31,711 nucleotides of DNA from a virus. This document shows, in pieces, positions 1-31,711 of this stretch (within the stretch, counting starts at the first letter, position 1; every line of letters starts with the position of its first letter). The stretch is taken from IMG/VR virus record IMGVR_UViG_3300007734_000568, positions 1 to 31,711 of that record. The stretch is one strand, 5' to 3'. Position numbers and translations under genes: made by a program. The notes below the pieces were generated by a model. That model searched no databases, had not been told where the DNA came from, and saw only the letters and a program-made list of their open reading frames with translations.

Positions 1-600
1 GTCATAGGATCTCAAGGCTTAACTAGGTGAGACCCGCGAAGCTAAGCCTTCCCTCTCCCATTGTTAAGCTTTGCAACAATCCTCTCGACAGGCTGCCGAT
101 CCCATGCTAGGCTTAGCTCAAGCGGAAGGGAAACCAACCGTATTCACTACATAACAGCTCAGCCATCGGCTGATCTGGCCCAGAACGGGACGTCGCACAA
201 AGTAGCCGAAAGGCGAGAGTGCGAGACGACGGATCATGGCGCCTAGATCTTCTCGACAGGCTGTTGAACTGATCCCCCTGAGGCTAGTAGCCATAGGATT
301 GGTGTGCCCATAACCTTGCGAAAGGCTAAGCCCCAAACCAGCACTAGAATTCTCCCACCCAACCGGTTGATCCTGCGCGATCGACTAAGGCAGGTTTGGA
401 GCTAGTGTCTTGCCCGGAAGGCCCTTGGTTCAACGCTGCAGAAAGTTATCTTTCTACAGTCTAGCTGCGTTATCTATTACCATGATTCAACGCCAGGCAA
501 GCCAGGTTTGTGACCTGTAAGAAGTCCAGGGATTGGTTGTGGGAACGGTAACTCAATACAAACACAATTCTCACCGGGGGTGGTGTGTCCTTTCCTGTCA
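1..600 (+). ncRNA. Candidate large structured noncoding RNA (unclassified)
   Basis: No convincing protein gene is seen here. The stretch is packed with helices: 14-21 with 43-50 (8 bp), 60-65 with 75-80, 110-116 with 326-332 (long range), 159-164 with 168-173, 191-198 with 219-228 capped by a GAAA loop at 208-211, 314-317 with 322-325 closing a GCGA loop, 372-376 with 390-394, 432-436 with 467-471 enclosing a perfect AGAAAG/CTTTCT hairpin (440-455), 503-507 with 513-517, and a bulged 7-bp helix 532-538 with 550-557. Helices 333-339/393-399 and 342-347/402-407 cross, which would be a pseudoknot. The AGTA (201-204) opposite GAGA (215-218) resembles a loop-E module. Size and ornateness recall the phage-borne GOLLD and ROOL RNAs, but I cannot align it to either. 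The strand is assumed from the downstream genes, and the 5' end may lie outside the window. Confidence 0.42.
83..286 (+). repeat. Degenerate duplicated block in the noncoding region
   Basis: The 13-mer TCTCGACAGGCTG occurs at 83-95 and again at 251-263. Each copy is followed by GATCCC (98-103 and 271-276) and then CTAG (107-110 and 284-287), with different spacers. CATAGGAT also occurs twice, at 3-10 and 292-299. The order of shared blocks suggests an old duplicated RNA subdomain rather than chance. Confidence 0.65.
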
Positions 601-887
601 CACAGGCAGGATATCTGTGCACTTCAGCGCTTAGCGAACGCTGGCCACCCGCATTTTTTTACAATTTAATAACATCCATGCTCTGCATGCGCTTTATGCT
701 CTACTTTAGGTGGGGCTTTTTTTTCGGGATTGTATCCTACCGGGGCCATACATTGCTTAGCAGTGTTCTCGGTAGGGTACTTAATCTCAGCTTAATGATC
801 ATTTATGATCACGATGATTCTCTCACTAAACTAACAAGTTTACTGAGGGATTCTCTCCCTCAAAATCACACAAACCAGGTGCTAATC
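601..887 (+). promoter_or_regulatory. Gene-free structured leader before the first small gene
   Basis: This stretch holds strong hairpins and no supported gene. 601-605 pairs with 615-619; 625-629 with 639-643; 677-681 with 685-689. CCACC (645-649) can pair with GGTGG (709-713), placing a stem 3 nt before eight Ts (717-724), a possible terminator of the upstream RNA. The best element is 732-780: an 11-bp stem (732-742 with 770-780, one G-T pair) enclosing a second 6-bp hairpin (751-756 with 760-765). A perfect 7-bp hairpin (844-850 with 856-862) sits 25 nt before the ATG at 888. An open frame does run from 585 into the gene, but its N-terminal part looks non-coding. Confidence 0.45.
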
Positions 888-1199
888 ATGACTGTTGTTG
901 ATCAAGATTTAGCGTTGGAGTTAGAACTCTACGCAGGACATTTCTCCAGTGTACATTTCAATGGTATTGGCCGCACACTAACTAAATTCTGGCGCAAGGG
1001 TTCGTTTGATTATGAACGCGCTTTAGGTTATGTATACCGTAACCTAGTTATTCCAGCGGCTAAGGACTACAAAGCATGCCACGGCTCGCTTAATCAAGCT
1101 TGGCACACTATGTTCCCAATTCCGGAACGTAAATTAGCTGCCGAGAATATACTTAACCATTTTGTGGATGAGTTCAAACTAAACAACTTTTGGAGTTAA
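888..1199 (+). CDS. Conserved-looking phage protein of unknown function (103 aa)
   Basis: The ATG at 888 is preferred over an in-frame start at 585: AGGTG (877-881), which can pair with the 16S anti-Shine-Dalgarno, lies at correct spacing, and the 585-887 stretch is full of RNA-like hairpins. The 103-residue product begins with an acidic segment (VDQDLALELELYAGH) followed by a basic, aromatic centre (GIGRTLTKFWRKG) and ends FKLNNFWS. No signal peptide or membrane segment is visible. I recognise the general look of small cyanophage early proteins but cannot name a function. It heads a run of short genes on the same strand; the next start lies 2 nt after its stop. Confidence 0.75.
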   Translation: MTVVDQDLALELELYAGHFSSVHFNGIGRTLTKFWRKGSFDYERALGYVYRNLVIPAAKDYKACHGSLNQAWHTMFPIPERKLAAENILNHFVDEFKLNNFWS

Positions 1200-1201
1200 C
1201 A

Positions 1202-1381
1202 ATGGAACGAATCATTTATCCTCTGGAGGTAACTTTTGCCTCCATCAATGTAGGCCAGCAGTTCATACCCAAAGGGGGTGGATTATGCATCAAAGCAACT
1301 AGTCGAACTGCGGATCTTTGCTTATTAACTCATAAGAAACGTGTGTACTTTAAGCAAGCAGATATTGTTTACCATTACTAA
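1202..1381 (+). CDS. Small hypothetical protein (59 aa)
   Basis: The ATG at 1202 directly follows the stop of the preceding gene (GAGTTAACAATG), so translation is probably coupled. A TTG 12 nt earlier is in frame but less likely. The protein is short and neutral to basic, with predicted beta-strand content (PLEVTFASINVGQQF; KRVYFKQADIVYHY) and a glycine run (KGGGLCIK). No catalytic motif, membrane segment or known domain is recognised. Its position in a tandem run of equally small genes argues that it is real and that the region encodes accessory early functions. Confidence 0.62.
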   Translation: MERIIYPLEVTFASINVGQQFIPKGGGLCIKATSRTADLCLLTHKKRVYFKQADIVYHY

Positions 1382-1411
1382 TCACACCAAAATCAAACCA
1401 AGGTATTAATC

Positions 1412-1669
1412 ATGGCCCGCAAAACATTCAACGTTGCAGACTTCAAGGATTACGTTAATTCTAAACTTGTGGAGGATTGTTTATCAAAAGATGAAAAATA
1501 TGGGATGGTTATGTTACTTGATCACCTGTTAAGTGAGACCGGAAACTATAAAGGATTCGGTTACGTTTACAAGGATGATGTAAGGCCATGTTTTCCAGAT
1601 AAAGTAGGCGCTGAGGCAAGTAATCCTGCATGGGATATGTCTCGAGACGTGCGTAGAAAGTATTACTAA
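1412..1669 (+). CDS. Small hypothetical protein (85 aa)
   Basis: This 85-residue protein starts MARKTFNVADFKDYVNSKL and ends with an aromatic, basic tail (MSRDVRRKYY). The first half looks helical and acidic; the centre has an aromatic stretch (YKGFGYVYKDD). A weak AAGG lies upstream and the leader is A/C-rich, ending in TTAATC before ATG. No known domain is recognised. It is soluble by composition, and the neighbours give no specific clue beyond membership of the small-gene block. Confidence 0.68.
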   Translation: MARKTFNVADFKDYVNSKLVEDCLSKDEKYGMVMLLDHLLSETGNYKGFGYVYKDDVRPCFPDKVGAEASNPAWDMSRDVRRKYY

Positions 1670-1688
1670 ACCACGCCAGATTCACACA

Positions 1689-1901
1689 ATGAACTTGCAC
1701 TCACAGCTTGATCATTATCTCACCCAGTGGGATATCAAACAATCCACCAAGCGTGGATACAATCCGTTTGCCTTAGGTATTTACTTAAGGCAGGCAGAAC
1801 GTATTGTTGAAAGTGTTAATCAAGGCGCCACAATTAGTGATGCCATTGATTTACATTTCAACGACAGACTCGCCGCTATGCTGCACAAAAAGTTCTCCTA
1901 A
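1689..1901 (+). CDS. Small hypothetical protein (70 aa), helical
   Basis: The product is a 70-residue, mostly helical protein with a KRGYNPFALGIYLRQAERI segment and a C-terminal NDRLAAMLHKKF. The Y-N-P-aliphatic-A-L-G-x-Y-L pattern resembles a small protein family I associate with marine phages, whose function is unknown to me. The ATG lacks a Shine-Dalgarno and is preceded by CACGCCAGATTCACACA, an A/C-rich leader like those of its neighbours. The gene lies 20 nt after the previous stop and 23 nt before the next start. Confidence 0.66.
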   Translation: MNLHSQLDHYLTQWDIKQSTKRGYNPFALGIYLRQAERIVESVNQGATISDAIDLHFNDRLAAMLHKKFS

Positions 1902-1923
1902 TTCACCACGCAAACTAACCGCC

Positions 1924-2145
1924 ATGGATTTCACAATCACAGACAAGCTCCAAACTATTAATGGTAAGGAATTTTCTTTATCTGCTGTTAATGGATTAAC
2001 ACGGGTTGAGATTAACAACCGACTGCATTACATCGGCGATCAAATTCTTAACCTGAGAATCAAACAGAATGAGTTAGTTAAGATGCGCGATGCATTAGAT
2101 ACTCAACACGAAGAAGTAGATTTATTCCACGAGATGTTTGGTTAA
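1924..2145 (+). CDS. Small coiled-coil hypothetical protein (73 aa)
   Basis: The ATG at 1924 is chosen over an in-frame upstream start because the latter would overlap most of the previous gene. The 73-residue product has a polar N-terminal part (MDFTITDKLQTINGKEFSL) followed by a long helix (residues about 25-70) with spaced aliphatic residues, LHYIGDQILNLRIKQNELVKMRDAL, consistent with a coiled coil. Such proteins often self-associate or bind a partner, but no function can be assigned. The leader (CAAACTAACCGCC) has no Shine-Dalgarno. A tiny membrane-protein gene starts 3 nt after its stop. Confidence 0.66.
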   Translation: MDFTITDKLQTINGKEFSLSAVNGLTRVEINNRLHYIGDQILNLRIKQNELVKMRDALDTQHEEVDLFHEMFG

Positions 2146-2147
2146 AC

Positions 2148-2252
2148 ATGATCACTATTATGGTTATTTTATTAGTAACCCTGCTAATACTTGGCTTCAG
2201 CTTGTTATATGTGGCAAGCGATAACATTCGAGATGAGGGTGACAACAACTAA
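2148..2252 (+). CDS. Tiny single-span membrane protein (34 aa)
   Basis: Below the usual length cutoff, this frame encodes 34 residues: a hydrophobic helix (ITIMVILLVTLLILGFSLLYVA) with a polar, acidic C-terminal tail (SDNIRDEGDNN). That is one transmembrane span with a short charged tail. It begins 3 nt after the previous stop, in the same orientation and rhythm as its neighbours. Composition this skewed to aliphatic residues, ended by a natural polar tail and stop, supports a real gene. A role in host membrane interference is possible, but nothing in the sequence specifies it. Confidence 0.6.
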   Translation: MITIMVILLVTLLILGFSLLYVASDNIRDEGDNN

Positions 2253-2276
2253 ACGCCCACTAAATCCTCGCTCGCT

Positions 2277-2289
2277 CCGCTCACTGCGG
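2277..2289 (+). other. Short GC hairpin between genes
   Basis: CCGC (2277-2280) and GCGG (2286-2289) pair around a 5-nt loop inside a GC-rich patch that stands out from its AT-rich surroundings. No T-run follows, so it is not an intrinsic terminator. It could be an RNA stability or processing element. Confidence 0.4.
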
Positions 2290-2326
2290 GCCAAATCACA
2301 CATTAACCTAACACTCATTAACTAAC

Positions 2327-2539
2327 ATGGAAACCTACAGAGTAACTGCAATCGAATTCAACCTTGATGACGATGAGGACCTAACAAAGTACGAAGCAAT
2401 TCGTATCAATGAAATACTCGAAGAGAAATATCTTCACAGTGAATGGACTGTAGAAGATGAGGGATTTAGTATCTCTAAGTTAATCTCAGATGAATGTAGA
2501 TGGAGTGTAGACTCCATTGATTACAGACTAGTTAACTAA
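2327..2539 (+). CDS. Small acidic hypothetical protein (70 aa)
   Basis: This 70-residue protein is markedly acidic (FNLDDDEDLTKYEAI; TVEDEGF). It starts with a beta-like segment METYRVTAIEFNL and ends with SIDYRLVN, suggesting a compact mixed fold. No known motif is seen. Highly acidic small early phage proteins sometimes mimic DNA or bind basic host proteins; that is only an analogy here. The ATG follows a leader ending ATTAACTAAC, lacking a Shine-Dalgarno. A GC hairpin lies about 40 nt upstream. Confidence 0.66.
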   Translation: METYRVTAIEFNLDDDEDLTKYEAIRINEILEEKYLHSEWTVEDEGFSISKLISDECRWSVDSIDYRLVN

Positions 2540-2566
2540 TCAAACCAACCCAATCAAACTAACACC

Positions 2567-3295
2567 ATGGCTCATCAACTCTGCATTGGTAAAGGTAACG
2601 CTAAGTTATCTAAATCCACGCTCACGTTTAGTATACCTGCGGGGCGAACTTGCCCAGGCGCCAGAGATTGTAAGGCCTGGGTGAGTGCAGGTAAGATTGT
2701 TGACGGTCCCTATGTAATCTTCAGATGCTTTGCAGCATCTAACGAAGTTATGTATCCCAACGTGCATAAGTCTAGAGTTGATAACTTAAATGTTATCGCT
2801 GATGCACTTAGAGAAGATCAATATACATATGCCTCACAGATATTAATCGATAGCATCCGACCTAAAGTAACTAAAAGCATTGATAAGTTTAGAGTTCACC
2901 CATCAGGTGACTTTTTTAGTGAGCGTTATTTGGTTGCCTGGTTACTGGTAACTCAACAATTTCCAAGCATAAAGTTTTATGCTTACACTAAATCACTGCA
3001 TATGTTTGTACATGAAGGCAAGTTAATAGATCTTCCCAGTAACTTCTACATCACAGCATCTGCGGGCGGTGAGTATTCACACTTGGAACACTTATTCCCA
3101 CGGGTTGCCTACGTTGTTAATACTGAAGAAGAAGCTGAAGCATTAAACCTAGAGATAGATCACGATGATTCACATTGCTTTGGTAGTAAATCTTTTGCCT
3201 TGTTAGTGCATGGAACACAGCCCAAGAATAGTATTGCAGGCGCTGCAATCCGTAAGCGTAGGCAACAAGGTAAGCATGCAGGTTATAGTAAGTAA
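2567..3295 (+). CDS. Gp88-like phage protein (probable metal-binding, 242 aa)
   Basis: The protein matches the remembered pattern of the phage 'gene product 88' family: an N-terminal GNAKLSKSTLTFSIPAGRTCPGA segment with Cys29 and Cys35, a central HPSGDFFSERY motif (about 111-121) and an FYAYTKSL motif (about 137-144). Conserved Cys, His and Asp residues suggest a metal or cofactor site, but the family's biochemical role is not known to me. Length is as expected for a full copy. The ATG at 2567 lacks a Shine-Dalgarno and follows AATCAAACTAACACC. It is the largest gene of the left block. It has no signal peptide or membrane span, so it is probably cytoplasmic. Confidence is good that it is a gene, moderate for the family. 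Confidence 0.72.
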   Translation: MAHQLCIGKGNAKLSKSTLTFSIPAGRTCPGARDCKAWVSAGKIVDGPYVIFRCFAASNEVMYPNVHKSRVDNLNVIADALREDQYTYASQILIDSIRPKVTKSIDKFRVHPSGDFFSERYLVAWLLVTQQFPSIKFYAYTKSLHMFVHEGKLIDLPSNFYITASAGGEYSHLEHLFPRVAYVVNTEEEAEALNLEIDHDDSHCFGSKSFALLVHGTQPKNSIAGAAIRKRRQQGKHAGYSK

Positions 3296-3321
3296 CTAAA
3301 CGTATTAAGTAACACAGTGGG

Positions 3322-3342
3322 CCGCGCATACTTACCACGCGG
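3322..3342 (+). other. GC hairpin after the Gp88-like gene
   Basis: CCGCG (3322-3326) pairs with CGCGG (3338-3342) around an 11-nt loop, 27 nt after the stop of the Gp88-like gene. There is no T-run, so it is more likely an RNA-end or processing element than an intrinsic terminator. Confidence 0.4.
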
Positions 3343-3369
3343 GCTTAAACTAACCCCAATCTATTAACT

Positions 3370-3543
3370 ATGAACGATCTAATTGCTCCTTTTTCTGCGA
3401 TTTTTATTGGTACGGCTATTGGATTTAGTGCTTTGACTCCAGTTCAAAACTTGCTAAATTCCTACATTGAACATAACTGTAGGGGCCGAGTTGAAACTGT
3501 AACGATCACACACAGGCAACTTAAACACTGTGTGCGTACGTAG
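3370..3543 (+). CDS. Small membrane-associated protein (57 aa)
   Basis: This frame encodes 57 residues. The N-terminal half is hydrophobic (LIAPFSAIFIGTAIGFSAL, residues 4-22), enough for one membrane span. The C-terminal half is polar and basic with two cysteines (Cys37, Cys54). The ATG follows CCCCAATCTATTAACT, the same A/C-rich leader type as its neighbours. The 3' end of the gene overlaps a 7-bp inverted repeat (CACACAG/CTGTGTG), so the last codons may also form an RNA hairpin. Function is unknown. A shorter real frame cannot be excluded. Confidence 0.5.
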   Translation: MNDLIAPFSAIFIGTAIGFSALTPVQNLLNSYIEHNCRGRVETVTITHRQLKHCVRT

Positions 3544-3616
3544 ATATGTTACATCACAGTTTGTAAACAAGGTAGCTAACCTTGGCACCGCCCATCTATA
3601 ACCCATAGGTGCGGTG
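3511..3616 (+). promoter_or_regulatory. Cluster of four consecutive hairpins
   Basis: Four inverted repeats follow one another: CACACAG...CTGTGTG at the end of the preceding gene, TTGT/ACAA at 3561-3570, AAGGT (3569-3573) with ACCTT (3579-3583), and CACCGC (3586-3591) with GCGGTG (3611-3616) enclosing CTAT/ATAG. The second and third share bases and may be alternatives. About 100 nt with this much pairing suggests a structured leader or small RNA before the gene at 3647. Confidence 0.4.
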
Positions 3617-3646
3617 GGCCCGTACACACTCAAACCCTTACCCTTT

Positions 3647-3907
3647 ATGAGGCACCAAGTGAAACAACTAAGCAAGTGGATTGAAGAGATGCAAGCTTTC
3701 ATTAAAGCTGAGGAACAGAAACCTATGCAGTACACAGATTTTCACGCAATTAGTGCGGTTGAAATTGCATTAGATGCACTTAGTGACTGTGTTGACTACG
3801 ATCCAACCCCGCAGTTTTTATACGATCACAGCGGGGGAGAACCTGTCATGAGTGCCCGAGAGCTTCATGACAAAGCCTTACAAACTCACCAGGATCTACA
3901 CACATGA
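3647..3907 (+). CDS. Hypothetical protein (86 aa)
   Basis: The ATG at 3647 is preferred to an in-frame GTG at 3614 because that start lies inside a hairpin stem. The 86-residue product begins with a helical, charged segment (MRHQVKQLSKWIEEMQAFIKAEEQ) and continues with another helix (ISAVEIALDALSDCVDY). No known domain is recognised; it looks soluble. The next gene starts at 3904 within its stop (ATGA overlap), so the two are translationally coupled. Confidence 0.62.
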   Translation: MRHQVKQLSKWIEEMQAFIKAEEQKPMQYTDFHAISAVEIALDALSDCVDYDPTPQFLYDHSGGEPVMSARELHDKALQTHQDLHT

Positions 3908-4029
3908 AATTCTTATTTAACCTGCTTTGTTTCTTAATTGCTACCACCACCACAGCGGTGGTGATTGCTGAAGTAGGCACTCAGCCTGCACCCTATGCAA
4001 ACCCAATTCCTAAAACTCACCATGAATGA
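3904..4029 (+). CDS. Small exported or membrane-anchored peptide (41 aa)
   Basis: A 41-residue product opens with MKFLFNLLCFLIATTTTAVVIAEVG, which has the basic start and hydrophobic core of a signal peptide or N-terminal anchor, followed by a proline-rich tail (QPAPYANPIPKTHHE). It overlaps the previous gene by ATGA and the next by an ATGAATGA arrangement, and AGGA lies 7 nt upstream. These couplings at both ends are strong evidence that it is translated. Function is unknown; a periplasmic or membrane role is inferred from composition only. Confidence 0.6.
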   Translation: MKFLFNLLCFLIATTTTAVVIAEVGTQPAPYANPIPKTHHE

Positions 4030-4210
4030 TTCTCAGATCTACTCAACCTTCCTAACCGCAGCAGAATTTGGTGGGGGTTTTTATAGTTCACTAGGTGCAT
4101 CAGGCCTGAGAGCTGATGTACAAAACAAAGCGCGATTATTGTTAGCTTTCCCTGAGTTAGTTGACAAATATGGGCCCGAATCATCATTCCAACGTACAGT
4201 ACAACATTAA
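4022..4210 (+). CDS. Small hypothetical protein (62 aa)
   Basis: The ATG at 4022 is chosen because it sits within the preceding stop region (ATGAATGA); an in-frame ATG at 3995 is possible. The 62-residue protein reads MNDSQIYSTFLTAAEFGGG then a helix with NKARLLLAFPELVDKYGP. This FLxAAxxGGxFY...ADxxNxxRLLxAFPE pattern resembles a recurrent small cyanophage protein, with no function known to me. It is helical and soluble. The gene is part of a tightly coupled chain from 3647 to 4781. Confidence 0.66.
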   Translation: MNDSQIYSTFLTAAEFGGGFYSSLGASGLRADVQNKARLLLAFPELVDKYGPESSFQRTVQH

Positions 4211-4218
4211 TCTGCATT

Positions 4219-4470
4219 ATGGAAATTCAAGAAATCCAAGTTCAAAACGATCTAGCAGTTATCTATGCTCACATAGATGACACGGGTTTATGCACAGCAA
4301 CTGTAGATATAACTGATATACCAGCTTGGTTACCTTTAAATCAGATGAGTTTAATTGAACAGATTCCAATTATGGAGAAATACGCAAACTTAGAAAAACT
4401 TGAATGGAATCTTATAGAAGATAAGGTTCAAGAACCCGAATCACCCGCCCCCTGCACTGTGCAACCATGA
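4219..4470 (+). CDS. Acidic hypothetical protein (83 aa)
   Basis: This 83-residue protein has an N-terminal beta-rich half (EIQVQNDLAVIYAHIDD, TATVDITDI), a helical middle (LIEQIPIMEKYANLEKLEW) and an acidic, proline-containing tail. No domain is recognised. It starts 8 nt after the previous stop with no Shine-Dalgarno and overlaps the following gene by ATGA, indicating coupling. Composition suggests a cytoplasmic protein. Confidence 0.62.
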   Translation: MEIQEIQVQNDLAVIYAHIDDTGLCTATVDITDIPAWLPLNQMSLIEQIPIMEKYANLEKLEWNLIEDKVQEPESPAPCTVQP

Positions 4471-4781
4471 CTAAATCTATTTATGAGCTGTGTCAAGAAT
4501 TCCGTAAAGCAGCGAAGGGAACACTATTAGAACAAGATCGAATTTCAAACTTTCTTGTGGATAATCCCGAGCTTAAAACAACCACGGTCTCGTTTGATAT
4601 TAGCGACGTAGACTTAAAAGCTTTACGTTGGATAGCTCAAACTAGAGACGAAAAGATGTCTCAGTCACTACACAAGGCTATACATACGCTTGGTTATCTT
4701 ATAGATCTTCAAATTTCGGGCGGCACAATTATATGTGAACAGGTTAATGGAGAGCGCAACACATTGTCATTAATTAAATAA
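4467..4781 (+). CDS. Possible ribbon-helix-helix-like protein (104 aa)
   Basis: The central part (about residues 38-80) reads as a strand (TTVSFDI), a helix (DVDLKALRWIAQTRDE) and a second helix (SQSLHKAIHTLGYLIDL). This order matches ribbon-helix-helix DNA-binding domains, where the strand inserts into DNA as a dimer. It is preceded by a helical N-terminal extension and followed by a beta-like tail (GGTIICEQVN). RHH proteins are often small repressors, so a regulatory role is plausible. I see no exact RHH signature, so the assignment is tentative. The start overlaps the previous stop (ATGA). Confidence 0.6.
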   Translation: MTKSIYELCQEFRKAAKGTLLEQDRISNFLVDNPELKTTTVSFDISDVDLKALRWIAQTRDEKMSQSLHKAIHTLGYLIDLQISGGTIICEQVNGERNTLSLIK

Positions 4782-4799
4782 ACCAAATAACTGTAGCTG

Positions 4800-4846
4800 T
4801 TCCAGTCTGTGGGTGTCAGCTAAACTTTAGTTGCCCCACGCTGGAA
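4800..4846 (+). promoter_or_regulatory. Three-tier hairpin in a gene leader
   Basis: TTCCAG (4800-4805) pairs with CTGGAA (4841-4846); inside it GTGGG (4809-4813) pairs with CCCAC (4835-4839); inside that a 7-bp stem (4817-4823 with 4827-4833, one G-T) closes on a 3-nt loop. The structure ends 4 nt before the ATG at 4851 and is not followed by Ts, so it is a leader structure, not a terminator. It could block or gate ribosome access, or mark an RNA processing site. Confidence 0.55.
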
Positions 4847-4850
4847 TTAA

Positions 4851-5033
4851 ATGAAAGTTAAGAGCCGTATTGTTCTTGAGAATGCAATCGAACAAGGTAT
4901 TAGTTATGGCTACTCTCGTGCATTTAAACACAACGAAAAACCAAACGAACAACATATTCAACAATGCATTGAGGATGCCATCTGGCTAGAACTCGACAAA
5001 ATGTTATCTTTTGATGACGATTATGCTCACTAA
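4851..5033 (+). CDS. Small helical hypothetical protein (60 aa)
   Basis: The 60-residue product is mainly helical: IVLENAIEQGISYGYSRAFKHNEKP followed by IQQCIEDAIWLELDKMLSFDDDYAH with an acidic end. The pattern (IVLENAIEQGIxYGYxRAFKH...IxxxIWLELDxxxDFDD) resembles a small protein I associate with phages, without a known function. Its start lies directly downstream of the strongest hairpin of the left block, so translation may be structure-controlled. Confidence 0.66.
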   Translation: MKVKSRIVLENAIEQGISYGYSRAFKHNEKPNEQHIQQCIEDAIWLELDKMLSFDDDYAH

Positions 5034-5047
5034 CATTACGTATTAAC

Positions 5048-5362
5048 ATGAATCTAATCAACGCGTTGCGGCCTTTTGCTCAATTCAACGAGCGCGAAGT
5101 TTCCTGTCACACGCTGATCCTATTTTTAGCAATCGCACAGGCTAAAGATGGAATGCTTCAAGCAGAGCTTTCCGAAATGTTGAGCATGTCTAGAAGCTCA
5201 GTTTCTCGAAACTGCTGCTTGTTAAGCAACAAAACTCAGAAGAACCAAAGGGGCATGGGTTTAATAGGGAGAAAGCGTTTTCAGTACGACACAAGGCTAA
5301 ACGTTCTTACCTTAACGGAAACCGGCAAACAACTATACAAACACATCTTAGACCACCTGTAA
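5048..5362 (+). CDS. MarR-like winged-helix transcription regulator (104 aa)
   Basis: The fold pattern is that of a MarR-type winged helix: an initial helix (TLILFLAIAQAKDG), a helix-turn-helix (MLQAELSEMLSMSRSSVSRNCCLLS, about residues 35-60) and a wing ending in the typical LTLTETGKQLYKHIL segment. The recognition helix SMSRSSVSRNCCLL is clear. MarR proteins bind inverted repeats as dimers. Downstream lie three TTGAGT motifs and a promoter whose -10 is flanked by an inverted repeat. I infer that this protein controls that promoter and the AAA/VWA cassette. At about 104 residues it is shorter than typical MarR proteins and lacks much of the dimerization helices. Confidence 0.78.
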   Translation: MNLINALRPFAQFNEREVSCHTLILFLAIAQAKDGMLQAELSEMLSMSRSSVSRNCCLLSNKTQKNQRGMGLIGRKRFQYDTRLNVLTLTETGKQLYKHILDHL

Positions 5363-5390
5363 AACTTTAAAAGTTTGGTTAGGTGCGAAA

Positions 5391-5447
5391 ATTGAGTGTC
5401 AAAAGTTGAGTTAAGAAATAGTTTACTTATTTTTAATTATTGAGTGT
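5391..5447 (+). promoter_or_regulatory. Repeated TTGAGT motifs, possible operators
   Basis: TTGAGT occurs at 5392-5397, 5406-5411 and 5440-5445; the first and last copies share ATTGAGTGT. An AT-rich inverted repeat (AAACTT/AAGTTT) directly follows the regulator's stop just upstream. The motifs lie between the regulator gene and the promoter at 5481, as expected for binding sites of a regulator. Confidence 0.45.
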
Positions 5448-5480
5448 ACTAAGGTGCTCAGTGTTAATAAAGATAAACGG

Positions 5481-5509
5481 TTGACAGCATAAGCGCAGCA
5501 TGATATCTT
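5481..5509 (+). promoter_or_regulatory. Sigma70-like promoter for the AAA/VWA cassette
   Basis: A perfect -35 TTGACA (5481-5486) and a -10 TATCTT (5504-5509) are separated by exactly 17 bp. Transcription would start near 5516. This is the best sigma70-type promoter in the window, indicating use of host RNA polymerase. It is followed by a leader of about 58 nt to the preferred ATG at 5574. Confidence 0.7.
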
Positions 5510-5513
5510 ATGC
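5487..5513 (+). promoter_or_regulatory. Inverted repeat overlapping the promoter, probable operator
   Basis: GCATAAG (5487-5493) and CTTATGC (5507-5513) form a perfect 7-bp inverted repeat with a 13-nt centre. One arm lies in the promoter spacer and the other overlaps the -10. A dimeric repressor bound here would occlude RNA polymerase, and the MarR-like regulator encoded just upstream is the obvious candidate. Confidence 0.5.
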
Positions 5514-5573
5514 TACATGGGCGGCACCGGCCCTAAACGTGGTGCAGCCAACCCTACATCACACCAGACCTCT

Positions 5574-5999
5574 ATGTCCAAACTATCTGTACCGAATCTT
5601 GTACAACAAGGCAAGCTCGCTGCTCATCTTTACGATGAGTGTGACGTTGCTTTATCTCAGTTAAACGAATCTTTTGGCGTACCCTATGATGCGGCCCGAA
5701 GTAATTTAACTAATGATTTAGTTAAAGCTGACTTATCAGGTATCGATCTGAGTTTGTTTCAAGGTAAAGAGTCACTGTTTCGTTTCCCAGAACACAATGC
5801 AAACATCGTGGTGCGAATAACCAAAAGCCCCACGGCTCACTCCAAAATAGATAAACTCGATGACAAAATTGCACAGCTTGAGCAAAAGCTTAAGGTAGCT
5901 AAACTCGAACGCAAACAGTTGATTGATCAACTGAAACTAACGTTCAAAGTTGACTTCAGCACAGACAAAATCAACCTCGCATTCTCCCGAATCAAGTGA
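5574..5999 (+). CDS. Coiled-coil hypothetical protein at the head of the AAA/VWA cassette (141 aa)
   Basis: The frame is open from an ATG at 5517, but that codon coincides with the predicted transcription start. The ATG at 5574 follows a normal A/C-rich leader and is preferred (141 aa). The product has a soluble N-terminal half (LVQQGKLAAHLYDECDVALSQL) and a long coiled coil near residues 95-125 (KIDKLDDKIAQLEQKLKVAKLERKQLIDQLKL). It is the first gene behind the strong promoter, followed after 5 nt by the DUF3150-like gene, so it likely belongs to the same complex. No family is recognised. If the 5517 start were used, translation would be leaderless with 19 extra residues. Confidence 0.65.
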   Translation: MSKLSVPNLVQQGKLAAHLYDECDVALSQLNESFGVPYDAARSNLTNDLVKADLSGIDLSLFQGKESLFRFPEHNANIVVRITKSPTAHSKIDKLDDKIAQLEQKLKVAKLERKQLIDQLKLTFKVDFSTDKINLAFSRIK

Positions 6000-6004
6000 T
6001 CACC

Positions 6005-7216
6005 ATGGACAAAAACATTTTCATCTTGCGCGTTGAAATTAGCGCCAGTGTTAGACAGAGCACACAGATCAAACTAGATGATTTGCGGTTGCAGAAATCA
6101 GTCATTGAAGCTTTAGAAAAGCAACAATCAGTTTCTGTGAGACCTAACTTATCAGGTAAGCTCAAAGAATTTTTGAGTTACTTGCGGATTGAACAACGGA
6201 AATTGTATGACGATTGCACGATCCATCAAGGAGACACTCACTTTCTCCACGAGGATTACTTTACGGACGCAATGCAACGCATTACCTCAATCAGACAGAA
6301 CGCCGCAAACTTTAACGAATTATTAAATGAAATGTGGCTGCCGGAATATGAGAAATGGGCGACCACTGTTTCTGGTTTCCTTGAACCACTGTTTCAGCAT
6401 GAAGATCCTTTGTCGTACAAGATGGCTAAGGAGGCTTATTTATCCTTGTTCCCGACAAAACTAGAGTTCGAGAATCCTATAAACGTCTACGTTTTAGGAC
6501 CGAATCCCGTGTTCATGGATGCTGCAACAAGCAAGGACGATCACCCATTAACAAAAGCTATATGGGAAGCGTCAGTTACAAACACTAATGAGGTGCTTGA
6601 AGCAGCTCGATCAGGAGCAGCAGATCGCGCCTGCCTTAAAGCAGCGGAATTGTTGGATGATCTTGACGTGCGGATCGCTAGCAAAATAGGTGAGCGACAA
6701 ACAGGAGGATCAAAACGTAGAGGTTCCTGGCAAATGACGGCAGAGAATTTACAATTGATCTCTTCACACTGTCCAGGGTTTGAAAAGCTAACAAGTTTAA
6801 CAAAAGAACTAACAGAAGTTGGCCTTGGTTTACAAGCGGGCGAAGCTAAGAAGAGGGATGAAGCATACAATAATTTTGCGGAGATAAAAGTAAGGATAAG
6901 AGAGGAACTAGAGAACATAGTTGCCACGAGGGATTCTTCGGACGGTTTAGAGCTATTGAAGAAATCTTTAACCTTGTCTGGAACGTATAAAGATCTAACT
7001 CTTAAGATAAGAGAAGCTGAGTCGGAGGAGCAGTTGGAAGAACTTTATAGTCAGATCGAGCTAGAAACTAACGTATACAATCAGCGAGCTAAACACCTAC
7101 AAAATTTATTTACGCAACAAAGTGAATTTGTTAAGTCAGCAAACATGGATTTATCCGAAGTATTAGCTGAAGTAAGAACACTAGGTGCCAAGACTGTGGA
7201 GGAGTTAGATTTTTAA
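6005..7216 (+). CDS. DUF3150-like protein, partner of MoxR/VWA pair (403 aa)
   Basis: The ATG at 6005 is preferred over an overlapping GTG at 5996. The product is long and largely helical. Its N-terminal beginning (KNIFILRVEISASVRQSTQIKLDDL), the aromatic middle (LLNEMWLPEYEKWATTVSGFLEPLF) and the gene order before an AAA ATPase and a VWA protein agree with what I recall of DUF3150, a family of unknown function seen next to such genes on plasmids and phages. The C-terminal third is rich in Glu, Leu and Lys, consistent with coiled coil. The last residues are EELDF. I infer a substrate-adaptor or structural role for the ATPase. Family assignment is moderate. Confidence 0.72.
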   Translation: MDKNIFILRVEISASVRQSTQIKLDDLRLQKSVIEALEKQQSVSVRPNLSGKLKEFLSYLRIEQRKLYDDCTIHQGDTHFLHEDYFTDAMQRITSIRQNAANFNELLNEMWLPEYEKWATTVSGFLEPLFQHEDPLSYKMAKEAYLSLFPTKLEFENPINVYVLGPNPVFMDAATSKDDHPLTKAIWEASVTNTNEVLEAARSGAADRACLKAAELLDDLDVRIASKIGERQTGGSKRRGSWQMTAENLQLISSHCPGFEKLTSLTKELTEVGLGLQAGEAKKRDEAYNNFAEIKVRIREELENIVATRDSSDGLELLKKSLTLSGTYKDLTLKIREAESEEQLEELYSQIELETNVYNQRAKHLQNLFTQQSEFVKSANMDLSEVLAEVRTLGAKTVEELDF

Positions 7217-7455
7217 TGAAGAAAACAATCTACACAATTGCATCCGAAAAAGGTTTTCTTAAAGACATAGAGGAATACACAATGGATATCTTGGAAGCAG
7301 TCACTTTTACAAATGTTGACTACGCTTGCGAACGACTGCTTTCTATAAAGCATGCACTTAAAAATAAGTGCTGGGTTACAACGCAAGAGATCACATTTCC
7401 AAGACCTAAACCAGCTGACATCCGTCGCTTTGACACACTCACCAACCAATCATGA
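7216..7455 (+). CDS. Small protein within the MoxR/VWA cassette (79 aa)
   Basis: The gene starts within the previous stop (TAATG) and overlaps the next start (ATGA), so it is fully coupled on both sides. GGAGGAG lies 11 nt upstream, partly a Shine-Dalgarno. The 79-residue product has a beta-rich N-terminus (KKTIYTIASEKGFLKDI), a central helix with two cysteines and a basic, proline-containing tail. No domain is recognised. Its fixed place between the DUF3150-like gene and the ATPase suggests a small accessory subunit, although phage genomes often host unrelated small genes in such gaps. Confidence 0.66.
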   Translation: MKKTIYTIASEKGFLKDIEEYTMDILEAVTFTNVDYACERLLSIKHALKNKCWVTTQEITFPRPKPADIRRFDTLTNQS

Positions 7456-8636
7456 ACGACTTACTTTTCACAAACCTCCAAAAGTTTCGCGGTTCCTTAA
7501 ACAACTCATTTTTAGAACGTGAAGAAATTATTGATGGCCTCTTGGCTTCTGTAATCACAAAACAGAATACGTTTTTGTTTGGATTACCAGGAACAGGCAA
7601 GTCTGAACTAGTCCGTGCCGTATCAAACGGATTTAAAAACAGTAAATTTTTTGGTTACTTGTTATCGCCCACAACAGATCCTTCAGAACTGTTTGGCCCT
7701 GTGGCAATATCAAAGTTGTTGAAAGACGAATACACAAGGGATGTACAAGGATATTTGCCTAGTGCAAACATCGCATTCCTTGATGAGTTGTTTCGTGGTA
7801 GTTCTGCAGTGCTTAACTCACTGTTAACAGTGTTAAACGAACGCACGTTTAATAACGGCAAAGAACTAATCCACACGCCAATTCAATCTGTCGTTGCTGC
7901 TACAAACTCATTTCCGCAGGAGGAATCGCTTCAAGCATTTTGTGATCGGTTTTTATTTAGACCGACAGTTGAAGCTTTAAAGAAACCAGCCTCCCGTAGA
8001 TTGTTAGATCTATGGGCTTTAGGTTTGAAGAAAAGGCCAAACGTTGAATCAGAACTAACTTACGAAGACTTAATCGAACTACAAGAATCCTTAAGTGAAG
8101 TTAAAGTCACAGATGAGTTTCTAGATAAATTCTCACAGGTCTTTGATCTACTTGCTTCTAGAGGAATAACTATTAGCGACAGGCGTCGCGTTCAGATACT
8201 TAAGTTTATTAGAGGCTGGGCTATTGTGCAAGGAGATGATACAGTGTATGCTGATCATCTACACAAATCATTGGTTCATATTATATATCAGAACGTGGAC
8301 GATATAGGAGTTATAAAAGAAGTATTACAACAAGCAATACCCACGGCTGAAAGAATGATTATTGATATAAAGCGAGCGTTAGGCGGGATATTAAGTGAGT
8401 ATCACAGTATTAATGGCCAAGAATGTAAGGCTGTAAGCGATCTAAATAAACTCGTGAGTAAGTTACGTAAAACTCATAACGATGTGTCGGTCTTAGATCA
8501 GAAACTTTCATCCATTATGGAATCGAGTGAGTATCGTATCTCAGCGACCACGAGACAGGAAGCTACTAAGGTGATCCAAACTTTAGACCAAACCAAACAA
8601 TTGATTGCAAAATCAATCTCGGAGTTATGCAAATGA
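7452..8636 (+). CDS. MoxR/RavA-type AAA+ ATPase (394 aa)
   Basis: Walker A is GLPGTGKS (residues 44-51), Walker B is IAFLDE (107-112) followed by the MoxR-typical LFRGSSAVLNSLLTVLNERTFNNG, and sensor 1 lies in VVAATNSFP (Asn152). CDRF (164-167) occupies the usual arginine-finger region. MoxR ATPases form hexamers that remodel protein complexes and usually pair with a VWA protein encoded next door, as here. The length and helical C-terminal part (lid plus coiled coil, about 270-390) are consistent with RavA-like members. The start overlaps the previous gene by ATGA; the end overlaps the VWA gene. All key ATPase residues are intact. Confidence 0.9.
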   Translation: MNDLLFTNLQKFRGSLNNSFLEREEIIDGLLASVITKQNTFLFGLPGTGKSELVRAVSNGFKNSKFFGYLLSPTTDPSELFGPVAISKLLKDEYTRDVQGYLPSANIAFLDELFRGSSAVLNSLLTVLNERTFNNGKELIHTPIQSVVAATNSFPQEESLQAFCDRFLFRPTVEALKKPASRRLLDLWALGLKKRPNVESELTYEDLIELQESLSEVKVTDEFLDKFSQVFDLLASRGITISDRRRVQILKFIRGWAIVQGDDTVYADHLHKSLVHIIYQNVDDIGVIKEVLQQAIPTAERMIIDIKRALGGILSEYHSINGQECKAVSDLNKLVSKLRKTHNDVSVLDQKLSSIMESSEYRISATTRQEATKVIQTLDQTKQLIAKSISELCK

Positions 8637-10180
8637 ACTTAAAAACAGAGCAACAATTTATTCGACTCATAAACAACGAGCCTCTTGTTATTTCGGTCTC
8701 AGCGCTTTGTGATTTTCTATGGGATGACTTTGTTCGTGATGCACAACCAACAGTTAGATACTTAGTTGATTACTACAACATCTCTCAGATATCACGATTT
8801 GGTAAGGAACTATTTGATCTCTTGTACAACGGTGGTGCGGTTACTCCTTTAATAAGTTTAGATGAAGTTGAAGATTACTTTCGACTCAAGCAAGATGGTC
8901 ACAACCCAGCGCATCCAGCGGGGTATAAACCTGAGAATGCCTTTTGGGTGGGCTTGTTCAATGACGTATGCGAATCCCCGATGTGGCCTAACTTAGCTGT
9001 TTTATCGTGCGGTAATCAATTCAATGCAGGTAACAATGCAGTGAACATAATAAACAAACTAAGCGAACTTATAGAAAAACAAGTAGAAGAAAATGAATTA
9101 CTTGGTCAGGCACTGATTAAAGGAGGAAAGCAGATACAAGAACTGCGGGATAAATTTATGCAAGCTATGCAAGAAGGCAATGAAAAACAAGCGGCTGAAT
9201 TTAGACAACTAGGTAAGGAACTAGGAAAACAAATGGAGAAAACTTTTAGTGATGTGCGATCTCAAATGCAGCCTGCTGTATCAAACGTAATAGATAAAGT
9301 AAACGAAGAAGCAGAGGAGTTAAAGGAAGCACTCGATACGTTAGCAGGTACTAACAAAGGAATCGGCTCCCACAGTGACGATTTAGAAACGAAGAGACAC
9401 TTGGCACAAACACTGAAACAGAACAAACGTTTGAAACAGCTGATTAATAAAATTGGAGCCCTAAGAAAAGCTTGGAATAATAGGAAACGTGCTAAGCAAG
9501 CACAAAGTAATTACAGTGACATTGTGGGGGCTAAGTTCTCGGACGATATTAAGAATATCTTCCCTGTTGAATTAGCTCTAGCTGGAGACACTATAGGACG
9601 GACTTTGTTTGCTCTTAAATATTCACAGAAAACTTTATTAACTAAAGACTACGAAGCAAAGATAAAAGAAATATCTAAAGGGCCCGTTGTTATGTACATA
9701 GACGTAAGCGGATCAATGTCTGGAAGCTCAGAGATATGGAGCAAAGCAATTGCTTATGTAGTTGCTGAAGAATGTTTAGAGCAGAAGCGAGAACTTCAAG
9801 TTCATCTGTTTGATACAGTGATACAAGAAAGCATAATTTTAAAAAGTGATCGAAACAATAACGAAAAACTCTTAAACTTTGTGATGACCTGGTCTACAAG
9901 AGGTGGTACAGCCTTCTCAGCTGTATTAAACCACGCGCTGACTAAGGCTCAGATTGATGCCAAAGCCGACGTTCTACTAATCACGGATGGTGAGTCTGAA
10001 ATATCAGATCCTCTTGTACGCCGTTTAAATGAATTTAAAGACGAAACATGCCTTCAATGGAATACTTTTTGTATAGGTCAAAAAGCTAACGTCCTACATA
10101 AATTTAGTGATGAAGTTTTCTTAGTTAATGTCAACGATGACCCTAAGTCTGTTGAATTATTTCAAACATCTTTAAGGTAG
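8633..10180 (+). CDS. VWA-domain protein, ViaA-like partner of the ATPase (515 aa)
   Basis: The ATG at 8633 overlaps the ATPase stop (ATGA) and has GGAG 8 nt upstream; an ATG 6 nt earlier is too close to it. The N-terminal 150 residues are globular, followed by a long charged helical region (about 150-290, with ELREKF-like heptads and an NKRLKQLINKIGALRKAW segment). The C-terminal VWA domain has an intact MIDAS: DVSGS with Asp357, Ser359 and Ser361, Thr426 in TRGGTAFS, and Asp452 in LLITDGES. Such proteins bind a metal and recruit substrates to MoxR ATPases; RavA-ViaA is the known model. The two almost certainly form one machine. Its target in infection is unknown. Confidence 0.9.
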   Translation: MNLKTEQQFIRLINNEPLVISVSALCDFLWDDFVRDAQPTVRYLVDYYNISQISRFGKELFDLLYNGGAVTPLISLDEVEDYFRLKQDGHNPAHPAGYKPENAFWVGLFNDVCESPMWPNLAVLSCGNQFNAGNNAVNIINKLSELIEKQVEENELLGQALIKGGKQIQELRDKFMQAMQEGNEKQAAEFRQLGKELGKQMEKTFSDVRSQMQPAVSNVIDKVNEEAEELKEALDTLAGTNKGIGSHSDDLETKRHLAQTLKQNKRLKQLINKIGALRKAWNNRKRAKQAQSNYSDIVGAKFSDDIKNIFPVELALAGDTIGRTLFALKYSQKTLLTKDYEAKIKEISKGPVVMYIDVSGSMSGSSEIWSKAIAYVVAEECLEQKRELQVHLFDTVIQESIILKSDRNNNEKLLNFVMTWSTRGGTAFSAVLNHALTKAQIDAKADVLLITDGESEISDPLVRRLNEFKDETCLQWNTFCIGQKANVLHKFSDEVFLVNVNDDPKSVELFQTSLR

Positions 10181-10190
10181 TAACTTAATT

Positions 10191-10379
10191 ATGAACACTA
10201 AAAGACAATCGGATCACCAGGTGATTCAGGACATCATTGATTACTACGAAAGGGAGCAGACCTACTACGACACTCAAGCTCACTTAGGTGACGTACGAAC
10301 AACAAACGGTACTCAACTTGAAATTTGTTATAAGATACTCGACGGTAAACGCTACTGGTCTGCTATAGAGTACCCATGA
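10191..10379 (+). CDS. Small hypothetical protein (62 aa)
   Basis: This 62-residue polar protein has an N-terminal helix (DHQVIQDIIDYYEREQTYYDTQ) and a beta-like end (TQLEICYKILDGKRYWSAIEYP). No family is recognised. It follows the VWA gene by 10 nt and overlaps the next gene by ATGA, so it is probably on the same transcript. Aromatic and charged residues predominate; there is no membrane span. Confidence 0.6.
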   Translation: MNTKRQSDHQVIQDIIDYYEREQTYYDTQAHLGDVRTTNGTQLEICYKILDGKRYWSAIEYP

Positions 10380-10840
10380 GTAGAAGTAAAGATCAGAAAG
10401 ATATTAGCGACGTTTTGTTTCAATACTGCCCACGGCGTTCGACAAACGAACTCGAGAAATGGTTAACTAATCTTTTTGTACTTTTAGAAAAAAACAAAGA
10501 AAGCTTAGATAATAATTTTGAACTTACTTTTCACTATAACCAGACATACATAGTGTTTCTAACTAAAAATAATATTTTTAACTTTACACAGATAACTGAC
10601 GAAGGTCTTATTTCTGAGTGTTCCCTACCTTTGACTATATTTTTACAAGAAGCTTTTGCTATTTCAAGAATAGAAGAAGTAAAAAATTTTATGGTTCTTT
10701 CTGACGAGTTTGAGTTTCGTTGCATAGCTATTCTGCTTGCAGATGAGATCATTCAATGGGACGCCACAACAACCTTATCCGCCAGCTTTGCTACCTATGC
10801 AGAGCACAAAACAAAGCTCTCAAACCTTAAGTTTTCATAA
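10376..10840 (+). CDS. Hypothetical protein at the end of the AAA/VWA operon (154 aa)
   Basis: The 154-residue product is rich in Phe, Asn and Ser and is encoded by AT-rich codons. It begins with a helical segment around NELEKWLTNLFVLLEKNKE and has alternating strands after (FELTFHYNQTYIVFLTKNN). No motif or known domain is seen. The start overlaps the previous gene (ATGA). It is the last gene before a break that leads to a separately organised gene, so it may close the cassette transcript. Function unknown. Confidence 0.62.
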   Translation: MSRSKDQKDISDVLFQYCPRRSTNELEKWLTNLFVLLEKNKESLDNNFELTFHYNQTYIVFLTKNNIFNFTQITDEGLISECSLPLTIFLQEAFAISRIEEVKNFMVLSDEFEFRCIAILLADEIIQWDATTTLSASFATYAEHKTKLSNLKFS

Positions 10841-10884
10841 AAAGGTTGCAAGCTTAGTATGTAAGTGTTTAACTGCTCTTGGTC

Positions 10885-10896
10885 ATCACCTCCTTT
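10885..10896 (+). other. 16S rRNA 3'-end mimic directly before a start codon
   Basis: ATCACCTCCTTT is identical to the conserved end of bacterial 16S rRNA, including the anti-Shine-Dalgarno CCTCC, and abuts the ATG at 10897. In mRNA it cannot pair with the ribosome's own anti-Shine-Dalgarno; it could pair with Shine-Dalgarno-like sequences elsewhere. It may be chance. Confidence 0.4.
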
Positions 10897-11703
10897 ATGA
10901 AACTCTCTTTCAAACTTGGCGACGCTTTGCTAGACACAGCTGAAGCCAACGCATTGTTTTCGGCCACAGAAACCAAAGCCTCAATAACGATCAACATTCT
11001 TGATCACATAAACTTGCGCGACGTTGACGCGAAAAAGCTCTTTTCTCTCAGTGTAGAAAAGAAGAACCCCACACTGGCTTCTCTTGCCGCTAAATGTGCG
11101 ATTGAAGGTCTCACACCAGGTAAGAAGCGCCGCACTGCTCCGATGAACCGCATCGTAGACATTGCTCCTAGCAAAAGTTTCTCTGATCCAGACGAAGCTG
11201 TTGCTGCTATAAACCAGATTGACCACATCAAAGGACTTGGAGCAGCAATGCTCTTGGTATCCCTAAGAGACGGACACAAAAAAACTCTCCGCCAAGTAGC
11301 TGTTGAAGCGGTTAACTACCTTGCTTATAGAGGTGAAGTGAGTGCCGACTCAGACTGCTTTAGGGGATTTATTAAGAGCGAAAACGGAAGCTACCGTCCA
11401 ATCTCTAAGGCTCCTGGAGTCGGTAGGAACGAGGTCTACCACGCGTCACCTATGTACATTGCTCTCCGTGATGGCCTAGCTTTGCTGGCTTCCTGGGGAA
11501 TGGTAAGCATGGAAAAAACAGTTGAGTTTGGTTCGAAAGACTCTGAGCCCAACGGGAACTCGGATCTCTTGCGCCGCACTGTATACGCTGTTGAACTGAC
11601 GCCCGCAGGACTTACTGTGGCTAATCAATGGGGAGATATCAGCTACTTTGTAACCACACGTTGGAGCCAAAGGGTCCGTACCCGTAGCGTATATAGTGTG
11701 TGA
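10897..11703 (+). CDS. Winged-helix-like protein of unknown function, separately transcribed (268 aa)
   Basis: The ATG at 10897 is preferred; an in-frame TTG at 10879 would translate the anti-Shine-Dalgarno-like stretch. The C-terminal half contains a helix (MYIALRDGLALLASWGMV) and a strand pair ending VYAVELTPAGLTVANQWGD, reminiscent of the wing of winged-helix DNA-binding domains. The N-terminal half is helical and basic (LTPGKKRRTAPMNRIV). Codons such as CTC, CGC and GCC are more frequent than in the flanking AT-rich genes, as in a highly expressed phage gene. A strong terminator follows immediately. A weak promoter (TTGCAA at 10846, TTAACT at 10869) may precede it. Function not recognised. 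Confidence 0.75.
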   Translation: MKLSFKLGDALLDTAEANALFSATETKASITINILDHINLRDVDAKKLFSLSVEKKNPTLASLAAKCAIEGLTPGKKRRTAPMNRIVDIAPSKSFSDPDEAVAAINQIDHIKGLGAAMLLVSLRDGHKKTLRQVAVEAVNYLAYRGEVSADSDCFRGFIKSENGSYRPISKAPGVGRNEVYHASPMYIALRDGLALLASWGMVSMEKTVEFGSKDSEPNGNSDLLRRTVYAVELTPAGLTVANQWGDISYFVTTRWSQRVRTRSVYSV

Positions 11704-11721
11704 AGCCTAGCCCACCTGTTC

Positions 11722-11746
11722 GGGCGTCCTCTGGGCGCCCTTTTTT
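11722..11746 (+). terminator. Rho-independent terminator
   Basis: GGGCGTCC (11722-11729) pairs with GGGCGCCC (11733-11740) in an 8-bp stem (one G-T) with a 3-nt loop, followed by six Ts (11741-11746). It ends the transcript of the gene at 10897. The DNA polymerase ATG lies only 3 nt beyond the T-run, so transcripts of that gene must read through or start inside the terminator. Confidence 0.9.
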
Positions 11747-11749
11747 ATT

Positions 11750-13645
11750 ATGAATTTATTGTATTTAACATCACAAGATAAGTTTGATAAAGCTTTAGTT
11801 CAATTAGATAAGATCAAAAAACTTTGCATTGACACTGAAACAACTGGATTAGATGCTCGTATAGCAGATGTTAGGTTGATTCAAGTTTGCTCTACAGAAG
11901 AAAACGACGATGACAGGGACATCTACGTTTTTGATATGTTTAAGATTCCAGATCACAGCAAACTAAAAGCTTTTATTGAGAGTCGCGAGATGCTCGTGGC
12001 TCACTCAATGAACTTTGATTTCCAGTTCCTACTAAAAATAGGAATTGATTACAAGAATAAAATATTTGACACTTATATTGCGGAGCGTTGTTTACGTGCT
12101 GGTTTTAAAGAAAAACGAATAAGTCCGCAAGCTAAAAAACCTTATTTTGCAGACGTGTCGTGCAGCTTAAAAGCTGTTGTTAAACGACGATTAGATATTG
12201 AATTAGATAAAGAAGAACAAAGATCTGATTGGTCTAAAGAAGATCTGAAGATTGAACAGATTGAATATGCAGCTAAAGACGTAGACCTCCTCCCACGAGT
12301 GGCGGCCAGCCAATTAAAAGAACTTGTGGAGGAATCTTTACTTGATATTTATTCACTTGAATCTAAGTGTATTCGATCTGTAGCTACTATGTGTCACAAA
12401 GGATTTAATGTAGATGTCACTAAACTAATGGAATTAAAATTTAGCATCAGTAAGGAGCTTACGGATAAAACTTTAGAGTTTTGTATGGCATTGGATAGTG
12501 CACTTCCTGAAGAACTTAAACTTCCTAAAAATTTAGATGGAACATTAGCTATAGGAAAAAAACCAAAGAAAGAATTTAACCCTGGTTCAGGAGTGCAGTG
12601 CATCCGATTGTTTCAGGAACTGGGGATCAATCTGCCTGTGGATGGAACAACCGGTAAGCCTACACTTTCTCAAGTTGCTTTAAGTGAATTTGATAGCGAA
12701 GACGAAATACTAAATATGTACAGAAAGAGAGTGAAAGTAGAAACTAAATTAGAGCACGTAGAAAAACTTATAAACAATATAAACCCGATAACTCAACGAA
12801 TTCACAGCGGTTATAACCAATACGGTGCTAACAGCGGTCGGTTTACGTCCTCAGGCGCAAAAAAACAAACAGCTGCTAAGGAAAAAACAGAGTTTGCAAT
12901 TAACGCTCAACAAATACCAAGGAGCAACGAATTTAGAAGTTGTTTCAGGGCACAAACTGGTTATAAACTTGTAATTTGCGACTTTTCGCAGATTGAACTT
13001 CGGTTAGGGGCAGAACTGATAAATATCCCTCAAATGATCGAAGCTTTTAAAAACGAACAGGACTTGCATACGGTTACTGCAAGTTTAATTTACAAAATTC
13101 CTGTAACGGAGGTACAAAAACACCAGAGGCAAGAGGGAAAAACACTTAATTTTGCTTTGTTATATGGAATGGGTTATCGAAAATATAAAACTTATGCGGC
13201 TCAGTCAGGCAAAGTTATCTCGTTATCAGACGCTAAGGTAGCGCACACAGCCTTCCACACAGCGTACCCACGGCTGCGTGAGTGGCACCGCGAAAGATCG
13301 GCCATGGTTGCTGATGGCTGGTGCTACGTTCGCACTCCGCTGGGTAGGCGACGCCTTTTGTCTTATGACGATGCTCTGATGACGGCTTGTGCAAACACGC
13401 TAATTCAAGGGGCAGGTGCAGACATACTTAAGCTCTCTTTGGCTGAATTAGGTAAGTATCTAGACGAAGAAGCTTCATTAGTGGCTTGTGTGCACGATGA
13501 AATTGTGCTGGAAGTCACTGAAAGCAGAGCAAACCAGTTTAAAGAAATCCTTGAGAAATCAATGACATTGGCAGCAGAGACTATTTTAAAAGTTGTTCCA
13601 GCCAAAGCCGACGCTTCTATTGCAGACACATGGGCAGAAAAATGA
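11750..13645 (+). CDS. Family-A DNA polymerase with 3'-5' exonuclease (631 aa)
   Basis: The N-terminal proofreading domain has Exo I (Asp28, Glu30 in CIDTETTGLD), Exo II (HSMNFD, Asp90) and Exo III (Tyr173, Asp177 in YAAKD). The polymerase domain has motif A (DFSQIELR, Asp411), motif B (K464 to Y472, KTLNFALLYG) and motif C (HDE, 582-584). All catalytic residues are present, so it should be an active replicative polymerase; there is no 5'-nuclease domain, as usual for phage enzymes. The length fits a compact phage PolA. The ATG sits 3 nt after a terminator T-run and lacks a Shine-Dalgarno. The next gene overlaps its end by ATGA. It probably works with the primase-helicase and SSB-like proteins downstream. 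Confidence 0.96.
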   Translation: MNLLYLTSQDKFDKALVQLDKIKKLCIDTETTGLDARIADVRLIQVCSTEENDDDRDIYVFDMFKIPDHSKLKAFIESREMLVAHSMNFDFQFLLKIGIDYKNKIFDTYIAERCLRAGFKEKRISPQAKKPYFADVSCSLKAVVKRRLDIELDKEEQRSDWSKEDLKIEQIEYAAKDVDLLPRVAASQLKELVEESLLDIYSLESKCIRSVATMCHKGFNVDVTKLMELKFSISKELTDKTLEFCMALDSALPEELKLPKNLDGTLAIGKKPKKEFNPGSGVQCIRLFQELGINLPVDGTTGKPTLSQVALSEFDSEDEILNMYRKRVKVETKLEHVEKLINNINPITQRIHSGYNQYGANSGRFTSSGAKKQTAAKEKTEFAINAQQIPRSNEFRSCFRAQTGYKLVICDFSQIELRLGAELINIPQMIEAFKNEQDLHTVTASLIYKIPVTEVQKHQRQEGKTLNFALLYGMGYRKYKTYAAQSGKVISLSDAKVAHTAFHTAYPRLREWHRERSAMVADGWCYVRTPLGRRRLLSYDDALMTACANTLIQGAGADILKLSLAELGKYLDEEASLVACVHDEIVLEVTESRANQFKEILEKSMTLAAETILKVVPAKADASIADTWAEK

Positions 13646-13923
13646 GTCAAGCTCCCGAACCAAAGCGAAAGTTTAAAGAAGGTGATCGAGTCAGGGAGAT
13701 AAACAAAATGCAACAAATGTGTGTTAGTCCATTTGCATCAAGCGTTTCTAAAAACGTGGTAACTAGAATTATGGCGGATACAAGAATAGGGACTGTTTCT
13801 GCAACAGGGATAAAGCGAACTTCAACAGGGCACCGTCGGGTTTATGTCGATGTGTTGTGGGACGGTTCAAAAACTCCTTCGAGACACGAACAAATGCGGC
13901 TAGCTTTGCTGGACAACGAATAA
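13642..13923 (+). CDS. Small SH3-like hypothetical protein (93 aa)
   Basis: The ATG overlaps the polymerase stop (ATGA). The product opens with a charged segment and FKEGDRVREI, and ends GTVSATGIKRTSTGHRRVYVDVLWDGSKTPSRHEQMRLALL. The GDRV...GTV...VYVDVLWDG spacing suggests a small beta-barrel (SH3/KOW-like) domain, a type often binding nucleic acid or protein. No precise family is recognised. Coupling to polymerase suggests, but does not prove, a replication-linked role. Confidence 0.66.
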   Translation: MSQAPEPKRKFKEGDRVREINKMQQMCVSPFASSVSKNVVTRIMADTRIGTVSATGIKRTSTGHRRVYVDVLWDGSKTPSRHEQMRLALLDNE

Positions 13924-13961
13924 ACGTTGAGTTACTCTTTGCAAAAATTACCAGAGCTCTA

Positions 13962-14516
13962 ATGGAAAAGCAAACGACAACTTTAAATTTGTTTAAGCTA
14001 CTAAGTGCTGCTTCAGTTATCTACGATGCAAATCCGAGTAAAATCGTATTTACGTTGAGAGTTGAGGGTGGCTATTACGGTTGCGTAAAGTTAAACGATC
14101 AAGTTCATTTGACTCCAGAAGTATTTCCCACAGCGTTTCAAGCGGCAAATAAAGCACGTAACCTCCAAAAAAATCTGAAAAATAAAGATAAACCGCAAAC
14201 CCTAACTAAACCTACAAAAGTAACTAGCGAAAAAGTTAAAAAACAAGTAACTTACTCTCGGAAGTTTCACACATTTCGAGAAACTCAGCACATGCCCCTT
14301 CTAAAATTCCAAGAGGTGTGGGTTATCACGAAAGGTGATACTTACGTACGAGATTATTTAGATAGACAAAAACAAAGTCTTGTAACCTACACGACAGAAC
14401 GTGGTAAAGCAAAGATCTATAAAGACCACGAGGAGGCCAAGATGAACATGAGAGTACTTAAAAATTTAATCGGACCTGGTTTTAACCTGATGCGTTTTTT
14501 TGTAGAAAACAAGTAA
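13962..14516 (+). CDS. Hypothetical protein with two similar halves (184 aa)
   Basis: The ATG at 13962 is chosen because the frame upstream overlaps the previous gene. The 184-residue basic protein seems to carry two related units: IVFTLRVEGGYYGCVKLNDQ followed by a helix with AFQAANKARNL (about 25-75), and VWVITKGDTYVRDYLDRQ followed by DHEEAKMNMRVL (about 120-170), joined by a Lys/Thr-rich linker. The similarity is loose and judged by eye. No known domain is recognised. It is AT-rich like its neighbours and lies in the replication block. Confidence 0.66.
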   Translation: MEKQTTTLNLFKLLSAASVIYDANPSKIVFTLRVEGGYYGCVKLNDQVHLTPEVFPTAFQAANKARNLQKNLKNKDKPQTLTKPTKVTSEKVKKQVTYSRKFHTFRETQHMPLLKFQEVWVITKGDTYVRDYLDRQKQSLVTYTTERGKAKIYKDHEEAKMNMRVLKNLIGPGFNLMRFFVENK

Positions 14517-14536
14517 ACTAGTAAAAAAAGTTTGCC

Positions 14537-14767
14537 ATGGCTACAAGATACGCTGGTGATTATTTTGGTGTCAGTTTAGAAGACTCATCAGACTCATCCA
14601 AACTTCTCGAATACTTTCCTGGGCTGAGGAACACGTACAAAAAAAAGAGTGCTGAGGCAAAAGAAAGACTGTACGAAGAAGACCCCAGTAACGAACCTCG
14701 GCTAACAGGGAACCTACGAGCCGCAGCTCGATTTCCTGGCTTTAAAACGTTTGAAGCCCCGCGATAG
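14537..14767 (+). CDS. Small hypothetical protein (76 aa)
   Basis: This 76-residue hydrophilic protein starts MATRYAGDYFGVSLEDSSDSSKLLEYFPGL and continues with a highly charged helix (NTYKKKSAEAKERLYEEDP). No domain or membrane span is visible. It sits 20 nt after the previous gene and about 50 nt before the repeat-bearing virion-like protein, from which it is separated by an AT-rich gap. It may be a small structural or accessory protein; function unknown. Confidence 0.6.
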   Translation: MATRYAGDYFGVSLEDSSDSSKLLEYFPGLRNTYKKKSAEAKERLYEEDPSNEPRLTGNLRAAARFPGFKTFEAPR

Positions 14768-14816
14768 TTTTAAGTCTTGTTTTAAACTATACTATTGAAG
14801 ATAAAGCTTTCGACCT

Positions 14817-15929
14817 ATGACTGCCTCTAGATATAAAGTACCCAAAGGTTTTTTAGACGTAGCAGGACAGCGGTTAGGCCTGAACCTAGTCGATTTGTTT
14901 GGCAACGATGACAAGGGTAAGGCAAACTTAGAAGGATTTGAGCCTGTATATAACACACAAACACAATTCACGACTAAAGGTAGGGGTGGTGTCTTAAGTT
15001 ACAAAACACCAAAAGTTCCCACGACGACATACACAAGTGAGTTCTCACTCATACCTGAGAGAAAAGAAGCTGCGCCTGCTGGACCGACTGGACCAACTGG
15101 ACCGACCACAAGAAGCTACAACTGGAACGCATACGGTAACCTCGGGGGACCTGGCTACGGTGCTAAAGATTTAGAAAAAGCCTTAAGTGAAGGCTTTAGT
15201 GAGCAAGATGTTAAAAACTACCTACAACAAAATAAACAACTTTTTGGTCCTGGCCGGTTGAACCTGGCTGAAGATCTTCAAAAGCAATTTGGGTTTGACT
15301 ACTCTTTTGTAAACCCTGTTGTACAGTCAGAAGTTTTAGCGGGTAAATACGGCACACCACCATCGTTGACTCGGATGGCAGACCCATCGAAATTCGCAAA
15401 TCCACTACAAACGCAGGAATTTAAAAAAGCAGAAAATGTAGCCCCAATAACAGCGGGAATCTCCACAGCCTACGGGATCGACCCTAAGTACTTTGGTGGA
15501 GAAGATTTAACAGCTGCTCGTCAACAAGGTTTCAGTAATCAACAAATTAAAGATTATTTAGATCAAAATCCTTCCTTGCTAAGGGAGCAAAATATCAAAG
15601 GAGGAGGTGGTCTGTATGACGAATTAACAAAATCACTTGCTCCCACTTCACCGGCACCAGCCCCAGCTCCAACGCCTAGATTTGACAACCCGCTGCAAAC
15701 TCAAGAGTTTGTAAAAGCCCCAGAGTCAGCTTCAGAAAAACCTAGAGAAATCTCAACTGGTTTTGGTATTGACGCTTCTTATTTTGGAGGAGAAGATCTG
15801 ACAGCTGCTCGTCAACAAGGCTTTAGTGACGCAGAAATTAAGGCGTTCTTAGACAGAAATATTACAGGCTTGCTTCGCGAAGGCAACATACCAGGCAAAG
15901 GTGGTGTTTACGATATGCTCAAAGTTTAA
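14817..15929 (+). CDS. Repeat-bearing probable virion protein (370 aa)
   Basis: A collagen-like GPTGPTGPT stretch lies near residue 90, and three related repeats follow at about 112-162, 219-268 and 316-370. The last two are nearly identical in their core: YFGGEDLTAARQQGFS, then IKxxLDxN, LLRE and KGGxYD. A proline-alanine linker separates them, and NPLQTQEF occurs before each of the last two. Repeats, Gly/Pro linkers and low Cys content are typical of phage structural proteins, so I infer a virion component. I cannot name the structure. It lies among replication genes on the + strand, away from the right-arm virion genes, which is unusual. An upstream AT-rich gap contains TATACT at 14788, a possible -10. 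Confidence 0.7.
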   Translation: MTASRYKVPKGFLDVAGQRLGLNLVDLFGNDDKGKANLEGFEPVYNTQTQFTTKGRGGVLSYKTPKVPTTTYTSEFSLIPERKEAAPAGPTGPTGPTTRSYNWNAYGNLGGPGYGAKDLEKALSEGFSEQDVKNYLQQNKQLFGPGRLNLAEDLQKQFGFDYSFVNPVVQSEVLAGKYGTPPSLTRMADPSKFANPLQTQEFKKAENVAPITAGISTAYGIDPKYFGGEDLTAARQQGFSNQQIKDYLDQNPSLLREQNIKGGGGLYDELTKSLAPTSPAPAPAPTPRFDNPLQTQEFVKAPESASEKPREISTGFGIDASYFGGEDLTAARQQGFSDAEIKAFLDRNITGLLREGNIPGKGGVYDMLKV

Positions 15930-15948
15930 AAACCAATAAAGGATCTAG

Positions 15949-16473
15949 ATGGATGAGTATTGTTTAGTCGTAGAAAAAAATAAAAAAGAAATACAACTCT
16001 GCGTAAAAGCTAACGATAACAACCACGCTAAGGCACAAGCAGTAGACATTGCACGAGGACTTCAAGCAGACGCATTTACACTCGTATACGGACAAATTGA
16101 ATCTTGTGAGTTAAGCGAATTTTTTAACAAATTAGCTTTTAGTAACTTTAGTCATACAGAATGCTTTACTTGGCAAGGAAAATACTGCAACAACACCCCA
16201 ATAATATATGCGTTAGGAACTAAATACTACGTACGTCCTTTAATACTTACGTACCTAGACATACCTAAAGATTCTTTTGTACTACCCAAATGCAAAAGAA
16301 AAAACTGCATAAACCCTTTCCACAATACTTACAAAAATATGAAAGCCTCAAAGCTTACTAGCGCAGATAGGCAATTGGCGCTAGCCTTCGCAAGCCAAGG
16401 CACTCCTGTCAAGGACATCGCTAAGGCATTTAAAGTTCACCGCTCTTCGATCTATCGCTTGTTTAACCAATGA
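15949..16473 (+). CDS. HNH-like zinc-site protein with C-terminal HTH (174 aa)
   Basis: The C-terminal 40 residues (KLTSADRQLALAFASQGTPVKDIAKAFKVHRSSIYRLF) form a Hin/resolvase-type helix-turn-helix. Just before lies CKRKNCINPFHNTY (Cys115, Cys120, Asn122-Pro123, His125), which resembles the C-terminal half of HNH nucleases (CxNPxHL). The upstream half (YCNNTPIIYALGTKYYVRPLIL) fits the same fold loosely. The catalytic His of a full HNH is not clear, so activity is uncertain. It may be a homing-type nuclease or a regulator derived from one. AAGGA 6-7 nt upstream supports the start. It overlaps the SSB-like gene by ATGA. Confidence 0.75.
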   Translation: MDEYCLVVEKNKKEIQLCVKANDNNHAKAQAVDIARGLQADAFTLVYGQIESCELSEFFNKLAFSNFSHTECFTWQGKYCNNTPIIYALGTKYYVRPLILTYLDIPKDSFVLPKCKRKNCINPFHNTYKNMKASKLTSADRQLALAFASQGTPVKDIAKAFKVHRSSIYRLFNQ

Positions 16474-17114
16474 ACATCCTCCTTTTAGGTCTCCGCGTCA
16501 CCGACGAACCAATAGAAAGTGAAGGCAGCTGCACTTTAAACGCAGAAGCTTTACCTTCAACCGAAAAGAAAATTCCGACAAAAGTAGTTTTAAGTCAGAA
16601 AGCAGATCACTATGTAGGAAAACTACTAAAGAAACTTAAAGATAAGGAAGTTTTCCTTGCTATCGGACCAACCAAAGCGGACCCGGATGGTTTGCTAAAG
16701 ATGCAACCAATGCTAATTGCCAGAAAAGACAACTGGGATGACCTTCTTGCTATCAATCTTTATATAGCCACGGGTGGCCTTGGTCCAAAAGCTGAAGAAA
16801 ATCAACTTGGTGACAACACAGTTACCAACAGATCTTTGGCTTGGCAGGATGAAAACCAAGAAACAAACTGGATGAAGATATCTTGCTGGAATGAACTGTC
16901 AGCTCAACTGGCAGAGCTACCTGCAGGAACCCCCACTATTGCTGTTGGAAGGGTAAGCACATCCGAAAAAGACGAAAGAGTATTCTTGAACTACGGCGTG
17001 GATAAGATTCTTTATCTGCCGCGCACACAAAAAGCAGCCCCCACAAAGGCTGCAGACCCTGAAAAGGGTCGAGTTTCTACTGCTGCTCTCGGTTCTCTCG
17101 ATTTTTCGCTTTAA
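16470..17114 (+). CDS. OB-fold-like single-stranded DNA-binding protein candidate (214 aa)
   Basis: The central region INLYIATGGLGPKAE...NRSLAWQDENQETNWMKISCWNELSAQLAELPAGTPTIAVGRV reads like an SSB OB-fold: a leading strand, the variable loop, the W-x-K-I/V-S-x-W-N-E-L segment, and a capping helix followed by a G-R-V strand. The tail is Ala/Lys-rich and ends in SLDFSL, a possible partner-binding peptide in place of the usual SSB acidic tip. Codons are GC-richer, as in an abundant protein. It forms a pair with the next gene and lies within the replication block. Start overlap is ATGA with the preceding gene. SSB function is inferred. Confidence 0.62.
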   Translation: MNILLLGLRVTDEPIESEGSCTLNAEALPSTEKKIPTKVVLSQKADHYVGKLLKKLKDKEVFLAIGPTKADPDGLLKMQPMLIARKDNWDDLLAINLYIATGGLGPKAEENQLGDNTVTNRSLAWQDENQETNWMKISCWNELSAQLAELPAGTPTIAVGRVSTSEKDERVFLNYGVDKILYLPRTQKAAPTKAADPEKGRVSTAALGSLDFSL

Positions 17115-17120
17115 CTAACC

Positions 17121-17954
17121 ATGGTATTTATCGCAGGCAAATTCTCAGCTGATGAAATCCTTTGTCAGATTCCCCCCCACACACTACGAATTGATTTGCA
17201 GGCTCGTCGTTGGAAATCCGACAGTGATCCTGAGGCGGCCATCGTTGACACCAACGACAATGGCATACCCATCGAGTTCATCTTGCTTGGTTTCACACCA
17301 TTCTTTGGTAACCTCGGCATGCGGGCGCACGAAGAATTTATACGAATTAGTTTTATCGGTGTTTCACCGAATCATCGTCTACTACCTCCACGGTGTGTCT
17401 GTACGAGCATCATCAGCGGTAAGTCAAGCCAAAAAAACTTTATCTCGTACTTCCAGACGCTGTATAACAATCGTATAAACGTAGGTGAAGTAGTAACAAG
17501 TACCAAGTTCGTGCAGAAATCATTTAACGAACGCGATGCCTTTACAGGAGCTGATGGTCCAAAGATAAACTACAACGCATTAGAGTTTAAGGATCGACCT
17601 TCACAGAATGACGAGGAGAAAAAGCTCATACAGGATGTATCTTCCTGGCTTGAGACTTCTGGAACAGAGCTGGTATCAGCTGCATTACGTTCTTCTATCC
17701 CCGGTTCTAATCTGGTTGAATTACCTCTGGGTGAAGACCACGGTGGTATTAAGGAAGCTTTTATGGAGGCTCATCCCAAAAGATTAGAAGGTTCTTTTGA
17801 TTCGCACAGGGCTTCCTTGCCTCCGGCTGCTGAAGCTCCAAAAAAAGCTGAGGCTGAAGTACCTCAAGCGACGCCAGCTCAAAAACCAACTAAAGGACGA
17901 GAGCTGAACGAAGAACAGAAAGCGGCGCTAAAAGCGGCTGGTCTGGATTTTTGA
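17121..17954 (+). CDS. Companion of the SSB-like gene, function unknown (277 aa)
   Basis: This 277-residue protein has an N-terminal globular domain (about 1-165; beta-rich with LRIDLQARRW, IPIEFILLGFTPFFG, and EEFIRISFIGVSP), a helical middle and an Ala/Pro/Lys-rich linker ending with EEQKAALKAAGLDF. The final LDF echoes the SLDFSL end of the upstream protein. It starts 6 nt after that gene and is followed by a strong terminator, so the two make one transcript end. Codon use is similar, suggesting high expression. I infer a role in single-strand DNA handling or recombination, from context only; no motif proves it. Confidence 0.62.
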   Translation: MVFIAGKFSADEILCQIPPHTLRIDLQARRWKSDSDPEAAIVDTNDNGIPIEFILLGFTPFFGNLGMRAHEEFIRISFIGVSPNHRLLPPRCVCTSIISGKSSQKNFISYFQTLYNNRINVGEVVTSTKFVQKSFNERDAFTGADGPKINYNALEFKDRPSQNDEEKKLIQDVSSWLETSGTELVSAALRSSIPGSNLVELPLGEDHGGIKEAFMEAHPKRLEGSFDSHRASLPPAAEAPKKAEAEVPQATPAQKPTKGRELNEEQKAALKAAGLDF

Positions 17955-17982
17955 CGTAAACTGTCTAAGGACATGGGGAACG

Positions 17983-18008
17983 CGCCTTCGTTTGAAGGCG
18001 TTTTTTTT
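17983..18008 (+). terminator. Rho-independent terminator
   Basis: CGCCTTC (17983-17989) pairs perfectly with GAAGGCG (17994-18000) around a 4-nt loop, followed by eight Ts (18001-18008). It ends the SSB-like operon, 29 nt after the stop. Genes from 18036 on must use read-through or another promoter. Confidence 0.92.
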
Positions 18009-18035
18009 CTACATTTTTAGAACAATTTGGTATCA

Positions 18036-18569
18036 ATGGCGTTTTACCACGTGCCGAAATTTATTTTTGGCCCTATTGCCGACTCAAAATTGTGCTCTGG
18101 CACGGTCCTCTTACCAGCAGATTTTGACGGCCAACTTTTTGAACAAGTTAAAGACTCTAACGTAACAGACATTATTACGAACGTATCAGAACAAAACATC
18201 CAAGATAAAAACTGGTGGGAAACTCAGAGGGGTAAGGTTGACTGGGTAATTGCAATAACACAAGGACTAGGTGAATACACGCCGTGGGTCATTGAATACG
18301 GTTTAGACGTGGCAAAACAAGGAATATGCATACTGGATCGAATCACTTTTTTAGAACCTGTACGCAATCGCGAAACCTTTCTTAAATCAGCTTCCTTAGT
18401 AAATCTAAAGATTCTAAGCCCTAGACCGTCATTCCGTGCAGATGGTAAGCAACTAAAGGATTCAGTAACCTCAGCGTGGTTTGTTTTCAAAAAAGATGGA
18501 CAAAAATTTACGAGTACAGTTATCGAGTACGAAGTAGGCTGGCTGCGCCCAAAGACCCCCCAACCATGA
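18036..18569 (+). CDS. Methyltransferase-like protein lacking the catalytic NPPY motif (177 aa)
   Basis: The order of elements resembles phage adenine-specific methyltransferases: a strand DWVIAI, a helix, ICILDRITFLEPVRNRETFLK (as in FLL-R-L-S-F-LEG-R of active enzymes), ILSPRPSFRADGKQLKDSVTSAWFVFKK. Where NPPY is expected, the sequence is AITQG (residues 73-77). No clear AdoMet-binding FxGxG is visible at the N-terminus. It is therefore probably inactive or repurposed, perhaps a DNA-binding or decoy pseudoenzyme. The ATG at 18036 is preferred to a TTG 9 nt earlier. It follows a terminator by 27 nt and overlaps the next gene (ATGA). Confidence 0.7.
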   Translation: MAFYHVPKFIFGPIADSKLCSGTVLLPADFDGQLFEQVKDSNVTDIITNVSEQNIQDKNWWETQRGKVDWVIAITQGLGEYTPWVIEYGLDVAKQGICILDRITFLEPVRNRETFLKSASLVNLKILSPRPSFRADGKQLKDSVTSAWFVFKKDGQKFTSTVIEYEVGWLRPKTPQP

Positions 18570-18877
18570 GTAAACAACTCTATAAGGCCTTGGACCAACT
18601 TATTGCTCTACAAAAAGAGCAGTGTCTAAAGCTGGATAAGATAGCGGCAGTGTTGATAAGTACACAACTACTCACTGAGTGCGTGGATTACCACGGAGAA
18701 GCGAGATCAGCTGAGGATTGTGCGTCAATCACATTAGATGGTTTTTCGTCCGCGCTGTGTCTGATGAACGATTTAGATCAACGTAACCGTGACTATCAAT
18801 ATCAAGCTAGTGAGTTCTTCGTAGACGATGACGAAGAAGACGAAGAAGAAAATGATGTTATCTCGGATTCCTTCTAG
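18566..18877 (+). CDS. Small helical protein with acidic tail (103 aa)
   Basis: The ATG overlaps the previous stop (ATGA). The 103-residue protein starts with a helical segment (MSKQLYKALDQLIALQKEQCLKLDKIAAVLIS), has two cysteines in the middle and ends with a run of acidic residues (VDDDEEDEEENDVISDSF). Strongly acidic C-termini occur in proteins that bind basic partners or mimic DNA. No family is recognised. A gap of about 25 nt separates it from the nuclease gene. Confidence 0.62.
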   Translation: MSKQLYKALDQLIALQKEQCLKLDKIAAVLISTQLLTECVDYHGEARSAEDCASITLDGFSSALCLMNDLDQRNRDYQYQASEFFVDDDEEDEEENDVISDSF

Positions 18878-18902
18878 AATTACATAAGTTGACACGCACA
18901 TT

Positions 18903-19682
18903 GTGTCCCAAACAAGGGTAACTTTAAACGGACTAAGGCATTACGTTTGTAATGGTGTTCCTAAACCACTTCCTTCTGTCACGTCAATCCTAAGCACAGC
19001 TCAAACAGAAAAAACGCGACAAAAACTCGCGACTTGGAATCTGTTAAATCCGGGTGTTGCCGACCAAGCAGCCGAAAGAGGAACGTGGATCCACGGCAGT
19101 GCAGAAAACTACTTAAAGGGACTGCGAGTCGTTCCTCCTGAAAAGTACAAACTTTATTGGGATGGTATACCTGAATTACTGGATAACTTACTCAAAGGAG
19201 GACGAGTGCTGTGGTCAGAAAAACCATTCAACCAACCCAAGTGGAGTAAGTATGTTGGAGACGACGGAGTCGGAAGAATTCACTACTACGATCCAGTAAC
19301 GGGTCACGGATACGCTGGCTGTTGTGACCTAATTTACATGAACGAAAATGCCGAGATAATTTTGGCTGACTTCAAAACCAGTAACGGACCTTATGCAGCA
19401 AAGTTTCCTAGAAAAGAACAAGCAATGAGCGAAGAAATACGAAAAGCTTTAGTCTCCGGTGTTTTTAAAGTTAAGAAAACACGACTGCAGTTAGCAGCAT
19501 ATAAAGCAGCAGCTGAAAGTTGTTTAGGTATTAAGATAAACAAAACGCAAATAATTGTTGCCACAGCTATTAAAGAATTCAACACTCAAATATTTACGTT
19601 TGGCCCTGAAGAAATTGAAAGAGACGAAGAAAGTTGGTTCGAAGTTGTGAAACAATATTACGATATGCAGCAAGTAACTTAA
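18903..19682 (+). CDS. PD-(D/E)XK exonuclease, Cas4/RecB-like (259 aa)
   Basis: The nuclease core is complete: an early GTWIHGSAENYL motif (His64), DLIYM with Asp142, then ILADFKTS (Asp156, Lys158) and the QxxxY motif RLQLAAY (Gln196 to Tyr200). This set defines RecB/Cas4-type PD-(D/E)XK nucleases used by phages in DNA recombination or host-DNA degradation. There is no visible four-Cys iron-sulfur cluster as in Cas4. The start is a GTG at 18903; no ATG lies nearby. The gene lies between a small acidic protein and the primase-helicase, so a role in replication-recombination is likely. Confidence 0.88.
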   Translation: MSQTRVTLNGLRHYVCNGVPKPLPSVTSILSTAQTEKTRQKLATWNLLNPGVADQAAERGTWIHGSAENYLKGLRVVPPEKYKLYWDGIPELLDNLLKGGRVLWSEKPFNQPKWSKYVGDDGVGRIHYYDPVTGHGYAGCCDLIYMNENAEIILADFKTSNGPYAAKFPRKEQAMSEEIRKALVSGVFKVKKTRLQLAAYKAAAESCLGIKINKTQIIVATAIKEFNTQIFTFGPEEIERDEESWFEVVKQYYDMQQVT

Positions 19683-19779
19683 TGATCCGACCGAGCACAG
19701 AGAAACAGACAATGTCTAAAGGATTTATTTCGGGTGCACAACCCCTTTTGTTGGCAGACTAAGCTATCCAAGGCACGTC
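19683..19779 (+). other. Short gap before the primase gene
   Basis: This 97-nt gap holds an unsupported 16-codon frame (19712-19762, MSKGFISGAQPLLLAD) and a weak GGGT/ACCC hairpin. A weak AAGG (19770s) lies before the primase ATG. I see no clear promoter or terminator. Confidence 0.3.
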
Positions 19780-22557
19780 ATGAAGTTCATTTGTTCTGTA
19801 AACGAAGTAGTCGCTCAGCACGTCCATCCAAAAACTGGAAAGATACCTGTAGGCGGAAACTTCGCAGCATTCAACCTTAATTGGATAGCGAAGGAGCTGA
19901 GTGCGTCGGATCTAGCAACCGAGTTATCACAGGGTTATGGTCTATGCGCGTGGCACCTACTTGAAGGCAAGAGACAATCCGAATCGACCGGCGTAATCAA
20001 AGCTGGAATGATCATAGTTGATATAGATAACCAGGAAGATCGGAAAGATTCCGATGGAAACAAGGTACAGAGACAAGAACTTACTTTTGACCAAGCACTC
20101 GAACTAGACATTTGCAAAAAATATCTAACGCTTGCCTATTACTCTCCCTCAACAACATCAGAGTGGCCACGGTTCCGATTAGTTTTTGGCTTAGAGAAAC
20201 CGATAATTGACCCAGGATTTTATAAATTTTTTACACAGAAGATATACGCACAGATTCCTGGCTCAGATATAAGAGCGACAACGGTACCCAACCTCTTTTA
20301 CGGCCCCAAAAAAGGTGAGAAAGTTTTCGACATATCTGGTAACTACATACCAGCTTCAAAACAGGATGAAGCTCACCGAGCATATTTAGCTGCACCAAAA
20401 GAAGAAAGCCGGGACGATAAAACTGCCGAAGACATAATGAATACACTGACGCTCAGCGAAGCTGGACTAGATCTTAAAAAACTGGTATCGACTACTGTAC
20501 GTTCAGTTCTAGATGGCGAGGCAGTAGAGGACCGAAGCTCAACAATGGCAGCGGTTTTCAAGGAGCTCATAGGCTGGAGTAACTGGTTGACAACACAGGG
20601 TATGCCTGTGTGCGCATCAGCATTGACAGTAGCACACCAAGCGTTCTATAATATCTATGCCTACCCTCACGATCTGGACAGCAAATTTGACCGAATCTTA
20701 AACTCGATAAAAGACGCGACTGACATCCAGCCTGCGATCGCTCTGGCTTCAGACCTAGGTTCTCTGGCCATATGGAAAAAAATTAAGAATATCGACTACA
20801 AGCTCTATCAACAACATGCGACTGAAGAGATCAAAGAACAACTCAAACAACTCAAAAAAGCACAAGTAAACGCTGTCCTAGATTTTTCTTCCTTTCTACT
20901 CGACAGCCCGATTGAAGCCAAACCAGACAAGGCTATCTCAAAAACTACACAAGAAAATCAAATGCAAGTTCCATCAACACCCACACAGCTCATTAATCTT
21001 CAAAACGCAGGGAACAGTCAGAATCGTCAGTTCTCCGAAAACGATGTAGCAGACATAATCGTCACTAATCAGGGCGACGATTTTCTGTACGACAGTAGCC
21101 TAGATCAGTTTTATCATTACGACTTTGACTATGACCTGTGGTATCAACAGGATGAACAACATATCAAACGAAGGATTGTTAAGGCACTCGACTCATTTGT
21201 TTTAGCTGGTGTATTGCCTAAATACACTTCAGCAACAATAAACAGTGTGTACTTAATACTGAAAGCCAAGCTTTTGCGCTCCGATGATGGAGGTAGAAAA
21301 AGTATTTGGAGTAAGTCAAAAGGTCTTATTGCTTTTCAGAACGGTGTACTAGATACACGCACATTTGAATTCTTGGAGGGAAAACATAAAAACTTATTCT
21401 TAAGACACAAACTGCAATACGCTTACAACGGTAAGGCAAAGTGCCCAGAGTTTAAAGCCTGGTTAAAGAATTCACTTAATGCGGGTCAGGAGCTTTTGAT
21501 TCAAGCTTTTGCCCGAGCAATACTAACGGGTTACACAGCAGGAGAACGGTTTCTACACTTAGTCGGTCCTGGCGGAACAGGAAAATCAACCATGCAACAA
21601 ATCATGGTTGCGTTAGCAGGCTTTCACGGAACACATACGTCTAGCCTTGAGATTATTGAGACTAACAAATTTGAAACGTACAACCTAATAAGTAAGCGCT
21701 TGCTTTTGCTTACAGATGAAAGCAACTACAACAAACGTATGGACATACTTAAAAAGCTCACCTCCGCCTCAGATACACTACGTGCCGAGCGGAAGTACGG
21801 CAAAGAGATTATCAGTTTTAAACCTGAATGCTTGGTCTGTATAGCTAGTAATGAACACATAACGTCTAACGATTCTAGTAGTGGACTCGAAAGGAGACGA
21901 CTTACGATTCTTATGGACAAGGTTGTACCTCCTAGTTCCAGAAAAGAACTAATCAGTGTCCACGATGATCATATCGAAGGGTCGTTTGAACCTGAAATGA
22001 GTGGCATTGTCACATGGGCGCTGTCTATGTCTTACGACCAAATGAAGGATGTTTTAGCTAACCCAACTAAGCATGTGCCTTCACTTAACAAGACAAATAT
22101 AGATGCGCTCTTGTTCAATAATCAATTCGTTTCGTGGCTTAACGACTGTTGTCTGTATGCACCAAATACGCACACACCTATTGGTCAAGGAGCACGAAAG
22201 CCCTCGGTGGACGAATCCGAAAAAGGTATGTACGTATCAAACTCATATGGTGCTCTGTATCCTAGCTATGCAAACTTCTGCAAGGCCTGTGGCTATAAGC
22301 CAGCAGCTAAACACAGATTCATTGAGCGAACCAAAGAAGCTCTAATCAACATCCTTAAACTGGACGGCATTGAGCTTCTGTTAAAAGATGGTATTCCTTC
22401 TATGAAGGGTTTGCGTTTGAAAGGATATGATCTAAAGTCGGACCGGGCTGCAACCGGGCCTGATCGACTGCCCTCACCAGTTGAGTTTGCTCAAGATCCC
22501 ACGACATCCATCTGGAACTCTGCCTTTCAAAAACATGACACGCCTACCGAAACTTGA
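19780..22557 (+). CDS. AEP primase / SF3 (D5-like) helicase fusion (925 aa)
   Basis: The N-terminal domain has the AEP primase signature: MIIVDIDN (Asp81, Asp83) and the later strand RFRLVFGL (131-138). The C-terminal domain is an SF3 helicase of the D5/P4 type: Walker A GPGGTGKST (596-604, Lys602), Walker B LLLLTDES (Asp646, Glu647) and motif C KPECLVCIASNEH (sensor Asn). A helical, low-complexity linker connects the two. Such fusions prime and unwind DNA in phage replication. Length and intact motifs suggest full activity. One HIP1-type octamer lies within the gene. The next gene overlaps its end by 23 nt. Confidence 0.93.
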   Translation: MKFICSVNEVVAQHVHPKTGKIPVGGNFAAFNLNWIAKELSASDLATELSQGYGLCAWHLLEGKRQSESTGVIKAGMIIVDIDNQEDRKDSDGNKVQRQELTFDQALELDICKKYLTLAYYSPSTTSEWPRFRLVFGLEKPIIDPGFYKFFTQKIYAQIPGSDIRATTVPNLFYGPKKGEKVFDISGNYIPASKQDEAHRAYLAAPKEESRDDKTAEDIMNTLTLSEAGLDLKKLVSTTVRSVLDGEAVEDRSSTMAAVFKELIGWSNWLTTQGMPVCASALTVAHQAFYNIYAYPHDLDSKFDRILNSIKDATDIQPAIALASDLGSLAIWKKIKNIDYKLYQQHATEEIKEQLKQLKKAQVNAVLDFSSFLLDSPIEAKPDKAISKTTQENQMQVPSTPTQLINLQNAGNSQNRQFSENDVADIIVTNQGDDFLYDSSLDQFYHYDFDYDLWYQQDEQHIKRRIVKALDSFVLAGVLPKYTSATINSVYLILKAKLLRSDDGGRKSIWSKSKGLIAFQNGVLDTRTFEFLEGKHKNLFLRHKLQYAYNGKAKCPEFKAWLKNSLNAGQELLIQAFARAILTGYTAGERFLHLVGPGGTGKSTMQQIMVALAGFHGTHTSSLEIIETNKFETYNLISKRLLLLTDESNYNKRMDILKKLTSASDTLRAERKYGKEIISFKPECLVCIASNEHITSNDSSSGLERRRLTILMDKVVPPSSRKELISVHDDHIEGSFEPEMSGIVTWALSMSYDQMKDVLANPTKHVPSLNKTNIDALLFNNQFVSWLNDCCLYAPNTHTPIGQGARKPSVDESEKGMYVSNSYGALYPSYANFCKACGYKPAAKHRFIERTKEALINILKLDGIELLLKDGIPSMKGLRLKGYDLKSDRAATGPDRLPSPVEFAQDPTTSIWNSAFQKHDTPTET

Positions 22558-23107
22558 TCTAACACTAGTAATCGCCGGAGTCTTAGGGATTGGCGCCTAC
22601 ACAGCAGTGGCTTCTCCTGAAAACCTTGGAGCAGCTCTTGCTTTTGGAGGAGGTTTACTAGGAGGTGCCAGTATTGTGCGCGAACGTTCGTGGGCTGCCA
22701 AAAGTCAAGAGGAGACTTCAATAAAAGTCACGTCAACTTTTACAGCTCTTTACGAAAATAATGGTGGTCTTGTTGATCCTTTTCAACTCGCGTACCTTGC
22801 AAACATCGAGCCTGAACGTGCCTACGCATTCTTATCTTCTCTAGCTAAAAATACAGGAGGAAAAACGATAAACGTTAAAAACGAAGGCCATGTGGTTTTT
22901 GAGTTTCCTCACACAAAGAGTACGCTTGAAGAACTTACTCTTAATGCACAAAATTGGGTTAAAGCTCAGAATCAAGAATTAGTACTAGAACTACAGAAAC
23001 ACAAACAATTTATTAGTCTTCTACAAGCTCAACAGGCTCAACAAACCAGAGCAAACACTTTAGCTTCTTCTGAAGCTCAATCAGATATAGACCCTTGGAC
23101 TAGGTAG
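22535..23107 (+). CDS. Membrane-anchored winged-helix-like protein (190 aa)
   Basis: The ATG at 22535 is chosen inside the primase end; an in-frame TTG at 22481 is less likely. Residues about 9-26 and 31-48 (LVIAGVLGIGAYTAVA; LGAALAFGGGLLGGASIV) are hydrophobic and suggest two membrane spans. Residues about 62-127 look like a winged helix (TSTFTALYENNGGLVDPFQLAYLANIEPERAYAFLSSLAKN followed by a strand pair VKNEGHVVFEF). The C-terminal part is a Gln-rich coiled coil. The arrangement would hold DNA or a partner at the membrane. Its 3' end overlaps thyX on the opposite strand by 8 nt. The function is not known. Confidence 0.7.
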   Translation: MTRLPKLDLTLVIAGVLGIGAYTAVASPENLGAALAFGGGLLGGASIVRERSWAAKSQEETSIKVTSTFTALYENNGGLVDPFQLAYLANIEPERAYAFLSSLAKNTGGKTINVKNEGHVVFEFPHTKSTLEELTLNAQNWVKAQNQELVLELQKHKQFISLLQAQQAQQTRANTLASSEAQSDIDPWTR

Positions 23108-23792
23108 ACTCACCAAAACTCCAACCTGCTAAAGAGGGATCGTCAACGGTTTTAATTGCTTTGTAAATAGTAGGAAGTTCTTTTTTTAAAATACGTCCAA
23201 TGCTGTGGGCTATATTACGATGCTCTAGTTGGGTATTCTCTTTCCCACGCAGGCCAACGTAATGAATAAAAGATCTTATTGTGCCGCTCATGTGCACTCT
23301 TGTTGTTGTGTACTCTGGTAAAACATTTCGTGCACACTCTTTTGCTATTCCAAGCTCAAGCATCTCGCGGTATACACTTTTAATATCTTGATCAATAAAC
23401 TTAAGTTTCTCCCAAAAGTAGTTTCGTAGATCTTCTGATATCTCTTCTGCGCTGCTTTGTCGGTTAGTCTCCGCTTGTAGTCGCAGATCAAATTTGAATT
23501 CGTTTTTAACATCAGGTAAAACCTCACTTGGGTCTGAATATCTTTGCGATAACTCTTGAAAGGTAAAACTGCGATGACGTAATAGTTGCGGCGAGATCGC
23601 CCGAGTTGTAGCTATTTCGAAAGATGCCGAAGCTTGCTCAAATACACTCCAATGCCCATGCCTAACACAAAAACTTAAGAGTCTAGTAAACTCTTCTCTC
23701 TCTGGATCTTTGGTTGATACTCGTGCGTGACGAGCAATAGTCTTTTCAGATTTTGGTGTGATCCAATTGAGCTCAGCCGAATGAAGCTTCAC
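23100..23792 (-). CDS. thyX: Flavin-dependent thymidylate synthase ThyX (230 aa)
   Basis: The ThyX signature RHRX7S is present as RHRSFTFQELS (Arg72 to Ser82), followed by QRY. The protein begins MKLHSAELNW and contains HARVST (22-27), both usual for the family, and ends at a normal length of 230 residues. ThyX makes dTMP from dUMP with methylene-tetrahydrofolate, NADPH and FAD, supplying thymine for phage DNA. The start is GTG (23790-23792), directly overlapping the stop of the small upstream gene as TAGTG, which implies translational coupling. It marks the switch from + to - strand genes. Confidence 0.95.
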   Translation of the reverse strand: MKLHSAELNWITPKSEKTIARHARVSTKDPEREEFTRLLSFCVRHGHWSVFEQASASFEIATTRAISPQLLRHRSFTFQELSQRYSDPSEVLPDVKNEFKFDLRLQAETNRQSSAEEISEDLRNYFWEKLKFIDQDIKSVYREMLELGIAKECARNVLPEYTTTRVHMSGTIRSFIHYVGLRGKENTQLEHRNIAHSIGRILKKELPTIYKAIKTVDDPSLAGWSFGEST

Positions 23793-23932
23793 TAGCTACG
23801 GGGGAACGCTTGTTGGTACCTTAATCTAGCAGTGAGTTCAGTTGGGTTTGACACCAACCTAGCAACGTCAGCTGGGCCCAGCCCGAGACGCATCCCTGCC
23901 ATACGAATAGGTTCACCGCCGTTAGTCATCAT
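23792..23932 (-). CDS. Small hypothetical protein between coupled genes (46 aa)
   Basis: This 46-residue frame is bounded by two overlapped junctions: its ATG overlaps the upstream stop (TAATG) and its stop overlaps the thyX start (TAGTG). Such precise packing is strong evidence of translation. The product is short and basic, with LGLGPADVARLVSNPTELTARLRYQ as a likely helix-turn-helix-like or capping segment. A second in-frame ATG follows the first (residues 1-2 are both Met). No function is known. Confidence 0.72.
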   Translation of the reverse strand: MMTNGGEPIRMAGMRLGLGPADVARLVSNPTELTARLRYQQAFPRS

Positions 23933-24456
23933 TATTTTTTAACCCTGGGCATATTTAAAGGCATTTGCATAGGCAAAGATCCAGCCGTTCTGTAACTTTG
24001 AGGGTACGAAGCGTACGCTTGATCAGGTACATTTAAAAACGTTTGGTCAGGTGATGCGGTCAGGATTTGTAACTTTGCTCTCATATCAGGAGTCATAGTA
24101 TTTTGTGTATCCACCAGGTACTGAGCTTTACTCATATCAAGCGCCCGCATAGGCATCTTCAGAGAATCCTTGTGGTTATACCCTGCTAGTCCAGTTAACT
24201 CTGCACTCTCAACAATATTTCCTTCACCATATTGAATAGGACCAATAGGTTCGCGAGCATACTCACCACGGTCGCGACGATACTGGGTATAGATCCGATT
24301 CATGTCATCAATTGTTATAGCCCGTCGAGCTTCAATTGCTTCAGCCGTATTGGCATACATAGAAGGCTTTTCAGTCGCAAGCGTACCGATAGGCTTAACT
24401 CGCTCAGCCATCGGGCCGAGACCGCCCGGACGTTGCATGAAGTTGTGCTTTTCCAT
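23932..24456 (-). CDS. Hypothetical protein, possible virion component (174 aa)
   Basis: The 174-residue protein is rich in Met, Gln, Pro and Arg, with helical patches (AEAIEARRAITIDDMNRIYTQYRRDRGEY) and a flexible C-terminus (MPLNMPRVKK). It has no Cys, no membrane span and no catalytic motif. Its composition and its place in the right arm suggest a structural or assembly protein, but that is inference. It begins about 10 nt after the HNH-like gene (in minus-strand order) and is coupled by TAATG to the 46-residue gene. Confidence 0.66.
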   Translation of the reverse strand: MEKHNFMQRPGGLGPMAERVKPIGTLATEKPSMYANTAEAIEARRAITIDDMNRIYTQYRRDRGEYAREPIGPIQYGEGNIVESAELTGLAGYNHKDSLKMPMRALDMSKAQYLVDTQNTMTPDMRAKLQILTASPDQTFLNVPDQAYASYPQSYRTAGSLPMQMPLNMPRVKK

Positions 24457-24465
24457 TTTTCTAGT

Positions 24466-24699
24466 CTAACTCCGTTTGGGCTGTTTCTCGCGGTTAGTTT
24501 TTTCAGACACTACACGAAGATTTGAAGGGCTGTTGTCCTCGGGGTTGAAGTTTTTATGATCTACTTCCTTACCGTCACCTTTATGTACGCGGCCATTTTT
24601 TTCCATGTATCGACGAGCTTTATTTCGTGCGGCACGACGTTTCTTCTGCTCTTCCGTGCCTCCGTGCTCTCTATACTCCTTGGCGTAATCTCTAGCCAT
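24466..24699 (-). CDS. Small HNH-type endonuclease-like protein (77 aa)
   Basis: The C-terminal half reads KGDGKEVDHKNFNPEDNSPSNLRVVSEKTNREKQPKRS, matching the central and final parts of small phage HNH nucleases (DHKNxNxxDNSxxNLRxVSxxxN). The N-terminal part is strongly basic (EQKKRRAARNKARRYMEK), likely DNA-binding. At 77 residues it is short and may be a reduced or non-catalytic version; the first His is part of VDH. The ATG overlaps the endolysin stop (TAATG). Confidence 0.72.
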   Translation of the reverse strand: MARDYAKEYREHGGTEEQKKRRAARNKARRYMEKNGRVHKGDGKEVDHKNFNPEDNSPSNLRVVSEKTNREKQPKRS

Positions 24700-25934
24700 T
24701 ATTTGGACCCCTTGATATACCAACCACTCTTATCACCAGTGACCATCCACCGGGGGCCAAGATTCTTCTTGGAGTACAACTTACTCTTGCCATCACTGGA
24801 GATATAGCCTCCCGAGACAAGATCTAAATCCCCGAACGGATCGTGAACAATAAAATTTTTTCTATCGGCAGTTACGCCTATACAACAAATCCAGTGACCT
24901 CCCCCCGTTGGTGCGGTGACAGGACCTTTATGAAGAATACCTATAGGAACCGGAATGCCTTTTTGCAGCAAAGATTCGATATCACTCCACGTCCCAGTTT
25001 GAACAAAAGAGGCCGAAATTCCAAAATCTTTAAGAGCTTTGAGCTGCGACGAAGCTTCGGTGGTGTCCCCATAGCTGTATACAACTTTTATATACTCGTC
25101 ATCTATATTTATAGCCTCAGGATCTAAACCACTCAACATCATGGCACAGCTACTTGAGTAGCATGTGCGCATAGGGTCTTTATAGTTGTCACGTTGCGAG
25201 TAGTAAGGCACCGCTAACCTAATTTCAGCAGTCGGTTTCTTTACAACATCTTTTTCTACATCGTTAATAATTTTCCAGTGGTCAGGAAAAATCCACCAAT
25301 CACCTGCGGGCTCGGCTGTAAGAAAGACTTTTTGATGGTTTTCACCTGCATACATCCTTAGTTCGGTCCACTGCCACGCTGAATCTTTCGGTACAAACAG
25401 TTTTTCTTCGGGTTTTAGCTCGTTGCTCGCTATCGGACGACGTTTTAACCAAGTATCTTGTCGAGCTAAAATTGATTTTGACAGCAAAGGATGTTTAACT
25501 TTCTCTAGAAACAATTTACGCTCAGCCTCACGACGACGTACTAATCCGGGAGACGCCTCTTCGCCACCGGCTTTTACCCAGCGTAAAAATTCAGCAGAGA
25601 CAACTACTTTGGTCACTCCTTCATTCAGTAATTTTAATAAAGTTGAGTTTACAAATGCTGTTGGACCTACATTAAAAGTGAACGAAACTAAAGCGTCATA
25701 TTCATTCTGATTAAGTTTTGTTACAACAAAAGAACTTACACACTGCTGAGCACTCTCAGTGTCACTCATTAAATAACGGTTAGCTTGTTCCTCGGTAATA
25801 GTTAAATCTTCCTTAACATCAGAACCTGTGTGGCCGTAACCTATTGTTAATATGTTCGCAGGACACCGATATGCCTTTAGCTCCAGGCCTTCAAATTCTT
25901 TAATTAAATCAAGTCCTTTTGAAGATAACCGCAT
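24699..25934 (-). CDS. Two-enzyme endolysin: GH24 lysozyme plus C39-like peptidase (411 aa)
   Basis: The N-terminal GH24 domain carries the endolysin triad with E-8aa-C-5aa-T spacing: Glu15, Cys24 and Thr30 in FEGLELKAYRCPANILTIGYGHT. A linker with a beta-rich SH3-like stretch (about 155-225, ILARQDTWLKRRP...GDWWIFPDHW) follows. The C-terminal domain is C39-like: PYYSQ (Gln247), TCYSSSCAMML (Cys258), GGGHWICCIG (His347) and VHDPFG (Asp365). Having a muramidase and a peptidase would let one protein cut both glycan and peptide of the wall. The ATG at 25932-25934 is preferred over a TTG 6 nt upstream. A hairpin lies about 30 nt upstream. Confidence 0.88.
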   Translation of the reverse strand: MRLSSKGLDLIKEFEGLELKAYRCPANILTIGYGHTGSDVKEDLTITEEQANRYLMSDTESAQQCVSSFVVTKLNQNEYDALVSFTFNVGPTAFVNSTLLKLLNEGVTKVVVSAEFLRWVKAGGEEASPGLVRRREAERKLFLEKVKHPLLSKSILARQDTWLKRRPIASNELKPEEKLFVPKDSAWQWTELRMYAGENHQKVFLTAEPAGDWWIFPDHWKIINDVEKDVVKKPTAEIRLAVPYYSQRDNYKDPMRTCYSSSCAMMLSGLDPEAINIDDEYIKVVYSYGDTTEASSQLKALKDFGISASFVQTGTWSDIESLLQKGIPVPIGILHKGPVTAPTGGGHWICCIGVTADRKNFIVHDPFGDLDLVSGGYISSDGKSKLYSKKNLGPRWMVTGDKSGWYIKGSK

Positions 25935-25964
25935 GGCCAACGAACAAGCTTTAGGTACTCTTGC

Positions 25965-25993
25965 AAAGAACCGACAAAAAAGAAAGGTTCTTT
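25965..25993. other. Hairpin upstream of the endolysin
   Basis: AAAGAACC (25965-25972) and GGTTCTTT (25986-25993) form a perfect 8-bp stem around a purine-rich (or, on the minus strand, T-rich) 13-nt loop. It lies 31 nt upstream of the endolysin ATG and 35 nt after the stop of the gene at 26028. It may act as a weak terminator or as a leader structure of the lysis gene. Confidence 0.45.
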
Positions 25994-26027
25994 TGGTTAA
26001 CTACAGATAAAAAACAGAAAATAAATA

Positions 26028-26426
26028 TTACGCGGCAGTTATAGTTACCCGATACTCTGTAGCACTACGATCACTGCGGTCTACATACACAGTAGCTGTA
26101 TCGTTGTTAGTTACTGAATAAGTAAAGCTTGAGTCAGCTCGACGAGTAATTTTAGGTGCTTCAGCTTCACCAGCTACAGTTCCATCTGCTTTAAGAACGC
26201 GCACACCACGCACAGCAAAAGCTTCAGCTGTCAAAGTAACGGTAGCTGTCCCTGTGGTTCCGTAAGTAATCTCATAAACATCAGCTAAAGGAAAGGAACC
26301 ATCCCCCGCAAACGAACGATAATTGTTTATAGTGACGTTAGATCCGTTACTAGTTCGGACCTGACCAAAACGGGTAATACCTTCGGGAGCAGCTCCAATC
26401 TCACGGTTGAACGTTACTTCAGCCAT
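26028..26426 (-). CDS. Small beta-rich probable virion protein (132 aa)
   Basis: The 132-residue protein has alternating Thr, Val and Tyr strands (ATVTLTAEAFAVRGVRVLKADG; FTYSVTNNDTATVYVDRSD; YRVTITAA), no Cys and no membrane span, consistent with an immunoglobulin-like or decoration beta-sandwich. A strong Shine-Dalgarno (GGTGGG) precedes the ATG, suggesting high expression, and its codons are GC-richer than those of its neighbours. I infer a virion surface or accessory protein. A divergent + strand gene starts 35 nt away. Confidence 0.72.
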   Translation of the reverse strand: MAEVTFNREIGAAPEGITRFGQVRTSNGSNVTINNYRSFAGDGSFPLADVYEITYGTTGTATVTLTAEAFAVRGVRVLKADGTVAGEAEAPKITRRADSSFTYSVTNNDTATVYVDRSDRSATEYRVTITAA

Positions 26427-26461
26427 TTTAAAAACCCACCTGTTTAGTAAGATTCTAAACC

Positions 26462-26797
26462 ATGGAAAACAAAAAGAACTACAACAGAGTGAATGCCTTA
26501 ATTTATGAACTTATTATCTTCTTAGAACAGATTTTTTCAGGTTTAACCAGAAATAAACTTATACAAAGGATTAAGGACAACTGTCAAGACGACTGGACAG
26601 AGTTTAGAGTTTTGCTTTTTCTGGAGGAGTTAGATAAAGAGACAGCAGAAGTGCAAAAAAAATGGAAAGAGGAAGAACAAAAACTTAGGAAACCTGTGTA
26701 CACCGAATTATCTCCAGATGGTTCCAACGCTCAGGATTTGTTAGGAGGCGAGATGAGACTTACTTCCCCTTGGATGCACGATAAGCCCGAGCCTTAG
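26462..26797 (+). CDS. Hypothetical helical protein (111 aa)
   Basis: This + strand gene diverges from the beta-rich virion gene. The product is Lys/Glu-rich and helical (LIYELIIFLEQIFSGLTRNKLIQRIKDN; FRVLLFLEELDKETAEVQKKWKEEEQK), with a flexible C-terminus. Its 3' end overlaps a minus-strand gene by 38 nt. No domain is recognised. Codon use and amphipathic pattern favour a real gene, but the opposing frame makes it less certain. Confidence 0.58.
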   Translation: MENKKNYNRVNALIYELIIFLEQIFSGLTRNKLIQRIKDNCQDDWTEFRVLLFLEELDKETAEVQKKWKEEEQKLRKPVYTELSPDGSNAQDLLGGEMRLTSPWMHDKPEP

Positions 26798-26972
26798 CAC
26801 TTGCTCTTTTAGCAGCTTCAGTATTTTCTATGTGAGTGTTAACTGGTTTACCACGCGTGGCAGCTTTCTTTTTTTCATCTGTTGCACGACGTTCTTCAGG
26901 AGACATACTTGCCCAAGCGGCCCGAGGTAAATATCTTTCAGTGCGACCTTTTTCGCGAGCTAGATCAGCCAT
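26760..26972 (-). CDS. Small basic protein (70 aa)
   Basis: A very basic 70-residue protein, rich in Arg, Lys and Ala, with MSPEERRATDEKKKAATRGK and AKRASAKARAYRASKGK. This composition suits nucleic acid binding, or a small packaged virion protein. It is followed (convergently) by the + strand gene end at 26797. The ATG follows CTTAAATC with no Shine-Dalgarno. No known domain. Confidence 0.6.
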   Translation of the reverse strand: MADLAREKGRTERYLPRAAWASMSPEERRATDEKKKAATRGKPVNTHIENTEAAKRASAKARAYRASKGK

Positions 26973-27005
26973 GATTTAAGGACTCTTTTGTCTTATTATC
27001 GTGCA

Positions 27006-27230
27006 CTATTTCTTTTTTTCGTACTCTTCTCGTGTGCCCCAGTCTTCCTTGCCCCATTTACTTAAACGATTTTCAGACGATTTCTTTCCTGTGTAGCTTC
27101 CACCCATTTCTTTGTAGTACTTTGTAGCTAACTGCATTGCCCTAGCGCTGTGACCGCCCATACGCTTCCTTGCCTTAGCCTTTGCTCGGGCCCACTTTTC
27201 AGGGTCTCTCTTTTTTGCAATTTCAGCCAT
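27006..27230 (-). CDS. DUF5872-like small basic protein (74 aa)
   Basis: The sequence KKRDPEKWARAKAKARKRMGGHSARAMQLATKYYKEMGGSYTGKKSSENRLSKWGKEDW follows the pattern I recall for DUF5872: DPxLWxxxK...SARxxQLAxKxYKxxGGxYxGxKSxxNxLxKWxxxxW. The family occurs in phages and algal viruses; its role is not known to me. It is basic, small and soluble. A Shine-Dalgarno (GGAG) lies 9 nt upstream, and a candidate extended -10 promoter (27258-27266, reverse) lies about 20-30 nt further. Confidence 0.72.
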   Translation of the reverse strand: MAEIAKKRDPEKWARAKAKARKRMGGHSARAMQLATKYYKEMGGSYTGKKSSENRLSKWGKEDWGTREEYEKKK

Positions 27231-27250
27231 GTAACATATCTCCGTGTGTT

Positions 27251-27280
27251 CTAGCGTAATTTAGCAAGTGCTACTATAAT
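27251..27280. promoter_or_regulatory. Overlapping divergent promoter candidates
   Basis: On the minus strand TGCTAAATT (27258-27266) is an extended -10-like motif for the DUF5872-like gene (start 27230). On the plus strand TGCTACTAT (27269-27277) overlaps TATAAT (27275-27280) 23 nt before the ATG at 27303. Neither has a good -35. The TGCTA core recurs upstream of other right-arm genes. Confidence 0.5.
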
Positions 27281-27302
27281 TTTAATAGATCTTGCCAAGA
27301 AA

Positions 27303-27482
27303 ATGTTAAACCACCTCACACAAAATTGGACTGAACTCGTAGGAGTTGCTGCTGCCGTCCACGTGCTGGCTCTGGCTGTTGTTAACTTGACACCTACACC
27401 AAAAGACGACGCAGTGTACGGTAAAGTTTACAGAGCTGTTGAACTTTTGGCTGGAATCTTCACAAAGTTAGTTAAGAAATAG
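27303..27482 (+). CDS. Small membrane protein, candidate holin (59 aa)
   Basis: The 59-residue product has an N-terminal polar stretch, one hydrophobic span (ELVGVAAAVHVLALAVVNL, residues 11-29) and a polar, basic C-terminus (TPTPKDDAVYGKVYRAVELLAGIFTKLVKK). Small proteins with one span, a TPTPKDD-like turn and a basic tail are commonly annotated as phage holins. I consider that likely but not proven. It lies on the + strand against the rest of the arm, about 1.5 kb from the endolysin, with its own -10 TATAAT. Its stop abuts the convergent HNH gene. Confidence 0.66.
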   Translation: MLNHLTQNWTELVGVAAAVHVLALAVVNLTPTPKDDAVYGKVYRAVELLAGIFTKLVKK

Positions 27483-27851
27483 TTAGGCGGCTTCGATTAA
27501 ACTAGGAACAGTAGAAGCTATTGTTAACTCACTAGAGTTGAATTCATCTTGGTGTAACCAGTGAAGAATTAAAGTTTCTTTTTCTTCCGTCCAAAAGGAT
27601 TGGGATCTAAACCATATATACCAATTTTCAGAACCTTTAAGAATATTGCAGTCGCCACAGGCGGCTATCAGGTTGTTTTTAGTGGTCGGTCCTCCTGCAG
27701 ACCTCGGAATGACATGATCTAGAGTAGCTGGATTTAATTTGCCACAATAGGCACAGCACCCCCATTCATCAAGTATTTGTTTTCTAAATGTTTTTCGCGC
27801 ACACTTCTTTTGAAGACAGGATAGGTTGAAAATCAGATCCCGTTCGCTCAC
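27483..27851 (-). CDS. HNH endonuclease (122 aa)
   Basis: A complete HNH domain is visible: zinc ligands Cys33 and Cys36 (CAYCGK), the catalytic LDHVIPRSAGG (Asp45, His46), Asn60 in KNNL and Cys65/Cys68 (CGDCN). HNH enzymes of this size often serve as homing nucleases or assist packaging. The start is GTG (27849-27851); no ATG is available. Its 3' end abuts the holin-like gene. A candidate extended -10 lies 23-31 nt upstream. Confidence 0.88.
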   Translation of the reverse strand: MSERDLIFNLSCLQKKCARKTFRKQILDEWGCCAYCGKLNPATLDHVIPRSAGGPTTKNNLIAACGDCNILKGSENWYIWFRSQSFWTEEKETLILHWLHQDEFNSSELTIASTVPSLIEAA

Positions 27852-27864
27852 AAGTGTGAGTGCG

Positions 27865-27914
27865 GCTAAATATATTTTAGCAAGAAATGTAATTCAAAAT
27901 TATCTTACATTTCT
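27865..27914 (-). promoter_or_regulatory. Extended -10 promoter with upstream palindrome
   Basis: On the minus strand TGCTAAAAT (plus 27874-27882) fits an extended -10. It sits inside a GCTAAA/TTTAGC inverted repeat (27865-27881). A perfect 10-bp inverted repeat AGAAATGTAA/TTACATTTCT (27883-27892 with 27905-27914) lies immediately upstream, centred at about -31 from the expected start, where an activator or repressor could bind. It would drive the HNH gene at 27851. Confidence 0.5.
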
Positions 27915-27983
27915 GTAAAAAATTAGTGAATGTTCTTTAAAAGCGCAGTTAATTAATGCTTTAACTCTGCCTTATAGTTAAAA

Positions 27984-30908
27984 TCAACGACCAAACAATA
28001 ATTCAGACAAACCAAACTCGCCTCGGCGGGGGTTAAACCTCTCTCCAGCTAACTCTATGCGTCTTTGCAACTCATTACGGTTTTGTCTACGATTCATCTC
28101 GGCTTTACCTTGAGCAGATAATGGTTTTATTTCAGCTGTTAACGGTGCCGCAGCCATGCGTGGTTTACCTGCAACGTTAGTTCTGGGTGCTGTTCCAATA
28201 AACTGACGCACTTTAGGCACTATACCTTCGCCCGTTTCTTGACGAACAACTTCATTTGCAGCTCTGGCAGCAGCCGACCCAATAAATCCTAAGCCCACGC
28301 CGGGTGCCACTGGTGCTAATACAGGAGTGGATAGAGCCGCAGCAAACGCTGCTCCCGCAGGTAAACTTTCAATAAATTCACGACCCATCTGTCGACCCAT
28401 CGCAGCAGGTCCCTGCTTATACCCTGTCTGAATTGCTTCTGGACTTGGAATTAGATCCGCAGCTCCTGGTAGTAGAGAGGCTGGTGTTTTTTTAATGGCA
28501 CGTCCAAGTTCAAGCGCTCCCGCAGCAGCCCCAGTTACTGGATCAACTGCATAATAAGTCTTGTTACTCGGTAAACTACTTTGGTTGACTTCTGCTTGAC
28601 CCCCACTAAAGCTCAATTGTCCTCGAATTGGTGTCTCAGCAGATTTCAGCTGTAGTGGAATTACTTTTCCTTCTTTATTTATATATGCATATTGGGCTTG
28701 CTCAATACCTTGCACTGGTCCAAAACCGCCACGCTGGTAAGCTACTCCTCTTTTATTTGCTGGTTCTCCAATAACTTCTTGTTGCTTACGAAATGTCGAA
28801 CTGGCGCGTCCTTTTCTTTCGGCAGCCTCCTCTAGATCAAACTCCCGTAATGGATTATTCACTACTAAAGTTCCGGGAGGCATTCCAGCCAACGCATTTT
28901 TAGAAACAAATTCTGTGAATGCTTTAGAAACAGCTGGTGGTAAATCTTTGGCGTCGTAAGTAAATCTATCTTCGTCAGGAGAAAGCGTTTTAAAACTTAT
29001 TGAGGACGTCCCTAAAATAGGATTTTTTGCGAAAAACTTTAAAGCGTTTTCTGAAATATCGCCGCCGGATAACTTAGTAGAGTCAGCTATTGAAGGCAGC
29101 ATAGGCGGAGAATTAGTCATACTTAGTCCATATATTTCACCAATATCATCTATTTTTGCTGGAGTGATTTCATCCGTATCTGGATTGTACCTCACATATA
29201 GTTCCGTAGGGTTATTTACACTTTGGGTATACTTATCGAAAAGCCTGGTCCTAGCTTGAGGCGATAAATCGTCAACGGCTTTTTTAAAAACGCGAGCGCG
29301 GTCGTCAATCCGACTCATTAATTCTCTTGCTTCTGGATCATCCCTCCCCACATATTTACCTCCTCCAATCAAAGGTCTGACAGTGGATGCAGCTTGTGAC
29401 GAAACCTCGCTTAATTTTTCAGCAGCTTCAGGATTTAACTGACCTAAGCGTTCAATAGCTCTTCGCTGACGCTCCGTATTTCCGCTGGTGTAGTCAAACT
29501 CTATTCCAGCTAGTTCATACTGAGGTATCCCACCTTCTTTCATCAAACTGTTATAAATAGCAGCGCGATCTTTTGGATCTGATATTTGTTGAACTGAATC
29601 TATAAAATTTGAATATCTTAAAATTTCTTCTTTGCCTCCCACGGGGGCTTCTCCTTTAGGTGCTCTAGATAATAAAGGAATCATTTCAGGGTATTGTTTT
29701 AACACTCCTGCAAATCGATTGATTGCTTCTTCATCGAAGCTCCGCATCACATCTTCTCTTAACTCAGGTATAACCAACTGTCCTGTTCTGCGAGAACGTT
29801 CTTCTAAGGCGGCAAGTGTATTACGCATTTCTTGCGGAGAATACTCCAATGATCTTCGCATTCGTTCGGCATCATCAGGTGTTCTCCATTGCCGCAGAAA
29901 GTTTAACCTAGTAGGTCCTTCATTAAAGTTTGGTTGATCAACATCCGGCGGTGTGGTAATACCTGTACCAAAAAGTGTTGACCGTTGATTTTCTCCAACT
30001 GCACCACTCCTGATTGCATTAATAATCTCATCACCACGAGGGGATTCTCTAATTGCTGGAAGTACTTGATTGTATTGTTGCTCAAGGCGCTTAAAATTAG
30101 CGTTGCGTACTATTGCATTTAGGTCCCTAACCAAAGTAACTAATCTATTATTATTCGCTACATAATCCTCAAACGAAGCTGGTGGGCGATTTATTATTCC
30201 CGCTGCCTCTGCCACCAAGTTCTCTCGGGGGTCGATTTCATCAACAAAATTTAATCTTTGTTGTGTAACCCCCGGAGAAAAAGGTATATTTAAGGAAGCA
30301 GCCGAACTAGCTACATCACGACTCCTTCTTTGGAAGTCCCTTTGCTGCTGCTCAATGAAGTCAACTTCGTCTCTTAGCTCACGGCTTATTTGATTTACAG
30401 GTTCATATAAATTTGCAATCGAAGGGGCACTAGGTTGCCCACGCCCGATTCGGTTTACCTCGTCAAGGATTTGTCCTCTTTCCCCTTCTTCAAAATCCTC
30501 GTAAATGTCTGAAATAGCAGCATTTCTTTCAAGAGCCGTTCTAATCGCATTGCGTTCATCGGCAGAAGCACGGGAAAACCCTTCATATATACTTTGAGTA
30601 GTTTCAGGTGATACTATGCGGCTATTTAAAAAATCAAGAGCTTGCTGTTGTTGTGCTGCGGCAATGTTTGCGAGCTCAAATTCATTAAAATCTGGATCTA
30701 TATCTTGACCTCGAAACGGAATCGCGTCACGAAAATCCTCTATGTCAGCATCCTGATCTAAATCGCCTGCATTAAGCGCTTCATTAAAAATATATCTTCT
30801 TGCTCTAGTCTGATCATATCTGTTTGGACTTTGCCTTTCCTGTTCAACTTTACCTTGAACCCTTTGCAAATCCTCAAAAGTTACAGGTCTTATAGGTAGG
30901 GGAGACAC
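27984..30908 (-). CDS. Large probable virion or internal protein (974 aa)
   Basis: This is the largest gene of the window (974 aa). It is highly charged and helical in its N-terminal 750 residues (many Arg/Glu/Gln runs) and has no recognised enzyme motif. Near residues 848-888 is a long, mostly nonpolar stretch (LPAGAAFAAALSTPVLAPVAPGVGLGFIGSAAA) that could insert in a membrane. Long helical proteins with such a segment fit phage internal or ejected virion proteins, but this is inference. The start is GTG (30906-30908), with a candidate extended -10 13-30 nt upstream. It is followed by the AT-rich inverted-repeat region before the HNH gene. Confidence 0.78.
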   Translation of the reverse strand: MSPLPIRPVTFEDLQRVQGKVEQERQSPNRYDQTRARRYIFNEALNAGDLDQDADIEDFRDAIPFRGQDIDPDFNEFELANIAAAQQQQALDFLNSRIVSPETTQSIYEGFSRASADERNAIRTALERNAAISDIYEDFEEGERGQILDEVNRIGRGQPSAPSIANLYEPVNQISRELRDEVDFIEQQQRDFQRRSRDVASSAASLNIPFSPGVTQQRLNFVDEIDPRENLVAEAAGIINRPPASFEDYVANNNRLVTLVRDLNAIVRNANFKRLEQQYNQVLPAIRESPRGDEIINAIRSGAVGENQRSTLFGTGITTPPDVDQPNFNEGPTRLNFLRQWRTPDDAERMRRSLEYSPQEMRNTLAALEERSRRTGQLVIPELREDVMRSFDEEAINRFAGVLKQYPEMIPLLSRAPKGEAPVGGKEEILRYSNFIDSVQQISDPKDRAAIYNSLMKEGGIPQYELAGIEFDYTSGNTERQRRAIERLGQLNPEAAEKLSEVSSQAASTVRPLIGGGKYVGRDDPEARELMSRIDDRARVFKKAVDDLSPQARTRLFDKYTQSVNNPTELYVRYNPDTDEITPAKIDDIGEIYGLSMTNSPPMLPSIADSTKLSGGDISENALKFFAKNPILGTSSISFKTLSPDEDRFTYDAKDLPPAVSKAFTEFVSKNALAGMPPGTLVVNNPLREFDLEEAAERKGRASSTFRKQQEVIGEPANKRGVAYQRGGFGPVQGIEQAQYAYINKEGKVIPLQLKSAETPIRGQLSFSGGQAEVNQSSLPSNKTYYAVDPVTGAAAGALELGRAIKKTPASLLPGAADLIPSPEAIQTGYKQGPAAMGRQMGREFIESLPAGAAFAAALSTPVLAPVAPGVGLGFIGSAAARAANEVVRQETGEGIVPKVRQFIGTAPRTNVAGKPRMAAAPLTAEIKPLSAQGKAEMNRRQNRNELQRRIELAGERFNPRRGEFGLSELLFGR

Positions 30909-30920
30909 GAATATCGTTAC

Positions 30921-30960
30921 GCTAACTAAATATTAGCAGTAATTGCCGGTCGGTTAACCG
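30921..30960 (-). promoter_or_regulatory. Extended -10 promoter with upstream palindrome
   Basis: On the minus strand TGCTAATAT (plus 30930-30938) lies within a GCTAA/TTAGC inverted repeat (30921-30937), 13 nt from the GTG of the large gene. Immediately upstream is the 10-nt palindrome CGGTTAACCG (30951-30960), centred about -32 from the expected start. The arrangement parallels that before the HNH gene. Confidence 0.48.
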
Positions 30961-31017
30961 CACTTGCTTTTTTGACCCTGCTAGCTCTACTGTGCTTCTG
31001 CATTACTTTTTAATCAC

Positions 31018-31389
31018 ATGAACAACTCCATGCTCACCATTCAACTTTATAGATTTGCAGGAACCTGGGCTTTTACAGACGAAGCTCGTAAACTGACACA
31101 CGAACCTTTTGTACTAGGCATCCCTGAAATTATTGACAAAGTTTTAAAAGATAATGATATTGTCTCAGATCAACCTAAAATTTTATTTTCAGCTAAACCC
31201 TTTCCTAAACATCAAGGCTATCTTCATTATAAAAAATTTGAAGATGGCGGGGTTTGGTATACCTTGTTTTCCACGGCTAACAAGGAAGAAAAGTATGTAA
31301 ACGAAAATTTGACTGGTTGGCTTTGTCCTGCAACTTTAAAATACTTTCCCGTACATCCCGAGTATATCTATTTTAAACTCGATAAATAG
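31018..31389 (+). CDS. DUF6717-like protein (123 aa)
   Basis: The 123-residue protein reads LYRFAGTWAFTDEARKLTHEPFVLGIPEIIDKVL ... ILFSAKPFPKHQGYLHYKKFEDGGVWYTLFS ... LTGWLCPATLKYFPVHPEYIYFK. This order (LYRFxGxWxFxD, EPFVxGxxEIID, FSxxPFP, GxWYT, GWLCPAxLxYF) matches what I recall as DUF6717, a small family with no known function. It lies on the + strand, diverging from the large virion gene. A second ATG occurs at residue 5. There is no clear Shine-Dalgarno. Confidence 0.7.
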   Translation: MNNSMLTIQLYRFAGTWAFTDEARKLTHEPFVLGIPEIIDKVLKDNDIVSDQPKILFSAKPFPKHQGYLHYKKFEDGGVWYTLFSTANKEEKYVNENLTGWLCPATLKYFPVHPEYIYFKLDK

Positions 31390-31422
31390 CCCGTAGTGGT
31401 TTTAACTACTTAGTGTTCTTGA

Positions 31423-31629
31423 TTACTGGGTTTCTTTAAAATCCACGAGGTTTTTACCTGCAAGATAACTATGAATACGCTCAGCAAAAAGTGCATACGG
31501 AGCTTCCCCTGTTTCTAGTGCGGACGTAACAGCAACGCGCCACATTATTTCTTGCCTTTCAAGATCAGGTAACGGTTTTAATAAATTGTCCTTGTTCTCT
31601 ACAGAATCAGGTGGAATTAATGGCGTCAT
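31423..31629 (-). CDS. Small hypothetical protein (68 aa)
   Basis: The product is 68 residues: a polar, proline-containing start (MTPLIPPDSVENKDNLLKPLP) and a helix (QEIMWRVAVTSALETGEAPYALFAERIHSYL). No domain is recognised. It lies 4 nt downstream (minus-strand order) of the partial gene at the window end, so the two probably share a transcript. It converges on the DUF6717-like gene across a short gap with a GTAGT/ACTAC hairpin. Confidence 0.6.
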   Translation of the reverse strand: MTPLIPPDSVENKDNLLKPLPDLERQEIMWRVAVTSALETGEAPYALFAERIHSYLAGKNLVDFKETQ

Positions 31630-31633
31630 GTTA

Positions 31634-31711
31634 CTAAATCAGATCCTTACAAGGAAGCAGTGTTTTCTGATCAAGAAGCTTTTTAGCTTCCTGGAAAACC
31701 AAATCTAGTTC
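31634..31711 (-). CDS. 3' end of a gene extending beyond the window (25 aa visible)
   Basis: The minus strand is open from the window edge to a TAG at 31634-31636. The visible residues (ELDLVFQEAKKLLDQKTLLPCKDLI) look like the C-terminal helix of a protein. The following gene starts 4 nt after its stop. Identity cannot be told from this fragment. Confidence 0.5.
   Translation of the reverse strand, partial: ELDLVFQEAKKLLDQKTLLPCKDLI

Follow-up and report, generated by a model that had tools for sequence, protein, structure and literature searches.

What is encoded at the left end of this phage contig, where a long stretch appears to carry no gene? The window analysed here is the whole of IMG/VR virus record IMGVR_UViG_3300007734_000568 (31,711 nt, positions 1–31,711). 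A sequence-only reading had proposed an ornate structured RNA at its left end, either a relative of GOLLD and ROOL or a member of a new class. The locus raises the questions of whether such an RNA exists, whether it works as a free molecule and whether it belongs to a known family.

A gene-free stretch at the contig end

The 31,711-base record has no end repeats. The window virus is likely a cyanophage, since its DNA polymerase is nearest to those of the Pseudanabaena phages PA-SR01 and Pam2 (28% identity). Of the window proteins, 20 were tried, and none was recognisable as a head or tail protein; relatives of the virus are up to 84–87 kb long. Elsewhere in the window (7452–10180) a MoxR-type AAA ATPase (bpMoxR domain) adjoins a von Willebrand A-domain protein, here in a phage.

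The view that the left end lacks a gene was borne out: nothing with homologues is coded in positions 1–887, and the first conserved ORF begins at 888 (Table 1). Substitutions in the RNA region have no codon phase (p 0.76–0.93) and 1–2 base indels are many; the adjacent genes, in the same substitution test, have a strong codon phase. The protein-coding substitution pattern that would have spoken against an RNA was thus looked for and is absent. Small ORFs on either strand within 1–660 were ruled out as genes because they have no codon phase and contain frame-breaking indels. Covariation without a protein-coding pattern, the general mark of a structured non-coding RNA, is what we found at this locus, and the region is almost certainly a structured RNA gene.

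Positions 1 to ∼660 of the window, perhaps extending to the terminator at 724, are the 3′ part of this RNA on the + strand. Alignment with the related locus L018 places the promoter and roughly the first 100–200 nt off the contig; the complete RNA is non-coding and roughly 0.75–0.9 kb in size.

Table 1. Features of the RNA locus in the window, with the evidence on which each assignment is based
Feature	Positions	Strand	Evidence
Large structured non-coding RNA, 3′ part	1..660	+	Homologues L018, L045, L034, L017, L022, L019; consensus-fold z −9.3; codon phase absent
Hairpin 14–21/43–50, loop with AACTAGGTGAG	14..50	+	Hairpin homology to L043/L048/L049 inferred
Hairpin arm with GAAA tetraloop 208–211 and loop-E-like strands	191..228	+	Changed stems in relatives, by eye
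Core domain, closing stem about 290–294/425–429	285..431	+	Covariance model and pair counts
Core arms 296–302/333–339 with 314–317/322–325	285..431	+	
Core arm 341–347/402–408 with hairpin ending at 372/379; hairpin 412–414/420–422	285..431	+	
3′ terminal domain, stem 578–583/645–650 around two or three hairpins	574..652	+	Relatives' outline alike, sequence differs (by eye)
Intrinsic-terminator-like hairpin, then eight T	698..724	+	z −3.7
Spacer before early operon: TGATCATTTATGATCA-type repeat, inverted repeat with GAGGGA	789..870	+	Same place in all relatives
First conserved protein-coding gene 3′ of RNA, 103 aa (anchor)	888..1199	+	Strong codon phase

Folding, covariation and strand

Single-sequence folding of the window gave z values of −3.2 and −4.75 against shuffles, but one coding control from the same phage reached −3.85, so that such values prove little and the comparative evidence is decisive. 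The consensus fold of the window's group (Table 1) was scored against column-shuffled alignments; two other sets gave −7.0 and −8.6 and an eight-sequence set −11.1, compared with −1.5, −0.3 and −0.7 for three coding control alignments of similar divergence, all these z values being generous because column shuffling loses dinucleotides, a weakness that the coding controls have as well. Consensus folding of the − strand also scores well. Comparative folding, the covariation found across homologous loci (a check that the earlier reading had called for) and the absent codon phase together uphold a large structured RNA at the left end.

A covariance model trained on L018, L022, L017 and L034, with the window left out, recovered window positions 285–431 on the + strand with 131 bits (E 1.8e-28). 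On the alignment of that model, which is fitted to the structure, 95.7% of cells are paired and both-side changes occur in 18 of 47 pairs, a result reached by 0 of 500 shuffles. For the four core helices (296–302/333–339, 314–317/322–325, 341–347/402–408 and 369–372/379–382) the figures are 96.4% of cells paired and both-side changes in 11 of 22 pairs, again reached by 0 of 500 shuffles. By energy the core alone is no better than shuffles (z −0.4); its support is covariation.

The individual contacts proposed from the sequence fared unevenly. In the supposed pseudoknot, helix 342–347/402–407 is kept (97% of cells paired, with both-side changes), but the other arm, 333–339/393–399, has 68.6% of cells paired, equal to shuffles at best. 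Positions 333–339 pair instead with 296–302, with both-side changes, and the pseudoknot therefore falls. A long-range helix 110–116/326–332 is not kept either: in relatives an altered 5′ strand faces an unaltered CTAAGCC. Where a GNRA loop GCGA had been read at 318–321, the stem 314–317/322–325 is strongly supported, with four different stems among relatives, but the GNRA type of the loop is unconserved, as several relatives have UCGC. The hairpin 205–207/212–214 with GAAA at 208–211 persists in relatives, judged by eye, although their stems and loops differ. At GGAA (416–419) there is a hairpin, but its loop has five bases, CGGAA or CGAGA; the stem 412–414/420–422 never varies, and covariation is thus uninformative there. 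A loop-E-like internal loop at 201–204/215–218 is plausible: L018 and L045 retain its strands, whereas L017 lacks part of them. A pairing of a loop CCTGCG with CGCAGG in the 3′ domain, noticed by eye, was discarded, as it fails in the window and in L045. Positions 363–376 of the window, CCGGTTGATCCTGC, resemble the 5′ terminus of 16S rRNA from archaea; the resemblance is likely due to chance, because the segment lies in a covarying hairpin, its sequence differs in relatives and an Rfam rRNA match is absent.

The first conserved motif, CCTRGACAAY, could be placed in 16 loci; 13 of these have a −35-like TTGAC box 58–73 nt before it, and −10-like hexamers such as CATACT or CATGCT follow 3′ of the box at promoter spacing. 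The two would make up a promoter-like site directly 5′ of the RNA on the + strand, which points to this strand and to the likely 5′ end. The fold of sequence set D has 133 G.U pairs vs 35 A.C cells on the + strand and 88 vs 36 on the − strand, counts that moderately favour the + strand. At the other end, the 3′ domain of the window stops at about 652, and the hairpin at 698–724 is a possible 3′ end of the transcript. No sigma-70 site scoring 9 of 12 was found between the RNA and the operon in the window; the RNA may therefore be co-transcribed with the operon. The repeats at 789–870 are a likely regulatory site for the early operon.

Relatives, sub-types and genomic setting

With the ORF downstream of the RNA as anchor, 14 viral loci were collected, five of which are clear homologues of the window sequence; L018 matches the window at 70% over 75–610, and L017, L019, L021 and L022 match it at about 71% over 268–453. 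A diverged sub-type occupies the same place in L002, L004, L007 and L010. A search with a pattern of the core added L034. The pattern AAAAAAAAGN{4,9}ATTGCGGGCAG, describing an element upstream of the RNA, was found in 24 viral contigs and added L042–L057, among which L046 and L055 end before the RNA could show. A pattern of the 3′ hairpin matched 20 viral stretches; its new matches, L058–L065, are the same locus or close matches to known members. The RNA or part of it is thus present in about 30 distinct IMG/VR phage contigs, at one conserved place.

Sub-types have blocks in common. The 5′ part of L051 is shared with the window's group (65–71%) and another of its blocks with L043 (80%); L043 and L056 have a common block (72%), and L056 and L004 have 624 nt in common (69%). 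This sharing looks like modular exchange. Model R1, a covariance model of the window's core, had no core match among the other sub-types; the core is therefore a domain of one sub-type only, and shared blocks and synteny are what ties the others to the window. The motif AACTAGGTGAG is common to the window, L043, L048 and L049, within hairpin loops on differing stems.

Searches of 50,697 records of isolated phages returned nothing relevant for window 1–900, the RNA region of L004, the upstream element, the 315 aa ORF of L004 or the 103 aa ORF, and two RNA patterns had zero matches in 84,980 prokaryote genomes; both results hold for the sensitivity of the searches. Given the absence of a match among the isolated phages, the family would be invisible unless metagenomes are used.

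In relatives, a leftward gene of ∼980 aa is followed by a rightward gene of ∼115 aa, the upstream element, the promoter-like site, the RNA and the early genes, with a divergent tRNA-Met between the ∼115 aa gene and the element in some of them. This tRNA-Met adjoins the locus in L017, L018, L019, L021, L022 and L045; the window itself has no tRNA. The upstream element (∼110 nt; L018 1507–1640) contains an eight-A tract and ATTGCGGGCAG, which is repeated in some phages (L048, L049) in an iteron-like manner, and is a possible origin or master control site. Many relatives, among them L018 (about 1655–1760), L022, L042–L045 and L056, have a long alternating CG/TG tract, Z-DNA-like, that separates the element from the promoter of the RNA.

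The genes at the right end of the window (974 aa, 27984–30908; 123 aa, 31018–31389) are homologues of the genes upstream of the RNA in relatives. Both window ends therefore flank one locus, inside which the contig broke. With these genes in 27984–31711 and the RNA in 1–660, the two ends of the 31.7 kb contig might be separated by just a short gap. Other contigs, too, start inside or just after the RNA (L010, L014, L015, L016 and L020, beside the window). Such starts are perhaps caused by RNAs nearly identical between strains with differing flanks: in L002 and L007 the RNA is almost identical and the adjacent ORFs are not.

Known RNA families and the nature of the RNA

At the Rfam gathering score, the window and 27 related loci yielded tRNAs only, and cmscan of the window, L018 and L004 at E ≤ 10 produced no GOLLD, ROOL, HEARO or group I/II intron. 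A search of ten whole records, the window's among them, with the GOLLD model RF02032 (gathering score 150 bits) at E ≤ 10 placed no GOLLD over the RNA, and no GOLLD-bearing control came over the cut-off. Between the two options of the earlier reading, a new class is consequently the better one, the Rfam profiles being without a match. A search of literature mostly outside the subscription journals found no description of such an RNA.

Among the known families there is nevertheless a likeness to GOLLD: both RNAs are large, ornate and phage-encoded, with conserved and variable domains, and the present one, like phage- or prophage-encoded GOLLD, lies near tRNA genes. The GOLLD RNA env-38 was originally discovered 3′ of tRNA-Met, and the domains of GOLLD are partly conserved and partly variable (PMC12286853). 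Here, in contrast, the tRNA-Met, if present, is divergent from the RNA, the place of the RNA is fixed, next to a divergent control region, and a covariance-model match to GOLLD is lacking. ROOL is also a large phage RNA of similar length, often near tRNA islands (env-120 has 659 nt), and GOLLD and ROOL both assemble RNA-only cages (PMC12286853); the ROOL model, however, does not match our RNA. Group I/II introns and HEARO resemble it as large structured RNAs in mobile DNA, but none of their models matched, and the RNA lies between genes whereas an intron is positioned inside one.

The RNA is probably a large structured phage RNA that stands alone, is of the same kind as GOLLD and ROOL and forms a new family beyond those already known. 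We consider it quite likely that it acts mainly as a free RNA rather than as a leader. An unlikely alternative is that the early operon has a structured 5′ leader of great length here, serving as attenuator, switch or mRNA-stabilising element. The RNA sits where a leftward module meets the rightward early operon, always ahead of the rightward early genes, and no strong promoter was found between it and the operon in the window, as a leader would have it. The terminator-like hairpin with its run of T argues the other way, as does the first gene 3′ of the RNA, which differs between sub-types and so counts against a leader of one gene; the size of the RNA is also far above that of usual leaders.

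It is less probable still that the locus acts mainly as DNA, as the site where replication starts or packaging occurs, the strand fold being that of DNA or of a primer transcript. Consistent with such a role are the upstream A-tract with repeated ATTGCGGGCAG in the 24 contigs, the divergent gene modules on the two flanks and a weak GC-skew change that goes with gene orientation. The repeats, however, are upstream of the structured part and not inside it, + strand covariation keeps G.U over A.C, and the RNA has a promoter-like box 5′ of it. Least probable of all is that the RNA belongs to GOLLD itself and has diverged. Its similar length, phage context, adjoining tRNA-Met at several loci and domains that are in part conserved and in part variable (as in PMC12286853) would suit that origin, and against it stand the ten whole records and the cmscan of the window, L018 and L004, without a match even at E ≤ 10.

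For the stand-alone RNA that we favour, a course of events can be outlined. It would be transcribed during infection from the divergent control region of the phage by its own promoter, and its fold would make it stable. GOLLD is a homo-oligomeric RNA cage, a 14-mer, and ROOL an RNA-only octameric cage of high abundance. By analogy with these two, our RNA may work as a structural RNA, whether by scaffolding, by sequestration in a particle or as a homo-oligomeric cage; a scaffold or oligomer function is a possibility that we put forward with some reserve. Somewhat more tentative is the full proposal of a new giant ornate phage RNA family, modular and tied to a divergent control region, whose product might be an RNA particle in infection, with an origin independent of GOLLD and ROOL.

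For asking what the GOLLD and ROOL cages are for, another family to which no profile links them would supply a new comparative set. With a family that stays at a fixed place across related phages while some of its domains are conserved and others exchanged, one can ask whether cage-building arose repeatedly.
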